64,000 nucleotides of DNA from assembly GCF_024436055.1 (NCBI RefSeq), contig NZ_JANFNH010000018.1:1-64000 (forward strand). The letters run 5' to 3'. The translations under genes and the position numbers were made by a program. The notes below the pieces were generated by a model. That model saw only the letters and a program-made list of their open reading frames with translations. It had not been told where the DNA came from and did not search any database. This DNA comes from Streptantibioticus rubrisoli (GTDB taxonomy: Bacteria; Actinomycetota; Actinomycetes; Streptomycetales; Streptomycetaceae). Position 1 is the first letter of the stretch. Every line of letters begins with the position of its first letter. Of the stretch, positions 1-64,000 are shown piece by piece.

Positions 1-830
1 CCCTCCACCGCCAACCCCAACCCCCCAGCCGCACCCGTACCCGTACCCGCACCCGCCCCCCGCCCCGCGGCGCCGCTCAGCAAGACTTCCCGCGCGCCCG
101 GGTCCCCTCCGGCCTCGACCCCCACCACTGGCAGCAGCCGCGAGGGCCCGTGTCGCCGCAGGGAAGCCGGAATCAAGGACAGCGGGTCGAGATAGGCATC
201 GCCCCTGAGCAGCCCCCAGTGGAGGCACCCGGCAGGGCAGTGGAAGGGACCGGCTTGCAGCATGCCGACCGTTTGCCCGGCGGCCACCTGGGTCCCGGTC
301 GGGAGCGTTGCGCGCACGGGCTCGTAGGTCGTGCGCAGCGGAGGCGTTCCGGTGTCCGTGAGTTCGACGGTGACCACCCCCTGCCCCGCCACGGTTCCGG
401 CGAAGGTGATGTGGCCGGGGGCCGCGGTGGCTACCGGGGTGCCTGCCGTGGCGGCCAGGTCCACTCCTCGGTGGCCGGGGGACCAACGATGTGGCGGCGG
501 TTCGAAGCCGCGTACCACCGTGGGGGGTTCTCGACCGCCCGGGCCGGTGACCGGCCAGGCCCGCTGGCCGTCCGCTTCGGGTGCGCTGGCGGCCCGCCCC
601 GCTGGCAGCACCGCAAGCAGCACGGCAGCCACCACCGTCGCCGCCACCCGGCCCCACCCCAGCTTCCGAGCGTCCGCCGCCACCCACATAACCGGGCGCG
701 ACCCCGAACTCCAGGTCCCCGCCAGACTCCAGGTCCCCGCCACCGTGCTCCGTGGCGTCCCCGCCACCGTGCTCCGCGGCGTCCCCGCCACCGTGCTCCG
801 CGGTCCAAGCCGCTGCGCTGTCGTCTGCAT
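1..830 (-). CDS. M23-type secreted peptidase, 3' partial
   Basis: The minus-strand frame from the ATG at 830 stays open to the window edge, so the C-terminus is missing. It encodes an N-terminal stretch with three copies of RSTVAGTP, a hydrophobic signal or anchor segment ([19 protein letters not shown]), then a LytM/M23 fold with the motif GHRGVDLAA (His and Asp zinc ligands) and [10 protein letters not shown] (second His ligand, HxH-like). Proteins of this type cleave or bind peptidoglycan outside the cell. The first His of the usual HxH is Cys here; I recall this CLHWG form from actinobacterial members, but activity is uncertain. An alternative start is the ATG at 689, which would leave only the signal peptide before the M23 domain and put the repeats in the 5' leader. 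An M23 gene divergent from rpsB is familiar in Streptomyces. Confidence 0.8.
732..803. repeat. 24-bp tandem repeat, three units
   Basis: Three head-to-tail 24-bp units, the last two identical and the first with two changes. Read on the minus strand they encode RSTVAGTP three times if the M23 gene starts at 830. A shorter related stretch precedes them on the plus strand. Slippage expansion is the likely origin. Confidence 0.85.
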
Positions 831-1220
831 GGGCTTACCGTCCCGCACCGTGCCGGAGGCGGACGATCATGGACGGAATGTGGGGACAACCCGGGGAGTG
901 TGGATAACCGGGCCACTCATGCGGGTGAAATCGCCCTGCACCCTCATCAAAACCGAAATCCGCGGGAAACCGCTGTGTCGCCCGGCGCCTCGCCGGTCCC
1001 GTACACTTTCCCTGGCGACCCGGGCCCCCGGGTCGACTTCGCACGCCCCGCCGCCGTTGCGTCAGTCCACGTCATCCACGTCATGGGCAGCACGGCGGCC
1101 GCGTCCCTCGGTCCTGGGAAGACTCGCGTCAGCGCAAGGCTCCCGCGGCATGGCGCGTCGGGGCGTCAGGCGTGGCAGCCGCCCGGCGGCCACGGAACCG
1201 AGTACCCAAGGAGTACGGCC
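831..1220 (+). promoter_or_regulatory. rpsB upstream/leader region
   Basis: No gene is seen in these 390 bases between the divergent M23 gene and rpsB. A plausible -10 hexamer TACACT lies at 1002-1007, which would give a leader of about 200 nt. That leader contains GC-rich arms around 1045-1110 (CCGCCG and CGGCGG) that could pair, and short direct repeats of CACGTCAT at about 1068-1084. Ribosomal protein leaders are often autoregulatory, but I do not recognise a known S2 leader class here. The rpsB ribosome binding site AAGGAG is at 1208-1213. Confidence 0.45.
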
Positions 1221-2057
1221 ATGGCCGTCGTCACGATGCGGGAGCTGCTGGAGAGCGGCGTCCACTTCGGGCACCAGACCCGCCGTTGGAACCCGAAGAT
1301 GAAGCGCTTCATCTTCACCGAGCGCAACGGCATCTACATCATCGACCTTCTCCAGTCGCTGTCGTACATCGACCGCGCCTACGAGTTCGTCAAGGAGACC
1401 GTCGCGCACGGCGGTTCCATCCTCTTCGTCGGTACGAAGAAGCAGGCCCAGGAGGCCATCGCCGAGCAGGCGACCCGCGTTGGCATGCCGTACGTCAACC
1501 AGCGCTGGCTGGGCGGCATGCTCACCAACTTCTCGACCGTCTACAAGCGTCTTCAGCGCCTGAAGGAGCTCGAGGAGATCGACTTCACGGATGTGGCCGC
1601 CTCCGGCCTCACCAAGAAGGAGCTCCTGGTCCTCGAGCGCGAGAAGAACAAGCTGGAGAAGACCCTCGGCGGTATCCGCGACATGCAGAAGGTGCCGAGC
1701 GCCGTCTGGATCGTGGACACCAAGAAGGAGCACATCGCCGTCGGTGAGGCGCGCAAGCTGCGCATCCCGGTCGTCGCGATCCTCGACACCAACTGCGACC
1801 CGGACGAGGTCGACTACAAGATCCCGGGCAACGACGACGCGATCCGCTCGGTCACCCTGCTCACCCGGGTGATCGCCGACGCCGTCGCCGAGGGTCTGAT
1901 CGCCCGCTCCGGCGCCGCCACCGGTGACAAGGCCGCCCCGGCCGAGCCGCTGGCGGAGTGGGAGCGCGAGCTGCTGGAGGGCGAGAAGGCCCAGGCCGCC
2001 GAGGAGAAGGCTCCGGCCGCCGAGGCCGAGAAGCCCGCCGAGGGCGAGCAGGCCTGA
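1221..2057 (+). CDS. rpsB: 30S ribosomal protein S2
   Basis: This is the small-subunit protein S2 (278 aa), which joins late in 30S assembly and is needed to bind S1 or initiate translation. The start [20 protein letters not shown] is the classic S2 N-terminus, and the central stretch [12 protein letters not shown] and [12 protein letters not shown] are family signatures. AAGGAG lies 7 nt before the ATG. The frame is open much further upstream, but that part has no S2 similarity, so the ATG at 1221 is chosen. After about residue 240 the tail is an Ala/Glu/Lys-rich low-complexity extension, as in other actinobacterial S2 proteins. It is followed by tsf across a hairpin-containing gap of 150 nt. 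Confidence 0.98.
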
Positions 2058-2087
2058 GCCGTAGCCATCGGCTCACACGGCTGAACA

Positions 2088-2130
2088 CGGCGGGGGACGG
2101 GACCTTCCTTACGGGGACCGGCCCCCGCCG
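2088..2130 (+). terminator. rpsB-tsf intercistronic hairpin
   Basis: Arms of 13 nt (2088-2100 and 2118-2130) pair with a single mismatch, giving a very GC-rich stem with a 17-nt loop, 30 nt after the rpsB stop. There is no T-run, so this is either a partial terminator/attenuator lowering tsf relative to rpsB or an mRNA stabilising stem. I recall an attenuator being proposed between these genes in streptomycetes. Confidence 0.6.
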
Positions 2131-2207
2131 TTCACCGGTGGGACCGCCGATCGGCGCGGGCCACCGGTGGTAGACCCCCGACTTTCCGAGAAGAGATTCC
2201 AGGGACC

Positions 2208-3062
2208 ATGGCGAACTACACCGCCGCCGACGTCAAGAAGCTCCGCGAGCTCACCGGCGCCGGCATGATGGACTGCAAGAAGGCGCTGGACGAGGCCGAG
2301 GGCAACGTCGAGAAGGCCGTCGAGATCCTGCGCGTCAAGGGCCAGAAGGGCGTCGCCAAGCGCGAGGGCCGTAGCGCCGAGAACGGTGCCGTCGTCTCGC
2401 TCATCGCCGACGACAACACCTCCGGCGTGCTGCTGGAGCTGAAGTGCGAGACGGACTTCGTCGCCAAGGGCGACAAGTTCCTCGCCGTCGCCAACGCGCT
2501 GGCCGCACACGTCGCCAAGACCTCCCCGGCCGACCTGGAGGCGCTGCTCGCCTCCGAGATCGAGGCGGGCAAGACCGTGCAGGCCTTCGTCGACGAGGCC
2601 AACGCCAACCTCGGTGAGAAGATCGTGCTGGACCGCTTCGCGCAGTTCACCGACGGCTACGTCGCCGCGTACATGCACCGCACCATGCCCGACCTGCCGC
2701 CGCAGGTGGGCGTGCTGGTCGAGCTGGACAAGGGGACCGCCTCGGACGAGGCGGTCGCGGCGGTCGCCAAGGACGTCGCGCAGCACATCGCCGCGTTCTC
2801 GCCGAAGTTCCTCAGCCGTGAGGAGATCCCGGCCGAGGTCGTGGAGAACGAGCGTCGCGTCGCCGAGGCCACCGCGCGTGAGGAGGGCAAGCCGGAGGCC
2901 GCCCTGCCGAAGATCGTCGAGGGTCGGGTGACGGGCTTCTACAAGGAGAACGTGCTGGTGGACCAGCCCTTCGCCAAGGACAACAAGAAGTCCGTGCAGA
3001 AGGTGCTGGACGAGGCTGGCGTCACGCTGAAGCGCTTCGCGCGCATCCGCGTCGGCGTCTGA
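2208..3062 (+). CDS. tsf: Elongation factor Ts
   Basis: EF-Ts is the cytoplasmic nucleotide exchange factor that releases GDP from EF-Tu. The protein is 284 aa, close to the size usual for actinobacteria. The N-terminal UBA-like part contains [20 protein letters not shown], and the core has the EF-Tu contact motif TDFVA ([12 protein letters not shown]). The C-terminal part ends in the typical dimerisation region ([12 protein letters not shown]). It lies downstream of rpsB in the same orientation, probably co-transcribed through the intervening hairpin and possibly with an additional promoter. Start at the ATG preceded by a weak purine-rich site (CCAGGGACC). Confidence 0.97.
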
Positions 3063-3077
3063 GTCGCGCAAGCGTAA

Positions 3078-3109
3078 GACCCGCGACCCTGCCAGGGTCG
3101 ATCGCGGTC
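3078..3109 (+). terminator. Hairpin after tsf
   Basis: An inner 6-bp stem (3085-3090 with 3094-3099, 3-nt loop) is extended by an imperfect outer pairing between 3078-3084 and 3104-3109. It sits 16 nt after the tsf stop and has no T-run. It may terminate or pause transcription before pyrH. Confidence 0.45.
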
Positions 3110-3217
3110 GGCCGCTGGCCGGCCGGCCGCAGTTGTGACGAGGAGGCCATTGCCGTCATGGGAACTCAACGGGACCCGCGGCAGTGGCCTCCTTCGTACG
3201 TGCACGAGGAGAACCCC

Positions 3218-4006
3218 ATGGATCAGGACGACCGCACCGGCGATGCGACGGCCAACACCGCCGAAGGCACTGACAACAGCGGCGGCAAGCCGCGCCGGTT
3301 CCTGCTGAAGCTTTCCGGCGAGGCGTTCGGCGGCGGCAGCCTCGGCGTGGACCCCGATGTCGTGCACAAGATCGCGCGGGAGATCGCGGCGGTCGTTCGC
3401 GGCGGCACGCAGATCGCCGTGGTGATCGGCGGCGGCAACTTCTTCCGCGGCGCCGAGCTGCAGCAGCGCGGTATGGACCGGGCGCGCTCGGACTACATGG
3501 GCATGCTCGGCATCGTGATGAACTGCCTGGCGCTCCAGGACTTCCTGGAGAAGGAGGGCATCGACACCCGGGTGCAGACCGCCATCACCATGGGCCAGGT
3601 CGCCGAGCCGTACATTCCGCTGCGGGCGGTGCGGCACCTGGAGAAGGGACGCGTCGTCATCTTCGGCGCGGGCATGGGCATGCCGTACTTCTCCACCGAC
3701 ACCACCGCCGCACAGCGCGCCCTGGAGATCCACGCCGAGGCGATCTTGATGGGCAAGAACGGTGTGGACGGCGTCTACGACTCCGACCCGAAGGTCAACC
3801 CGGACGCGGTGAAGTTCGACGCCCTGGAGTACGACGAGGTGCTGGCCCGTGACCTGAAGGTGGCCGACGCCACCGCGATCACGCTGTGCCGGGACAACAA
3901 GCTGCCCATCCTGGTCTTCGAACTCCTCGCTGAAGGGAACATCGCCCGCGCCGTGAAGGGTGAGAAGATCGGCACGCTGGTGAGCGAGCACGGCACCCGG
4001 GACTGA
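3218..4006 (+). CDS. pyrH: Uridylate kinase (UMP kinase)
   Basis: Hexameric bacterial UMP kinase of the amino acid kinase fold, which phosphorylates UMP to UDP in pyrimidine nucleotide synthesis. Visible motifs: [13 protein letters not shown] near residue 30, [11 protein letters not shown] for phosphate binding, and the nucleotide/UMP segment [19 protein letters not shown]. The ATG at 3218 has GAGGAG just upstream and is preferred to the in-frame ATG at 3158, which would add 20 residues unlike the family. The resulting 262 aa includes a hydrophilic N-terminal tail of about 25 residues, common in streptomycetes. It precedes frr by about 150 nt, in the order conserved in most bacteria. Confidence 0.96.
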
Positions 4007-4160
4007 GCACGGCCCCGCGACCCGGGGTACGGCAACCCCGTGCCGGACGGAACAGTTCGGTACGGGGATGGACAAACACGCTGCCGGTTCGACACCGTGC
4101 AGGGAAGACGCGCGCACGCAGGGGCGAGACTCTGCTCATGATGAGGACCAGGAGCGAATG

Positions 4161-4718
4161 GTGATCGAAGAGATCCTCCTCGAAGCCGAGGAGAAGATGG
4201 AAAAGGCCGTCGTGGTCGCCAAGGAGGACTTCGCCGCGATCCGCACCGGTCGTGCGCACCCGGCGATGTTCAACAAGATCGTGGCGGACTACTACGGTGC
4301 TATGACGCCGATCAACCAGCTGGCGTCCTTCTCGGTGCCCGAGCCGCGGATGGCCGTGGTCACTCCGTTCGACAAGAGCGCGCTGCGCAACATCGAGCAG
4401 GCGATCCGCGACTCCGACCTGGGCGTCAACCCGTCGAACGACGGCAACATCATCCGGGTGACGTTCCCGGAGCTGACCGAGGAGCGCCGCCGGGAGTTCA
4501 TCAAGGTCGCCAAGAACAAGGCCGAGGACGCGAAGGTCTCCATCCGCAGCGTCCGGCGCAAGGCCAAGGACGCCCTCGACAAGCTGGTCAAGGACAAGGA
4601 GTCCGGCGAGGACGAGGTGCGGCGCGCGGAGAAGGAGCTCGACGACACCACCGCCAAGTACGTGGCGCAGGTCGACGAGCTGCTCAAGCACAAGGAAGCA
4701 GAGCTGCTAGAGGTCTGA
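4161..4718 (+). CDS. frr: Ribosome recycling factor
   Basis: RRF acts with EF-G to split post-termination ribosomes. From the GTG at 4161 the product is 185 aa, the family length, beginning [18 protein letters not shown]. Conserved blocks are [13 protein letters not shown], the [13 protein letters not shown] turn, and the C-terminal helix [21 protein letters not shown] at 4150-4155 is correctly spaced for this GTG and too close for the ATG at 4158. The frame is open further upstream from 4068 but that part is not RRF-like. The stop overlaps the cdsA start by one base (TGATG), so the two are translationally coupled. Confidence 0.97.
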
Positions 4719-5791
4719 TGAACGACTCTTCGCGGGGGTCCTCGCCGGGCGCCGGTTACTGGAGGGCCCCCGAGCAGCCGCATGCTCCGGCGGGTCCCGG
4801 CTACGACGGCGGGGAGGCGGCGCAGACTCGACCCATGCCACCAGTACCGGACGCCAGCGGCGGTCCGCAGTTCCGGGACGAGTCCGCCCTGCCGCCGGAG
4901 CGCCAGCCGCACCCCGGCGCCACCGGGACCGGTGCCTCCGCGGTGCCGGGCGGGCGCCGCGCCGCCCGGACGAGGAAGAAGGCGGGCCGCAACCTGCCGG
5001 CCGCGATAGGGGTCGGCGTCGGGCTCGGTGCCGTGATCATCGCTTCGCTGTTCGTGGAGAAGGCGGCCTTCGTCGGCGTGGTGGTGCTCGCGGTGGTCGT
5101 GGGCCTTTGGGAGCTGACCAGTCGGCTCTCCGAACGCAAGGGCATCCGGGTGCCGCTGGTGCCGCTGGCGGTCGGCGGCACGGCGATGGTGGTCGCCGGG
5201 TACGTGCGGGACGCCGAGGGCGCCTGGGTGGCGATGGCGCTGACCGCGCTGGCGGTGCTGGTGTGGCGGATGACCCAGCCGCCGGAGAACTACCTGCGGG
5301 ATGTCACCGCGGGCCTGTTCGCCGCGTTCTACGTGCCGTTCCTGGCCACGTTCGTGGTGATGATGCTGGCCGCGCACGACGGGCCGTGGCGGGTGTTCGT
5401 CTTCCTGCTGCTCACTGTGGTCAGCGACACCGGCGCCTACGCGGTCGGCTGGCGGTTCGGCAGGCACAAGCTGGCGCCGCGGATCAGCCCGGGCAAGACC
5501 CGGGAGGGACTGGTCGGCGCGGTGGCCTTCGCCATGGCCGCGGGCGCGCTGTCGATGCGGTTCCTCATCGACGGCGGCCAGTGGTGGCAGGGCCTGCTGC
5601 TGGGGCTGGCGGTCGCGGCCAGCGCCACACTGGGCGACCTCGGCGAGTCCATGATCAAGCGGGACCTGGGCATCAAGGACATGGGCACGCTGCTGCCGGG
5701 CCACGGCGGCATCATGGACCGGCTCGACTCGCTGCTGCCCACCGCCCCGGTGGTGTGGCTGCTGCTGGTGATCTTCGTGGGGAGTTCCTGA
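4718..5791 (+). CDS. cdsA: Phosphatidate cytidylyltransferase
   Basis: CDP-diacylglycerol synthase, an integral membrane enzyme that activates phosphatidic acid with CTP for phospholipid synthesis. The 357-aa protein has a Pro/Ala-rich cytoplasmic N-terminus of about 85 residues ending in a basic patch (RRAARTRKKAGRN). Seven or eight hydrophobic segments follow, then the family signature near the C-terminus (KDMGTLLPGHGGIMDR followed by LDS). The long N-terminal extension is normal for actinobacteria. It overlaps frr by one base. Confidence 0.95.
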   Translation: MNDSSRGSSPGAGYWRAPEQPHAPAGPGYDGGEAAQTRPMPPVPDASGGPQFRDESALPPERQPHPGATGTGASAVPGGRRAARTRKKAGRNLPAAIGVGVGLGAVIIASLFVEKAAFVGVVVLAVVVGLWELTSRLSERKGIRVPLVPLAVGGTAMVVAGYVRDAEGAWVAMALTALAVLVWRMTQPPENYLRDVTAGLFAAFYVPFLATFVVMMLAAHDGPWRVFVFLLLTVVSDTGAYAVGWRFGRHKLAPRISPGKTREGLVGAVAFAMAAGALSMRFLIDGGQWWQGLLLGLAVAASATLGDLGESMIKRDLGIKDMGTLLPGHGGIMDRLDSLLPTAPVVWLLLVIFVGSS

Positions 5792-5850
5792 TCCACCGCC
5801 CACGGTGACCGCGGGGGAACGGTCACCGGGTCTGCGACACTGGACGAATC

Positions 5851-6978
5851 ATGCCTGCACCCGGAGAACTCACCTTCGTCAGCCCGCGCGGGGCCAAGAA
5901 GCCCCCGCGGCACCTCGCCGACCTCAGCCCCGCCGAGCGCCGGGAGGCGGTCGCCGGGCTCGGCGAGAAGCCGTTTCGCGCCAAGCAGCTGTCCCAGCAC
6001 TACTTCGCGCGGTACGCGGACGATCCGGCGCAGTGGACCGACATCCCGGCGGCGGCGCGCGACAGGCTCGCCGCCGACCTGCTGCCCGACCTGATGTCGG
6101 TGGTCCGGCACATATCGTGCGACGACGACAACACCCGCAAGACCCTGTGGCGGCTGTTCGACGGCACGCTGGTGGAGTCGGTGCTGATGCGCTACCCGGA
6201 CCGGGTCACCATGTGCATCAGCTCGCAGGCCGGATGCGGGATGAACTGCCCGTTCTGCGCCACCGGGCAGGCGGGGCTGACCCGCAACCTGTCGACCGCC
6301 GAGATCGTGCACCAGATCGTCGCCGGAATGCGCTCGCTGCGCGACGGCGAGTTCGGCGCGGCGTCGGCCGAGGCGGACGGCGGCCCGGCGCGGCTGTCGA
6401 ACATCGTGTTCATGGGCATGGGCGAGCCGCTGGCCAACTACAACCGGGTCGTTGGCGCCATCCGCCGCCTGACCGACCCGCAGCCGGACGGGCTGGGCCT
6501 GTCGCAGCGCGGCATCACCGTCTCCACCGTCGGACTGGTCCCGGCCATGCTGCGGTTCGCCGACGAGGGCTTCAAGTGCCGGCTCGCGGTCTCCCTGCAC
6601 GCCCCCGACGACGAACTGCGCGACACCCTGGTGCCGGTCAACACCCGGTGGAAGGTGCGCGAGGTGCTCGACGCCGCCTGGCACTACGCCGAGGTCTCCG
6701 GCCGCCGGGTCTCCATCGAGTACGCGCTGATCAAGGACATCAACGACCAGGCGTGGCGGGCCGACCTGCTGGGCCGACTGCTCAAGGGGCACCGGGCGCA
6801 CGTCAACCTCATCCCGCTCAACCCCACCCCGGGCTCCAAGTGGACCGCCTCCCGCCCCGAGGACGAGCGGGCCTTCGTCCGCGCCCTGGAGGCGCACGGT
6901 GTGCCGGTGACGGTGCGGGACACCCGCGGCCAGGAGATCGACGGAGCCTGCGGTCAGCTCGCCGCTGCCGAACGCTGA
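5851..6978 (+). CDS. rlmN: 23S rRNA (adenine2503-C2)-methyltransferase
   Basis: Radical SAM methyltransferase that modifies A2503 of 23S rRNA and A37 of some tRNAs. The protein (375 aa) carries the cluster motif CGMNCPFC (CxxxCxxC), the block [13 protein letters not shown], and [14 protein letters not shown] conserved Cys near the C-terminus (GACGQL) is the catalytic one. The N-terminal accessory domain with [11 protein letters not shown] is intact. It starts 60 nt after cdsA. The TPP riboswitch of the next transcription unit follows within about 50 nt. Confidence 0.96.
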
Positions 6979-7006
6979 TGGCGCACTGATATCGTAGGTT
7001 CGCACA

Positions 7007-7018
7007 AGTGTGCACACT
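7007..7018. promoter_or_regulatory. 12-bp perfect palindrome before riboswitch
   Basis: AGTGTGCACACT lies between rlmN and the riboswitch, close to a possible -10 (TAGGTT, 6995-7000), so it may overlap the start of the leader transcript. It could be an operator or chance; no regulator is recognisable. Confidence 0.25.
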
Positions 7019-7030
7019 GAGTCCTTTTCC

Positions 7031-7113
7031 GACAGGGGAGCGCGTCCAGCGCTGAGAGTGCGGCCGACGGCCGCAGACCCTCGAACCTGATCCGGGTCAT
7101 GCCGGCGAAGGGA
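7031..7113 (+). ncRNA. TPP riboswitch (THI element)
   Basis: The conserved THI-box core is readable directly: GGGGAGC at 7035-7041, CTGAGAG at 7052-7058 (pyrimidine-binding J/P2-P3 side), a variable P3 hairpin (CGGCCGACGGCCG, 7061-7073), GACCC at 7076-7080, ACCTGATCCGGGTCATGCCGGCG at about 7085-7107 (pyrophosphate-binding half), and closing AAGGGAG. The 3' strand of P1 contains the AAGGGAG ribosome binding site that ends 8 nt before the ykoE ATG at 7122. TPP binding should therefore hide the site and repress translation. It controls the ykoEDC thiamine-type transporter. Confidence 0.95.
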
Positions 7114-7121
7114 GTTCGGCC

Positions 7122-7715
7122 ATGCCTTCGGCCAACGCAAGCCTGCCCGCCACCAGATGGCGCACCGTCGACATCGTCGTCACCGCCGTGCTCGGCGCCG
7201 CCTTCGGTGTGGTGTTCTGGGCGTGGAACTCGCTGTGGGACGGGGTCGCCAGCGCCATCCCGCTGCCCGCCCGCGGACTGATCTACGGCGTGTGGCTGGT
7301 GCCCGCGGTGCTCGGCCCGCTGGTCGTGCGCAAGCCCGGGGCGGGCATCTTCTGCGAACTGGTCGCCGCCACCGTCGCCACCTTCTTCGGCTCCCCCTGG
7401 GGCCTGGTCACCTTGCTGTACGGGGTGCTGCAGGGCATGGCCGGAGAGTTCGGCTTCGCCCTCACCGGCTACCGGGTCTGGCGCTGGCCGACCGCGCTCA
7501 CCGGCGGCGCGCTGGCGGGGCTGGCCGCCTCACTGCTGGACAACGTCCTGTACTACGGAGCCGACTCGCTGGTCTGGCAGATCGGCTACACCGTGCTGGT
7601 CACCCTCAGCTCGGCCGCCATCGCGGGGCTCGGCAGCCTCGCGCTGACCAAGTCGCTCGCCCAGACCGGCGCTTTGGACCCGTTCCCGTCCGGCCGCGAA
7701 CGCCCCGCCGTCTGA
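7122..7715 (+). CDS. ykoE: ECF transporter S component YkoE
   Basis: A 197-aa membrane protein with about six hydrophobic segments, matching the YkoE family of substrate-binding S components that deliver thiamine or its hydroxymethylpyrimidine precursor to an ECF transporter. It begins directly after the TPP riboswitch, which supports a thiamine-related substrate. It is followed after 6 nt by the double ATPase and then the T component, a complete dedicated (group I) ECF set. Exact substrate (thiamine or HMP) cannot be told from sequence. Confidence 0.92.
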   Translation: MPSANASLPATRWRTVDIVVTAVLGAAFGVVFWAWNSLWDGVASAIPLPARGLIYGVWLVPAVLGPLVVRKPGAGIFCELVAATVATFFGSPWGLVTLLYGVLQGMAGEFGFALTGYRVWRWPTALTGGALAGLAASLLDNVLYYGADSLVWQIGYTVLVTLSSAAIAGLGSLALTKSLAQTGALDPFPSGRERPAV

Positions 7716-7721
7716 GGCGGC

Positions 7722-9125
7722 ATGAGCACGGTACGGCTGCGTGGCTTCGGCCACCGGCACGCCGGACGCCGCCGGTGGGCGGTGCGCGGCGTCGACCTGG
7801 AGATACCGCACGGCGAACGGGTGGCCCTGCTCGGCCCGTCCGGCGCGGGCAAGTCCACGCTGCTGGCCGCCCTCGCCGGGCTGCTGCCCCCCGACTCCGG
7901 TGAGCGCGAGGGCGGCATCGAGATCGACGGCGCCGACCCGCGCGACGCCAGAGCGGGCACCGGGATCGTCTTCCAGGACCCGCAGTCCCAACTGGTCATG
8001 GAACGCGCGGGAGATGACGTCGCCTTCGGCCTGGAGAACCGCGGCACCCCGCCCGACCAGATCCCCGCGCTGGTCGACGCCGCGCTGCGCCGCGTCGGCT
8101 TCCCCTACGGCCCGCGCCGGTCCACCGGCGCGCTGTCCGGCGGCGAACAGCAGCGCCTCGCGCTCGCCGGGGCACTCGTCACCCGCCCAGGACTGCTGCT
8201 GCTCGACGAGCCCACCGCCAACCTCGACCCGGCCGGAGCCGCCCTGGTCCGCCAGGTGCTCGCCGGAATCGAGGACACCACGCAGATCATCGTCGAGCAC
8301 CGCATCGCCGAACTCGCCGGGCAACTCGACCGCGTCATCGTCCTCGAACCCGGCGGCGGCATCCGCGCCGACGGCCCGCCCGAGCAGGTCTTCGCCGAAC
8401 ACGGCGACCAGCTCGCCGCCGACGGCGTATGGGTGCCCGGCCACCCGGTGCCCGCCCACCCCGCGCGCACCACCCCCGGCGACACCCTGCTGCGCACCGA
8501 ATCCCTCAGCTACCGACCCGTGCTGCGCGACCTGGACGCGGTGACGGTACGGGCCGCCGAGGCGCTGGCCGTCCTCGGCCCCAACGGCGCGGGCAAGTCC
8601 ACCCTCGCCCTGCTGCTCGGCGGACTGCTCGCCCCCACCGGCGGCCGCGTCACCGCCACCCCGGAACTCGCCGGAGCCGACCACACCACCCCACCGCACA
8701 AGTGGCGGGCACCCGCACTGGCCCGCCGCATCGGCTCGGTCTTCCAGAACCCAGAGCACCAGTTCGTCACCGCCAAGGTGCGCGACGAACTCGCCCTCGG
8801 CGCCGCCCGACCCGAGCGCACGGACGAACTCCTGCAGCGGCTACGGCTCGACGCCCTCGCCGAGGCCAACCCGCACACCCTCTCCGGCGGTGAGCAGCGC
8901 CGACTGTCCGTCGCCACCGCACTGGCCGCCGCACCCCGGCTGCTGATCCTCGACGAGCCGACGTTCGGGCAGGACCGGCGAACCTGGGCCGAACTCGTCG
9001 CCCTGCTGGCCCAGTTGCGCGACGAGGGACACGGCGTCGTCGCCGTCACCCACGACGCCGACTTCCTCACCGCGCTGAACGCACGCGAACTGCGCCTGGC
9101 GGCACCGCCGTTGGCGGCCGTATGA
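7722..9125 (+). CDS. ykoD: ECF transporter double ATPase YkoD
   Basis: A 467-aa fusion of two ABC ATPase domains energising the ECF transporter. Domain 1 has Walker [10 protein letters not shown], signature LSGGEQQR and Walker [13 protein letters not shown]. Domain 2 has [17 protein letters not shown] and [12 protein letters not shown]. All catalytic motifs are intact in both halves. The arrangement as a single fused A-A' chain is typical of YkoD and CbiO-like fusions. The stop overlaps the ykoC start (ATGA), so the genes are coupled and share the riboswitch-controlled mRNA. Confidence 0.94.
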
Positions 9126-9880
9126 ACCGCACCGCACCCATCGCCGACCCCGCCGCCGTGCTGGCCCGCCGCAACCCGGTGGCCAAACTCGCCGCCGCGG
9201 CCAGCTTCGCGCTCGCCCTCGTCATCAGCCTCGACCCGGTGGCGCCGGGCATCGCGCTCGCCGTGGAACTCGCCGCCGTACCGCTTTTCGGCATCCGCTA
9301 CCGAGCGCTGGCCCGGCGCGCCTGGCCGCTGCTGGTCAGCGTGCTCGGCGCGGTCGTCACCCTCTTCCTGTTCGCCGCCGACCGCCAGCACATCCTCACC
9401 GACGCCCTCGCGCTGGGCCTGCGGATCGTGGCGGTGGCACTGCCAGGGGTCCTGGTCTTCGCCACCACCGACCCCACCGACCTCGCCGACGCGCTCGTCC
9501 AGAACGCCCGCCTCTCCCCGCGGTTCGCCATCGGCACACTCGCCGCGTGGCGGCTGGTGCCGCTGCTCGGGCAGGAGTGGCAACTGATCAACGCGGCGCG
9601 GCGGGCCCGGGGGGTGGACCCCGGACGCAATCCGGCCGCCCGGCTACGGCTGTTCGCCTCGGCGACGTTCACCCTGCTGGTGGGGGCCATCCGGCGCGGT
9701 ACGCGGTTGGCTTCCGCCATGGACGCCCGCGGCTTCGACTCCGGTGCGCCGCGCACCAGCGCCCGGCGCCAGCGGTTCACCGCGGTGGACGCGGCGTTCG
9801 TCGCGGCGAGCACCGCTCTGGCCGCCGGGGCGGTGACGGTAAGCGTCCTCACCGGCGCCTTCCACCCGGTGTTCAGCTGA
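9122..9880 (+). CDS. ykoC: ECF transporter T component YkoC
   Basis: A 252-aa integral membrane protein of the EcfT/CbiQ family, which links the two ATPases to the S component. Four to five hydrophobic segments are visible. The coupling-helix region has the family's basic/acidic pattern ([14 protein letters not shown] and [14 protein letters not shown], the two A-R-G motifs that contact the ATPases). It overlaps ykoD by 4 nt and ends the riboswitch-controlled operon. Confidence 0.92.
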
Positions 9881-10015
9881 CCGCTGCGGCGCCGCGTCGG
9901 CGGTTTGGAGCTGCGGTGGGTGCATACACCGCCGCCCTCCGCCGTCGGGGGGGGGGGCCCCGCAACCCCCACCCCGCCGCCCGGCGCCGCCGAACTCACC
10001 GCACCCCAACCGGAG
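9881..10015. other. Convergent gap with G11 run
   Basis: This lies between the stops of ykoC (+) and the ABC permease (-). It holds an uninterrupted run of 11 G (9947-9957) followed by 4 C, within a G/C-skewed stretch. No canonical terminator with a T-run is seen; the G-run could pair with the nearby C-runs. The run is also a place where read length errors are likely. Confidence 0.6.
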
Positions 10016-11089
10016 TTACCGCGTCAGCGGAAGTGCCGCCAGTTGGGCGACGGACCATGTCACCGGGGCCAGTACGGCGAGTACGACCAGCAGCCGCAGC
10101 AACGCCGCGAGGCGCGACACACGGGCGGGGGCCGCCAGATCCCCCAGCACCTCGGCGGCCGCCGGTGAACCGGTGACCGCCGTGCACGCCGTGGCCGTCG
10201 TACACGCCAGCACCAGCGCCGCACCCAGACCGGTCAGCGGCCCGAACGGCCGCACCCCGTGCAGCACCGTGGCCGCCAACGCCGCCGACGCCACCGCGCA
10301 CAGCACCCCCAACGGACGCCCCACCCGCGCGGCCTGCGTCTGCAACGTACGCCCCGCCAACAGCCGTACCGCCCCGGGCCGGAAGGCCGCCAGCAGCCGG
10401 CCGCCGAAGTGCACCAGGCCAGGACCGGCCAGCACCAGACCCGCGGCGGTCAGCAGCCAGCCCAGCAGCACCGCGGGCGCGATCGACCCCAGCCCGCCGG
10501 GCAGCGGCACCGCCGTACCGGCCGCCGGACGGGTCCAGTGGCTGGCGTAGACCTCGACGGCCAGCCCGGCCGCCGTCAGCGCCACACCCCACGGCAGCCC
10601 GGCCACGGTCGGCGGCCGACGCCGTCGCCGCAACGCCACCAGCGACCCGGTGGTGCCCGCCAGCGGCAGCACCACCAGCAGTGTGGCGATCCCGGCGACC
10701 GGCAGCGGCACCGCCTCCACCAGCCGCCCGCGCAACCACAGGAACACCCCCAGCGCGATCAGGCTGCCCAGCGAACTGCTCACCGCCGTGGACACCGCCG
10801 CCAGCACCGGCAGCCACGACCGGCCCAGGCCCGCCGCGATCAGCCCGGGATGCGGCCGGTGCCCGGTCTCGCCACGGGAGACCGCCACCGTCAGATGGAC
10901 CGCGGCGGCCAGCGGAACCACACACCAGGCCAGCCGCACCAGCCCGGCGGACGGATCCTGTGGATGGCCCAGCGCATGGCCGACCGCGGACAGCAACAGG
11001 AAACCGGTGCCCGCGGACGCCGCCACCACCAGCCCTCGCCGCAGCAGTGACAGCGGTCGCGGGCCGCGCATCAGGCGGGGGCTGAGCAT
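10016..11089 (-). CDS. ABC transporter membrane protein
   Basis: A 357-aa protein with about eight to ten hydrophobic helices separated by short Arg-rich loops, and no recognisable extracellular MacB/FtsX-type soluble domain. Its start lies inside the 3' end of the upstream ATPase gene (19-bp overlap), so it is the membrane partner of that ATPase. The substrate is unknown; the layout resembles small actinobacterial exporters. The opposite strand also has long open frames, but the hydrophobic pattern and coupling support this strand. Confidence 0.75.
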   Translation of the reverse strand: MLSPRLMRGPRPLSLLRRGLVVAASAGTGFLLLSAVGHALGHPQDPSAGLVRLAWCVVPLAAAVHLTVAVSRGETGHRPHPGLIAAGLGRSWLPVLAAVSTAVSSSLGSLIALGVFLWLRGRLVEAVPLPVAGIATLLVVLPLAGTTGSLVALRRRRRPPTVAGLPWGVALTAAGLAVEVYASHWTRPAAGTAVPLPGGLGSIAPAVLLGWLLTAAGLVLAGPGLVHFGGRLLAAFRPGAVRLLAGRTLQTQAARVGRPLGVLCAVASAALAATVLHGVRPFGPLTGLGAALVLACTTATACTAVTGSPAAAEVLGDLAAPARVSRLAALLRLLVVLAVLAPVTWSVAQLAALPLTR

Positions 11090-11808
11090 GGCGCCACCCC
11101 CTCCTCGGGCCAGGGCCGCCCGCCCGGCAGGGCCGCCGCGCGCTGGCCGTCCACCAGCGCCACGGTGCGATCGGTGAAGGCGGCCACGTCCGGGTCATGG
11201 GTGGCCAGCAGCACGGTGATGCCATGGGTGCGGGCCGCCGCGGTCAGCGTCCGCAGCACCTGCGCCCGGTCGGCGCTGTGCAGCGGAGCCGTCGGATCGT
11301 CCGCGAAGATCACCTCCGGCAGGCAGACCAGCGCCCGGGCGATCGCCACCCGCTGCCGCTGCGCCTGCACCAGGTCACGGGGCCGCCGCCGGGCACAGTC
11401 GCCGACGTCCAGCCGGTCCAGCCACTCCCGTGCCGTGTCCCGGGCGGCGCGGTGCCGGGCGCCGGACAGCAGCAGCGGCAGCGCCGCGTTCTCCCACGCG
11501 GTCAGCTCCGGCACCAGTTGCGGGCTGCTGCCCACCCAGCCGAACCGCTCCCGGCGCAGCCGGTCCCGCGCGGCGGCGGGCAGGGTGTGCACCGCCGCGC
11601 TGTTGAACCACACCTCGCCCTCGTCCGGCACCAGTTGCCCGGACAGGCACTTCAGCAACGTGGTCTTGCCCGCGCCGCGCGGGCCGACGATGCCCAGGAT
11701 CTCCCCGTCGCGTGCCCCGACGGAAACCCCCAGCAGGGCGGGCGAGCCCTGATGGCAGTGGCGCAGGCCGCGCCCCCACAGCACATCGTTGTCCGGCGGG
11801 GCCACCAT
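11071..11808 (-). CDS. ABC transporter ATPase with degenerate motifs
   Basis: A 245-aa ABC ATPase, closest in layout to the LolD/MacB exporter type. Walker A is normal (GPRGAGKTT, residues 42-50) and the switch His is present (LLATHDPDV). The signature, normally LSGGQ, reads LVQAQ (in DLVQAQRQRVAIARALV). Walker B ends FADDPT instead of DEPT, so the catalytic Glu is Asp. The ATG at 11808 is chosen because GGAGG lies 8 nt upstream; an in-frame GTG at 11817 overlaps that site. It is coupled to the permease gene. Reduced hydrolysis, or function as a regulatory or one-sided ATPase, is inferred. Confidence 0.85.
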   Translation of the reverse strand: MVAPPDNDVLWGRGLRHCHQGSPALLGVSVGARDGEILGIVGPRGAGKTTLLKCLSGQLVPDEGEVWFNSAAVHTLPAAARDRLRRERFGWVGSSPQLVPELTAWENAALPLLLSGARHRAARDTAREWLDRLDVGDCARRRPRDLVQAQRQRVAIARALVCLPEVIFADDPTAPLHSADRAQVLRTLTAAARTHGITVLLATHDPDVAAFTDRTVALVDGQRAAALPGGRPWPEEGVAPCSAPA

Positions 11809-11875
11809 GCCGCACACCTCCGCTGCTCGTCGTTGCCGGGACAGCCCGCCGGGACGGTTCGGTCCGGAAAGGACA

Positions 11876-11911
11876 ATCCCCTTCGCACCGTCGAACGAGT
11901 GCGAAGGGGAT
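11876..11911 (-). terminator. Perfect 13-bp hairpin after aminotransferase
   Basis: Arms 11876-11888 and 11899-11911 are perfectly complementary with a 10-nt loop. The stem lies about 65 nt past the stop of the minus-strand aminotransferase gene and before the ABC ATPase start. It probably terminates the lrp-aminotransferase transcript. Confidence 0.75.
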
Positions 11912-11977
11912 CGGTCACGACCGGCGGCCCCGGTGGAGCAGCGGAGGGTGCCAATCAGGCCAGTCGCGCGGGCCGGT

Positions 11978-13339
11978 TCACAGCCGGGTCCACGCCTCGG
12001 TGAGCACCGAACGCAGGATCTGCTCGATCTCGTCGAAGGTGGACTGGTCGGAGATCAGCGGCGGGGCGAGCTGGACCACCGGGTCGCCGCGGTCGTCGGC
12101 GCGGCAGTACAGACCGTTCTCGAACAGCTTCTTGGACACGAAGCCGTACAGCAGCCGCTCGGACTCCTCGCCGGTGAAGGTCTCCTTGGTGGCCTTGTCC
12201 TTGACCAGTTCGATGCCGTAGAAGAAGCCGTTGCCGCGCACGTCGCCGACGATCGGCAGGTCGTGCAGCTTCTGCAGGGTCTTCAGGAACGCCGACTCGT
12301 TGTCCAGGACGTGCTGGTTGAGCCCCTCGCGCTCGAAGATGTCGAGGTTGGCCAGGGCGACGGCCGCCGAGACCGGGTGGCCGCCGAAGGTGTAGCCGTG
12401 CAGGAAGGTGTTGTCCTGCCGGTAGAACGGCTCGGCTATCCGGTCCGAGACGATCGCGGCGCCGATCGGCGAGTAGCCCGAGGTCATGCCCTTGGCGCAG
12501 GTGATGATGTCCGGCACGTAGTCGAACTTGTCGCACGCGAACATCGTGCCGAGACGGCCGAAGGCGCAGATGACCTCGTCGGAGACGAGCAGCACGTCGT
12601 ACCGGTCGCAGATCTCGCGGACCCGCTGGAAGTACCCGGGCGGCGGCGGGAAGCAGCCGCCCGCGTTCTGCACCGGCTCCAGGAAGACCGCGGCCACGGT
12701 CTCCGGGCCCTCGAACAGGATCTGCTGCTCGATCTGGTCGGCGGCCCAGCGGCCGAACGCCTCCGGGTCGTCGCCGTGGATCGGGGCACGGTAGATGTTG
12801 GTGTTGGGAACCTTGTGCGCGCCCGGCACCAGCGGCTCGAACGGCGCCTTGAGCGCGGGCAGTCCGGTGATGGACAGCGCGCCCTGCGGGGTGCCGTGGT
12901 AGGCGACCGCACGCGAGATCACCTTGTACTTGGTGTGGTTGCCGGTCAGCTTGTGGTACTGCTTGGCCAGCTTCCAGGCGGTTTCGACCGCTTCACCGCC
13001 GCCGGTGGTGAAGAAGACCTTGTTCAGGTCGCCGGGCGCGTGCTGCGCTAGCCGCTCGGCCAGTTCGATCGCCTTGGGGTGGGCGTACGACCAGATCGGG
13101 AAGAAGGCCAGCTCCGACGCCTGCTTCGCGGCGACCTCGGCCAACTCCCGGCGGCCGTGACCGGCTTGCACCACGAACAGACCGGCGAGGCCGTCGAGGT
13201 ACTTCTTGCCGTTGCTGTCGTAGATGTAGGTGCCCTCGCCGCGCACGATGGTCGGTACGGGGGTTTTCTCGTACGACGACATGCGCGTGAAGTGCATCCA
13301 CAGGTGGTCGTACGCAGACTGTGACAGGTCCGAGCTCAT
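11978..13339 (-). CDS. Class III aminotransferase (polyamine type)
   Basis: A PLP-dependent class III (omega) aminotransferase of 453 aa. Key features are the PLP-phosphate block TTGGGEAVETAWKLAKQY, the cofactor Asp in VSDEVICAFGRLG, and the Schiff-base Lys in TCAKGMTSGYSP. The family uses putrescine, spermidine, diaminopimelate-like amines or beta-alanine as amino donors with pyruvate or 2-oxoglutarate. It is 2 nt from the upstream lrp-type regulator and divergent from an aldehyde dehydrogenase, so the likely role is conversion of a diamine to an aminoaldehyde that the dehydrogenase oxidises. Exact substrate is inferred from context. Confidence 0.9.
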   Translation of the reverse strand: MSSDLSQSAYDHLWMHFTRMSSYEKTPVPTIVRGEGTYIYDSNGKKYLDGLAGLFVVQAGHGRRELAEVAAKQASELAFFPIWSYAHPKAIELAERLAQHAPGDLNKVFFTTGGGEAVETAWKLAKQYHKLTGNHTKYKVISRAVAYHGTPQGALSITGLPALKAPFEPLVPGAHKVPNTNIYRAPIHGDDPEAFGRWAADQIEQQILFEGPETVAAVFLEPVQNAGGCFPPPPGYFQRVREICDRYDVLLVSDEVICAFGRLGTMFACDKFDYVPDIITCAKGMTSGYSPIGAAIVSDRIAEPFYRQDNTFLHGYTFGGHPVSAAVALANLDIFEREGLNQHVLDNESAFLKTLQKLHDLPIVGDVRGNGFFYGIELVKDKATKETFTGEESERLLYGFVSKKLFENGLYCRADDRGDPVVQLAPPLISDQSTFDEIEQILRSVLTEAWTRL

Positions 13340-13341
13340 GG

Positions 13342-13845
13342 CTATCTGGTTCCCCAGGTGTAGGTCTGCTTCCGGAGCTTGAGGTAGACGAAGCTCTCGG
13401 TGGACCGCACGCCGGGCAGCGCGCGGATCCGCTTGTTGATCATCTCCAGGAGGTGGTCATCGTCCTCGCAGACGATCTCGATCAGCAGATCGAACGAGCC
13501 CGCCGTCATCACGACGTACTCGACCTCTCCCATCTCGGCCAGCGCGTCGGCGACCGGTTCCAGGTCGCCTTCGACGTTGATGCCGACCATCGCCTGTCGC
13601 CGAAAACCCACGGTGAGCGGGTCGGTGACCGCGACGATCTGCATCACGCCCTGGTCGAGGAGCTTTTGGACCCGCTGGCGGACGGCTGCCTCGGACAGGC
13701 CGACCGCTTTGCCGATCGCGGCGTACGGGCGGCGTCCGTCCTCCTGCAGCTGCTCGATGATCGCCTTGGAGACGGAGTCGATCAGCGGAGCGCCGTTGCG
13801 GTCCTTGGGGTCGGGTGTACGTGTGGCCACGGAGCCACTGTGCAC
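13342..13845 (-). CDS. Lrp/AsnC family regulator
   Basis: A 167-aa Lrp/AsnC transcription regulator with an N-terminal helix-turn-helix (IIEQLQEDGRRPYAAIGKAV then LSEAAVRQRVQKL) and a C-terminal ligand-binding RAM domain (EVEYVVMTAGSFDLLIEIVC, then RIRALPGVRSTESFVYL). Such proteins bind DNA as octamers and respond to amino acids or related amines. It is the first gene of a two-gene unit with the aminotransferase and is divergent from an aldehyde dehydrogenase, so it likely controls both. The start is uncertain: GTG at 13845 or GTG at 13830; neither has a strong ribosome binding site. Confidence 0.92.
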   Translation of the reverse strand: MHSGSVATRTPDPKDRNGAPLIDSVSKAIIEQLQEDGRRPYAAIGKAVGLSEAAVRQRVQKLLDQGVMQIVAVTDPLTVGFRRQAMVGINVEGDLEPVADALAEMGEVEYVVMTAGSFDLLIEIVCEDDDHLLEMINKRIRALPGVRSTESFVYLKLRKQTYTWGTR

Positions 13846-14022
13846 GAGGACTCGTCAGTCATGCAACCCCCCGGCAATGAAATCCGTTGAGATGCGAGCG
13901 GCAAATTACTGATTCCATTGTTCGAGAGGTGTGGGTATGTCGAATCCGGCCGTCCAGCGGCTAGGGTGAGTCCTGTCCCACCCATCGGACAGAGCACACC
14001 GCACAAAGGACAGGAGCAGGCA

Positions 14023-15456
14023 GTGAGCGAGCCGCGTACGCTGCGCAACTACATCGACGGCCAGTTCCGGGACGCCACCGACGGTCGCACCACGGACATC
14101 GTCAACCCGGCCACCGGCGAGGTGTACGCCACCGCCCCGCTGTCCGGCAAGGCCGATGTGGACGCGGCGATGGCCGCCGCGGCGGCCGCCTTCCCGGCCT
14201 GGCGTGACACCACCCCCGCCGAGCGGCAGAAGGCGCTGCTGAAGATCGCCGACGCCATCGAGGCGCGCGCCGAGGAACTGATCGCCGCGGAGAGCGAGGA
14301 CACCGGCAAACCGATCGGTCTGACCCGGACCGAGGAGATCCCGCCGATGGTCGACCAGATCCGCTTCTTCGCGGGCGCCGCCCGGATGCTGGAGGGCCGC
14401 TCGGCCGGTGAGTACATGGAGGGCCTGACCTCCATCATCCGCCGTGAGCCGGTCGGGGTGTGCGCCCAGGTCGCACCGTGGAACTACCCGATGATGATGG
14501 CCGTCTGGAAGTTCGCCCCGGCCATCGCCGCGGGCAACACGGTGGTCCTCAAGCCGTCGGACACCACCCCCGCCTCGACCGTGCTGCTGGCGGAGATCCT
14601 CGGCGGCATCCTCCCCAAGGGCGTCTTCAACGTCATCTGCGGAGACCGCGAGACCGGCCGGCTGATGGTCGAGCACGAGGTGCCCGCCATGGCCTCGATC
14701 ACCGGCTCGGTGCGCGCCGGCATCCAGGTCGCCGAGAGCGCGTCCAAGGACGTCAAGCGGGTCCACCTCGAACTCGGCGGCAAGGCCCCGGTCGTGGTGT
14801 TCGACGACGTCGACATCCCCAAGGCCGTCGAGGACATCACGGTGGCGGGCTTCTTCAACGCGGGCCAGGACTGCACCGCCGCCACCCGGGTGCTGGTGCA
14901 CGAGGCCATCCACGACGAGTTCGTCGCCGCCTTGACCAAGGCCGCCGCCGAGACCAGGACCGGTCAACCCGACGACGAGGACGTGCTGTTCGGCCCGCTG
15001 AACAACGCCAACCAACTGGCGCAGGTCACCGGCTTCATCGAGCGGCTGCCCGCACACGCCAAGGTGGAGACCGGCGGCCACCGGGTCGGCGAGAGCGGCT
15101 ACTTCTTCGCCCCCACCGTCGTCTCCGGCCTGAAGCAGGACGACGAGATCATCCAGAAGGAGGTCTTCGGCCCGGTCATCACCGTCCAGTCCTTCACCGA
15201 CGAGGACCAGGCCGTCGCCTACGCCAACGGCGTGGAGTACGCGCTCGCCTCCTCGGTGTGGACCAAGGACCACGGCCGCGCCATGCGGATGTCCAAGAAG
15301 CTCGACTTCGGCTGTGTGTGGATCAACACCCACATCCCGCTGGTCGCCGAGATGCCGCACGGCGGCTTCAAGAAGTCCGGCTACGGAAAGGACCTGTCGT
15401 CCTACAGCTTCGAGGACTACACCCGCATCAAGCACGTGATGACGTCGCTGGACTGA
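14023..15456 (+). CDS. Aldehyde dehydrogenase (aminobutyraldehyde type)
   Basis: An NAD(P)-dependent aldehyde dehydrogenase of 477 aa. Motifs: WNYPMMMAVWKFAPA, the general base Glu in HLELGGKAPV, and the catalytic Cys in FNAGQDCTAATRV. The NYP and GQDCTAATR patterns are typical of gamma-aminobutyraldehyde and betaine aldehyde dehydrogenases. The GTG at 14023 has AGGAGC 8 nt upstream; the frame is open to 13918 but that part is not family-like. It is divergent from the Lrp/aminotransferase pair, which suggests it oxidises 4-aminobutanal from putrescine to GABA. Confidence 0.93.
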   Translation: MSEPRTLRNYIDGQFRDATDGRTTDIVNPATGEVYATAPLSGKADVDAAMAAAAAAFPAWRDTTPAERQKALLKIADAIEARAEELIAAESEDTGKPIGLTRTEEIPPMVDQIRFFAGAARMLEGRSAGEYMEGLTSIIRREPVGVCAQVAPWNYPMMMAVWKFAPAIAAGNTVVLKPSDTTPASTVLLAEILGGILPKGVFNVICGDRETGRLMVEHEVPAMASITGSVRAGIQVAESASKDVKRVHLELGGKAPVVVFDDVDIPKAVEDITVAGFFNAGQDCTAATRVLVHEAIHDEFVAALTKAAAETRTGQPDDEDVLFGPLNNANQLAQVTGFIERLPAHAKVETGGHRVGESGYFFAPTVVSGLKQDDEIIQKEVFGPVITVQSFTDEDQAVAYANGVEYALASSVWTKDHGRAMRMSKKLDFGCVWINTHIPLVAEMPHGGFKKSGYGKDLSSYSFEDYTRIKHVMTSLD

Positions 15457-15468
15457 CGCCCGCGTAGT

Positions 15469-15507
15469 ACGGACCCCGGGTCGCGGCTGCCGCGACCCGG
15501 GGTCCGT
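15469..15507 (+). terminator. 18-bp perfect hairpin terminator
   Basis: Arms 15469-15486 and 15490-15507 are perfect complements with a 3-nt loop, 12 nt after the aldehyde dehydrogenase stop. There is no T-run, but this I-shaped GC-rich stem is the usual streptomycete terminator form. Confidence 0.85.
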
Positions 15508-15566
15508 GCATATCGTTGGACCGTGCGGCTGTCGCACCCGACGCGGCGGCGGGGAGGAGGGGCACG

Positions 15567-16169
15567 GTGACGGTCGAGCTGATCGATGGGACCGAGATGG
15601 CCGAGAGCGACGAGCTCAGCCTTGACGAGATGTTCGACGGGCTTGAGCGGGCCTTCCCCGAGGGCTTCAAGGTGGAGATCGTCGAGGGGGCTGCCTACGT
15701 GACGCCGCAGCGGTACACGCACTGGGAGATCATTCGCAGGACGTGCCGTCAACTGGAGAACCACTACGGTGAGGACGTCAAGATCCTCTCCGACGTCCGC
15801 GTCGACTTCCCCGGCGACCTGAACGGCCTGTGCCCTGATCTCGCCAAGCTCGCTGACGCGGCTGAACCGGATGACGGCGGCCGATTCGCCCCCAGGGACA
15901 TCGAACTCATCGTGGAGGTCATCTCCCGCAAGACCGCGCAGAACGACTACGGTCCGAAGAAGGCGCTGTATGCCCAGGCGGGGGTCCCCCTCTACATCAT
16001 CGTCGACCCCTACTCGGCCAAGTGCCATGCCTTCAGCGGCCCAGAGGGGAACGCCTACGAGAACGAGATCACGGTCAAGTTCGGCGATCCGCTCGACCTC
16101 ACGCCGCTCGGCCTCGACCTCACGCTCTCGACCGAGAAGTTCCCTCACGACCTAACGCTCAAGCGTTGA
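15567..16169 (+). CDS. Uma2-family protein (PD-(D/E)XK-like)
   Basis: A 200-aa member of the Uma2 (DUF820) family, which has a restriction-endonuclease-like fold and is expanded in streptomycetes and cyanobacteria; no cellular role is established. Family landmarks are VEIVEGAAYVTP near the start, SDVRVDF, CPDLAKL (acidic residue), then EVISRKTAQNDYGPKKALYA and GVPLYIIVDP. The GTG at 15567 follows a strong GGAGGAGG site. The 3' end overlaps the convergent deaminase gene by 11 bp. Confidence 0.88.
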   Translation: MTVELIDGTEMAESDELSLDEMFDGLERAFPEGFKVEIVEGAAYVTPQRYTHWEIIRRTCRQLENHYGEDVKILSDVRVDFPGDLNGLCPDLAKLADAAEPDDGGRFAPRDIELIVEVISRKTAQNDYGPKKALYAQAGVPLYIIVDPYSAKCHAFSGPEGNAYENEITVKFGDPLDLTPLGLDLTLSTEKFPHDLTLKR

Positions 16170-17205
16170 CGCTTACATACGCGTCGATCTCCGCTGTCAG
16201 ACTCTTCTTCGCCGCGTCGTCCATGAACGAGGCCTCGACCGCGTTCTTCGCCAACTGCGCGATCCCCGCGGCATCCAGCCCCAACAGCCGTGCCGCCACG
16301 GCGTATTCGGTGTTCAGGTCGGTGCCGAACATCGGTGGGTCGTCGCTGTTGACGGTCACCAGTACGCCCGCGTCGACCATCGCGCGGATCGGGTGCTCCT
16401 CCAGCGTGGGCACCGCGCGGGTGGCGATGTTGGAGGTGGGGCAGACCTCCAGCGGGACGCGGTGCTCGGCCAGGTGCTCCAGCAGCGTGGCGTCCTGCAC
16501 CGCGCTGGTGCCGTGGCCGATGCGCTCGGCGCCCAGGTCGTGCAGGGCGCTCCAGATGGTCTGCGGGCCGGTGGTCTCGCCCGCGTGCGGCACGCTGTGC
16601 AGGCCCGCGGCCCGGGCGCGGTCGAAGTACGGCTTGAACTGCGGGCGCGGCACGCCGATTTCGGGACCGCCGAGGCCGAAGGAGACCAGTCCCTGCGGGC
16701 CGTGCTTGAGCGCCAGCTCCGTGGTCACCTCCGCCGACTCCAAGCCCGCCTCACCCGGGATGTCGAAGCACCAGCGCAGCACGGTGCCGAACTCCCGCTC
16801 GGCCGCCACGCGCGCGTCCTCTATCGCCTCCATGAACGCCTCGGCCGCGATCCCGCGGCGCACCGAGCTGTAGGGGGTGATGGTCAACTCGGCGTAGCGG
16901 ATGTTCTGCCGCGCCATGTCACGGGCGATCTCGTACGTCAGCAGCCGTACGTCGGCCGGGTCGCGGATGAGGTCCACCACGGACAGATAGACCTCGATGA
17001 AGTGCGCGAAGTCCCGGAAGGTGAAGTACTCCGCCAACGCGTCCAGATCCGCGGGTACCGTCGAGTCGGCGTGCCGTGCGGCGAGTTCCGCGACGATCCG
17101 CGGCGAGGCCGAGCCCACGTGGTGGACGTGCAGTTCCGCCTTGGGCAGTCCGGCGATGAAGGCGTCGAGCCCGGTGGGTGCGGCCGGTGCGGAACTGGCG
17201 GTCAT
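16159..17205 (-). CDS. Adenosine deaminase family protein
   Basis: A 348-aa amidohydrolase of the adenosine/AMP deaminase family. Zinc-site and catalytic motifs are readable: KAELHVHHVGS (the first HxH), HAGETTGPQT (zinc His and catalytic Glu region), RIGHGTSA (catalytic His) and NSDDPPMFGT (zinc and catalytic Asp pair). Such enzymes deaminate adenosine or modified adenine nucleosides; the true substrate is not certain. The ATG at 17205 has AGGAGGGG 5 nt upstream, so the further upstream open frame is excluded. Its tail overlaps the Uma2 gene. A link to amine catabolism is only suggested by position. Confidence 0.92.
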   Translation of the reverse strand: MTASSAPAAPTGLDAFIAGLPKAELHVHHVGSASPRIVAELAARHADSTVPADLDALAEYFTFRDFAHFIEVYLSVVDLIRDPADVRLLTYEIARDMARQNIRYAELTITPYSSVRRGIAAEAFMEAIEDARVAAEREFGTVLRWCFDIPGEAGLESAEVTTELALKHGPQGLVSFGLGGPEIGVPRPQFKPYFDRARAAGLHSVPHAGETTGPQTIWSALHDLGAERIGHGTSAVQDATLLEHLAEHRVPLEVCPTSNIATRAVPTLEEHPIRAMVDAGVLVTVNSDDPPMFGTDLNTEYAVAARLLGLDAAGIAQLAKNAVEASFMDDAAKKSLTAEIDAYVSVNA

Positions 17206-17313
17206 ACGGTCCCCTCCTGGGTTTGCGCGGACCGGGCCATCGTAGACGTCGGCGCCGGACGGCCGTGGCCCGCAGGCCATAACATTACGGGACGTACCTA
17301 GAGGAAGGTCGCG

Positions 17314-18213
17314 ATGTCCGACGAGCAACACGACCGGTCACGAACCGAGCGCCGTGACCCGTGGGCACCGCCGCAGGACGCCGTGCCCGTCTCCGCACAG
17401 GACTCGCCACCAGAGGTCCACCCCCCGCCGCCCGGCGCCGGGTCGTACGAGCCGTACCCCGCGGCGTATCCGCCCGGCTACCCGTACGCCGCCTGGCTGC
17501 ACCCCGCGCCGCGCAACGCGCTCGGCACCGCCGCCCTGGTGCTGGGCACCGGCGGCACCGTCGCCGCGGTCACCTTGTTCGGCGTGGTGGTCGGACTGCC
17601 GCTCGGCGTGCTGGCGGTGGTCTTCGGCCTCATCGGCCGCCGCCGGGCGCGCCGCGGCGAGGCGACCAACGGCGGGCAGGCGCTGAGCGGCACGATCCTG
17701 GGCGCCGCCGCGATCGCCGTGTCGATCGCGGTGATCGCGCTGGTCGCCACCTCGTACAACGGCCTGTTCGGCGCGGCGGACGTGGCGCTGACCTCGGCCC
17801 GCGGGACGTACGACAGACCGCTGGGCGCGGATGACACCGCGAAGTTCGACGACGGGACGCAGGTCACCGCCACCACCCCGCAGCGCTTCACCCCGCCCGC
17901 GGGCGCCGACGGCTACACCGCGGGAGACGCCGCGTACCGCTTCACCGTGACCGTGCGCAACACCGGGGACGGGGACCTGCACCTCGGCGACTACACGTAC
18001 TACGGCACCGCGGGCCACGACCAGACCGACCTTCAGCTGATCTCCACCTCCACCGGCGAGTTGGCCGAGGACTTCCCCGACGTCCTGCGCCCCGGCCAGG
18101 TCTCCAAGGTCGTCTTCGCCTTCGACGTCCCGTCCGGACTGACCCCCCTGCAGTTCGACTTCGAACCCACCACCAAGCACCAGGACGCCTACTGGGAACT
18201 GCCGTTGAAGTAG
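17314..18213 (+). CDS. DUF4190/DUF4352-like membrane protein
   Basis: A 299-aa protein in three parts. First is a Pro/Tyr-rich disordered N-terminus of about 65 residues with PYPAAYPPGYPYA. Next come two transmembrane helices framing a basic loop (GRRRARRG, residues about 68-145), which matches the DUF4190 domain. Last is an extracellular beta-rich domain of about 150 residues with the features of DUF4352/telomeric-repeat-like Ig folds (YRFTVTVRNTGDGDL and PGQVSKVVFAFDVP). It is probably a surface-exposed lipoprotein-like or regulatory membrane protein of unknown role. The start follows AGAGGAAGG. Confidence 0.85.
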   Translation: MSDEQHDRSRTERRDPWAPPQDAVPVSAQDSPPEVHPPPPGAGSYEPYPAAYPPGYPYAAWLHPAPRNALGTAALVLGTGGTVAAVTLFGVVVGLPLGVLAVVFGLIGRRRARRGEATNGGQALSGTILGAAAIAVSIAVIALVATSYNGLFGAADVALTSARGTYDRPLGADDTAKFDDGTQVTATTPQRFTPPAGADGYTAGDAAYRFTVTVRNTGDGDLHLGDYTYYGTAGHDQTDLQLISTSTGELAEDFPDVLRPGQVSKVVFAFDVPSGLTPLQFDFEPTTKHQDAYWELPLK

Positions 18214-18226
18214 GGGGCGGACGTAC

Positions 18227-18256
18227 GGCGGGTCCGGGCGCTCGCCCGGACCCGCC
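18227..18256. terminator. 14-bp bidirectional hairpin
   Basis: Arms 18227-18240 and 18243-18256 pair perfectly around a 2-nt loop, between the stops of the plus-strand DUF4190 gene and the minus-strand S53 protease. It can terminate both. Confidence 0.8.
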
Positions 18257-18284
18257 TCTGTGCCGGTGGCTGATGGCCCACGGA

Positions 18285-20291
18285 TCAGCTGATGTTGAGC
18301 GCCGTGTCGTCGATGACGAACGAGGTTTGCAGGCTGGAGTCCTCAACTCCGGTGAACTTCAAGGTCACCGTCTGCCCGGCGAGCGAGGAGACGTCGAAGG
18401 ACTTCTGGACGTAGCCGTTGCTGGCGTTGAGGTTGGAGTACGTGGCCAGGGTGGTCGAGCCCGCCTGCACCTTGAGCGTGTCGTACGCGGTGCTGCTGGT
18501 GGTCTCGGCGGTGTCGATGTGCAGCCAGAAGCTGAACGTCGCGTGGCAGCCGGTCGGGATGGTCACCGACTGGGAGAGCGTGTCGGTGTGGGTGCTGCCG
18601 TAACCGTCCAGCCAGGCATCCCAGTTGCCGGAGTGCGCGGGCTCGCTGGTGGTGTCGTTGTTGATCACGCCCGAGGTGGCCGACCAGGGCGCGGCGGTGC
18701 CGGTCTCGAAGCCCGGGTTGCCCAGCAACTGCTTGCCCGTGCAGCCGCCCCCGCCGGATCCGGTCACGGTCCAGGTGAAGGAGGTCGAGCCGGACGCTCC
18801 GGTGGAGTCCTTGGCGGTCACCGTCACGTTGGAGGTGCCCGCGGTCGTCGGGGTGCCGGTGATCAGACCCGTCGAGGAGTTGATGGACAGCCCCGCGGGC
18901 AGCCCGGTCGCGCCGTAGCTGAGGGTCTGTCCGCTGGCCGAGTCGCTCGCCTTGATCTGCAGTGACACCGAGGTGTTCACGGCGGTCGACTGGTTGCCGG
19001 GGTTGGTCACCGTCACGGTGTTGCCGGTGCTGGAGCCGCCGGTGAACGCGGCGGTGCCGTTGGGGGTGCCCCACCCGGTCGGGCCGTCGTAGCCGGGGCC
19101 CGCGGTGCACAGGTACGACGGGGAGCAGGAACCGTTGTTGCCGCTGGTCACGTCGTTCAGCGCCGAGGTGTGCGCGTACGGGTACGACGCGGGGTAGCTG
19201 CTGGCGGCCGGGGTGCCCGCCAGGGCGTAGACCGAGGCGATGATCGGCGAGGAGGCGCTGGTTCCGCCGTAGACGTTCCAGCCGGACCCGCCGTAGGTCT
19301 GGTAGACGGCGACACCGGTGGCCGGGTCGGCGACCGCGGAGACATCGGAGATGGTGCGCTTGGAGCAGCCGCTGTCGGTCTGCCAGGAGGGCTTGGGGTC
19401 GTACGCCGAGCAGCCGGAGCCGGTGCCCTCGGTGCTGCTGGTGTTCCACACCGACTCCGACCAGCCGCGGGCGCTGGAGTCGCGGGTCAGCGAGGTGCCG
19501 CCGACGGAGGTCACGTACTGCGAGGCGGCCGGGTACTCCGCGCCGTAGTCGCTGTCGCCGGAGCTGACGGTGATGGCCACGCCCGGGTGGTTGAAGTACT
19601 GGCTGTCCGAGCTGGTGTCGGTGGCGTCCTCGGAGCCGCCGTAGCTGTTGGAGACGTACTTGGCGCCCTGGGCGACGGCCTGGTTCACCGCGGCCCCCAG
19701 GTCCGACATGCTGGCGCTGTTCGCCTCGACCAGCAGGATGTGGCACTGCGGGCAGATCGCGCTGACCATGTCCACGTCGAGGGAGATCTCGCCCGCCCAA
19801 CCGGTGTCGCCGGTCGGGTAGTTGGTGCCGCCGTTCTGGTCGATCTTCTTGAAGCAGCCGTTGGCCGTGGTGCAGGCCGGCAGACCGTACTGCGAACGGT
19901 AGGTGGCCAGGTCGGATTCGGCGTTGGGGTCGTCCTGCGCGTCCACGATGGCGACCGTCTGGCCCGAACCGGCCGAGGCCGACGGCAGGTTGTAGGCGCT
20001 TTGCAGGTCGCTGGGGCCGTAACCGGAGGGGGTGGCGCTGGGGGACAGGTGCAGGTGCTGCATCACGTCGGTGCGCGCCACGGCGAGGCAGGCCTCACGG
20101 CCGGGCGCGGTGTGCTGGTCGCACAGGTTCCGGGTGTGGACGGTGCTCGGGGACGAGGCGGTGCCGGTCACCGGGGTCGCGGACGACGGGGTGGCGGCGA
20201 GAAGACCGCCGCTCACCAGTGCCGCTGTGGACAGCAGCGCGGTGGCGGCGGTTCTCGCCATCCGTCTTCCGGAGTGTCTCTTCGAACGCAT
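18285..20291 (-). CDS. Secreted S53 (sedolisin) peptidase
   Basis: A 668-aa exported serine-carboxyl protease. A signal peptide covers residues 1 to about 38 (RR followed by hydrophobic core, ending near SSATP). The catalytic set is present: Glu168 and Asp172 in [11 protein letters not shown], oxyanion Asp246 in SSGDSDYG, and nucleophile Ser345 in GGTSASSP. After the protease come a putative Ig/PIG-like domain (about residues 420-505, [18 protein letters not shown]) and a C-terminal jelly-roll binding domain starting [10 protein letters not shown]. The large activation prodomain usual for sedolisins is absent; only about 75 residues precede the catalytic domain. The ATG at 20291 has GGGAGGG upstream. 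It is divergent from the TrmB regulator. Confidence 0.93.
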
Positions 20292-20475
20292 GGGCAATGC
20301 CCTCCCGTGGGGGATGCGCAGGACAGGGTGGTCTGCGCATGACAAGCGATCAGCGGTGGCCCGTGATCGGTGGAGAGTGCGGGTGCCGTGCGGGTGGAAA
20401 TTCTGCGAGCCGAGCGGATGGGGGCCGTGTGAGCCCCCTGCCTCCCTGGTTGTCACCACACACAGTGGTGGCTCG

Positions 20476-20497
20476 ATGAAGTTAGCGAACGCTTCAT
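20476..20497. promoter_or_regulatory. Imperfect palindrome in S53/TrmB intergenic region
   Basis: ATGAAG (20476-20481) and CTTCAT (20492-20497) flank an internal AGCG-AA-CGCT, giving a 22-bp dyad. It lies between the divergent protease and TrmB-type regulator genes, about 185 nt upstream of the former and 70 nt upstream of the latter. An operator for the regulator is a reasonable guess. Confidence 0.4.
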
Positions 20498-20567
20498 GAC
20501 GTGACAACGGGCAAAGGAGAAATCCACAGGGTTGGCTTCATGGCTGGGACGTATACGGTGTCGTGCC

Positions 20568-21389
20568 ATGGAGCCGGATGAGCAGTCCGTTGGCCAGCTC
20601 GTATCGCTCGGGCTGGCCCGGTATGAAGCACGTGTCTACCTCGCCTTGATCAGGCGCGAGTCCTACACGGCGGCCGAGGTCGCCCGCGAGGCGGACGTAC
20701 CGCGGCAACGCATCTACGACGTACTCGACGCCCTGGTGCGGCGCCGACTGGCCACCGCGCACCCCGGCAAGGTGGCCACCTTCTCGGCCATCGCGCCGGA
20801 GCTGGCGCTCACCCGGCTGATGTCGGAGCAGCGGGAGGCCCTGGACCGGATGGAGCGGATCTCCACCGGACTGGTCTCCGCCCTGCTGCCGGTGTGGTCC
20901 GAGGGGCGCTCGCAGTCCAATCCGCTGGACTACATCGAGGTGCTGCGCGACCCCAAGGCGATCTCCGAGCGGTTCGCCGACATCCAGGAGCAGGCCACCC
21001 ACGAACTGCTCAGCTTCTGCAAACCGCCGTTCGTGGCGCCCACCGAGAACACCGCCGGGATCAAGGCCACCCGGCGGCTGCGCCGCGCCGAGGGCACGGT
21101 GCGGGCGATCTACACCTACGACGTGCTGGGCGACCCGGCGATGATGGACAACGTCGAGCACTTCGGGAAGGCGGGGGAGGAGGCCCGGTTCGCCTCCGAC
21201 CTGCCGCTGAAGCTCATCGTCGCCGACGGGTCCCTGGTGTTGTGCGACATGCCGGACCCCGTGGCCGGGACCGGCGCGACGACCGCGTTGTACATCGAGC
21301 ACCCCGCCCTGGCGGGCTGCCTGCGGCTGGCGTTCCAGACCGTCTGGGACCACGCGGCGACCCTCGATGACCTTCGGGCGTCGCGGTAG
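20568..21389 (+). CDS. TrmB-family transcriptional regulator
   Basis: A 273-aa regulator with an N-terminal winged helix of the TrmB type (SLGLARYEARVYLALI, then AREADVPRQRIYDVLDALVR), a coiled-coil-like linker (LMSEQREALDRMERI) and a C-terminal effector-binding domain. TrmB proteins sense sugars or other metabolites, mainly in archaea, but are also common in streptomycetes. It is divergent from the secreted protease, which may be its target. The ATG at 20568 (MEPDEQSV) is chosen over one at 20532, but neither has a clear ribosome binding site. Confidence 0.85.
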   Translation: MEPDEQSVGQLVSLGLARYEARVYLALIRRESYTAAEVAREADVPRQRIYDVLDALVRRRLATAHPGKVATFSAIAPELALTRLMSEQREALDRMERISTGLVSALLPVWSEGRSQSNPLDYIEVLRDPKAISERFADIQEQATHELLSFCKPPFVAPTENTAGIKATRRLRRAEGTVRAIYTYDVLGDPAMMDNVEHFGKAGEEARFASDLPLKLIVADGSLVLCDMPDPVAGTGATTALYIEHPALAGCLRLAFQTVWDHAATLDDLRASR

Positions 21390-21404
21390 GAGCTTGGGGC
21401 GTTC

Positions 21405-23033
21405 TCACCGCCGTACCGCCTCCAGGGCCAGCAGGGCCACGTGGAGCGACAGGCAGGATTCGACCTGGTCGAGGTCGGTGGACAGGATGCGCTCCACGCG
21501 GTGCAGCCGGTCGTAGAAGGACGGGCGGGACATGTGGGCGGCGTCGGCGGCCGCCGACTTGTTGCGGCCGTGGGAGAGGTAGACCCCGAGCATACCCACC
21601 AGGTCTGTGCCGTTCTCCGCGTCGTAGGCCAGCAGCGGTCCCAACTCCCGCTCCACGTACGTCTGCAGGCGGGCGTCGTCCCGCAGCAGATGCAGTAGGC
21701 CGCGCAGCCGTACGTCCGGCAGCCGGTAGTACGTTCCCGCCTTGCGGGTCTGCGAGTGCTCCGCCGCGTCCGCGACCTGGGCGGCCTCCAGCAGGGTGCG
21801 CCGGGCGTCGCGCAGCGAGCCCACCGAGGAACCGGCCGCCATCAAGAACGCCGGAGCGCTCGCGCCGGGCTCGGCCAGCCGGTCCAGGGCGGCGGCGAAG
21901 CCCTCCAGCGCCGCGTGCTCCTCGTCGGCCGGGCCGAGCGAGACCAGCATGCCGACCCCGCCGTCGTCCAGCCCGCCGATCAGCGCCGTCAGCCCGCGCT
22001 CCCGGGCCGCCTGCGCCGCCGTCTCCGTGAAGTCCCGCAGCCGCGCCTGAGCCTCCAGCGCCGCCGACGCGGGACCGCCGCGCAGCCGCAGCATCACGCC
22101 GACCAGCCGGCGGCCCTCCAGCGGCACCCCCAGCGCCCGGGCGCGCAGCGCCACGTCGGAGACGGTCAGGGCGTGGGTGAGGATGCCGGACAGCAGGGTG
22201 CGGTGGGTCTGCCGCTCCAGCGACTCGCGGTCGCGCTCCAGCAGCCGGTTGAGCGCCAAGGTGGCGGCGCCGCGCTCCAGTACGACGGTGAGCCGGGGCG
22301 GTGGGACGGTGCCCGGCTCGCCCACGACGACCAGCCGCCCCCAGTCCCGTCCGCGCGCGCCGACCGAGGTCACCAGCCAGCCGGTGCGCGCGTCGTGTCC
22401 GGTGCGCCCGGCCGTGGCCACCGAGCGGGAGCGGCGCTCCCAGCCGTCCAGCAGCGCCTGCGGATCGCCGCCCGCCGGGTCGAAGGCGAGCACCTGGTGG
22501 GTGAGGTTCTCCAGCACCACCGGCGCTCCGGCCAGCCGGGCCACCTCCCGGACGATCTCCGCCGGTTCCGCGCCCTCGACGGACAGTTCGTTGAAGATCT
22601 GGTGCACGGACTCCGAGGCGCGCAACTCCGTCAGCTGGGCGTTGACCACGTGTTCGTGGACGGCCTCGGTGACCGCCACGAAGCGCACCTCGGTGCGCAG
22701 TTCGACCAGCGGCAGCCCGCGCCGCTCGGCGGCGCGCACCAGGGGGCGGGGCAGTTCGTCCGCGTACCGGCGGCCGAGTTCGACGACCAGGCCGGCCGCC
22801 CCGACATCGGCGAGCTCGCCGATGTAGCGGGCCAGCGACTCCTTGTCGGCGGGCAGCATCACTCCGGTGGTCAGCACCAGCTCGCCGCCGTGCAGCATGC
22901 CCGCGATGTCGGCGAGTTCGCTGATGTGCACCCAGCGCACGGGTGCGTCCAGCCCGGACTTCCCGGCGACCACACGGGGGTTGCCACGGCGCAGCACGTC
23001 GAGGCCCAGGACCTCGGCGACGGTGGGGAACAC
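21405..23033 (-). CDS. PucR-family regulator (first copy)
   Basis: A 542-aa regulator with the PucR N-terminal domain (VAGKSGLDAPVRWVHISELA, then GGELVLTTGVMLP), a central GAF/GGDEF-like region, and a C-terminal helix-turn-helix (YLSHGRNKSAAADAAHMSR followed by PSFYDRLHRVERIL). PucR proteins activate or repress purine, amine and GABA catabolic genes. The GTG at 23033 has GGAGG at the right spacing. It is divergent from the aldehyde dehydrogenase-potDABC operon, which is the likely target. It shares a domain plan with the second PucR at 37640 but is diverged in the middle. Confidence 0.93.
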   Translation of the reverse strand: MFPTVAEVLGLDVLRRGNPRVVAGKSGLDAPVRWVHISELADIAGMLHGGELVLTTGVMLPADKESLARYIGELADVGAAGLVVELGRRYADELPRPLVRAAERRGLPLVELRTEVRFVAVTEAVHEHVVNAQLTELRASESVHQIFNELSVEGAEPAEIVREVARLAGAPVVLENLTHQVLAFDPAGGDPQALLDGWERRSRSVATAGRTGHDARTGWLVTSVGARGRDWGRLVVVGEPGTVPPPRLTVVLERGAATLALNRLLERDRESLERQTHRTLLSGILTHALTVSDVALRARALGVPLEGRRLVGVMLRLRGGPASAALEAQARLRDFTETAAQAARERGLTALIGGLDDGGVGMLVSLGPADEEHAALEGFAAALDRLAEPGASAPAFLMAAGSSVGSLRDARRTLLEAAQVADAAEHSQTRKAGTYYRLPDVRLRGLLHLLRDDARLQTYVERELGPLLAYDAENGTDLVGMLGVYLSHGRNKSAAADAAHMSRPSFYDRLHRVERILSTDLDQVESCLSLHVALLALEAVRR

Positions 23034-23069
23034 GGCGACCTCCGGTCTGGTCGGGCGGGGCGCGAACCA

Positions 23070-23224
23070 AGCAGGTCGGGCGAAGTCCGCTGCGGTTCGG
23101 CAGCGCCCTGAAAGGGCGCGGGGCTGTGTTCATGTGCGGCTCCGCCGCGTGGGCGCGACCAGCCGCGGCGGTGCCGCAGCTGATCGACGGCACATCGCGG
23201 CACCTTCCAGCGAAGCGCCTAGCG
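23070..23224 (+). repeat. Dispersed stem-loop element, copy A
   Basis: A member of the window's repeated family of about 150 bp. It contains hairpin 1 at 23103-23119 (GCGCCCTGAAAGGGCGC), the conserved block GTGTTCATGTGCGGCTCC, hairpin 2 (GCGGCTCCGCCGC, 23136-23148), the block GTGGGCGCGACCAGCC, and the end sequence AGCGAAGCGCCTAG. This copy lies in a divergent promoter region (pucR and aldehyde dehydrogenase), unlike the others, which lie at gene ends. The rest of the 427-base gap, 23225-23460, holds a relatively AT-rich stretch (about 23340-23400) that probably carries the promoter of the plus-strand operon; I cannot fix its hexamers. Confidence 0.9.
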
Positions 23225-23460
23225 GAGCCCGGTCTTCCGGCAGAGTGTAAAGCTGGGCCGGTCCCGCTGGGCAACCTGCTGGTTGCCATGATCTGTCGAC
23301 GGGCGGCATCGTCCGTTGCGTGCAAGGAGCCTTCGAGACAGATTCCGTCGCGTAACCAAAAGGCAACAACGGAATCCCTTGTTGAGGCAAGGCTACTCTG
23401 CCAAGATCGGCCACCAACCCGGCCCGATGCTACGCCGCCGGGCGATATGAGGAGAACGCG

Positions 23461-24987
23461 ATGGACCACAGGGAGCACAGCCGCGAAGCCGCGCTCGCCC
23501 TGGCGGAAGGTTTCGGCGGGCGAGCGCAGTACATCGCGGGACGCCTGCGCTCCGGCTCCTCCGGCCGCACGCATCCGGTGGTCGACCCGGCCACCGGCGA
23601 GACCGTCTGCGGCTACGAACTGGCAGGCGCCGCCGACGTGGACGCCGCCGTGACCGCCGCCGCCCAGGCGCTGCCCGACTGGGCGGGCGCCACCCCGGGC
23701 GAACGCTCCGACGCCCTGCACGGCTTCGCCGCCGCGCTGTCCGCCCGCGCCGCCGACCTCGCGCTGGCCGAGTCGCTGCAGTGCGGCAAGCCCATCAAGC
23801 TGTCGACCGAGTTCGACGTGCCCGGCACGGTCGACAACACCGTGTTCTTCGCCGGTGCCTCCCGCCAGTTGGAGGGCAAGGCGGCTGCGGAGTACTCCGG
23901 CGACCACACCTCGTACGTACGCCGCGAGCCGGTCGGCGTGGTCGGCTCCATCGCGCCGTGGAACTACCCGCTGCAGATGGCCGCCTGGAAGGTGCTGCCC
24001 GCCATCGCGGCGGGCAACACCATCGTGCTCAAGCCCGCCGAACTCACCCCGCTCACCTCGCTGATGTTCGCCCAGGCGGCCACCGACGCCGGAATCCCGG
24101 ACGGCGTCGTCAACGTCGTCACCGGCACTGGACCGGACGCGGGCGAGCACCTGGTCGGCCACCCCGGCGTCGCGATGACCTCGTTCACCGGCTCCACCGC
24201 CGTCGGCCGACGGGTCGCCGAACTCGCCACCCGCGGCGTCAAGCGGCTGCACCTGGAACTCGGCGGCAAGGCACCGTTCGTGGTCTTCGACGACGCCGAC
24301 CTGGAGGCCGCCGCGCACGGCGCGGTCGCGGGCGCGCTGATCAACACCGGCCAGGACTGCACCGCGGCGACCCGCGCCTATGTGCAACGGCCGCTGTACG
24401 ACGCCTTCGTGGCCGCCGTCGCCGACCTGTTCGCCACCGTGCGCCTAGGCGACCCCTTCGATCCGGCGACCGACCTCGGGCCGCTGATCAGCCACGCCCA
24501 ACGGGACCGGGTCGCGGGCTTCGTCAAGCGCGCCCGCGACTACGCCACCGTCGTCACCGGCGGCGCGGCCCCCGACGGGAAGGGCGCCTACTACCGGCCG
24601 ACCCTGATCACCGGGGCCCCGCAGGACAGCGAGATCGTGCAGGCGGAGATCTTCGGCCCGGTGCTGGTGGTGCTGCCGTTCGACGGGGACGACGAGGGGC
24701 TGCGGCTGGCCAACGACACCCCGTACGGACTGGCCGCGTCCGCGTGGACCCGTGATGTGTTCCGGGCGCACCGCGCCACCCGCGAGATCAAGGCGGGCTG
24801 TGTGTGGGTCAACGACCACATCCCGATCATCAGCGAGATGCCGCACGGCGGAGCGAAGTCCTCCGGCTTCGGCAAGGACATGTCCGCCTACTCCTTCGAG
24901 GAGTACACGCAGGTCAAGCACGTCATGTTCGACAATACGGCGGTGGCGAGAAAAGACTGGCACCGCACGATCTTCGGGGACAGGTGA
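23461..24987 (+). CDS. Aldehyde dehydrogenase (aminobutyraldehyde type)
   Basis: A 508-aa NAD(P)-dependent aldehyde dehydrogenase and the first gene of the polyamine operon. Motifs: WNYPLQMAAWKVLPA, general base in HLELGGKAPF, and catalytic Cys in INTGQDCTAATRA. The close similarity to the enzyme at 14023 in these segments (NYP, GQDCTAATR, and C-terminal CVWVNDHIPI) marks them as paralogues of the gamma-aminobutyraldehyde class. An N-terminal extension of about 25 residues precedes the usual start of the fold. GAGGAG precedes the ATG. The potD gene starts 3 nt after its stop, tying the enzyme to imported polyamines. Confidence 0.94.
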   Translation: MDHREHSREAALALAEGFGGRAQYIAGRLRSGSSGRTHPVVDPATGETVCGYELAGAADVDAAVTAAAQALPDWAGATPGERSDALHGFAAALSARAADLALAESLQCGKPIKLSTEFDVPGTVDNTVFFAGASRQLEGKAAAEYSGDHTSYVRREPVGVVGSIAPWNYPLQMAAWKVLPAIAAGNTIVLKPAELTPLTSLMFAQAATDAGIPDGVVNVVTGTGPDAGEHLVGHPGVAMTSFTGSTAVGRRVAELATRGVKRLHLELGGKAPFVVFDDADLEAAAHGAVAGALINTGQDCTAATRAYVQRPLYDAFVAAVADLFATVRLGDPFDPATDLGPLISHAQRDRVAGFVKRARDYATVVTGGAAPDGKGAYYRPTLITGAPQDSEIVQAEIFGPVLVVLPFDGDDEGLRLANDTPYGLAASAWTRDVFRAHRATREIKAGCVWVNDHIPIISEMPHGGAKSSGFGKDMSAYSFEEYTQVKHVMFDNTAVARKDWHRTIFGDR

Positions 24988-24990
24988 CGC

Positions 24991-26235
24991 GTGACGAACC
25001 CCAGCCCAACCGAGCTCGCCCAGTACGTCAACCACACCCGAGCCCGATCCACCGCCGCCCGGATCGGCCGCCGCACCCTGCTGCGCGCCGCCGCCACCGG
25101 CGGCCTCGGCCTCACCGGCGCCGCGGCGCTCACCGCCTGTGGGGTGCGCGGCCATGTCGTACCGGCCGGTGCGCAGGAGAAGGGGCAGGCGGGCAAGGAC
25201 TATTCGGCGACCGAGAAGAAGGTCGTCTTCGCCACCTGGCCGTCCTACATCGACGTCGACCCCAAGAACCCCAACCGGCGCCCCACGCTGGAGGCGTTCG
25301 AGAAGCAGACCGGCATCCAGGTCCAGTACCTGGAGGTGATCAACGACAACAACGACTGGTACACCAAGATCGACCCATCGCTGGTCAAGGGGATCGACAC
25401 CGGTTACGACCTGATGGTCGTCAGCGACTACATGGTGGGCAAGTACCGCGCCTACGACTACATCCAGGAACTGGACCTGACGAACATCCCCAACCACTCC
25501 CTGCTGCTGCCCCGGGTGATCAAGGACCCCACCGACCCCGGCCGCCGGTTCAGCATCCCCTGGGCGTACGGCTACACCACCTTCGCGTACAACACCAACC
25601 TGGTGAAGCAGCCGATCACCTCGCTCGCCGAGGTCTTCACCCGGCCCGATCTGCACGGCAAGGTCTCGCTGTTCAGCGAGATGGAGGACACCGTCGCGAT
25701 CGCGCTGCTCGCCCTGGGCCACGACCCGGAACACTTCACCGACGCCCAGTTCAACCAGGCGCTGGAGTATGTGCGCCGGGCCAAGGACCGCGGGCAGATA
25801 CGATCCTTCACCGGCAACGACTACCTGAGCGACTTCCAGCAGGGCAACACCGCGGTGACCATGGCCTACTCCGGCGACGTGGCCCAGTTGGGCAAGCCCA
25901 ACCTGGTCACCCTCGACCTGCCGAAGGAAGGCATGCTCTCCTGGTCCGACAACTGCGTGATCCCCAACTTCGCCCGGCACAAGACCAACGCCGAGAAGCT
26001 GCTCAACTACTACCTCCAGCCCCAAGTGGCCGCCGCGCTCGATGACTTCATCAACTACATCCCCTCGGTGCGCGGCGCCGAGGACGAGTTGCGCAAGCTC
26101 GACTCCACCGCCGCGGCCGTCCCGCTGATCGTGCCCACGCAGGCGATGCAGGACAAGGCGCGCGGCTTCATGGCCGTCAGCATCGCCCAGCTGAACGACT
26201 ACACCAACCGCTTCCAGCAGGTCACCGGCCAGTAG
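24991..26235 (+). CDS. potD: Polyamine ABC transporter substrate-binding lipoprotein
   Basis: A PotD/PotF-type solute-binding protein (414 aa). The N-terminus has a twin Arg (GRRTLLRAA) and a lipobox (LTAC, Cys50), so it is probably exported, perhaps by Tat, and lipid-anchored. The mature part has the family look: FATWPSYIDVDP, ITSLAEVFTRPDLHGKV, and MAYSGDVAQLG. It starts with GTG 3 nt after the dehydrogenase stop. PotD proteins bind spermidine or putrescine through acidic and aromatic residues; specificity is not assigned here. Confidence 0.94.
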   Translation: MTNPSPTELAQYVNHTRARSTAARIGRRTLLRAAATGGLGLTGAAALTACGVRGHVVPAGAQEKGQAGKDYSATEKKVVFATWPSYIDVDPKNPNRRPTLEAFEKQTGIQVQYLEVINDNNDWYTKIDPSLVKGIDTGYDLMVVSDYMVGKYRAYDYIQELDLTNIPNHSLLLPRVIKDPTDPGRRFSIPWAYGYTTFAYNTNLVKQPITSLAEVFTRPDLHGKVSLFSEMEDTVAIALLALGHDPEHFTDAQFNQALEYVRRAKDRGQIRSFTGNDYLSDFQQGNTAVTMAYSGDVAQLGKPNLVTLDLPKEGMLSWSDNCVIPNFARHKTNAEKLLNYYLQPQVAAALDDFINYIPSVRGAEDELRKLDSTAAAVPLIVPTQAMQDKARGFMAVSIAQLNDYTNRFQQVTGQ

Positions 26236-26263
26236 ACCGTCCACGGATCGGAGAGGACCCCTG

Positions 26264-27415
26264 ATGAGCTCCAACGACGTGCTCGGCCGCACCGAGGGCG
26301 GCGACCTGCGCCTGGTCGGGCTGACCAAGCGCTACGGCTCGTTCACCGCCGTGGACGACCTCAACCTGACGGTCCCGCAGGGATCGTTCTTCGCGCTGCT
26401 CGGCGCCTCGGGATGCGGCAAGACCACCACCTTGCGCATGGTCTCCGGGCTTGAGGAGCCCACCGTCGGCCAGATCTTCCTCGGCGACGAGGACGTGACC
26501 GACCGCAAACCGTACCGGCGGCCGGTCAACACCGTCTTCCAGAACTACGCGCTCTTCCCGCACCTGGACATCTACGAGAACGTCGCCTTCGGCCTGCGCC
26601 GCCGCGGTGTCAGGGACGTCAGGAAGCCGGTCGAGGAGATGCTGGACCTGGTGGAGCTCGGCCATGTCGCCAAGCGCAAGCCGCACCAGCTCTCCGGCGG
26701 CCAGCAGCAGCGCATCGCACTCGCCCGCGCCCTGATCAACCAGCCGCAGGTGCTGCTGCTCGACGAACCGCTGGGCGCCCTCGACCTCAAGCTGCGCCGC
26801 CAGATGCAGATCGAACTCAAGCGCATCCAACTGGAGGTGGGCCTGACGTTCGTGCACGTCACCCACGACCAGGAGGAGGCCATGACGATGGCCGACACCA
26901 TCGCGGTGATGAACGCGGGCCGCATCGAGCAGATGGGCTCCCCCGCGCAGCTGTACGAGAACCCGCGCACCACCTTCGTGGCCAACTTCCTCGGCCAGTC
27001 CAACCTGATACCCGGCACCGTCGAGGGCGTCACCGGCGGCACCGCCACCATCAGCGCCCACGGCCAGCGGCTCACCCTCGACGCGGCGCGCTGCCCGGTC
27101 AGCTCCGGGCTGGTGATCCTCGGGGTGCGGCCGGAGAAGGTGCAGATCGCCACCTGCGACGCGGAAGTCCCCTCCGGCCACAACAAGTTGACCGGCGGGG
27201 TCGTGCTGGACACCTCGTTCATCGGGGTGTCCACCCAGTACCTGGTCAAGCTGCCGTCCGGCGAGGAGCTGTCGGTGTTCGAGCAGAACACCGGTCGGCC
27301 CATCCAGCGCCCCGGCGCCGAGGTGACCGTCTTCTGGGACCCCGGCCAGGGCTTCGGCCTGGAGGGCGGCCAGGACATCGAGGCGGGCGCGGACGTGGAG
27401 GAGGACGCCGCATGA
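26264..27415 (+). CDS. potA: Polyamine ABC transporter ATPase
   Basis: A 383-aa importer ATPase. All motifs are intact: Walker A GASGCGKTT, Q-loop FQNYALFPH, signature LSGGQQQRIALARAL, Walker B LLLDEPLGALD and switch THDQEEAM. A C-terminal TOBE/regulatory domain follows from about residue 270. GGAGAGG lies upstream of the ATG, and the stop overlaps potB by 4 nt (ATGA). Confidence 0.96.
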   Translation: MSSNDVLGRTEGGDLRLVGLTKRYGSFTAVDDLNLTVPQGSFFALLGASGCGKTTTLRMVSGLEEPTVGQIFLGDEDVTDRKPYRRPVNTVFQNYALFPHLDIYENVAFGLRRRGVRDVRKPVEEMLDLVELGHVAKRKPHQLSGGQQQRIALARALINQPQVLLLDEPLGALDLKLRRQMQIELKRIQLEVGLTFVHVTHDQEEAMTMADTIAVMNAGRIEQMGSPAQLYENPRTTFVANFLGQSNLIPGTVEGVTGGTATISAHGQRLTLDAARCPVSSGLVILGVRPEKVQIATCDAEVPSGHNKLTGGVVLDTSFIGVSTQYLVKLPSGEELSVFEQNTGRPIQRPGAEVTVFWDPGQGFGLEGGQDIEAGADVEEDAA

Positions 27416-28344
27416 CTGCTGTTGTTCCGACTCCGGCTGCGGAGAAGCCCGTTGAGCCGCCGCCGAAGGAGCGCAGGCCACGCCGGAACCTCACGCCGTG
27501 GATCCTGCTACTGCCCGGACTGCTGTGGCTGGTGGTCTTCTTCCTGGTGCCGATCCTCACCTCGGTGTCGGCGTCGGTGCAGCAGGGCGACTACGACGAC
27601 GGCTTCAAACTCACCTGGCACTGGGCAAACTACGTCGACGCGGTCACCAAGTTCGGCCCGCAATACCTGCATTCGGGCCTGTACTCGCTGCTGTGCACCG
27701 TGCTGTGCCTGCTGCTCGGCTACCCGGTCGCCTACTTCATCGCCTTCAAGGGCGGCAGGTGGAAGAGCCTGTTGATGGCGCTGGTCATCGTGCCCTCCTT
27801 CACCAGCTTCCTGATCCGCACCATCGCCTGGAAGACCATCCTCGCCGACAACAGCCCGCTGGTGCGGCTGCTGGGCGACCTGCACGTCCTGAAGCTCACC
27901 ACCGCGCTCGGCTGGACCGTGGGCGACCACGTACTGGCCAGCCCGGCCGCCGTGGTGTGCGGCATGGTCTACAACTTCCTGCCGTTCACCATCCTGCCGC
28001 TGTACACCTCGCTGGAGAAGATCGACCCCAGGCTGCACGAGGCCGGACACGACCTGTACTGCAACACCTTCACCACCTGGCGCCGGATCACCCTGCCGCT
28101 GTCCATGCCCGGCGTCATCGGCGGCACCCTGCTGACCTTCATCCCCGCGGTCGGCGACTACATCAACGCCCAGCTCCTCGGCAACCCCAACACCGGGGTC
28201 GTCGGCCAGAAGATCGAGGACCTGTTCCTCCGCAACACCCAGGGCTACCCGGTCGGTTCCGCGATCTCGGTCGTGATGATGGTCGGCACCCTGGTCCTGG
28301 TGATGAGCTACATCCGCAAGGCCGGGACGGAGGACCTGATCTGA
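27412..28344 (+). CDS. potB: Polyamine ABC transporter permease PotB
   Basis: A 310-aa inner membrane permease with six transmembrane segments; the first (WILLLPGLLWLVVFFLVPI) follows a Pro/Arg-rich cytoplasmic tail of about 30 residues. The EAA coupling motif is seen as EAGHDLYCNTF followed by ITLPLSMPG. It overlaps potA by 4 nt and potC by 1 nt. Confidence 0.95.
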   Translation: MTAVVPTPAAEKPVEPPPKERRPRRNLTPWILLLPGLLWLVVFFLVPILTSVSASVQQGDYDDGFKLTWHWANYVDAVTKFGPQYLHSGLYSLLCTVLCLLLGYPVAYFIAFKGGRWKSLLMALVIVPSFTSFLIRTIAWKTILADNSPLVRLLGDLHVLKLTTALGWTVGDHVLASPAAVVCGMVYNFLPFTILPLYTSLEKIDPRLHEAGHDLYCNTFTTWRRITLPLSMPGVIGGTLLTFIPAVGDYINAQLLGNPNTGVVGQKIEDLFLRNTQGYPVGSAISVVMMVGTLVLVMSYIRKAGTEDLI

Positions 28345-29216
28345 TGAGCACCGTGACCGCCCCGCCCGCGGCCCGCACCACCGCCGCGACCCCGGCACCC
28401 GAGCCGCGCCGCCGCTCCCCGCTGGCCTGGATCCGCGAACACACCCTGCTGGCCGTCACCATCGTGGTGTTCGTGTTCATGCTGCTGCCCAACGCGGTCA
28501 TCCTGTGGATGTCGTTCAACCGGCCGGTGGGCAAGTACGACTACGTCTGGAACGAGTTCTCCCTCGACGCCTGGCGCCACCCGTGCGCCAACAGCGAGAT
28601 GTGCCACAGCATCGGCCTGTCGCTGCAGGTCGGCGTGGTCGCCACCATCGTGGCCACGCTGCTCGGCACGATGATCGCCTTCGCCATGGTGCGGTACCGC
28701 TTCAAGGCCCGCTCCGGCGTCAACGCCCTGCTGTTCCTGCCGATGGCAGCCCCCGAGGTGGTCATGGGCGCCACTCTCGCCGCGCTGTTCTTCAACACCG
28801 TCGGCCCCGGCGCGCTGGGCTTTTGGACCATCACCATCGCCCACGTCATGTTCTGCGTCAGCTATGTGGTGGTCACCGTCAAGTCCCGGCTGGCCGGCAT
28901 GGACCCGACCCTGGAGCGAGCCGCCCAGGACCTGTACGCCAGCCCGGCACAGACCTTCCGCCACGTCACCCTGCCGCTGGTGGCGCCCGGCATCGCCGCC
29001 GCCGCGCTGCTGGCCTTCGCCCTGTCGGTGGACGACTACATCATCACCGTCTTCACCGCGGGCAACCTGGAAACCTTCCCGATGTACGTCTGGGGCTCGG
29101 TGCAGCGTGCCTACCCGGCTCAGATCGACGTCATCGGTTCACTGATGCTGCTGGGCACGATGACCGTCATCGCCCTCTCGCAGCTCGTCGGCCGGGCCAG
29201 GACCGCCCGTCGCTGA
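28344..29216 (+). CDS. potC: Polyamine ABC transporter permease PotC
   Basis: The second permease subunit, 290 aa with six transmembrane segments. The EAA motif is ERAAQDLYASPAQTF then VTLPLVAPGI, and SVDDYIITVFTAG is typical of PotC. The ATG overlaps the potB stop (TGATG). A Cys pair (HPCANSEMC) lies in the first periplasmic loop, which is unusual for the family. The FAD oxidase gene follows 46 nt later, probably in the same mRNA. Confidence 0.95.
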   Translation: MSTVTAPPAARTTAATPAPEPRRRSPLAWIREHTLLAVTIVVFVFMLLPNAVILWMSFNRPVGKYDYVWNEFSLDAWRHPCANSEMCHSIGLSLQVGVVATIVATLLGTMIAFAMVRYRFKARSGVNALLFLPMAAPEVVMGATLAALFFNTVGPGALGFWTITIAHVMFCVSYVVVTVKSRLAGMDPTLERAAQDLYASPAQTFRHVTLPLVAPGIAAAALLAFALSVDDYIITVFTAGNLETFPMYVWGSVQRAYPAQIDVIGSLMLLGTMTVIALSQLVGRARTARR

Positions 29217-29262
29217 CGGCACAAGGAAAATCCGCGAAGCACTGGGAAAGCAGTGATACCGC

Positions 29263-30657
29263 ATGGACCCTGCCCATTCGCTCGCTGACGCGCAGCCCAC
29301 CCCCTTCTGGCTGGAGGATCCCGGCAGGCCGCGGGCGAACCCCGCGCTGGTCGGGGACGAGCACTGCGATCTGCTGGTCGTCGGCGGTGGCTACTCGGGA
29401 CTGTGGACCGCCCTGATCGCCAAGGAGCGCGACCCCTCGCGCGAGGTGGTGCTGATCGAGGGCAATGAGGTCGGCTGGGCGGCCACCGGGCGCAACGGCG
29501 GCTTCTGCGCCGCCTCGTTGACCCACGGGATCGGCAACGGACTCGAGCGCTGGCCCGAGGAACTGGGCAAGCTGCAACAGCTCGGTGCCCACAACCTCGA
29601 CGAGATCGAGGCGGCCGTCGCCCGCTACGGCATCGACTGCGACTTCGAGCGCACCGGCGAGATCGACGTGGCCACCGAGCCGTACCAGCTCGACGAACTG
29701 CACGAGCTGGCACAGCGGGCCGCAGGACTCGGCGTCCACCTCGAACTGCTCGACCGGGACGCGATGCGCGCCGAGGTCGACTCGCCGACCTTCGCCGGCG
29801 GACTGTGGGACCGCGACGGCGTCGCGATGCTGCACCCGGCGAAGCTCGCCTGGGGACTCAAGCGCGCCTGCGAGTCGCTGGGAGTACGCATCCACGAGCA
29901 CACCCGGGCCACCGCCATGACCCCCAACGGCGGCGGCATGGCGGTGCGCACCGGCTACGGCCGGGTCTTCGCCCGCCGGGTGGCGCTCGGCTCCGGGGTG
30001 TTCCCGTCCCTGGTCAAGCGGCTGCGGTCGTACGTGGTGCCGGTGTACGACTACGCGATGGTCACCGAGCCGCTGAGCGAGGGCCAGTTGGCGTCGATCG
30101 GCTGGAAGCGGCGGCAGGGACTCGGCGACGGCGCCAACCAGTTCCACTACTTCCGGCTGACCGCCGACAACCGCATCCTGTGGGGCGGATACGACGCCAT
30201 CTACAAGTTCGGCAAGCGGGTGGCCGCCGAACACGACCAGCGGCCGGAGACCTTCCGTAAACTCGCCGCCCAGTTCTTCACCTGCTTCCCGCAGTTGGAG
30301 GGCTTGCGGTTCACTCATACGTGGGGCGGTGCGATCGACACCTGCTCGCGTTTCTCCGCGTTCTACGGCACCGCGCACGGCGGCCGGGTCGGCTATGCGC
30401 TCGGCTACACCGGGCTCGGGGTGGGCGCCACCCGGTTCGGCGCGGAGGTGATGCTGGACCTGCTGGCGGGCGAGCGCACCGAGCGCACCGAGTTGGAGAT
30501 GGTGCGCAGTCGGCCGCTGCCCTTTCCTCCAGAGCCCTTCGCCTGGGCGGGCATTGAGCTGACCCGCAGGTCTTTGGCGCGTGCGGACCGCAACGGCGGG
30601 CGGCGCAACCTGTGGCTGAAGGCCATGGACAAGGTCGGGCTCGGCTTCGACAGCTAG
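29263..30657 (+). CDS. FAD-dependent amine oxidase (PuuB-like)
   Basis: A 464-aa DAO-family flavoprotein. The FAD-binding Rossmann motif is at about residues 38-52 (LLVVGGGYSGLWTAL), followed by ATGRNGGFC and, at the C-terminal FAD site, GYTGLGVGATRF. Family members such as gamma-glutamylputrescine oxidase (PuuB) oxidise a polyamine derivative to the aldehyde with release of H2O2. Its place directly after potDABC supports that role. The stop TAG lies at the edge of a dispersed element, so the last codons may derive from it. Confidence 0.92.
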   Translation: MDPAHSLADAQPTPFWLEDPGRPRANPALVGDEHCDLLVVGGGYSGLWTALIAKERDPSREVVLIEGNEVGWAATGRNGGFCAASLTHGIGNGLERWPEELGKLQQLGAHNLDEIEAAVARYGIDCDFERTGEIDVATEPYQLDELHELAQRAAGLGVHLELLDRDAMRAEVDSPTFAGGLWDRDGVAMLHPAKLAWGLKRACESLGVRIHEHTRATAMTPNGGGMAVRTGYGRVFARRVALGSGVFPSLVKRLRSYVVPVYDYAMVTEPLSEGQLASIGWKRRQGLGDGANQFHYFRLTADNRILWGGYDAIYKFGKRVAAEHDQRPETFRKLAAQFFTCFPQLEGLRFTHTWGGAIDTCSRFSAFYGTAHGGRVGYALGYTGLGVGATRFGAEVMLDLLAGERTERTELEMVRSRPLPFPPEPFAWAGIELTRRSLARADRNGGRRNLWLKAMDKVGLGFDS

Positions 30658-30800
30658 GCGCTGCGCTGGCGCCGCGGCGATGCGCCGTCGACCATCTGCA
30701 ACACCGTTGCGGCTGGTCGCGCCCACGCGGCGGAGCCGCACATGAACCCAGCCCTACGCCCTTTCAGGGCGCCGCCGAACCCGCCGCGGCCGTCGAAGTC
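30656..30800 (-). repeat. Dispersed stem-loop element, copy B
   Basis: A reverse-oriented member of the repeated family. It begins at the oxidase stop codon with the complement of the element's AGCGCCTAG end, then hairpin 2 (GCGGCGGAGCCGC region, about 30727-30739) and hairpin 1 (30757-30772). The remaining bases to 30927 hold only the ribosome binding site of the next gene and no recognisable feature. Confidence 0.9.
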
Positions 30801-30927
30801 AAGACCTGCGAACCTGTGTCGGCCGGTTCGGGAAAATCCCCTCCCAACCCGCGTAATGCCGCGCCCGGTGCCCCCTCTCCTCCATGACGGGGGCATCCGG
30901 CCGCGGCCGGGGAATCGGAGGGATGAG

Positions 30928-31380
30928 ATGGGCGGCGCGGCGAAGACCGCGGTGGAGTGGCTGGTGTCGGTGGCACCGGACCCGCGGACCTGCTGGTGGG
31001 AGTGGGAGCGCAACCCGCTCGGGGTGACGCTGCTGCCCGCCGGAAGGCTCTGGGACGTGCTGATCGTCAGTGGTCGGCTGGGCTGTCCGACGCTGGACGT
31101 GCTCACCCGGTGCGTCGACCGGCCGGGGCCGGTGCTCGGCGACTTCGAGGACCGCAGGACCGGCTTCTTCGTCCCGGCCGGTACGGCCGCCCGCTGGGTG
31201 GGCACCGGGGTACGCACGGCCGGGCGCGGCAGCTGGATCGTCGTGCCGTACCCGGGCCGGGCCAGCGGCGGGGTGCGCTGGCTGGTGCCGCCGGACGGGT
31301 CGGGCACCCTGAACGACCCGGTGCTGCTGGAGACGGCCATGCACGAGGCGATGGCCCGGATCGCGGCCGACGGACTGTAA
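30928..31380 (+). CDS. Conserved protein of unknown function
   Basis: A 150-aa protein beginning MGGAAKTAVEWLVSVAPDP. CGGAGGG lies 5 nt before the ATG, and codon use is coding-like. It is rich in Gly, Arg and Trp (TCWWEWER) and predicted soluble. I recall similar short proteins near this locus in streptomycetes, with weak resemblance to the N-terminal part of bifunctional DNA primase/polymerase proteins, but I cannot assign a function. It sits between the polyamine operon and mmsA in the same orientation. Confidence 0.75.
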   Translation: MGGAAKTAVEWLVSVAPDPRTCWWEWERNPLGVTLLPAGRLWDVLIVSGRLGCPTLDVLTRCVDRPGPVLGDFEDRRTGFFVPAGTAARWVGTGVRTAGRGSWIVVPYPGRASGGVRWLVPPDGSGTLNDPVLLETAMHEAMARIAADGL

Positions 31381-31496
31381 AGCGGATCGCGGATGCGCCG
31401 ACACACTGGTGCTTGTGGCGGCCGGGAGCCGCTCGCGACACTGGCAGCAGGCTCCGAGCGGCTCGATCGACACAACGGTCAACAGGAAGGTCTGCC

Positions 31497-33002
31497 GTGA
31501 CCACCAAGCACATCACGCACTGGATCTCCGGACAGGAATGGACCGGAACCGCCGAACGACGGGGCGACGTGTACGACCCGGCCACCGGGCGGGTCACCGG
31601 CCAGGTGGACTTCGCGACCATCGCCGAGGTCGACCAGGCGGTCGGCGCGGCCGCCGCCGCGTTCCGCCAGTGGCGGCACACCTCGGTCGCCAAGCGCACC
31701 CAGGTGCTGTTCGCCTTCCGCGAGCTGCTGAACGCCGAACGCGACGAACTGGCCTCGATCATCGTCGCCGAGCACGGCAAGGTGCACTCGGACGCGCTCG
31801 GCGAGATCGCCCGCGGCCTGGAGGTCGTCGAATACGCCTGCGGCATCCCGCAGTTGCTCAAGGGCGGCTTCACCGAGCAGGCCTCCACCGGCATCGACGT
31901 CTACTCGATCCGCCAGCCGCTCGGCCCGGTCGCGATCATCTCGCCGTTCAACTTCCCGGCCATGGTGCCGATGTGGTTCTTCCCCATCGCCATCGCGGCC
32001 GGTAACACCGTGGTGCTCAAGCCGTCCGAGAAGGACCCGTCGGCCGCCACCTTCCTCGCCCGGCTGTGGCAGCGCGCCGGACTGCCGGACGGCGTCTTCA
32101 ACGTGGTGCACGGCGACAAGGCCGCCGTCGACCGGCTGCTCGAACACCCCGACATCAAGGCGGTCTCCTTCGTCGGCTCCACCCCGATCGCCCGCTACGT
32201 GTACGAGACCGGCACCCGGTACGGCAAGCGGGTACAAGCCCTCGGCGGTGCCAAGAACCACATGCTGGTGCTGCCGGACGCCGACCTGGACCTGGCCGCC
32301 GACGCCGCCGTCAACGCCGGGTTCGGCGCCGCCGGTGAGCGCTGCATGGCGGTCTCCGTGCTGGTCGCCGTCGACCCGATCGGCGACGCACTGGTGGCGA
32401 AGATCAAGGAGCGGATGGCCACCCTCAAGGTCGGCCCCGGCTGCTCCCCCGACTCCGAGATGGGCCCGCTGGTCACCGGTGCCCACCGGGACAAGGTGGC
32501 CTCCTACCTGGACGCCGGAGTCGCCGACGGCGCCACGCTCTGCGTCGACGGCCGCAAGCACCCGATCTCCGGCGACGACACGGTCGACGGCTTCTGGCTC
32601 GGCCCGACCCTCTTCGACCACGTCAAGCCCGGCATGTCCGTCTACAACGACGAGATCTTCGGCCCGGTGCTCTCGGTGGTGCGGGTCCCCTCGTACGACG
32701 AGGGCCTGGAGCTGATCAACGCCAACCCGTACGGCAACGGCACCGCGCTGTTCACCAACGACGGCGGCGCCGCCCGGCGGTTCCAGCACGAGGTGGAGGT
32801 CGGCATGGTCGGCATCAACGTGCCGATCCCGGTGCCGGTCGCCTACTACTCCTTCGGCGGCTGGAAGAACAGCCTGTTCGGTGACACCCACGCCTACGGC
32901 CAGGAGGGCGTCCACTTCTTCACCCGCGGCAAGGCGGTCACCCAGCGCTGGCTGGACCCGTCGCACGGCGGGATCAACCTCGGGTTCCCCACCAACTCGT
33001 AA
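31497..33002 (+). CDS. mmsA: Methylmalonate-semialdehyde dehydrogenase (CoA-acylating)
   Basis: A 501-aa member of the CoA-dependent branch of the aldehyde dehydrogenase superfamily, oxidising (methyl)malonate semialdehyde to propionyl- or acetyl-CoA in valine, beta-alanine or inositol breakdown. The signature PFNFPAMVPMWFFPIAI, the catalytic Cys in AAGERCMAVS and the Glu-less block ALGGAKNH are typical of MmsA rather than of hydrolytic dehydrogenases. The GTG at 31497 follows AGGAAGG. The 3' end overlaps the convergent PAP2 gene by 29 bp. Beta-alanine from spermine-type amines could link it to the neighbourhood; this is inference. Confidence 0.94.
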   Translation: MTTKHITHWISGQEWTGTAERRGDVYDPATGRVTGQVDFATIAEVDQAVGAAAAAFRQWRHTSVAKRTQVLFAFRELLNAERDELASIIVAEHGKVHSDALGEIARGLEVVEYACGIPQLLKGGFTEQASTGIDVYSIRQPLGPVAIISPFNFPAMVPMWFFPIAIAAGNTVVLKPSEKDPSAATFLARLWQRAGLPDGVFNVVHGDKAAVDRLLEHPDIKAVSFVGSTPIARYVYETGTRYGKRVQALGGAKNHMLVLPDADLDLAADAAVNAGFGAAGERCMAVSVLVAVDPIGDALVAKIKERMATLKVGPGCSPDSEMGPLVTGAHRDKVASYLDAGVADGATLCVDGRKHPISGDDTVDGFWLGPTLFDHVKPGMSVYNDEIFGPVLSVVRVPSYDEGLELINANPYGNGTALFTNDGGAARRFQHEVEVGMVGINVPIPVPVAYYSFGGWKNSLFGDTHAYGQEGVHFFTRGKAVTQRWLDPSHGGINLGFPTNS

Positions 33003-33576
33003 GGCGGGCGAGGCAGAGCAGCACCCCGCTCAGGCACCAACTGGCCGCCACGTCCAGCGGCCAGTGGTAGCCGCGCCACACCAGCGCGGCACCCACCGCG
33101 AGGTTCAGCAGCACGGCGGCGAGCACCAACAGCCGCCGTGCCGCCGCGCGTTGGAGCGGACCGGTGAGGAGCAGTACGGCCAGCCCGTACGCCATGGCCG
33201 CCGTCGCGGCGTGCCCGGACGGGAAGTACCCGGAGTGCGCCACGAGTTGGGCGGTGCCGGGAGCGGGGCGGGAGAGCAGATCCTTCACCGGTACGACCAG
33301 TGGCGCGGTCACCGCCATCGCCAGCGCGCCCACGGCGGACGGCAGCCACCAGCGCGGTACGCCCGCCCGGCGGTGCCGCCAGGCGGCGTATCCCAGGGCC
33401 ACCACGAGCACCGGAACCGCGACGCCGATGTCGCCCAGATCGGCCACCAACTGGGCCGCGGGCCGCAGCGGTTGGTGGTGCGCGGCGGACCGCAACGCCG
33501 CCGCGTCGACCCGGACGTCCCACCGGTACAGCACGCCGTGCGCCGCGACCTGCCAGGTCAGCAGGGCGAACAGCAT
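32974..33576 (-). CDS. PAP2-family phosphatase
   Basis: An integral membrane phosphatase of the type 2 phosphatidic acid phosphatase family. The three motifs are VKDLLSRPAP, PSGHA and RGYHWPLDVAASW. About five transmembrane helices are visible. Substrates may be phosphatidic acid, undecaprenyl pyrophosphate or other lipid phosphates. The frame is open up to 33918, but third-position GC is low and mixed from about 33590 to 33819 and high afterwards, so I take the ATG at 33576 (200 aa, family length). An ATG at 33819 is the alternative. No clear ribosome binding site is seen for either. Confidence 0.75.
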   Translation of the reverse strand: MLFALLTWQVAAHGVLYRWDVRVDAAALRSAAHHQPLRPAAQLVADLGDIGVAVPVLVVALGYAAWRHRRAGVPRWWLPSAVGALAMAVTAPLVVPVKDLLSRPAPGTAQLVAHSGYFPSGHAATAAMAYGLAVLLLTGPLQRAAARRLLVLAAVLLNLAVGAALVWRGYHWPLDVAASWCLSGVLLCLARLTSWWGTRG

Positions 33577-33601
33577 CGCGCACAGGCCGCTGGCGACAGC
33601 T

Positions 33602-33639
33602 GACCGCCCCGGAACAGGGGGGAGAGTTCCGGGGCGGTC
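33602..33639. terminator. 14-bp perfect hairpin before PAP2 gene
   Basis: Arms 33602-33615 and 33626-33639 are perfect complements with a 10-nt loop. It lies in the 376-base gap between the minus-strand gabT stop (33953) and the PAP2 start, and may terminate gabT read-through or act as a PAP2 leader attenuator. The rest of the gap (33640-33952) has no recognisable feature and a lower GC content than the coding regions. Confidence 0.65.
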
Positions 33640-33952
33640 GGGACGATCGCCGGACCGCTGGTCCCGGGGGGTTTGGGACGAGCGGCCGACCGATCGGCGA
33701 GGATTGCCGGAGCTTGCGGCACCGGCGGTTTCGTGCGCGAGGGCACTGCCGTATCGACGATGGGGAGTCGTCGACGGGATGTCGCCCGCGGTCTCCCGCG
33801 GCCGGGGTGGTTCTTTCATCTGGCACGACCGTACGTCACACAAGAGGCGGCAGTCAGTGGGGTCACCGTTCCCTACATCAGGCCCGCACAGGTTCTTCAC
33901 CTGGGCGCACAACACCACTGGCCCGCCGCGTTCCGCGACGTGTCGTCGCTGA

Positions 33953-35314
33953 TCAGAGGGTGCCGAACGCCCGCTCGATGATGTCCAGGCCCTCGGTCAG
34001 CAGGTCCTCGCCGATCACCAGCGGCGGCAGGAACCGCAGCACGTTGCCGTAGGTGCCACAGGTCAAGACCACCAGCCCCTCGGCGTGGCACGCCTTGGCG
34101 ACGGCGGCGGTCGCCTCGGGGTTGGGGGTCTTCGCCCCGTTCCGGGTTCCGGACTTGACGAGTTCGATGGCGATCATCGCGCCGCGGCCGCGCACATCGC
34201 CGATGATGTCGAACTTCTCGGCCAGCGCGGTGAGTCGGCCCTTCATGACCTCCTCGATCCGCTTGGCCTTGGCGTTCAGGTCCAGCTCGCGCATCGTCTC
34301 GATCGAGCCGAGCGCCGCCGCGCACGCCACCGGGTTGCCGCCGTAGGTGCCGCCGAGGCCACCCGCGTGGGCCGCGTCCATGATCTCCGCGCGGCCGGTG
34401 ACCGCGGCCAGCGGCAGCCCGCCCGCGATGCCCTTCGCCGTGGTGATGAGGTCCGGGACGACACCCTCGTCCTCGCAGGCGAACCACTGGCCGGTGCGGC
34501 AGAAGCCGGTCTGGATCTCGTCCGCCACGAAGACGATGCCGTTGTCCTTGGCGAACTGGGCGATCCGCGGCAGGAAGCCCTTGGCGGGCTCGATGAAGCC
34601 GCCCTCACCGGCGATCGGCTCGATCACGATCGCGGCCACGTTCTCCGCGCCCACCTGCTTGCTGATCTGGTCGATCGCCTGGGCGGCGGCCTGCTCGGCG
34701 CAGTTGTCCGCACCGGTCGGCCAGCGGAACGGGTAGGCCAGCGGCACCCGGTAGACCTCGGGCGCGAACGGGCCGAAACCGTGCTTGTACGGCATGTTCT
34801 TGGCGGTCAGCGCCATCGTGAGGTTGGTACGGCCGTGGTAGCCGTGGTCGAACACCACGACCGCCTGGCGCTTGGTGTAGGCGCGGGCGATCTTCACCGC
34901 GTTCTCCACAGCCTCGGCACCGGAGTTGAACAGCGCCGACTTCTTGGCGTGGTCGCCCGGGGTCAGCTCGGCGAGCCGCTCACAGACCTCCACATAGCCC
35001 TCGTAGGGCGTGACCATGAAACAGGTGTGGGTGAAGGCGGCCAACTGCTCGGTGGCGCGCCGCACCACGGCCTCGGCGCTGTTGCCCACCGAGGTGACCG
35101 CGATGCCGGAGCCGAAGTCGATCAGCGAGTTGCCGTCCACGTCCTCCAGCACACCGCCGCCCGCGCGGGTGACGAACACCGGCAGCGTCGTGCCCACGCC
35201 GTTCGCGACCGTCGCGGTCTTGCGGGCCAGCAGCTCCTGGGACTTCGGACCGGGAATCGAGGTGACGAGACGCCGCTCCTGGGGCAGGGCGGGGCCGCCG
35301 GACAGTTCGGTCAT
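33953..35314 (-). CDS. gabT: 4-aminobutyrate aminotransferase
   Basis: A 453-aa class III aminotransferase that converts GABA and 2-oxoglutarate to succinate semialdehyde and glutamate. Motifs: FNSGAEAVENAVKIARAYT for PLP phosphate, FDHGYHGRTNLTMALT, EPIAGEGGF, FVADEIQTGFCRTG with the cofactor Asp, and Schiff-base Lys in TTAKGIAGGLPL. These match GabT rather than ornithine or acetylornithine enzymes. AAGGAG precedes the ATG. It is divergent from the TraG-like membrane protein and completes the putative polyamine to GABA to succinate route encoded across the region. Confidence 0.94.
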   Translation of the reverse strand: MTELSGGPALPQERRLVTSIPGPKSQELLARKTATVANGVGTTLPVFVTRAGGGVLEDVDGNSLIDFGSGIAVTSVGNSAEAVVRRATEQLAAFTHTCFMVTPYEGYVEVCERLAELTPGDHAKKSALFNSGAEAVENAVKIARAYTKRQAVVVFDHGYHGRTNLTMALTAKNMPYKHGFGPFAPEVYRVPLAYPFRWPTGADNCAEQAAAQAIDQISKQVGAENVAAIVIEPIAGEGGFIEPAKGFLPRIAQFAKDNGIVFVADEIQTGFCRTGQWFACEDEGVVPDLITTAKGIAGGLPLAAVTGRAEIMDAAHAGGLGGTYGGNPVACAAALGSIETMRELDLNAKAKRIEEVMKGRLTALAEKFDIIGDVRGRGAMIAIELVKSGTRNGAKTPNPEATAAVAKACHAEGLVVLTCGTYGNVLRFLPPLVIGEDLLTEGLDIIERAFGTL

Positions 35315-35515
35315 GGGGGCTAACTCCTTGCGATCACGGTCTTTTACCGCAGGCTAAGCCTCGGCGACCGGGCTCCGCATACGCCGTTCGGTAGCAGTCG
35401 CCCAGGCCTCTTCGACGCGACGGCCAGTCGGCCACTCGGCCTGGCGTACCGCCTCCACTACATTGAGCGACACCGGGAACAAGGTCGGCTGGTCAGGGCG
35501 AGGGACAGCGATTAC

Positions 35516-37603
35516 ATGGACATCGACGGCACGCACGGCTACCGCGAAACCGCCCCGGCGGTGCCCTCCGTTCCGCGACCGGCCACCCCACCGCCGATGC
35601 CGCAGGCGCCGCCCACCAACCCCGTCGAGACCTGGCTGCGCACCCCGCGGCACGCCGACGCCCCGGGCATCTACGCGTACGGGCACGTGCCCCGGCCCCC
35701 GGAGGAGCCGGAGCGGGTGGCCAATCGAAAGCTGGTCGGGGGGGCGATTTGGTCAGCACTGTGCGCTGCGCTGCTGTGGTCGCTCATTTGGAACGGCTAC
35801 CTGCCGGTGGTCAGCGTGGTCCTGTGGGTTGTGCCGGACTCGTGGCCGTCCGGTGGTGGAAATCGGTACCTGGCAGGGCTGTTCAGCATTGCGCTGTTCG
35901 GGGCGATCGGTTTGGCCATCGTGTGGATCTTCGGGCGCCTTGGTCGATGGGGTGAAGTCCTCCGCCGCTTCGTCCTCACCCCCCTCACCCGCCCCCGCGC
36001 CCCCCAAACCGCAGCCGTGCCGGCGCCCGAGGTGGACCCCGCGGGGTGGCCGGAGTTGCGGGAGGCCGGGCAGCCCGCGGTGGCCGAGCGGCTGGCCGCC
36101 GAGACCCGCGAGGGACGGCTGAACGACGTGGACTACGTGCGGCTGCACCGTGCCTGGCGATCCGCGCGGGCCGACTCCGCACGGCTGAACGCCTACACCG
36201 ACGCGGTGCTGCGGCACGGCGCCGCCGCCTGCGCGCACCCCTCCGGCGCCCGCGACCTGCCCGCCCGGGCCGCCCGGCACGACCTGCTCACCGCCCAGGT
36301 GCGGATCGGCACGGCGGTCGACGCGGAGCGCAACCCGTACCGCTACCGGGGTGTGGGCGTCGCGCTCGACCCGGCGCTGCTGGGCACCTCGCTGCTGGTC
36401 GTCGGGCCGCCCGGCTCTGGCAAGACGCACCGGGTGGCGCGGCCGGTGGTCGAGTCGCTGTGCCTGCAGGCACTGGCGGGGACCGCGGCCGTGGTGGCCG
36501 TCGGTGCGGCGGGATCCGACCTGGGACCGGCCGACGCGTTCGACGTGGTCATCGCGATCGGTGACCCGGCGTCCGCCTACGACCTCGACCTGTACGGCGG
36601 CACCACCGACCCCGACGAGGCGGCGGGCATCCTCGCCGCCGCGCTGCTGGACGGCTTCGAGGGCCCGGAGGCCGACCCCCGCCGCGCGGCCACCGCGCTC
36701 GGGCAGCTCCTCGGCCCGTACCGCGCCGCCCACCGCCGGTTCCCCTCCGTGCCCGAGCTGCGTGAGCTGCTGGACGGCAACGCCGCGGCGCTGGCCGGAC
36801 TGCGCGAGGTGCTGGACGAGTCCGGTGAGCACGCCTGGGTGAGGGAACTCGCCGCCAGGGAACGGCAGTCGGGCCGCCCCGGCGACATCGGCGCCCTGCT
36901 CGCCGACCGGGTGGCGCTGCTGGACCGGCCCGCCTTCGCCGGGTTCTTCGACGTCACCGGTCGCACCCGGCCGTTCGCGCTGAACTCGCTGGAGCACCCG
37001 CTGCGGGTGCGCGTCGACCTGCCGGAGCGCGGGCACGCCGAGGCGTCCCGGATGCTCACCCGGCTGCTGCTCGCGCAGTTCACCGCCGCCGCCACCGCCC
37101 GTACCGACCGTTCGCTGTTCGCCTGCCTGGTGCTGGACGACGCCGCGCACACCGTCACCACCGAGGCGGTGCGCGGGCTGCAGCGGCTGCGCTCGGCACA
37201 CGCGGGCGCCGTGCTGGCCCTGCGCGGTCTTGACGACGTGCCGGAGGCGCTGCGCTCGGCGCTGCTGGGCGCGGCCGGGTGCAAGGTCGCGCTGTCCGGG
37301 CTGAACACCTGGGACGGCAAGCGGTTCGCCGAGGCCTGGGGCACCACCTGGGTCGAGGAGAGCGATGTGACCCGCACCCCGGACTTCTCCGGCGGGATCA
37401 TCAAGCGCACGCTGCGCGGCGTCCGGCGGTTGTTCACCGGAGAGGCGGCGACCACCGAGTCGGTCACCGTGCGGCGGGTGGAGCGGGAGCGCTGGTCCGC
37501 CTCCGACCTGGCCAACCACGTCCCGCCCGGCCACGCGGTCGCCTCGCTGACCTCGGTCGGGGGTGACAGCTCGCCGCCGGTACTGGTCGATCTGTGGGGA
37601 TGA
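35516..37603 (+). CDS. TraG/VirD4-like membrane P-loop ATPase
   Basis: A 695-aa protein. The N-terminus is disordered and Pro-rich, with the motif PGIYAYGHVPRPPEE. Two transmembrane helices follow (about residues 72-95 and 115-140), then a large cytoplasmic domain with Walker A GPPGSGKTHRV (about 298-305) and Walker B CLVLDDAAH (about 538-546). This is the plan of conjugation coupling proteins and other FtsK/TraG-type ATPases, but no relaxase, pilus or secretion gene is nearby. I recall an ATP/GTP-binding membrane protein beside gabT in streptomycetes, so it is probably a chromosomal core gene of unknown role. It is not a plasmid remnant judging by codon use. Confidence 0.8.
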   Translation: MDIDGTHGYRETAPAVPSVPRPATPPPMPQAPPTNPVETWLRTPRHADAPGIYAYGHVPRPPEEPERVANRKLVGGAIWSALCAALLWSLIWNGYLPVVSVVLWVVPDSWPSGGGNRYLAGLFSIALFGAIGLAIVWIFGRLGRWGEVLRRFVLTPLTRPRAPQTAAVPAPEVDPAGWPELREAGQPAVAERLAAETREGRLNDVDYVRLHRAWRSARADSARLNAYTDAVLRHGAAACAHPSGARDLPARAARHDLLTAQVRIGTAVDAERNPYRYRGVGVALDPALLGTSLLVVGPPGSGKTHRVARPVVESLCLQALAGTAAVVAVGAAGSDLGPADAFDVVIAIGDPASAYDLDLYGGTTDPDEAAGILAAALLDGFEGPEADPRRAATALGQLLGPYRAAHRRFPSVPELRELLDGNAAALAGLREVLDESGEHAWVRELAARERQSGRPGDIGALLADRVALLDRPAFAGFFDVTGRTRPFALNSLEHPLRVRVDLPERGHAEASRMLTRLLLAQFTAAATARTDRSLFACLVLDDAAHTVTTEAVRGLQRLRSAHAGAVLALRGLDDVPEALRSALLGAAGCKVALSGLNTWDGKRFAEAWGTTWVEESDVTRTPDFSGGIIKRTLRGVRRLFTGEAATTESVTVRRVERERWSASDLANHVPPGHAVASLTSVGGDSSPPVLVDLWG

Positions 37604-37639
37604 GGCAACGCTGACGGGTGAGGCAGAATCGGTAACGCC

Positions 37640-39193
37640 ATGCCACCCACCCTCGCCTCCCTCGTGCGCGCCTCCGCGCTCAAGCTGACCGTCCTGGCCG
37701 GAGGCGACCGGTTGGACGCCCCCGTGCGCTGGGTGCATACCAGTGAACTGGACGACCCCACCCCGTACCTGGAGGGCGGCGAACTGCTGCTCACCACCGG
37801 GCTGAAGCTCGGCACCGACGCCGAGGCGCTGCGCGCGTACGTGTACCGGCTGGCCGACGCCGGGGTGGTAGGCCTGGGCTTCGGCGTGGGGCTCGGGCAT
37901 GACGCGGTGCCGGAGGCGCTGGTCAGCGCCGCGGAGCAGCGTGGGCTGCCGCTGCTGCGGGTGCCCCGCCCGACTCCGTTCATCGCGATCAGCAAGGCGG
38001 TCTCGGCGGCCATCGCGGCCGAGCAGTACAAGGCGGTCACCGCCAGCCTGGAGGCGCAGCGCGAGCTGACCCGGGCCGCCCTCGCCCCGGACGGCACCGG
38101 CGCGCTGCTGTCCCGGCTGGCCGCGCACCTCGACGGCTGGGCGGCGCTGTACGACGCGTCCGGCGCGGTGGTCGCCGCCTCGCCGGACTGGGCCGGGCGG
38201 CGCGCGGCCCGGCTGGGCGGCGAGATCGAGCGGCTGCGGGCCCGGCCCGCCCCGGCCAGTGCCGCGGTGGCGGGTCCCGGCGGTACGGACGACCGGGTGG
38301 AGATCCAGTCGCTGGGCACCGGGCGGCGCCCGCGCGGCTTCCTGGCGGTGGGCACCGCGGAGCGGCTGGAGACCTCGGACCGCTATGTGGTGCAGGCGGC
38401 GGTCGCGCTGCTCACCCTGTCCCTGGAGCAGTCCGGCAGCCTGCAGGACGCCGAGCGGCGGTTCGGCGCGGCGCTGCTGCGGATGCTGCTGGCGGGCGAG
38501 TCCGGCCACGCCCGTACCGTGGCGGGCCGCCGCTACGGCACGCTGCTGGAGCGGCCGGTGCGGGTGCTCGTCGTACAGCCCGCGCCGCGGCAGGACCGGG
38601 CCGAGCGGGACGATCCGCAGGCCGCCCTGGCGCTGCTGGCCGACCAGGTGGAGGCGGCCGCCGCCAGGGCGGCCGAGCCGCTGCTGGCCGAACTGGACGG
38701 GCCACGGCTGACCGTGCTGGCCGCCGACGGGGGAGCGGTGCTGGCGGCCTGCGCCGAACTCGTCGGCGCCGCCGAGGAGTTGGCCGCCGGGCTCTCGGCG
38801 GCGGCGTCGGCGGACGCGGTGCCCGCCGCGGGAGGCCAGGCCGAGCGGGCGCTGGCCGTGGCGCGGCGCAGGGGGCGGGCACTGGTGGAGCACGGCGAGG
38901 TCGGTGCCGGATCGATTCTTCCGCTGCTGGGCGACGAGGCGGTCAGGGCGTTCGCCGAGGGGCTGCTGCGCCCGCTGCACGACCACGACGCCACCTCACG
39001 CGGCGACCTGGTCCGCTCGCTGCGGGCCTGGCTGTCCCGGCACGGCCAGTGGGACGCCGCGGCCGCCGACCTCGGGGTGCACCGGCACACACTGCGCTAC
39101 CGGATGCGCCGGGTCGAGGAGATCCTGGGCCGCTCCCTGGACGACCCGGACGTCCGCATGGAGCTGTGGCTCGCCCTGAAGTCCGACGGCTAA
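37640..39193 (+). CDS. PucR-family regulator (second copy)
   Basis: A 517-aa PucR regulator: N-terminal PucR domain (GGDRLDAPVRWVHTSELDD, then GGELLLTTGLKLG), a poorly conserved Ala/Arg-rich middle, and C-terminal HTH (WDAAAADLGVHRHTLRYRMR then RVEEILGRSLDDP). The C-terminal part resembles CdaR-type sugar-acid regulators as well. It begins 36 nt after the ATPase gene and lies upstream of an aldehyde dehydrogenase and near gabT; PucR-type proteins control GABA catabolism in other bacteria, so either could be a target. Confidence 0.93.
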   Translation: MPPTLASLVRASALKLTVLAGGDRLDAPVRWVHTSELDDPTPYLEGGELLLTTGLKLGTDAEALRAYVYRLADAGVVGLGFGVGLGHDAVPEALVSAAEQRGLPLLRVPRPTPFIAISKAVSAAIAAEQYKAVTASLEAQRELTRAALAPDGTGALLSRLAAHLDGWAALYDASGAVVAASPDWAGRRAARLGGEIERLRARPAPASAAVAGPGGTDDRVEIQSLGTGRRPRGFLAVGTAERLETSDRYVVQAAVALLTLSLEQSGSLQDAERRFGAALLRMLLAGESGHARTVAGRRYGTLLERPVRVLVVQPAPRQDRAERDDPQAALALLADQVEAAAARAAEPLLAELDGPRLTVLAADGGAVLAACAELVGAAEELAAGLSAAASADAVPAAGGQAERALAVARRRGRALVEHGEVGAGSILPLLGDEAVRAFAEGLLRPLHDHDATSRGDLVRSLRAWLSRHGQWDAAAADLGVHRHTLRYRMRRVEEILGRSLDDPDVRMELWLALKSDG

Positions 39194-39344
39194 GCAGGTC
39201 GGGCGAAGTCGGCCGCGGTTCGGTGGCGCCCCGAAGGGGCGCGGGACTGGGTTCATGTGCGGCTCCGCCGCGTGGGCGCGACCAGCCACGATGGTGGTGC
39301 AGCCGATCGACGGCACCTCGCGGCACTCCCAGCGAAGCGCCTAG
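39194..39344 (+). repeat. Dispersed stem-loop element, copy C
   Basis: A near full-length copy starting with the base after the pucR stop codon (GCAGGTCGGGCGAAGTC) and ending AGCGAAGCGCCTAG. Hairpin 1 is at 39226-39242 (GCGCCCCGAAGGGGCGC). It probably terminates pucR. The left end matches copy A almost base for base. Confidence 0.92.
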
Positions 39345-39488
39345 CCGCCCCCGTTGTGGGCAGGGCACACCCCACCCCCGGACCCGCTCCCGAAAGACCA
39401 TCCCGTACGCCAATTCGGCGCACCCGCGCCGAACCGCACTCCCACACGGACAACCCCGATCCGCCCCACCCGGCCCTACCGTGTTCGC

Positions 39489-40940
39489 ATGACCACCCCC
39501 ACTGCCACCCCGTTCTGGATCGCCGGGCGCCAGGCCACCGGCGAGGACACCTTCGATGTCACCCACCCCTGGGACGGCGCCGTCGTCGGCACGGTGAGCG
39601 TCCCCACCGACGCCCAGGTGGAAGCGGCGATCGCGGCCGCCGAGTCGGTGGCCGCCGACTTCGCGGCCACCCCCGCCCATGTCCGCAGCGCGGCGCTGGA
39701 CCATGTCGCCAAGCGGCTCGCCGAGCGGGCCGAGGAGATCGCCCGGCTGATCACCGCCGAGAACGGCAAGCCGATCAAGTGGGCGCGCGGCGAGGTCGGC
39801 CGCGCGGTCTCGGTCTTCCGCTGGGCCGCCGAGGAGGCCCGCCGCTTCAACAGCGGTGAGGCGCAGCGGCTGGACACCGACGCCGGTGGCGTCGGACGGC
39901 TGGCGCTGACCCGGCGCTTCCCACGCGGCACGGTGCTGGGCATCGCGCCGTTCAACTTCCCGCTGAACCTGGTGGCGCACAAGGTCGCCCCGGCCATCGC
40001 GGTCGGCGCGCCGATCATCGTCAAACCCGCCCCGGCCACCCCGCTGTCCGCGCTGCTGCTGGGCGAACTGCTCGCGGAGACCGAGCTTCCGGCCGGTTCG
40101 TGGAGCGTGCTGCCGGTGGCCAACGACCGGATGCCAGCGCTGGTCCAGGACGAGCGGCTGCCGGTGATCTCGTTCACCGGTTCGGACACGGTCGGCTTCC
40201 AGATCCAGCAGTCGGTGCCGCACAAGCACGTCACCCTGGAACTCGGCGGCAACGCGGCGGCCGTGGTGCTGGCCGACTACTCCTCGGACGCCGACCTGGA
40301 GTGGGCGGCCACCCGGATCGCCACGTTCGCCAACTACCAGGCGGGCCAGTCGTGCATCTCGGTGCAGCGGGTGATCGCCGACGCCGCCGTCTACGACCGG
40401 CTGGTGGAGAAGGTCGTCGCCAAGGTCGAGGCCCAGGTCACCGGCGACCCGTCGGACGACGCCACCGATGTCGGGCCGCTGGTCAGCGAGGACGCCGCCC
40501 GGCGGGTGGAGTCCTGGGTGGCGGACGCCATCGCCAAGGGCGCCAAGCTGGTCACCGGCGGGGTGCGGGAGGGCGCCTCGTACGCCCCGACCGTGCTCGC
40601 GGACCTGCCCGCGGACGCCATCCTGGCCACCGCCGAGGTGTTCGGCCCGGTGCTCAGCCTGCACAAGGTGGACGGCACCGACGAGGCGTTCGCCGCGGTG
40701 AACGACTCCAAGTTCGGCCTGCAGGCAGGGGTGTTCACGCACGACGTGCGGACCGCGTTCCGGGCCCACCGCGAGTTGGAGGTCGGCGGCGTGATCATCG
40801 GCGACGCGCCCTCGTACCGGGCCGACCAGATGCCGTACGGCGGGGTCAAGGCGTCCGGTACCGGCCGGGAGGGCGTCGCCTACGCGATGGCCGACTACAC
40901 CTACGAGCGCGTTCTGGTCCTGACCGGACTGGACCTGTAG
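39489..40940 (+). CDS. Aldehyde dehydrogenase family protein
   Basis: A 483-aa NAD(P)-dependent aldehyde dehydrogenase. Motifs: PFNFPLNLVAHKVAPAI, general base in LELGGNAAA and catalytic Cys in YQAGQSCISVQRV. The NFPLNL and GQSCISVQR forms point to a lactaldehyde/succinate-semialdehyde-like or phosphonoacetaldehyde-like subgroup different from the enzymes at 14023 and 23461. No ribosome binding site is seen. TACCGT at 39478-39483 ends 5 nt before the ATG, so the mRNA may be leaderless. Being near gabT, succinate semialdehyde is a possible substrate. Confidence 0.9.
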   Translation: MTTPTATPFWIAGRQATGEDTFDVTHPWDGAVVGTVSVPTDAQVEAAIAAAESVAADFAATPAHVRSAALDHVAKRLAERAEEIARLITAENGKPIKWARGEVGRAVSVFRWAAEEARRFNSGEAQRLDTDAGGVGRLALTRRFPRGTVLGIAPFNFPLNLVAHKVAPAIAVGAPIIVKPAPATPLSALLLGELLAETELPAGSWSVLPVANDRMPALVQDERLPVISFTGSDTVGFQIQQSVPHKHVTLELGGNAAAVVLADYSSDADLEWAATRIATFANYQAGQSCISVQRVIADAAVYDRLVEKVVAKVEAQVTGDPSDDATDVGPLVSEDAARRVESWVADAIAKGAKLVTGGVREGASYAPTVLADLPADAILATAEVFGPVLSLHKVDGTDEAFAAVNDSKFGLQAGVFTHDVRTAFRAHRELEVGGVIIGDAPSYRADQMPYGGVKASGTGREGVAYAMADYTYERVLVLTGLDL

Positions 40941-40954
40941 ACCAACTCCCCCAC

Positions 40955-40996
40955 GGCGGAGGGCGCCCTGTGCGGGGGCGCCCTCCGCCCTTTTTC
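40955..40996 (+). terminator. Rho-independent terminator with T-run
   Basis: Arms 40955-40968 and 40976-40989 form a perfect 14-bp stem with a 7-nt loop, followed by CTTTTTC. It lies 14 nt after the aldehyde dehydrogenase stop and is the most canonical terminator in the window. The remaining bases to 41165 contain only the acyl-CoA dehydrogenase upstream region. Confidence 0.95.
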
Positions 40997-41165
40997 AGCG
41001 CGCCCCTCGTTGAGTGCCCCCTTCTCGGGTTCGTCCGGGAACCGTCGCCCGGGTTGTGCGCGGGGGCTGGTGCTGTTCCCATTAAGTGGGTAGATACGCA
41101 TCAGTAGCAACCGGTCGGTAACCGACCGTGACCGCACTCATCGATTTGCGGCGAGGTGAGCCCTC

Positions 41166-43103
41166 ATGACCGCACCATCCGCCCCACGCCAAGTCTCCGA
41201 GCGCGAAGCCCGGCAGGTCGCCGAGGCCGCCCGGGAGCAGGACTGGCGCAAGCCGAGCTTCGCCAAGGAGCTGTTCCTCGGCCGGTTCCGACTCGACCTC
41301 ATCCACCCGCATCCCACCGGCAGCGCGGAGGACGTCGAGCGAGGGGAGGAGTTCCTGGCCAAGCTCAAGGACTTCCTGGAGACGAAGGTCGACGGCGCCC
41401 GCATCGAGCGCGAGGCGCGGATCCCCGACGAGGTCATCGACGGACTCAAGCAGCTCGGCGCCCTCGGCATGAAGATCGACGTGGCCTATGGCGGCCTCGG
41501 CCTCAGCCAGGTGTACTACAACAAGGCGCTCGCGCTCACCGGCACCGCCAGCCCGGCGATAGGGGCGCTGCTGTCCGCGCACCAGTCCATCGGCGTACCG
41601 CAGCCGCTGAAGCTGTTCGGCACCAAGGAGCAGAAGGACGCCTTCCTGCCGCGCTGCGCCCGTACCGACATCTCCGCGTTCCTGCTGACCGAACCGGACG
41701 TCGGCTCCGACCCGGCCCGACTGGCGACCAGCGCGGTGCCGGACGGTGACGACTACGTGCTGGACGGCGTCAAGCTGTGGACCACCAACGGGGTGGTCGC
41801 CGACCTGCTGGTGGTGATGGCCCGGGTGCCGAAGTCGGAGGGGCACAACGGCGGCATCACGGCCTTCGTGGTCGAGGCGGACAGCCCCGGTATCACCGTG
41901 GAGAACCGCAACGCGTTCATGGGCCTGCGCGGCATCGAGAACGGCGTCACCCGCTTCCACCAGGTGCGGGTGCCCGCCGCCAACCGCATCGGCCCCGAGG
42001 GCGCGGGTCTGAAGATCGCGCTGACCACGCTCAACACCGGACGGCTGTCGCTGCCCGCCGCCTGCGCGGGCGCGGGCAAGTGGTGCCTGAAGATCGCCCG
42101 TGAGTGGTCCCAGGCCCGGGTGCAGTGGGGCAAGTCGATCGCCGAGCACGAGGCGGTCGGCTCGAAGATGGCGTTCATCGCGGCGACCAGCTTCGCCCTG
42201 GAGGCGGTGCTCGACCTGTCCAGCCAGATGGCCGACGAGGACCGCAACGACATCCGCATCGAGGCCGCGCTGGCCAAGCTCTACGGCAGCGAGATGGCCT
42301 GGCGGATGGCCGACGAGCTGGTGCAGATCCGCGGTGGCCGCGGCTTCGAGACCGCCGAGTCGCTCGCCGCCCGGGGGGAGCGGGCGGTGCCCGCCGAGCA
42401 GGTGCTGCGCGACCTGCGGATCAACCGGATCTTCGAGGGCTCGACGGAGATCATGCACCTGCTCATCGCCCGCGAGGCGGTGGACGCCCATCTGTCGGTG
42501 GCGGGCGATCTGATCGATCCGGACAAGTCCCTGTCGCAGAAGGCGAAAGCCGGGGCGAAGGCGGGCGGCTTCTACGCCCGCTGGCTGCCCAGGCTGGTCG
42601 CCGGGCCCGGCCAACTCCCGGCGTCCTACGGGCAGTTCCATCCATCCGGCCACACCGACCTGGCGGCGCATCTGCGCTACGTCGAGCGCTCGGCTCGCCG
42701 GTTGGCCCGGTCCACCTTCTACGGGATGTCCCGCTGGCAGGGCCGGATGGAGACCAAACAGGGCTTCCTGGGACGGGTGGTCGACATCGGCGCGGAGCTG
42801 TTCGCCATGAGCGCGGCATGCGTACGGGCCGAGATGCTCAGGGCGCACGGCGAGCACGGCACGGAGGCGTACCAACTCGCCGACGTCTTCTGCCGCCAGG
42901 CCCGGATCCGGATCGAGGAGCACTTCAACCGGCTGTGGACCAACACCGACACCATCGACCGCCGACTGGTCAAGGGCATCATGAGCGGCGCCTACACCTG
43001 GCTGGAGGACGGCATCGTGGACCCGTCGGACGACGGCCCGTGGATCGCGGACGCCACCCCCGGCCCGTCCACCAAGGACAACGTGCACCGGCCGATCCGC
43101 TGA
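41166..43103 (+). CDS. Acyl-CoA dehydrogenase
   Basis: A 645-aa flavoprotein, longer than the 380-aa short-chain class because of a C-terminal extension, as in the very-long-chain/ FadE-like group. It catalyses the first FAD-dependent step of fatty acid beta-oxidation. Motifs: [15 protein letters not shown] and [19 protein letters not shown] for FAD and substrate, the C-terminal core block [20 protein letters not shown], and [25 protein letters not shown] precedes the ATG. It is followed by a strong hairpin and dxr, so it is probably a separate unit. Confidence 0.93.
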
Positions 43104-43133
43104 GCGGCACACCCCCGACCAGCGCGCCGCCCC

Positions 43134-43169
43134 GCCGCATCCCCTGTCGGAACCGTCAGGGGATGCGGC
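43134..43169 (+). terminator. 13-bp perfect hairpin just before dxr
   Basis: Arms 43134-43146 and 43157-43169 pair perfectly with a 10-nt loop. The stem lies 30 nt after the acyl-CoA dehydrogenase stop and only 13 nt before the dxr ATG. CACAAT at 43170-43175 right after it resembles a -10 box, so dxr transcription may start at or next to its ATG. Confidence 0.7.
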
Positions 43170-43182
43170 CACAATGGGGGGC

Positions 43183-44448
43183 ATGACCGAGAGTCCCGCA
43201 CCCCTCGCCGATCCGCACCTGATCTACCAACCGGACACCGGCGGCCCCGGCGCCCCGCGCGATGTCGTCATCCTCGGGTCGACCGGATCGGTCGGCACCC
43301 AGGCGATCGACGTGGTGCTGCGCAACCCGGACCGCTTCCGGGTGGTCGCCCTGTCCGCCGCGGGCGGCCGGGTCCGGCTGCTCGCCGAGCAGGCGCACAC
43401 CCTGCGGGTCCGCGCGGTGGCGGTGGCCGACGAGGCGGCGGTGCCCGCGCTGCGCGAGGCGCTGTCCGCGGTCTACCCGGCGGGGGAGGCCCAGCCGGAG
43501 ATCCTCGCCGGGCCTGACGCGGCCTGCGAGGCGGCGCGGATGGAGTGCCACTCGGTGCTCAACGGCATCACCGGGTCCATCGGTCTGGCGCCGACGCTGG
43601 CCGCCCTGGAGGCGGGCCGGGTGCTGGTGCTGGCCAACAAGGAGTCGCTGATCGTCGGCGGGCCGCTGGTGAAGGCGCTGGCGAAGCCCGGGCAGATCGT
43701 GCCGGTGGACTCCGAGCACTCGGCGCTGTTCCAGGCGCTGATGGGCGGCACCCGGCGCGAGGTGCGCAAGCTGGTCGTCACCGCCTCCGGCGGCCCGTTC
43801 CGCGGCCGGACCAGGGCGGAGCTGGCCGGTGTCACCCCGGACGACGCGCTGGCGCACCCCACCTGGGACATGGGGCCGGTCATCACCATCAACTCGGCGA
43901 CCCTGGTGAACAAGGGCCTGGAGGTCATCGAGGCGCATCTGCTGTACGACATCCCGTTCGACCGGATCGAGGTCGTGGTCCATCCGCAGTCGTACATCCA
44001 CTCGATGGTGGAGTTCACCGACGGCTCAACCCTGGCCCAGGCGAGCCCCCCGGACATGCGGATGCCCATCGCGCTGGGGCTGGGCTGGCCGCACCGGGTT
44101 GCGGACGCCGCGCCCGCGTTCGACTGGTCCAAGGCGATGAACTGGGAGTTCTCGCCGCTGGACGACGAGGCGTTCCCTTCGGTGGCGCTGGCCCGTCGAG
44201 TGGGTAGCCTCGGGGGCACCGCACCCGCGGTGTTCAACGCGGCCAACGAGGAGTGCGTTGACGCCTTCCTCGCCGGGCGGCTGGCGTTCACCGGGATCGT
44301 GGACACCGTCGCCGAGGTCGTCGAGGAGCACGGCACGCCCGCCTCGGGAACTTCCCTCACCGTGGCGGACGTCCTGGGGGCGGAGGCGTGGGCACGGGCC
44401 CGCGCCCGTGAACTGGCGGCGAAGGCGACAGCGGAGGCCCGTGTATGA
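43183..44448 (+). CDS. dxr: 1-deoxy-D-xylulose 5-phosphate reductoisomerase
   Basis: The second enzyme of the MEP isoprenoid pathway, converting DXP to MEP with NADPH. The product (421 aa) has the NADPH motif [18 protein letters not shown], the active-site block [23 protein letters not shown] (metal and substrate loop), and SGGPFRGRT. The start [11 protein letters not shown] at 43183 is chosen; an ATG at 43174 would add three residues. A tail of about 25 residues before the fold is normal in actinobacteria. Its stop overlaps the M50 protease gene by 4 nt (ATGA). Confidence 0.95.
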
Positions 44449-45755
44449 CGACAGCGATGACGGTCCTCGGCGTAGTCGTGTTCGCCGTCGGCCTGCTGAT
44501 CTCCATCGCCTGGCACGAACTGGGCCATCTGACCACGGCGAAGATGTTCGGCATCCGGGTGCCGCAGTACATGGTGGGCTTCGGCCCGACGATCTTCTCC
44601 CGCAAGAAGGGCGAGACCGAGTACGGGATCAAGGCGGTCCCGCTGGGCGGCTACATCCGCATGATCGGGATGTTTCCGCCCGGTGAGGACGGAAGGATCG
44701 TGGCCCGGTCCAGTTCGCCGTGGCGAGGGATGATCGAGGACGCGCGCTCGGCGGCCTTCGAGGAACTGCAACCCGGCGACGAGACCCGGCTGTTCTACAC
44801 GCGCAAGCCGTGGAAGCGCGTGATCGTGATGTTCGCCGGTCCGTTCATGAACCTCATCCTCGCGGTGGCACTGTTCCTCGGCGTGCTGATGGGTTTCGGC
44901 ATCAACTCCCAGACCACGACGGTCAGTACGGTGCAGGACTGTGTGATCACGCAGTCCGCCGCCAGCAAGGGCAAGACCACCTGTGCGTCCGGTGACCCGG
45001 CCTCCCCGGCGAAGAAGGCCGGGCTGAAGGCGGGCGACCGGATCACCGCCTTCAACGGCCAGCCGATCAAGGACTGGGCCGCGCTGCAGGGCGACATCCG
45101 CAGGACCACCGGCCCGGCCGTGATCATGGTGCAGCGCGGCGGGCAGAGCCTGGAACTCCACGCCGACCTGATAAAGAACCAGGTGGCCAAGACCGACGGG
45201 CACGGCGGCTACGTCGACGGCCAGTACGTGACGGCCGGATTCCTCGGCTTCACCCCGGCCCAGGGCATCGTCAAGCAGTCCTTCGGTGACTCGGTGAGCC
45301 GGATGGGCGACATGGTGACCACCGCCACCCGGTCGCTGGTGGACCTGCCCGAGCGGGTCCCCGCCCTGTGGCGGGCCGCCTTCGAGGGCGCGCCGCGCCA
45401 GCCAGACTCGCCCATGGGTGTGGTCGGCGCGGCTCGGGTCGGCGGCGATGTGTTCTCGCTGAAGATCCCGCCGGAGCAGCGGGTGGCGACCATGCTGATG
45501 CTGGTGGCCGGGTTCAACCTGTCGCTGTTCCTGTTCAACATGCTTCCGCTGCTGCCGCTGGACGGCGGCCACATCGCGGGGGCGCTGTGGGAGGCGCTGA
45601 AGCGGAACCTGGCCAAGGTGTTCCGCCGCCCGGACCCGGGTCCGTTCGACGTGGCGAAGATGATGCCGGTGGCCTATGTGGTGGCCGGTCTCTTCCTGTC
45701 ATTCACCGTGCTGGTCCTGATCGCGGATGTTGTCAATCCGGTCAAGATCACCTGA
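44445..45755 (+). CDS. Site-2 protease (M50, RseP-type)
   Basis: An intramembrane zinc metalloprotease of 436 aa. The zinc site HELGH lies in the first transmembrane helix (about residues 23-27), with the third ligand in the [10 protein letters not shown] motif near the C-terminus. A PDZ domain is visible in between (about residues 175-265, [15 protein letters not shown]). RseP homologues cut membrane-bound anti-sigma factors and signal peptides. Being coupled to dxr and upstream of ispG is the conserved arrangement in streptomycetes. Confidence 0.94.
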
Positions 45756-45943
45756 TTTCGATCAAACGCTAACGAGGTACGAACCGGCCGGGCATGATGA
45801 GTGTCCGGCCGGTGCCATGTTCGCGCGCGGTCCTGGCGGATGTGCCCGGCGTCTACGCCGTGCCGTAATCTCGGAAGCCGAAGCCCGCCCAGACCGGGCC
45901 TCGAACGACGCCCGCACATCCGAACCCTGGGGATGCACAGCAC

Positions 45944-47098
45944 ATGGCCGCGATTTCGCTTGGTATGCCATCGGTTCCGTCCACGCTCGCGCAGCGGCGC
46001 AAGAGCCGTCAGATCCAGGTGGGGTCGGTGGCGGTGGGTGGGGATGCGCCGGTGTCGGTGCAGTCGATGACGACCACGGTGACCGCGGACATCGGTGCCA
46101 CGTTGCAGCAGATCGCGGAGTTGACGGCGGCTGGTTGTCAGATCGTGCGGGTGGCGTGTCCGTCGCAGGATGACGCGGACGCGTTGCCGGTGATCGCGAA
46201 GAAGTCGCAGATTCCGGTGATCGCGGACATCCATTTCCAGCCGAAGTATGTGTTCGCGGCGATTGATGCCGGGTGTGCGGCGGTGCGGGTGAATCCGGGG
46301 AACATCCGGCAGTTCGATGACAAGGTCAAGGAGATCGCGAAGGCGGCGTCGGAGGCGGGGGTGCCGATCCGGATCGGGGTGAACGCCGGGTCGTTGGACA
46401 AGCGGTTGCTGGAGCGGTACGGCAGGGCGACGCCGGAGGCGTTGGTGGAGTCGGCGTTGTGGGAGTGCTCGTTGTTCGAGGAGCACGGTTTCCGGGATAT
46501 CAAGATCTCGGTGAAGCACAACGATCCGGTGGTGATGGTCAATGCCTATCGGTTGCTGGCGGCCAGGTGTGACTATCCGCTGCATCTGGGGGTGACGGAG
46601 GCGGGTCCGGCGTTCCAGGGGACGATCAAGTCGGCGGTGGCGTTTGGTGCGCTGTTGTCGGAGGGGATCGGGGACACGATCCGGGTGTCGCTGTCGGCGC
46701 CTCCTGCGGAGGAGGTCAAGGTCGGTATCCAGATTCTGGAGTCGTTGGGGCTTCGGCAGCGGCGGTTGGAGATTGTGTCGTGTCCGTCGTGTGGTCGGGC
46801 GCAGGTGGATGTGTACAAGTTGGCGGATGAGGTGACCGCGGGTCTGGAGGGCATGGAGGTGCCGTTGCGGGTCGCGGTGATGGGGTGTGTGGTCAACGGT
46901 CCCGGTGAGGCGCGTGAGGCGGATCTGGGTGTGGCCTCGGGCAATGGCAAGGGGCAGATCTTTGTGAAGGGTGAGGTGATCAAGACGGTTCCGGAGTCGA
47001 AGATCGTCGAGACCCTGATCGAGGAGGCGATGAAGCTCGCCGCGCGGATGGAGGCCGACGGCGTACCGTCCGGGGAACCAGCCGTCACCGTCTCCTGA
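45944..47098 (+). CDS. ispG: (E)-4-hydroxy-3-methylbut-2-enyl-diphosphate synthase
   Basis: The 4Fe-4S enzyme of the MEP pathway that makes HMBPP (384 aa). Motifs: [19 protein letters not shown] at the N-terminus, RVNPGNIR in the TIM barrel, and the cluster ligands in [12 protein letters not shown] (C-x2-C) and [10 protein letters not shown]. The sequence from about 46010 to 47035 uses T- and G-ending codons and TTG far more than its neighbours, which strongly prefer C. The last 60 bases return to normal use. A TAATCT -10-like hexamer is at 45866-45871 in the 188-base upstream gap. Confidence 0.95.
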
Positions 47099-47160
47099 CA
47101 CCACCGCCGCGGCCGCACGGTAAAGTGCGGAGATCAGCCCCGTACTGGTGAGGCGCCCAC

Positions 47161-48006
47161 GTGTTGACGACGACCACCACCAAGGTCCTGGACCCGGCCG
47201 AGCTCGACGCCGCGCTGGCCGTCCTCGACCGGGATCCGGTCGCCAACGCCTTCGTCGCCGCCCGGGTGCGCATCGCAGGTCTGGACCCCTGGCGGCTCGG
47301 CGGCGAGATGTGGGGCTGGTACACCGGCGGACGCCTTGAGTCGCTGTGCTACGCCGGTGCCAACCTGGTGCCGATCTGCGCGGGCCCGGAGGCGGTGCGC
47401 GCCTTCGCCGAACGGGCCCGGCGCAGTGGCCGCCGCTGCTCGTCCATCGTCGGCCCGGCCGAGCCCACCGCCGAACTGTGGTCGCTGCTGGAGCCCAGCT
47501 GGGGACCGGCGCGCGAGGTGCGCGCCCACCAGCCGCTGATGGTGACCCGCTCGCTGCCCGTCGACGTGCCCTGCGACCCTCTGGTGCGGCGGGTCAGGCG
47601 GGACGAGATGGACCTGATCATGCCCGCCTGCGTGGCCATGTTCACTGAGGAGGTCGGCGTCTCCCCGCTGGCCGGTGACGGCGGACTGCTCTACCAGGCC
47701 CGGGTCGCCGAACTCGTCACCTCCGGGCGGGCGTTCGCCCGGATCGAGGACGGCCGGGTGGTGTTCAAGGCGGAGATCGGCGCGGTCACCCAGCACGCCT
47801 GCCAGATCCAGGGCGTCTGGGTGGCCCCCGAGTACCGCGGCCGCGGACTGTCGGAGACCGGCATGTCGGCGGTGCTGCACCACGCGCTGCGCGAGGTCGC
47901 CCCGGTCGCCAGCCTCTACGTCAACGACTTCAACGCCGCCGCCCGCGCCGCCTACCGCCGCGTCGGCTTCACCGAAGTCGGCTCGTTCATGAGCGTGTTG
48001 TTCTGA
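47161..48006 (+). CDS. DUF4081-GNAT acetyltransferase
   Basis: A 281-aa protein with an N-terminal DUF4081 domain (DPVANAFVAARVRIAGLDPW) and a C-terminal GNAT domain with the acetyl-CoA loop VWVAPEYRGRGLSE and YVNDFNAAARAAYRRVGF. The acceptor is unknown. The GTG start follows GGTGAGG. It is a regular neighbour of ispG and proS in streptomycetes. Confidence 0.9.
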   Translation: MLTTTTTKVLDPAELDAALAVLDRDPVANAFVAARVRIAGLDPWRLGGEMWGWYTGGRLESLCYAGANLVPICAGPEAVRAFAERARRSGRRCSSIVGPAEPTAELWSLLEPSWGPAREVRAHQPLMVTRSLPVDVPCDPLVRRVRRDEMDLIMPACVAMFTEEVGVSPLAGDGGLLYQARVAELVTSGRAFARIEDGRVVFKAEIGAVTQHACQIQGVWVAPEYRGRGLSETGMSAVLHHALREVAPVASLYVNDFNAAARAAYRRVGFTEVGSFMSVLF

Positions 48007-48153
48007 GCGGCGCCCCTTTTTTGTGTTCGCTCGCCTCCGGCCGCTTTGAGCCTGTGTCGACACTCCTCGTCGAGCGGTCGCTGCGCTCCCTCCTCCTCGT
48101 CGCTTTCGACACCGGCGCGGCCTTTGGCTCGCTCACCTCGCGGAAACGAGGTT

Positions 48154-48238
48154 GGGCGGTGCGTGCCATCACGGGTGGGGTTGGCCGGTGCCTGCCATCG
48201 CGGGTGGGGTGGGCCGGTGCGTGCCATCACGGTTCAGG
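48154..48238. repeat. 29-bp imperfect tandem repeat
   Basis: Units at 48154-48182, 48183-48211 and 48212-48238 (partial), sharing GGTGCGTGCCATC and GGGTGGGGT. They sit in the 273-base gap between two acetyltransferase genes and have no coding role that I can see. The first part of the gap (48007-48150) holds nothing recognisable beyond a T-run at 48017-48022. Confidence 0.85.
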
Positions 48239-48279
48239 CGCCGTGGTTGCCGGGGGCGTGCCGCTAGTACGCTCCGGTC

Positions 48280-48816
48280 ATGGACGACGTCGCGGTGGGG
48301 CCGCTTGATCTGGCGAGCAGGGTGGACGACGCACTCGCGGTGCAGGCACTGGCATTCGGGCTCACCGACGAGGAGATCGCGGTCCGCCGCCAGATCGTGC
48401 TGCGCCACCTCACCCTGCCGGGAGTGCGGGCGCTCGGCGCCACCACCGCCGACGACCGCCTGGTCGGCTTCGTCTACGGCATGCCCAACGACCGCGCCCA
48501 CTGGTGGTCCACCGTCGTGGAACCGTACCTGCGCCGCCGAGGCCACGACGGCTGGCTGGACGACTCGTTCGTCATCGTGGAACTCCACGTCCTGCCCGCC
48601 TACCAGGGCGTCGGCATCGGCCGCCGACTGATCACGGAGATCACCGACCCGGTACCGCAGCCGCGCAGCATACTGTCCGCGCTGGACCTGGACAGCCCCG
48701 CCCGCCGCTTCTACCGCGGTCTGGGCTACCGCGACCTGGCGCACCCGGTGCACTTCCCCAGCGCCCGGACCCCGTACACGGTGATGGGCGCGACCCTGCC
48801 GCTGCGCAGGCGCTGA
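48280..48816 (+). CDS. GNAT-family acetyltransferase
   Basis: A 178-aa acetyltransferase with the acetyl-CoA motif [15 protein letters not shown] and the C-terminal block [15 protein letters not shown]. It lacks the DUF4081 partner found in the preceding gene. Substrate unknown. It precedes proS by about 130 nt in the same orientation. No strong ribosome binding site is seen before the ATG. Confidence 0.87.
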
Positions 48817-48944
48817 CCGGGCTTCGGACTGTGCCTTCTCGGGGGGATCACCCCCCGAACCCCGCCGACAAAATCCGGTGCGGCACCGGCCGGGCGGCGC
48901 AGTATCGTCGGCGGCACGAAGACCCCACCGTACGGAGAGCCACC

Positions 48945-50630
48945 ATGGTCCTGCGCATGTCCCGGATGCTGCTCAAGACACTGCGCGACGCCCCGGCCGA
49001 CGCCGAGACCGCCAGCCACAAGCTGCTGGTGCGCGCGGGATACGTGCGTCGTACGTCGGCGGGCGTGTGGACCTGGCTGCCGCTGGGCAAGCGGGTGCTG
49101 GACAACGTCTCCCGGGTGGTGCGCGAGGAGATGGACGCCATCGGCGGCCAGGAGGTGCTGCTCCCGGCGCTGCTGCCGCGCGAGCCCTACGAGACCACCG
49201 GCCGCGCCGACGAGTACGGCGACCTGCTGTTCCAGCTCAAGGACCGCAAGGGCGCGGAGTACGTGCTCGGCCCCACCCACGAGGAGATCTTCACCCAGGT
49301 GGTGAAGGAGCAGGCCACCTCCTACAAGGACCTGCCGGTGATCCTCTACCAGATCCAGACCAAATACCGGGACGAGGCCAGGCCGCGCTCCGGCGTGCTG
49401 CGCGGCCGGGAGTTCCAGATGAAGGACGCCTACTCCTTCGACACCGATGACGCGGGGCTCGCCAACTCCTACCGGCTGCACCGCGAGGCCTACGTACGGA
49501 TCTTTGAGCGGCTCGGCTTCGACTACCGGATCGTCTCGGCGGTATCCGGTGCCATGGGCGGCTCGGCGTCCGAGGAGTTCCTGGCCCCGGCCGCGGCGGG
49601 CGAGGACACCTTCGTGGACTGCCCCAAGTGCGACTACGCGGCCAACACCGAGGCGGTCACCGCCGTCGTACCGCCCGTCCCGCACGTCGAGCACCCGCCG
49701 GTGGAGGAGCTGGACACCCCCGACACCCCCACCATCGAGACGCTCGCCGCCCACCTGGGCGTGCCCGCCTCCGCCACGCTGAAGAACCTGCTGGTCAAGA
49801 TCGACGGAGAGGTCACCGCGGTCGGGGTGCCCGGCGACCGCGAGGTGGACCTCGGCAAGCTCGCCGAGCAACTCGCCCCCGCCACCGTGGAGTTGGTGAC
49901 CGCCGAGGACTTCGAGGGCCGCCCGGAGCTGGTGCGCGGCTACATCGGGCCGCAGGGCCGCGCCTTCCGGTACCTCGCCGACCCCAGGATCGCCGAGGGC
50001 ACCGCGTGGATCACCGGCGCCAACAAGCCGGGGCGGCACGCCCGCAACGTGGTGTGCGGCCGGGACTTCACCGTCGACCGCTACCTGGACGTGGTCGTGG
50101 TGGAGCCGGGCGACCCGTGCCCCAAGTGCGGCGCGGGCCTGGAGATCGGCCGGGCCATCGAGATCGGGCACATCTTCCAACTCGGCCGCAAGTACACCGA
50201 CGCGTTCACCCTGGACGTGCTCGGCAAGGAGGGCAAGCCGGTCCGGGTCACCATGGGCAGCTACGGCATCGGCATCTCGCGGGCGGTGGCGGCGCTGGCC
50301 GAGCAGACCTCGGACGAGCACGGGCTGTGCTGGCCGCGCGAGGTGGCACCGGCCGATGTGCACATCGTCGCCGCGGGCAAGGCCGCCCAGACCGAACTCG
50401 CCCTGGAGCTGGCCGACCGGCTGCACGCCGCCGGTGTCCGGGTGCTGGTGGACGACCGCACCGGGGTCTCGCCGGGGGTGAAGTTCACCGACGCCGAGCT
50501 GATCGGGGTGCCCACCATCGTGGTGGCGGGCCGCCGGGCCGCCGAGGGCGTGGTGGAACTGAAGGACCGCCGCACCGGCGAGCGCGAAGAGGTCCCCGTG
50601 GCCGAAGCGCTGACCCGGCTGACCGGCTGA
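48945..50630 (+). CDS. proS: Prolyl-tRNA synthetase (bacterial type)
   Basis: Class II synthetase of 561 aa charging tRNA-Pro. Motif 2 region ([20 protein letters not shown]), [10 protein letters not shown], motif 3 ([18 protein letters not shown]), the editing INS/YbaK-type domain between about residues 240 and 385 and a C-terminal anticodon-binding domain ([18 protein letters not shown]) are all readable. The ATG at 48945 follows CGGAGAG; the open frame upstream is noncoding. The long bacterial form with INS distinguishes it from the eukaryote-like ProS also found in some actinomycetes. Confidence 0.96.
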
Positions 50631-50644
50631 CGCGCGGGCCTGCC

Positions 50645-50790
50645 CGGCGGCGCCCCGAAGGGGCGCGGGGCTGTGTTCATGTGCGGCTCCGCCGCGTGGG
50701 CGCGACCAGCCACAACGGCGCCGCAGACGATCGACAAGCACATCGCCGCACTCCCAGCGGAGCGCTGCCGCACTCCCAGCGGAGCGCTAG
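50645..50790 (+). repeat. Dispersed stem-loop element, copy D
   Basis: It starts about 15 nt after proS. Hairpin 1 is GCGCCCCGAAGGGGCGC (50651-50667), followed by the conserved GTGTTCATGTGCGGCTCC and GTGGGCGCGACCAGCC blocks. The right end carries a 22-bp tandem duplication (50745-50766 and 50767-50788, GCCGCACTCCCAGCGGAGCG plus CT). The terminal CTAG supplies the stop codon of the minus-strand kinase gene. Confidence 0.92.
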
Positions 50791-51713
50791 AGCCAGCTGG
50801 CGAACTCCAGCAGCAGCTCGCCGCCCTCCCGGTCACCGACCGACAAGCTCCACACTCCGGCCTCGACCGCGCGGAAGAACGACCAGTCCCGTAGCCGGTC
50901 CTGGTCCACCTCCAGCGCCTCGGCCAGCTTGCCGAGTCGGCGGCGCGCCGCCGACCGGGCGGCGGGCGCCGCGGCCAGCGTGTCGAGCCGGTCGCGCACC
51001 AGCCAGGCCAGGTCGTAACCGGGGTCGCCGACCAGTGGCTTGGGGTCGATGGCCAGCCACGGCAGCCGGTCGGCGGCGAGTACGTTGCCGTGGTGGAAGT
51101 CGCCATGCAGCAGCACCGGCTCCGGTGGCTCGGCCAGCAGCCGGTCCGGTAGCTCCAGCGCCTCGTCGACCAGCGGCCGGGCGTCCACCGCCCACGGCTG
51201 CTCGGCGCGCTGCCGCAGCTTGTCGGCCAGGCGGGCGGTGTGGTCGGCGACCGAGGTGAACGGGTGGTCGGCGGCGGGCGGTACCCACAGCCTGCGCAGC
51301 ACCCCGGTGGCCTCCAGCATCGCCTTGGCGTCCGGCAGCGAGCGCAGCGAGATCTCGCCGTGCAGCCGCTCCAGCAGCAGTACGCCGCGCTCGGCGTCGG
51401 CGCGCAGCAGCCGTACCGCGCCCAGGCCGTCCCAGTGCGCCAGGGCGGCGGGCTCCTGGGCGGTCTCGGCGGTGACCAGACCCAGCTTGAGGGTGGCGGG
51501 CGTGCCGTCGGCCTGCCGCACCAGCACCACCATGCTGATGTTCCCGCCGGGCTGCTGCACCCGCTCCGGCGTCAACTCCCAGCGTTCCAGGTACTCCTGG
51601 AGCAGTCCGGGCAGTGCGGCCAGCCATGCGCGGCCCGCCTCGCCCTCCCACGCGGACAGCACGCGGACCAGGCGCTCGGGCGGCTCCAGCGGTACCTGCG
51701 GGGCCGAGGCCAT
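50787..51713 (-). CDS. APH(6)-like aminoglycoside/hydroxyurea phosphotransferase
   Basis: A 308-aa kinase of the APH family. The catalytic loop is LLHGDFHHGNVL and the Mg-binding segment AIDPKPLVGDPGYDLAW, with the IDPKP form characteristic of the streptomycin 6-kinase and hydroxyurea phosphotransferase group (APH_6_hur). Antibiotic or small-molecule inactivation is possible but unproven; many such genes have housekeeping roles. The ATG at 51713 (MASAPQ) is preferred to a GTG at 51740. The stop codon falls in the edge of element D. It is the last of three minus-strand genes with short overlaps or gaps. Confidence 0.85.
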   Translation of the reverse strand: MASAPQVPLEPPERLVRVLSAWEGEAGRAWLAALPGLLQEYLERWELTPERVQQPGGNISMVVLVRQADGTPATLKLGLVTAETAQEPAALAHWDGLGAVRLLRADAERGVLLLERLHGEISLRSLPDAKAMLEATGVLRRLWVPPAADHPFTSVADHTARLADKLRQRAEQPWAVDARPLVDEALELPDRLLAEPPEPVLLHGDFHHGNVLAADRLPWLAIDPKPLVGDPGYDLAWLVRDRLDTLAAAPAARSAARRRLGKLAEALEVDQDRLRDWSFFRAVEAGVWSLSVGDREGGELLLEFASWL

Positions 51714-51736
51714 GGGTGACGGATCCTTCCGGGGGT

Positions 51737-52213
51737 TCACAGCGAGTCGGACGAGGGCGTGGCGGACGCGGACGGGCTCGCATCGGCGGCCCGCTCCGGC
51801 AGCCCGGGGAAGGCCACACCGCTGCCCCGCCAGCGCACCGCGCGGACCGCCGCCTCGCGCAGCGCGGCCGCGGCGTCCCGCCGTACGTCGTCGTGCCCGG
51901 CCCGCACCAGGTCGGCGTAGGCGGCGGCGACCCGGTCCTCCAGGACGGCGGCCAGCCGGACCGCGGAGGCCGGGTCGGTCACCGGGAACGGCAGCGCGTA
52001 CCCGGCGTCGGCGGGCACCGGATCGGCGCCGAGGTCGCGCACGGTACGGGTGAGCGCGTCGCGGTGGGCGCGGTGCGCGTCATAGGCGGCGCGGGCGTCG
52101 GCGCGGTGCGCGTCGTCCACCCGGGCGCCGACCACTCCGTAGCCGTACAGCGCGGCGTACTCGGCGGCCAGCGCGGCCTGCACGGCGGCCAGTTGGTGCG
52201 CGGCGGCGGTCAT
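51737..52213 (-). CDS. DUF4439 ferritin-like protein
   Basis: A 158-aa all-helical protein matching DUF4439, a ferritin-like four-helix fold of unknown function. LAAEYAALYGYGVVGARV and the pattern YDAHRAHRDALTRTV (Glu/His-containing helices) are typical. The ATG at 52213 overlaps the upstream lipoprotein gene by 4 nt (ATGA). A metal site cannot be confirmed. Confidence 0.85.
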   Translation of the reverse strand: MTAAAHQLAAVQAALAAEYAALYGYGVVGARVDDAHRADARAAYDAHRAHRDALTRTVRDLGADPVPADAGYALPFPVTDPASAVRLAAVLEDRVAAAYADLVRAGHDDVRRDAAAALREAAVRAVRWRGSGVAFPGLPERAADASPSASATPSSDSL

Positions 52214-52710
52214 CCGGCACCGCCTCCCCGCAGCAGGGCCGCATGGCAGGCCCCGGCCGCCGCGACCGAGGCGAGCAGCCGGGCCAGCTCCGGCGGCGCG
52301 TCGGACAGCGCGGCGGTGCGGGCGTCGGCGGTGCGCAGTTCGGCGTCGGCCAGTGCGGCCAGCGCCGCGTTCTGGTCGGCCGGGACCGGGGCGCCGGAGG
52401 CGCTGGGGGCGGGGCTCGGCGAGCCGCTGGCGGGCGTGAACGCCGCGATGTGCAGGGCGACTTGGGCGCGCAGCGGGCCCAGTCGGCCAGCGAGCGCCGG
52501 GTGCGCGGTGGCGGTGGCGTCGTACCGGGCGAGCAGCGCGGCGCTGTCCCGCGCGGCTCGGGCGCTCAACTCGGCGGCCGGGTCGGCCGGGGCGCCGTGC
52601 GCGTTGCCGGAGCATCCGGCCAGGGCCGCCAGCGGCACGGCGAGACCGCCGGTCAGGACGGCCCGTCTGCGCGGGCCGCGGCGGGCCTGCGGCGTCTTGG
52701 AGAGCGGCAC
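52210..52710 (-). CDS. Putative lipoprotein of unknown function
   Basis: A 166-aa exported protein. The N-terminus carries arginines (RRGPRRRAVL) and a lipobox LAALAGC; the mature part is Ala-rich and helical, with a Ser/Pro-rich insertion (ASGSPSPAPSASG). The GTG at 52710 has AGGAAGAGG upstream. It is translationally coupled to the DUF4439 gene, and the pair probably form a membrane-associated unit. The 267-base gap to rimP holds nothing further recognisable besides the rimP ribosome binding site GAGGAG. Confidence 0.8.
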   Translation of the reverse strand: MPLSKTPQARRGPRRRAVLTGGLAVPLAALAGCSGNAHGAPADPAAELSARAARDSAALLARYDATATAHPALAGRLGPLRAQVALHIAAFTPASGSPSPAPSASGAPVPADQNAALAALADAELRTADARTAALSDAPPELARLLASVAAAGACHAALLRGGGAG

Positions 52711-52977
52711 GTTCCTCTTCCTGGCGGAATACTGGCGGCGGATGCTGGATCCTGGACGGTCCTGACGGATCAAGGTCCAGGGCAGGGCAGAGCCTACCCG
52801 TGACGGGAACGGCGGCCGCGTGCACCCGTCGGGTCCGCTCACCGGCGGTTTCACATCGCCCGTTCGCCTCGGGCCGCCTCGCTGGCGCACGAATCGTCAG
52901 TGGGGTGCCGGAAACGATAGGCTCATGCCGACACGCGACGAACCCACAACAGCACACGCGGCCGAGGAGTCACCCGG

Positions 52978-53520
52978 ATGAGCACCACCCAGACCGACAG
53001 GCTGCGAGAACTGCTGGAGCCGCTGGCATCCGCAGCGGGCCTCGAACTGGACGAGGTCGCGGTCACCCCGGCGGGCAAGCGGCGGATGCTGCGGGTCGTG
53101 GTCGACTCCGACGAGGGCGTACAGCTGGACGCGGTGGCCGAACTCAGCCGGGAGATCTCGGCGGCCCTTGACGCCTCGGACGTGATGGGCGGAGCCCCGT
53201 ACGTCCTGGAGGTCAGCTCGCCCGGCACCGACCGGCCGCTGACCGAACCCCGCCACTTCGTACGCAACACCGGCCGCCTCATCAAGGTGCAGCTGGCCGA
53301 GGGCGGCGAGCTGGTCGCCCGCATCACGGGGGTGGACGAGGAGGGGCTCGACCTGGAGGTGCCGGGCGTCAAGGGCCGCAAGCCCACCGCCCGCCGCCTG
53401 GCCTTCGCGGAGATCGCCAAGGCCCGGGTCGAGGTCGAGTTCAGCCGCAAGGCCGCCGACGACACCCCCCACCTGGACGACGCGGACGGCGACAACGCCG
53501 AGAGCACTGAGGAGGCGTAG
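52978..53520 (+). CDS. rimP: Ribosome maturation factor RimP
   Basis: A 180-aa small-subunit assembly factor. The N-terminal domain has [19 protein letters not shown] and the C-terminal Sm-like domain has [20 protein letters not shown] with [12 protein letters not shown] in between. The acidic tail is longer than in E. coli. It opens the conserved rimP-nusA-ylxR-infB order, 2 nt before nusA. GAGGAG precedes the ATG. Confidence 0.95.
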
Positions 53521-53522
53521 CC

Positions 53523-54527
53523 GTGGACATCGACATGAGTGCCCTGCGGGGTCTGGTACGGGAGAAGGAGATCTCGTTCGACCTGCTGGTCGAGGCCATC
53601 GAGTCGGCCCTCCTCATCGCATACCACCGCGAGCCGGGCAGTCACCGCGACGCACGGGTGGAGCTGGACCGCAAGACCGGTCATGTGACGGTCTGGGCCA
53701 AGGAGGACCCCTCGGAGGTTCCGGAGGGCGAATCCCCGCGCGAGTTCGACGACACACCGACGGGTTTCGGCCGAATCGCGGCCACCACCGCCAAGCAGGT
53801 CATCTTGCAGCGGCTGCGGGACGCCGAGGAGGAGATCACCTTCGGCGAGTACGCCGGGCGCGAGGGCGACATCGTCGCGGGTGTGGTGCAGCAGGGGAAT
53901 GATCCCCGCAACATCCTCGTTGACATCGGCAAGTTGGAGGCCATCCTGCCCCCGCAGGAGCAGGTCCCCGGCGAGGAGTACAAGCACGGTACGCGGATGC
54001 GCGCGTACGTCGTCCGGGTCGTGAAGGGGGTGCGCGGACCGTCCGTAACGCTCTCGCGCACCCACCCGAACCTGGTGAAGAAGCTGTTCGCGCTGGAGGT
54101 CCCGGAGATCGCCGACGGCTCGGTGGAGATCGAGGCGATCGCCCGCGAGGCGGGCCACCGCACCAAGATCGCGGTGCGCTCCACCCGCCAGGGGCTGAAC
54201 GCCAAGGGCGCCTGCATCGGCCCGATGGGCAGCCGGGTGCGCGCGGTGATGGCCGAACTGAACGGCGAGAAGATCGACATCGTCGACTGGTCGGACGACC
54301 CGGCGCAGATGGTGGCGAACGCGCTGTCACCCGCCCGGGTGAGCAAGGTCGAGGTGGTGGACCTGGCCGGTCGCTCGGCGCGGGTCACCGTGCCCGACTA
54401 CCAACTGTCGCTGGCGATCGGCAAGGAAGGCCAGAACGCCCGGCTCGCCGCCCGGCTCACCGGCTGGCGGATCGACATCCGACCGGACACCGAGGCCGAG
54501 CCGCGGAACGCGGAAGCACCCCTGTGA
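53523..54527 (+). CDS. nusA: Transcription factor NusA
   Basis: Transcription elongation/termination factor, 334 aa. The N-terminal RNA polymerase-binding domain ([20 protein letters not shown]), an S1 domain ([20 protein letters not shown]), KH1 ([20 protein letters not shown]) and KH2 ([20 protein letters not shown]) are in order. The acidic C-terminal repeats of E. coli NusA are missing, as usual in actinobacteria. The GTG at 53523 has GGAGG upstream. Confidence 0.96.
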
Positions 54528-54612
54528 GCGCGCAGTGAGCGAGCGGTAACGAACAGCAGAGCGCAAACCGACCCGAAGGGGTGAGGTTGGCGCGGGGAGG
54601 TAGACTTAAGCA

Positions 54613-54900
54613 GTGTCTGGCCGGACGCGAGCCCGAGCATGCCCTGAGCGAACCTGTATGGGTTGCCGGAAGCGGGCGGCCAAGAACGATCTGCTGCGCA
54701 TCGCGGTGGTCGAGGATGAGTGTGTCCTTGATCCACGCGGTACGCTGCCCGGCCGGGGTGCTTATCTGCACCCCGACATGGCGTGTTACGACCTGGCGGT
54801 CCGCCGCCGGGCGTTTCCCCGGGCCTTCAGGAGCCGGGGACCGCTCGGTACGGCGGAGTTGCGACGGTCCATGGAACACGCGGTACGGAACGCCGCGTAG
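54613..54900 (+). CDS. ylxR: YlxR (DUF448) family protein
   Basis: A 95-aa RNA-binding-like protein between nusA and infB, with the signature PERTCMGCRKRAAKNDLLRI and RGAYLHPDMACYDLAVRR. Reported roles of YlxR are in gene regulation and RNase P; its role here is inferred from family. The GTG at 54613 is chosen. GGGAGG lies 12 nt upstream and TAGACT (54601-54606) ends 6 nt before it, so a promoter inside the nusA-infB operon is possible. Confidence 0.9.
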   Translation: MSGRTRARACPERTCMGCRKRAAKNDLLRIAVVEDECVLDPRGTLPGRGAYLHPDMACYDLAVRRRAFPRAFRSRGPLGTAELRRSMEHAVRNAA

Positions 54901-54979
54901 CACAAAGCGGCACGGAAAGAGAACGGTACGGGTAACCGTGCGGTCAGGTACCTCGCGAGTCGGAAGTAGGTCGAGATTG

Positions 54980-55024
54980 CGATGAGCACTCGATGAGTAC
55001 GCGATGAGTACGCCCATGAAGTAG
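54980..55024 (+). promoter_or_regulatory. Triplicated ATG-containing 11-bp repeat upstream of infB
   Basis: Units CGATGAGCACT (54980-54990), CGATGAGTACG (54991-55001) and CGATGAGTACG (55002-55012). The third unit's ATG opens a 6-codon reading frame MSTPMK with TAG at 55022-55024, 43 nt before the infB GTG. The other two ATGs also meet stops within 5 codons. This could be an upstream-ORF or initiation-control feature. Confidence 0.5.
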
Positions 55025-55067
55025 CGACGGTCCGGCGGACGACCACCCCGGACCTAGAAGGAGCGAA

Positions 55068-58000
55068 GTGGCTAAGGTCCGGGTATACGAACTCGCCAAG
55101 GAGATGGGAGTTGAGAGCAAGGTCGTCATGGCCAAGCTCCAAGAACTTGGCGAATTCGTCCGTTCGGCGTCCTCGACGATCGAGGCGCCGGTTGTTCGTA
55201 AGTTGACTGACGCTTTCCAGCAGGGGAACGGCGGCGCCGGTTCCACCGCTGCCAAGCCCTCGGCGCCGCGCAAGCAGGCGCCCGCCAAGCCGTCCGCGCC
55301 CAGCGCCGGCGCGGCTCGTCCCGCGGCCTCCAAGCCGTCCGGCGCGCCCGCGCCGAAGCCCGCCGCCGCGGCGCCGTCTCCGGCCGCTCCGGCGCAGGCC
55401 GGCCCGCGTCCCGGTCCGCGCCCCGGCCCCAAGCCCGCCCCGGCGCAGCCCGCGCCCGCGGCGGAGTTCTCTTCCCCGGCCGCCGCGCCGTCTCCGGCCG
55501 CTCCCGAGCGTCCGGCGCAGCGCCCCGGCCCCACGCCCGGCCCGCGTCCGAGCCAGCGCCCCGGCCCTGGTTCGCGTGAGGGCGGTCGCGGTGAGCGCGG
55601 CCCGCGTGCGGGTGGCGAGCGCGCCCCCCGTCCGGGCGGTGCCCGTCCGGCCGGTCCGCGTCCCGGCAACAACCCGTTCACCTCGTCCGGCAGCACTGGC
55701 ATGCCGCGCCCGCAGGCGCCCGGCGCGCCGCGTCCGGGCGGTCCGCGTCCGGGCGGTCCCGGTGGCGCCCCCGGCGGTCCGCGTCCGCAGGGCGCGCCGC
55801 GTCCCGGTGGCGCGCAGGGCGGCCCGCGCCCCACTCCGGGCGGTATGCCGCGTCCCGGCGGGCAGGCCGGTCCCGGTGGCCCGCGTCCGAACCCGGGCAT
55901 GATGCCGCAGCGTCCCGCCGCGGGCCCGCGTCCGGGTCCGGGTGGCGGTGGCCGTGGTCCCGGTGGCGGTGCCCGTCCCGGTGGCGGCGGTCGTCCCGGC
56001 TTCGCCGGTCGTCCGGCCGGTCCGGGCGGCGGCGGTCGTCCCGGTGGCGGTGGCGGCGGTTTCGCCGGTCGCCCCGGTGGTGGCGGCCCCGGTGGCGGTG
56101 GCGGCTTCGGTGGCCGTCCCGGCTTCGGCGGTCGGCCCGGTGGTCCGGGCGGCCGTGGCGGTACGCAGGGTGCCTTCGGGCGCGGTCCGGGCGGTCGCCC
56201 GGCGCGCGGCCGTAAGTCGAAGCGGGCGAAGCGCCAGGAGTACGAGGCCATGCAGGCCCCGTCCGTGGGCGGTGTGATGCTGCCTCGCGGCAACGGCCAG
56301 ACGGTCCGGCTGTCGCGCGGTGCCTCGCTCACCGACTTCGCGGAGAAGATCAACGCCAACCCGGCGTCGCTCGTCCAGGTGATGCTCAACCTCGGCGAGA
56401 TGGTCACCGCGACCCAGTCCGTCTCCGACGAGACGCTGCAGTTGCTCGCCGACGAGATGAACTACGTCGTGGAGATCGTCAGCCCCGAGGAGGAGGACCG
56501 CGAGCTGCTCGAGTCCTTCGACATCGAGTTCGGCGAGGACGAGGGCGGCGAGGAAGCGCTGGTCGCGCGTCCGCCGGTGGTGACCGTCATGGGCCACGTC
56601 GACCACGGTAAGACCCGACTGCTGGACGCGATCCGCAAGACCAACGTGGTCGCGGGCGAGGCCGGCGGCATCACCCAGCACATCGGTGCCTACCAGGTCA
56701 CCACCGAGGTAAACGGCGACGACCGGAAGATCACCTTCATCGACACCCCGGGTCACGAGGCGTTCACCGCCATGCGTGCCCGCGGTGCGAAGTCCACCGA
56801 CATCGCGATCCTGGTGGTCGCGGCGAACGACGGCGTGATGCCGCAGACCGTCGAGGCGCTCAACCACGCCAAGGCGGCCGACGTGCCGATCGTCGTCGCG
56901 GTCAACAAGATCGACGTCGAGGGCGCCGACCCGATGAAGGTCCGCGGCCAGCTGACCGAGTACGGCCTGGTGGCCGAGGAGTTCGGCGGCGACACCATGT
57001 TCGTCGACATCTCCGCCAAGCAGGGCCTGCACATCGACAGCCTGCTGGAGGCCGTGGTCCTCACCGCCGACGCCGCGCTCGACCTGCGGGCCAACCCCGA
57101 GCAGGACGCGCAGGGCATCGCGATCGAGGCGCACCTCGACCGCGGTCGCGGCGCGGTGGCCACCGTGCTGGTGCAGCGCGGCACCCTGCGGGTCGGCGAC
57201 ACGATGGTGGTCGGCGACGCGTACGGCCGAGTCCGGGCGATGCTGGACGACACCGGCAACAACGTGGAGGAGGCCGGTCCGTCGGCTCCGGTCCTGGTGC
57301 TCGGTCTGACCAACGTGCCGGGTGCCGGTGACAACTTCCTCGTCGTCGACGAGGACCGCACCGCCCGGCAGATCGCCGAGAAGCGGGCCGCCCGCGAGCG
57401 CAACGCGATGTTCGCCAAGACCCGTCGCCGGGTCAGCCTGGAGGACCTGGACAAGGTGCTCAAGGCAGGCGAGGTGCAGCAGCTCAACCTCATCATCAAG
57501 GGCGACGCCTCCGGTTCGGTGGAAGCCCTGGAGTCCTCGCTGCTGCAGCTGGACGTCGGCGACGACGTCGACCTGCGCATCCTGCACCGCGGTGTGGGTG
57601 CGGTCACCGAGACCGACGTGTCGCTGGCCGCGGGCTCGGACGCCATCATCATCGGCTTCAACGTGCGGGCCGAGGGCCGCGCCACGTCGCTGGCCGAGCG
57701 TGAGGGCGTGGACGTGCGGTACTACTCGGTCATCTACCAGGTGATCGAGGAGATCGAGGCGGCGCTGAAGGGCATGCTCAAGCCGGAGTACGAGGAGGTC
57801 GAGCTCGGCACCGCGGAGATCCGCGAGGTCTTCCGCTCGTCCAAGCTCGGCAACATCGCCGGTGTGCTCATCCGCTCCGGCGAGGTCCGGCGCAACACCA
57901 AGGCTCGGCTCATCCGCGACGGCAAGGTCGTCGCGGAGAACCTCACCATCGAGGGCCTGCGCCGCTTCAAGGACGACGTCACCGAGATCCGCGAGGGTTA

Positions 58001-58091
58001 CGAGGGCGGTATCAACCTCGGCAACTACAACGACATCAAGGTCGACGACATCATCGCCACCTACGAGATGCGCGAGAAGCCGCGCGGTTGA
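55068..58091 (+). CDS. infB: Translation initiation factor IF-2
   Basis: The GTPase that loads initiator tRNA on the 30S subunit (1007 aa). An IF2_N domain opens the protein ([20 protein letters not shown]). From about residue 65 to 390 there is a very long Pro/Ala then Gly/Arg-rich linker with repeated RPGG-like units. The GTPase domain follows: G1 GHVDHGKT (about 508-515), G3 DTPGHEAF and G4 NKID, then the domains ending in the C2 tRNA-binding part. AAGGAG precedes the GTG. The large Gly/Pro linker is normal for streptomycetes. Confidence 0.97.
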
Positions 58092-58104
58092 TCCGCACGG
58101 TGAA

Positions 58105-58132
58105 GCCAGCCCCGGCGTAGCCCGGGGCTGGC
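58105..58132 (+). terminator. 11-bp hairpin after infB
   Basis: Arms 58105-58115 and 58122-58132 pair perfectly with a 6-nt loop, 14 nt after the infB stop. A second GC-rich pairing (CCGGGGCCG at about 58135-58143 with CGGCCCCGG at about 58170-58180) follows. Together they may terminate or weaken read-through into DUF503-rbfA-truB. Confidence 0.7.
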
Positions 58133-58242
58133 GACCGGGGCCGGTCGGCGGAAAATAACCCGTCGATCGGCCCCGGCCGTTGCCGGTACTGTTGTGATTA
58201 CTGTTCACACGAGGCCTCACAGGTCGGCTTGACCTGCTGCCC

Positions 58243-58536
58243 ATGTACGTAGGGACGTTGTCCTTCGATCTGCTTCTCGGCGACGTGCGGTCGCTGAAGG
58301 AGAAGCGCTCCGTCATCCGGCCCATCGTGGCCGAGCTGCAACGCCGGTACGGCGTCAGCGTCGCCGAGGTCGGCGACCAGGACCTCTACCGCAGGGCCGA
58401 GATCGGCATCGCGGTGGTGTCCGGGGACCTCGGGCACATCAAGGGTGTACTGGACCGCTGCGAGCGCTGGATGGCCGCCCGGCCCGAGGTGGATTTGCTG
58501 TCCGCCCGGGAGCGGATCCACGGCGAAGACGACTGA
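58243..58536 (+). CDS. DUF503 family protein (YlxP)
   Basis: A 97-aa protein with the DUF503 pattern [20 protein letters not shown] and [20 protein letters not shown]. Related proteins sit between infB and rbfA in Gram-positives and have been linked to ribosome or RNA metabolism without a settled role. The ATG lacks a strong ribosome binding site. It is followed by rbfA after 35 nt. Confidence 0.92.
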
Positions 58537-58571
58537 ACCGAACGAAGACCGAAGAAGAGAGAAGATTACGC

Positions 58572-59021
58572 ATGACCGACACCGCGCGGGCGCGCAAGCT
58601 GGCGGACCGCATCCGGGTCGTGGTCGCCGAGACCCTGCAGCGCCGGATCAAGGATCCGCGGCTGGGCTACGTGACGATCACGGACACCCGGGTCACCGGT
58701 GACCTGCGGGAGGCGACCGTCTTCTACACGGTCTTCGGCGACGAGGAGGAGCGTGCCGCCTCCGCCGCGGCGCTGGAGAGCGCCAAGGGAGTGCTGCGCT
58801 CCGAGGTCGGCCGCCAGACCGGCGTACGGTTCACCCCCACCCTCACCTTCGTCCTCGACGCGGTCCCGGACACCGCCCGGACCATCGACGACCTGCTGGC
58901 CAAGGCGCGCGCCGCCGACGCCCAGGTCCGCGAGAGCGCCGCGGGCAAGGGCTACGCGGGCGAGGCGGACCCGTACCGCAAGCCCGCCGCGCACGACGAC
59001 GAGGAGTCGGACGAAGCGTGA
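58572..59021 (+). CDS. rbfA: Ribosome-binding factor A
   Basis: A 30S maturation factor of 149 aa with a KH-like fold. Motifs: [39 protein letters not shown], and [11 protein letters not shown]. The acidic C-terminal tail is typical of streptomycetes. AGAGAGAAG lies upstream of the ATG. The stop overlaps the truB start by 4 nt (GTGA). Confidence 0.95.
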
Positions 59022-59926
59022 GCCAGCGCAACAGGCCGATGGGCCCGGACGGACTGGTCATTGTCGACAAGCCCGCCGGGCTCACTTCGCACACTGTGGT
59101 CTCCCGGATCAGGAAGCTCGCCGGGACCCGCCGGGTCGGCCACGCCGGCACCCTCGACCCGATGGCCACCGGTGTCCTGGTGGTCGGCGTGGAGAAGGCC
59201 ACCCGGCTGCTCGGGCACCTGGCGCTGACCACCAAGACGTACCAGGCCACCATCCGGCTCGGGCAGTCCACGGTGACCGACGACGCCGAGGGCGAGGTCA
59301 CCGCCACCGCCGAGGCGTGCGGGGTGACCCGGGAGGCGCTGGAGGCGGGAGTCGCCAAGCTCACCGGTGACATCCTCCAGGTGCCGTCCAAGGTCAGCGC
59401 GATCAAGATCGACGGGAAGCGCTCGTACCGCAGGGTGCTCGACGGCGAGGACGTGGAGCTGACCGCTCGGCCGATCACCGTCTCGTCCTTCGATGTGCAC
59501 GCGGTACGCGAGGCGGTCGCCGAGGACGGCACCGCCCTGCTGGACGTGGACGTGACCGTCGACTGCTCCTCCGGCACCTACATCCGCGCCCTCGCCCGCG
59601 ACCTCGGCGCGGACCTGGGCACCGGCGGGCATCTGACCGCGCTGCGCCGCACCCGCGTCGGCCCCTACGGCATCGAACAGGCCCGGACACTGGAGGAGTT
59701 GGCGGACGACTTCGCCGTACTGCCGATCGGGCGGGCCGCGGCCGAGGCGTTCCCGCGCTGGGACGTCAGCGCCGAGCAGGCCAAGCGGTTGATCAACGGC
59801 GTACGGCAGAAGGCCCCCGGGCTCGGCGCCGGACCCATCGCGGTCTTCGGACCGGAGGACCGCTTCATCGCCCTGGTCGAGGAGCGGCGCGGCGAGACCA
59901 AGATCCTCGCGGGCTTCGCCTCCTGA
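59018..59926 (+). CDS. truB: tRNA pseudouridine55 synthase
   Basis: A 302-aa pseudouridine synthase making U55 in the T-loop of tRNAs. The catalytic Asp is in [16 protein letters not shown]. Other blocks are [29 protein letters not shown] and the C-terminal PUA-like part (GETKILAGF). The GTG overlaps rbfA. The stop codon lies inside a 19-bp tandem duplication at the left edge of a dispersed element. Confidence 0.96.
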
Positions 59927-60093
59927 GCAGGTCAGTACCTCCTGAGCAGGTCAGTCGAGCCCGCCGCGGTCCGGCAGCGCCCTGAAGGGGCGCGGGGCTG
60001 TGTTCATGTGCGGCTCCGCCGCGTGGGCGCGACCAGCCACAGTGGTGCCGCAGACGCGTGACGGCACATCGCCGCACCCCTCAGCGGAGCGCT
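59919..60093 (+). repeat. Dispersed stem-loop element copy E, with 19-bp duplication
   Basis: A 19-bp tandem pair (59919-59937 and 59938-59956, unit CCTCCTGAGCAGGTCAGT plus one base) carries the truB stop and the element's GCAGGTC left end. The core follows: hairpin 1 at 59977-59993 (GCGCCCTGAAGGGGCGC), GTGTTCATGTGCGGCTCC, hairpin 2 and GTGGGCGCGACCAGCC. The right end reads CAGCGGAGCGCT without the final AG. It probably terminates truB. Confidence 0.92.
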
Positions 60094-60318
60094 GTGCGCC
60101 ACCGTGAGCGCGGGCCGGGGCGGTTGGCCGCCCGGGCCCGCACTCGACGATTCCCCTCCGATCTTCTCTTATCCGCCCCGAACTGCGGATTCACCCCAAC
60201 GGGCAGGCGCTCGGAGTGAATCCCGTGGTGTCCGGGGGCGCTTTCGCCGCGCGCCCTGTCCTGTCGATCACCACCCGCCTACCGTCAGACGGGGGAGAGC
60301 TCGGTGGGAGGTTCGTGG
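60094..60318 (+). promoter_or_regulatory. Upstream region of the large P-loop protein gene
   Basis: No gene is seen. The less GC-rich stretch at about 60150-60200 (ATCTTCTCTTATCC) is the likely promoter area. Two possible ribosome binding sites occur: GGGGGAG at 60291-60297, serving a GTG at 60304, and GGGAGG at 60306-60311, serving the ATG at 60319. Confidence 0.4.
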
Positions 60319-63300
60319 ATGGCGCTTGGGGTCCCACCCGGCGCGGGTCAGGGAAAGGCCGATCCGGACGAGTCGCTGGTGCGGCTGTGCGATCTGGCCG
60401 GTCGGCCGCGCGGCACCGGGTTTCTCATCGACACCAACGGCACGCTGCTGACCAGCCATGAGGCCGTGGACGGGCTGCGCCGCCTGGTACTGCACGTCCG
60501 CCCGTCGCCCTCCGCCACCCTGGGCGCCAGCGCTTCGCCGCACGGCGCACACGTCGGCGAGCAGACCTTCCTGGTCGAGGCCGAGGCGATCACCCCGCTG
60601 CCGGAGCAGGGGCTGGCGCTGGTCGCCACCGAGGGGCTTGTGGTGCCTCCGCTGCCGGTCGCCGAGAGCGGACCCGCCGACCCGGACGGCTGGGTGCGGC
60701 TGCATGCCGAGGGCTGGGTGCACGCGGCCGTGGTCGGCACCGTGTCGGCCACGTACACCGCCACCGACCGCTTCCATCTGCTGGGCGAGGTCTACGAGTT
60801 GGTCACCGGAACCCCGGAGGCGCTGCGCGGCGGGCCGCTGGTCTCCGGCAGCCCGCTGGTGGACACCAGGACCGGCGCGGTGCTCGGCGTGGTGGCCACC
60901 GCCGTACACGCCGCGCACGCCGCGACCGGCTTCGCCATCCCGCTGCGCGCCGAGGGCCCGCTGGCCGAACCGCTCGCCCGCAACGCGGCCACCGTGCCCG
61001 CCTACGGCGCCCATCTGAACCTGGCCGGGGCGCTGCAGCTCACCGCCACCTCGGTCGGCTCGGCGGGCGCCGGACGCCCCCGCGATCTGCGCGAGCCGGA
61101 GCACCGACCGGCGGTCGAGGCCGAGTTGCGCAAGTTCCTGGACGGCACCGGCGAACGCGGCCCGCTGGTGCTCGGCCTGGTCGGCGACCCCGGCTGCGGC
61201 CGCACCACGGAGCTGGGCGCGCTGGCCGCCCGCCGCGCCCGGGGCGCCCGCCCCGCGCCCACCGTATGGCTGCGCGGCGCCGAACTGCGGCCCGGCGACG
61301 GCGGGTTGAAGGAGGCGGTGGAACGGGCGCTGCGGGCCGCCGGGCGGATCATCGACGCCTCGGGCGGGGTCGGCGAGGCAGGGCAGGCGGAGGGCGTCAC
61401 ACCCGACGCGGTGGCGCATCTGGCCCGCGCCGCGGACCGTCCGCTGCTGGTGCTGCTGGACGCGCCCGAGGAGATGCCCCCGGTGCTGGCGCACGCCCTG
61501 CCCGACTGGACCGCGGGCACCGCGAGTTGGCTGCGGGCCGCCGGAGTCAGGCTGGTGGTGGCCTGCCGCCCGGAGTACTGGGAGCGGGCCGGTGCGCTGT
61601 TCCCGGCCGAGCTGCTGTACCGGCCCGAGGCCCCCGGTACCGCGCCGGGCGGCCCCGCGCGGGCACTTCCCGCCTGCCTACGGCTCGGCGACCTCACCCC
61701 GGAGCAGGCCGAACGGGCCCGTGAGCGCTACGGGATCCCGGACGGCGCGATCGACCCGGCGGATGCCGCGCATCCGCTGACGCTGCGGCTGCTGGCCGAG
61801 GTCCGCGCGGCCAACCCGGAGCTGGCCGGGTGCCCGGACCGGTACGCGGTCTTCTCCGCCTACCTGGACCTGGTGTGCCTGCGGATCGCGGTACGGCTCG
61901 CGGTGGCCGGTTCCGAGCAGCTCGCCGGTAGCGCGGTGCGGCGGCTGGCCGCCCGGGTCGCCGGGCAGGTGCACGAGGCGGCGCGGCAGTGCCTGGGGCC
62001 GGGCCAGGGGGAGTTGGACCGGGAGACGTTCGAGGAGGTTTTCCCGTGGCGCAGCGGCTGGGCGTCCGCGGTGCTCACCGAGGGGCTGTTGGTGCCCGCG
62101 GGCGCCGGATACCGGTTCGCGCACGAGGAGTTCGGCGACTGGCTGCAGGCCGGGCACCTCGATCTGGACGCCGCGCTGCACGCCCTGGTCCACCGCTGGC
62201 AGAGCGCGCCTCCCGACCACCAGGAGGCCCCGGTGCGGCTGCCGTCCCGCCCGGTGACGACGGTGCGCACCGGCACCCACGACGACCGGCTGCCACCGCC
62301 CCCGCCCGCCCCCTCCGTCGCCCCCACCCAGCCGCCGCACGCGCTGCCGGTGCCCCGGCACCGGATCGGCCCGGTGGTGCAGGCCCTGCTGCTGGCCGGG
62401 CGGCGGGACGGCACGGCCGAACTCGCCCACCGGCTCGACGACTTGATCGGCGCGCTGGACGCGGGCGCGGCGGAGCCCACCCGGCTGGTGACCGGCGGCC
62501 AGCCGCCGGACCGGACGCACGGCCGCGGCGCCGACGCGTCCGACGAGCGGCGCGCGGACGCCACCTGGTGGGCGGCGCACCTGCTCGGCGAGGTGCTGCT
62601 GCGCGTCCCCGACGCCGCGCCGTACCGCGATGTGCTGCGGCGGCTGGCGGAGCGGATCACCGTGCGCTCACTGCGGCACGGCGGGTTCGACTCGCCGCGA
62701 CTGCCCGCCGGGCTGGCCGAGTTCGGCCCCTGGTTCTGGCTGCGGCTGCCGCTGGACACCGCGGCCCGGCTGGATCTGCTGCGGCTACTGCTGCCCGCCG
62801 ACGGGCCGCCCCCGGCCAGAAGCCGCGGCACGGGCGGGGACCGGTTCCTGACCGCGGCCGGTGAACTGCTGTGCGCCGACGCGGACGTGGCGCTGCCGCT
62901 GATCTGCGGCTGGTTCGACGACGACCGGCCGCTGCCCGCCGCCCCGGGACCGGGCCGTACCCCGACGGTGGCGTCCGCCGCCCAGGCGCTGCTGCACACC
63001 CACCGGCACCGCGCCATCGACGCGCTGACCGAGGCGCTGGTCGCGGCCGCCCATCCGCGCGCCGACGAACTGCTCGCCTCGCTCGCCGAGGACGAGCCCT
63101 CCGCGCTGTGCCGCGCGGTGGACCGCTGGGCGCACGACGACCGCCCGGAACGCCATGTGGCCGCCGCGGCCTACGGATTGCGCGCCGCCACCCACGTCAC
63201 CTCCGAGGCGGACCGCCAACTGCTGCGCTACGCCGCCCTGGCCCTGCTCGGCCGCAGCGACACCTGCTCACTGCACGGCGCGGCGCTCGCGTTGCTGGTA

Positions 63301-63813
63301 CGGGACCCGGTGACCCGCAACCGCTATCTGGAGCGGGCGCTGGCCCGCTTCGCGGCGGCGGACCCGTACATTCCGGCGAGCGTGCTGGGCGCCGCGCTGG
63401 CCACCCATCCCGAGCCGGTACTGGCCGCCTTCCAGGCCCGGCTGCGCGAGCCGGGCCCACGTGCCGCCGAGGTACTGGCCGAGCTGGCCCGGGTCACCAC
63501 CCCGGCACTGGCCCGCCGCGCCGCGGCGCTCGTCCGCGCTTACGCGGAGCACTGCCCGGAGGGCGCCCGCGACGTGGCCGACTACCTCGAACTGCGCCTG
63601 GAACAAGGCCCCGGCGCCCGCGCCGTCCTCTTCCCACTGGCGGTCGGCCTGCTACGCGACCCCCGGGCCGAAGTACGCAGAGCACTCGCGCCCGTACTCA
63701 CCGCATCCGGCTCCGCGGTCTCGCGCCCCCTGCGACGGGAACTCCTCCAGGTCCTCCTGGAAGACGAACACGACGCGGCGGTGCTGGAAGCGGTCCGCCG
63801 CGGCACGGCCTGA
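60319..63813 (+). CDS. Trypsin-like pseudoprotease fused to P-loop domain
   Basis: A 1164-aa soluble protein. Residues 1 to about 215 fit a trypsin-like fold (GTGFLIDTNGTLLTSHEAVD, with the His at 47, and LRGGPLVSGSPLVD). The catalytic Asp position (QGLALVA) is Gly and the Ser position before GGP is Arg170. Residues about 275-640 resemble a STAND/AAA-type NTPase: Walker A GDPGCGRTT has Arg295 for Lys, Walker B is LLVLLDAPEE (Asp381), then a winged-helix-like RFAHEEFGDWLQ. After a Pro-rich linker (about 655-675) the C-terminal 480 residues look like helical HEAT/TPR-like repeats. Similar trypsin-NTPase fusions have been proposed as conflict or signalling proteins. The alternative start is a GTG at 60304. 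Confidence 0.8.
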   Translation: MALGVPPGAGQGKADPDESLVRLCDLAGRPRGTGFLIDTNGTLLTSHEAVDGLRRLVLHVRPSPSATLGASASPHGAHVGEQTFLVEAEAITPLPEQGLALVATEGLVVPPLPVAESGPADPDGWVRLHAEGWVHAAVVGTVSATYTATDRFHLLGEVYELVTGTPEALRGGPLVSGSPLVDTRTGAVLGVVATAVHAAHAATGFAIPLRAEGPLAEPLARNAATVPAYGAHLNLAGALQLTATSVGSAGAGRPRDLREPEHRPAVEAELRKFLDGTGERGPLVLGLVGDPGCGRTTELGALAARRARGARPAPTVWLRGAELRPGDGGLKEAVERALRAAGRIIDASGGVGEAGQAEGVTPDAVAHLARAADRPLLVLLDAPEEMPPVLAHALPDWTAGTASWLRAAGVRLVVACRPEYWERAGALFPAELLYRPEAPGTAPGGPARALPACLRLGDLTPEQAERARERYGIPDGAIDPADAAHPLTLRLLAEVRAANPELAGCPDRYAVFSAYLDLVCLRIAVRLAVAGSEQLAGSAVRRLAARVAGQVHEAARQCLGPGQGELDRETFEEVFPWRSGWASAVLTEGLLVPAGAGYRFAHEEFGDWLQAGHLDLDAALHALVHRWQSAPPDHQEAPVRLPSRPVTTVRTGTHDDRLPPPPPAPSVAPTQPPHALPVPRHRIGPVVQALLLAGRRDGTAELAHRLDDLIGALDAGAAEPTRLVTGGQPPDRTHGRGADASDERRADATWWAAHLLGEVLLRVPDAAPYRDVLRRLAERITVRSLRHGGFDSPRLPAGLAEFGPWFWLRLPLDTAARLDLLRLLLPADGPPPARSRGTGGDRFLTAAGELLCADADVALPLICGWFDDDRPLPAAPGPGRTPTVASAAQALLHTHRHRAIDALTEALVAAAHPRADELLASLAEDEPSALCRAVDRWAHDDRPERHVAAAAYGLRAATHVTSEADRQLLRYAALALLGRSDTCSLHGAALALLVRDPVTRNRYLERALARFAAADPYIPASVLGAALATHPEPVLAAFQARLREPGPRAAEVLAELARVTTPALARRAAALVRAYAEHCPEGARDVADYLELRLEQGPGARAVLFPLAVGLLRDPRAEVRRALAPVLTASGSAVSRPLRRELLQVLLEDEHDAAVLEAVRRGTA

Positions 63814-63862
63814 GCGCGGCCCCGAAGGGGCGCAGGAAACCGCGCGACCAGCCACCATGGTG
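63814..63862 (+). repeat. Dispersed element copy F, short form
   Basis: It starts with the first base after the stop codon. Hairpin 1 (GCCCCGAAGGGGC, 63819-63831) and the block CGCGCGACCAGCCACCATGG are kept, but the GTGTTCATG... hairpin 2 segment is missing and replaced by AGGAAAC. I recall this short form as a common streptomycete intergenic sequence. Nothing recognisable lies in 63863-64000. Confidence 0.8.
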
Positions 63863-64000
63863 CGGTGGCGGCTGGGCGGGAGAACAGACCCCGAAGCCCC
63901 CGGCCCAGAGGGAGAAAACCCCAGGACAGGAACCCGAACCCACAGCCAGCGCGGCGACATGGCACTCTTGGACCGGCACACTGGAATTTCTGTTGCGGGC

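Follow-up and report, generated by a model that had tools for sequence, protein, structure and literature searches.

A predicted HtrA-fold pseudoprotease joined to an arginine P-loop NACHT-type NTPase at a core locus of Streptomycetaceae

What might a protein do that joins a trypsin-like domain to a P-loop NTPase when both active sites appear to be altered? This question was raised by a sequence-only reading of gene X, an intact open reading frame in the window, i.e., the stretch of 64,000 nucleotides from Streptantibioticus rubrisoli that was analysed here. Its product has 1164 amino acids if translated from ATG 60319, the start taken in that reading, or 1169 from GTG 60304, and a purine-rich stretch precedes both candidate starts. 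The gene, which presumably corresponds to locus tag SCO5710, is called undescribed here in the sense that a literature search returned no paper naming its protein.

To judge from a confident AlphaFold2 model, in which a trypsin fold comes first, followed by a NACHT module and then a solenoid, X would be a tripartite NLR-like protein composed of an HtrA fold, a NACHT-type STAND NTPase and a HEAT/ARM-like solenoid (Table 1). In VIA-align comparisons, residues 237..824 of the model matched the NACHT fold of NLRP3 (7vtp; Z 19.9, rmsd 4.4, 404 aligned), and NLRC4 (4kxf; Z 19.4, rmsd 6.7) and NOD2 (5irn; Z 19.2, rmsd 4.9) likewise fell at Z 19-20, with ~400-440 residues aligned over the three. Pfam NACHT was matched at E <= 0.1 by 9/47 members (best 2.7e-4), the window member being unmatched, and NCBIfam gave scattered weak ATPase matches on the NTPase part. 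The solenoid had no Pfam match; it aligned with PP2A-complex chain 8twe_A at Z 13.7 (rmsd 6.7, 327 aligned), a score near the level where helical repeats match by arrangement alone. A Pfam Erythro-docking match below its cut-off was taken as chance, as were RIPK3 (E 0.012-0.018) and NUG1 (E 2.2).

Table 1. Features of gene X and its upstream neighbour in the window; domain names are predictions
Feature	Residues	Position	Strand	Basis
Gene X, predicted NLR-like pseudoprotease-NACHT-solenoid protein		60304..63813	+	ORF list; purine-rich stretches; orthologue frames long and open
truB, constant upstream neighbour		59018..59926	+	Order truB-X-ribF
HtrA/trypsin-fold domain, putative pseudoprotease	13-221	60355..60981	+	Trypsin_2; structural alignment of model
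His47-Glu48 pair, Glu48 in catalytic-His column	47-48	60457..60462	+	Ungapped register; codons checked
Gly98, catalytic-Asp position	98	60610..60612	+	Column G32 D18 A9 N4 of 63
Arg170, six residues before nucleophile column	170	60826..60828	+	R in 52/63
Ser176, nucleophile column	176	60844..60846	+	Column S24 A16 C8 V6 T5 R3 P1 of 63
NACHT-type STAND NTPase and following helical domains	~235-824	61021..62790	+	VIA-align
P-loop GDPGCGRTT, Arg295 for Lys	289-297	61183..61209	+	Arg invariant
Walker B region LLVLLDAPEE	376-385	61444..61473	+	Acidic residues invariant
Pro-rich linker, low confidence	636-674	62224..62340	+	pLDDT under 50
HEAT/ARM-like helical solenoid	~809-1164	62743..63810	+	Separate model, pLDDT 92

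A contig search yielded 69 loci, 63 of which were aligned; L042 and L072 (split over frames) and L043, L065, L066 and L069 (partial) were excluded, L028 was retained despite its shorter length (957 aa), and L001-L003, found by another search, stand outside the 63-row set. Alignments A1-A4 comprised 61, 47, 60 and 53 rows with the window row counted; L028, L029 and L032 were omitted from all four and further rows from A2-A4. A separate set of 24 divergent loci was used for column checks.

The P-loop does not satisfy the Walker A pattern G-x4-G-K-[ST], since Arg295 (codon CGC, 61201-61203) takes the place of Lys. This substitution, already noticed from the sequence, was confirmed and turned out to be the norm, with Arg in 63/63 orthologues and 24/24 divergent loci. 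The rest of the P-loop is nearly invariant, and the Walker B residues D381, E384 and E385 (D-x-x-E-E) are kept in all 63 orthologues and all 24 divergent loci. Control loci of related genomes, 30 of each type among the matches listed, carried Lys in 29/30 cases for NACHT (for L135, which had two motif matches, the second was used; the motif of L144 lay outside the expected place, and none was found in L153) and in 30/30 for NB-ARC. The nearest NTPases outside X, the NB-ARC/TPR-type loci L102-L105, L107 and L108, scored between E 1e-6 and 2e-5, within a small set, against an X profile that itself contains Arg and hence favours Arg-bearing relatives. Seven of 13 weak paralogue places were retrieved, and six of them read HG.PGSGR[TS], with Arg as in X, L106 being unmatched; in the two that were scanned, Pfam recognised NB-ARC and TPR but no trypsin domain. 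Exchange of the P-loop Lys for Arg usually harms nucleotide handling. Nucleotide binding need not be lost here, given the invariant Walker B and a P-loop that is otherwise nearly invariant. Pro486 (63/63) and His602 (53/63, with Asp there in 10 of 63) presumably correspond to the adenine-stacking Pro and the winged-helix His of NLR proteins. Among the divergent loci, a sensor-1-like Arg417 is kept in 11/24 and His602 in 15/24; together with the Asp residues just mentioned, this variation is as compatible with a site in decay as with a functional one.

Genome searches, in which 13-24 first-look candidates were scored per genome so that absences hold at that sensitivity, found a strong X match (E <= 1e-20) in 61/81 sampled genomes of the family Streptomycetaceae and a match in 10/148 genomes of the class, all 10 belonging to the same family; several sampled genera were without a match. 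The order truB-X-ribF was found in 69/69 loci with both flanks (69 of 77 loci), with ~5 kb separating X from ribF in 3 of them. The available part of the rimP paper displays only nusA, infB, rbfA and truB near SCO5703 (PMC3716926). Gene X had been thought to stand alone after truB, an impression produced solely by the end of the window: as seen in locus L001, the ribF match begins on the same strand ~15 bases beyond it. X distances correlate with those of truB (0.69) and ribF (0.79), and 0/2000 permutations reached either value. X is vertically inherited and fixed at one core locus.

Immune switching is the best-known function of NLR-type NACHT proteins, and X could be a defence (conflict) STAND protein that has since become fixed at one place, its pseudoprotease acting as a decoy or dominant-negative effector. 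Such a role for inactive peptidases was proposed in the consulted text of Kaur et al. 2020 (PMC7159879), and LypA, as far as its description was available, also combines a trypsin-like domain with an ATPase that is divergent and has no Walker residues (PMC13236601). Yet the fixed truB-ribF place and vertical inheritance argue against this explanation, and the ten ORFs scanned in the window and the orthologous locus L004 encode translation proteins upstream and ParA-like and EccE-like proteins downstream, with no defence gene seen among them or the immediate neighbours. PADLOC matches were weak as well, the best being OloA (E 0.08) for the full protein and mad8 (1.5e-4) for the NTPase part, which was matched in 9/47 members; neither was accepted as a name for X. 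Nor is the solenoid hypervariable, its closest pairs giving a dN/dS of ~0.19. The conflict-system frame suggested at the outset thus found no contextual support; X may still have a defence role, which we consider unlikely.

X might instead serve translation or flavin metabolism, for example as a ribosome-assembly or stress-checkpoint scaffold, given its place among nusA, infB, rbfA, truB and ribF. The constant neighbours truB and ribF do lie on its strand, and nusA and infB are found upstream within the window. However, ribF directly follows truB in 15/17 family genomes without a strong X match, so neither truB nor ribF needs X, and X could be transcribed separately, given the 377 bp upstream of its GTG start; a promoter/terminator scan of the region before X gave nothing, using only the sigma-70 consensus, which is weak for Streptomyces. 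Moreover, HEAT-like solenoids bind many things. A role in either process is quite improbable.

Could X simply be a gene in decay, with the altered motifs as relics? Its copies in L109 and L111 are broken over several frames beside a whole ribF, several sampled genera gave no X match, as described above, and a C-terminal tail present in 58/63 orthologues is missing from the window copy and 5/63. In a third split copy (L110), assembly errors are likely, because ribF is split there too. Against decay, the whole-gene dN/dS for pairs formed by the window gene, L004 and L005 is 0.15-0.20, close to the 0.18-0.23 of truB in the same pairs; constraint on X is looser than on ribF. The pseudoprotease domain gave 0.11-0.15 in the three closest pairs and 0.35 and 0.57 versus L006 and L007, and truB climbed likewise at longer range (0.35 versus L007). 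Synonymous-site saturation was dropped as a cause of this rise, dS being only 0.37-0.72. X is under purifying selection, in keeping with the earlier view that an intact frame means maintenance, and its Arg295 and Walker B residues are invariant. We regard decay as very improbable.

Is the N-terminal domain still a protease? Pfam Trypsin_2 scored 28.1 bits against a cut-off of 27.6 on residues 32-191 of the window protein and matched 59/60 aligned N-terminal domains at E <= 0.1; NCBIfam HhoA_HhoB_HtrA, at 20.7 bits versus a cut-off of 450 on the full protein, was rejected. The model aligned with MamO (5hma; Z 17.3, rmsd 3.0, 177 aligned), the best-scoring HtrA-fold row with the others within 1 of it, and with Rv3671c (3k6y; Z 17.0, rmsd 3.1, 175 aligned). 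Scores of Z 16-17 against HtrA structures indicated that the chymotrypsin/HtrA fold is present, as the sequence-only reading had held.

The catalytic positions were read differently there. When TSHEAVDG was set gap-free against HhoA TNAHVVDG, the catalytic-His column came to hold Glu48, with His47 one residue earlier, so the His believed to be kept (HEAVD) was off by one and is excluded as the catalytic residue on this register, which recurred in the 6 own-genome paralogues aligning there (19 Trypsin_2 loci tried). His47 and Glu48 occur in 62/63 and 61/63 orthologues, and the column holds His in 0/63 orthologues and 0/24 divergent loci. Gly at the catalytic-Asp position was correctly assigned. 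The HtrA motif GNSGGPL aligns with LVSGSPL of X, both against HhoA and against the 4 own-genome paralogues aligned there, which places Ser176, with Gly177 and Pro179 (each 63/63) beside it, in the nucleophile column. Arg170, once thought to replace the nucleophilic Ser, is well conserved and lies outside that column; the profile alignment with HhoA and the own-genome paralogues exclude it as nucleophile. Ser is thus present there in the window protein and in 24/63 orthologues. A switch to a cysteine peptidase (Cys in 8/63) was excluded, since none of the aligned rows has His in the His column. Leu174 stands at the Gly193 equivalent, where Gly occurs in 8/63; Asp and Ser are both kept in L018, L033, L060 and L064, and Asp, Ser and Gly193 together in none of the 63 aligned rows. 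By this register, the window protein lacks the His-Asp-Ser triad and Gly193 (Glu48, Gly98, Ser176, Leu174). These results suggest that the domain is a pseudoprotease, a seemingly dead protease, across the whole family. That it is active in S. rubrisoli is hardly credible: Ser176 with His47 nearby, Ser in some orthologues and the four Asp- and Ser-bearing loci speak for it, but Glu48 takes the place of the catalytic His, all 63/63 orthologues lack His there, and Gly98 and Leu174 occupy two further key positions.

A role without proteolysis is therefore the part of the proposed sensor or scaffold function without catalysis that is supported family-wide, as judged from the His column; the same proposal had misassigned two of three triad residues. 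We see an about even chance that X is a non-proteolytic NLR-like switch or scaffold at a core locus of Streptomycetaceae. Only tentatively do we go further and propose a physiological or developmental switch rather than an immune effector, i.e., a vertically inherited NLR-like protein in which an Arg P-loop NACHT stays nucleotide bound with slow or no hydrolysis and an HtrA pseudoprotease output docks or acts allosterically. Under the broader reading of a non-proteolytic switch, X would be cytosolic and its NACHT module would still bind nucleotide, with Arg295 for Lys and hydrolysis slow or absent. A ligand would be sensed by the solenoid or the pseudoprotease, and the ensuing change of state would expose or cluster the pseudoprotease, which would serve as a protein-binding domain, docking or allosteric, without cleavage. 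A core-locus NACHT protein with a dead protease and an invariant P-loop Arg would lend itself to asking, in a naturally occurring variant, if Lys-dependent hydrolysis is required for NACHT switching and by what means pseudoproteases transmit signals.

Among known systems, a trypsin-like domain may precede a catalytically inactive STAND NTPase (iSTAND) in the MoxR-vWA ternary systems, which the consulted part of Kaur et al. 2020 gives as almost entirely absent in actinobacteria (PMC7159879). MoxR and vWA partners are part of those systems, whereas neither was found beside X, as judged from the 69 two-flank loci and from Pfam scans of ten ORFs surrounding X in the window and in L004, where MoxR and vWA were both unmatched at E <= 1e-4. 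LypA of the CARD-NLR type likewise places a trypsin-like domain before a divergent ATPase in one chain; according to the available text, it has a CARD-like N-terminus and a required Ser262 and acts with LypB and LypC (PMC13236601), while X has no triad and no NLR or nuclease partner genes among its immediate neighbours. MamO, an HtrA-like pseudoprotease of magnetotactic bacteria, shares with X the HtrA fold, lost catalysis and a non-Gly residue at position 193; it is described, in the portion available, as having a non-catalytic job and keeping His and Asp with Thr for Ser (PMC4794232). In contrast, X is without the His, mostly without the Asp, and fused to a NACHT module, and the likeness lies in fold and lost catalysis, metal binding not being implied for X. 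With NLR-type NACHT NTPases (NLRP3, NLRC4, NOD2 and bacterial bNACHT), the predicted architecture shares the NACHT fold, an N-terminal add-on, a C-terminal repeat solenoid and the Walker B acidic pair; X differs from them in its P-loop Arg, its putative HtrA-fold pseudoprotease, its HEAT/ARM-like repeats and its fixed core locus.

Gene X of the window forms an intact open reading frame that encodes 1164 aa from its ATG or 1169 aa from its GTG; residues are numbered here from the ATG. The Pfam family Trypsin_2 matched residues 32 to 191 with 28.1 bits, barely over the 27.6-bit cut-off, and it was matched at E ≤ 0.1 in 59 of 60 aligned N-terminal domains of the X family. The Pfam scan gave no convincing match for the NTPase part of the protein and zero matches for its C-terminal 485 residues. 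A scan of genome contigs yielded 69 distinct X loci, 63 of which were aligned and underlie all orthologue counts below. The records of these loci carry the names Streptomyces, Streptantibioticus, Actinacidiphila, or Streptacidiphilus, with Microtetraspora glauca as the sole exception, and the copy of Streptantibioticus ferralitis (L005) shares 90% identity with that of the window. In Streptomycetaceae, the family of the window genome, the NTPase profile was matched at E ≤ 1e-3 in 64 of 81 genomes, three of them (G003, G050, and G053) only weakly, and at E ≤ 1e-20 in 61 of 81 genomes and 9 of 17 genera. Matches were confined to this family both among 148 genomes drawn across the class (10 matched at E ≤ 1e-6) and among 41 searched as relatives (13 matched).

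Coordinates of gene X and of features at other X loci
Feature	Sequence	Coordinates	Strand
X reading frame, ATG start	window	60319-63813	+
X reading frame, GTG start	window	60304-63813	+
End of the X reading frame	window	63810-63813	+
ParA-like gene and EccE-like gene (type VII secretion), opposite strand behind ribF	L004	12760-18015	-
X match to ribF, with a PEP-synthase-like and a dual-specificity-phosphatase-like reading frame between them (named by eye)	L024	11900-16800	

The family profile of X matched the HtrA protease HhoA (E 4.4e-8). In this alignment TsheavdG stands ungapped opposite TNAHVVDG, so that the catalytic-His column is taken by Glu48, with His47 one residue earlier, and geasGgPvlda stands opposite NPGNSGGPLLNA, which places Ser176 in the Ser column. 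This His register recurred in six HtrA-like proteins of the window genome aligned across the stretch (4.5 to 20.5 bits); 19 Trypsin_2 loci of this genome other than X were tried, 13 of which gave no usable row. Among the 63 orthologues, His47 (62/63) and Glu48 (61/63) are conserved, and none has His in the His column. The Asp position holds Gly in 32, Asp in 18, Ala in 9, and Asn in 4; the Ser column holds Ser in 24, Ala in 16, Cys in 8, Val in 6, Thr in 5, Arg in 3, and Pro in 1; Gly occupies the position equivalent to Gly193 in 8, and none of the 63 rows combines Asp, Ser, and Gly193. In 24 loci from more divergent genomes, Glu (21) or Gln (3) stands in the His column, Gly (20), Asp (3), or Asn (1) in the Asp column, and Ser in the Ser column of 3 loci. 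Judged by register, these column counts indicate that catalysis is lost across the X family, with a His-Glu pair kept at the old active site. The absence of protease activity proposed in the sequence-only reading is supported for the whole family, although the residues named for it were partly wrong: the supposedly kept His is His47, and Arg170, taken for the nucleophile, lies six residues ahead of the Ser column and is Arg in 52 of 63 orthologues.

An AlphaFold2 model of X was built from a 61-row alignment (pLDDT 88, pTM 0.82) and compared with known structures by VIA-align. Residues 13 to 221 of the model were fitted by the HtrA structures MamO (5hma; Z 17.3, rmsd 3.0, 177 aligned) and Rv3671c (3k6y; Z 17.0), and residues 237 to 824 by NLRP3 (7vtp; Z 19.9, rmsd 4.4, 404 aligned), with which NLRC4 and NOD2 tied, pointing to a predicted NACHT-type NTPase. 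The Arg claimed for its P-loop was borne out, since Arg295 replaces Lys in 63/63 orthologues and 24/24 divergent loci. D381, E384, and E385 are invariant across both sets. Gly289 (62), Pro486 (63), Arg417 (60), and His602 (53, with Asp in the other 10) are kept in the 63 orthologues, and the divergent loci retain Arg417 in 11 and His602 in 15, Arg417 of the split locus L110 being taken from its first piece. P-loop Lys was present in 29 of 30 NACHT-profile control loci from related genomes (none found in 1) and in 30/30 NB-ARC loci, both sets having been chosen by profiles that favor Lys. Seven loci weakly related to the X profile were also read; six of them matched (L102 to L105, L107, and L108, from related genomes), and in all six the P-loop reads HG.PGSGR[TS] with Arg for Lys. 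The two of these that were scanned are NB-ARC/TPR proteins. These bacteria hence have an Arg P-loop in at least one further STAND group, which counts against the uniqueness of X.

The C-terminal part, modeled separately (pLDDT 92), resembles HEAT/ARM solenoids. The best chains came from PP2A-related entries (7xvk_A, Z 13.8, rmsd 6.9, 326 aligned; 8twe_A, Z 13.7, rmsd 6.7, 327 aligned), and Foldseek gave 4.8e-4 against a CAND1 complex; since these scores are near the level where helical repeats match by arrangement alone, HEAT/ARM-like is a descriptive label and implies no family. X ends at or within 4 residues of one column in the window and in 5 of 63 orthologues (L004, L005, L007, L009, and L028), and the tails of the other 58 are 50 to 326 residues longer.

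The position of X was analyzed in 77 loci, some of which probably represent one genome twice. The order truB-X-ribF on one strand was found in 69/69 loci with both flanks; the remaining loci had ribF only (n = 4), truB only (n = 3), or neither (n = 1). Where a strong X match was lacking, truB was located in 19 genomes (17 of the same family, 2 of other families), and ribF lay directly behind it in 16 (15 of the 17), with 97 to 357 bases between the matches. The gap was 924 bases in L180, the contig stopped behind truB in L179, and in L185, from another family, ribF was not found within 1500 bases of truB. Across 61 genomes, X distances correlated with those of truB (0.69) and ribF (0.79), either value being reached in 0 of 2000 permutations, and truB correlated with ribF at 0.83. 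These position data and correlations speak for vertical inheritance of X with clean gains or losses. The mean distance was 0.44 for X versus 0.24 for truB and 0.17 for ribF, so X changes faster than its neighbors.

Ten further reading frames were scanned, those ahead of X in the window and those downstream at L004; 5 had a Pfam match at E ≤ 1e-4 and 5 had none. The five matches are a class II tRNA synthetase, NusA, and IF-2 upstream of X, and the ParA-like and EccE-like proteins behind ribF. In three Actinacidiphila loci (L024, L030, and L047), about 4.8 to 5.0 kb lies between the X match and ribF. In the divergent genomes L109, L110, and L111, X is spread over several reading frames; ribF is whole in L109 and L111, and in L110 it is split too, which points to assembly errors.

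Nei-Gojobori dN/dS for X, its parts, and control genes
Gene or part	Window-L004	Window-L005	L004-L005	L006 pair	L007 pair
X, whole gene	0.196	0.159	0.154	0.27	0.39
X, pseudoprotease	0.148	0.142	0.106	0.35	0.57
X, NACHT part	0.197	0.126	0.123		
X, helical rest	0.193	0.191	0.189		
truB	0.21	0.23	0.18	0.24	0.35
ribF	0.07	0.09	0.07	0.09	0.13

With truB and ribF as controls in the same pairs, constraint on X was about that on truB and weaker than that on ribF. The values for X were higher in the farther pairs, and in the L007 pair the pseudoprotease was looser than truB or ribF.

Taken together, X shows the NLR-like STAND architecture in a new form, and what is odd about it is that a protein encoded at a fixed core locus unites a seemingly non-catalytic protease with an invariant Arg in its P-loop. 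Nucleotide would probably still be bound, because the glycines and Thr/Ser of the P-loop, Walker B, and the positions that would correspond to ADP contacts in NLRs are mostly retained, and hydrolysis may be slow or absent because Arg replaces the P-loop Lys. X may act as a switch, with the pseudoprotease as its binding or output domain and the solenoid as the likely input.

Kaur et al. 2020 (PMC7159879) describe MoxR-vWA systems in which a trypsin-like domain is joined to an inactive STAND NTPase, and report that actinobacteria lack these systems almost completely; no MoxR or vWA gene was seen among the scanned neighbors of X. In LypA, too, a trypsin-like domain is linked to a divergent ATPase domain, but LypA requires its catalytic Ser (PMC13236601). 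MamO is described as an HtrA pseudoprotease retained for a non-catalytic job (PMC4794232), and bNACHT proteins are described as NACHT proteins of phage defense (PMC12169576).
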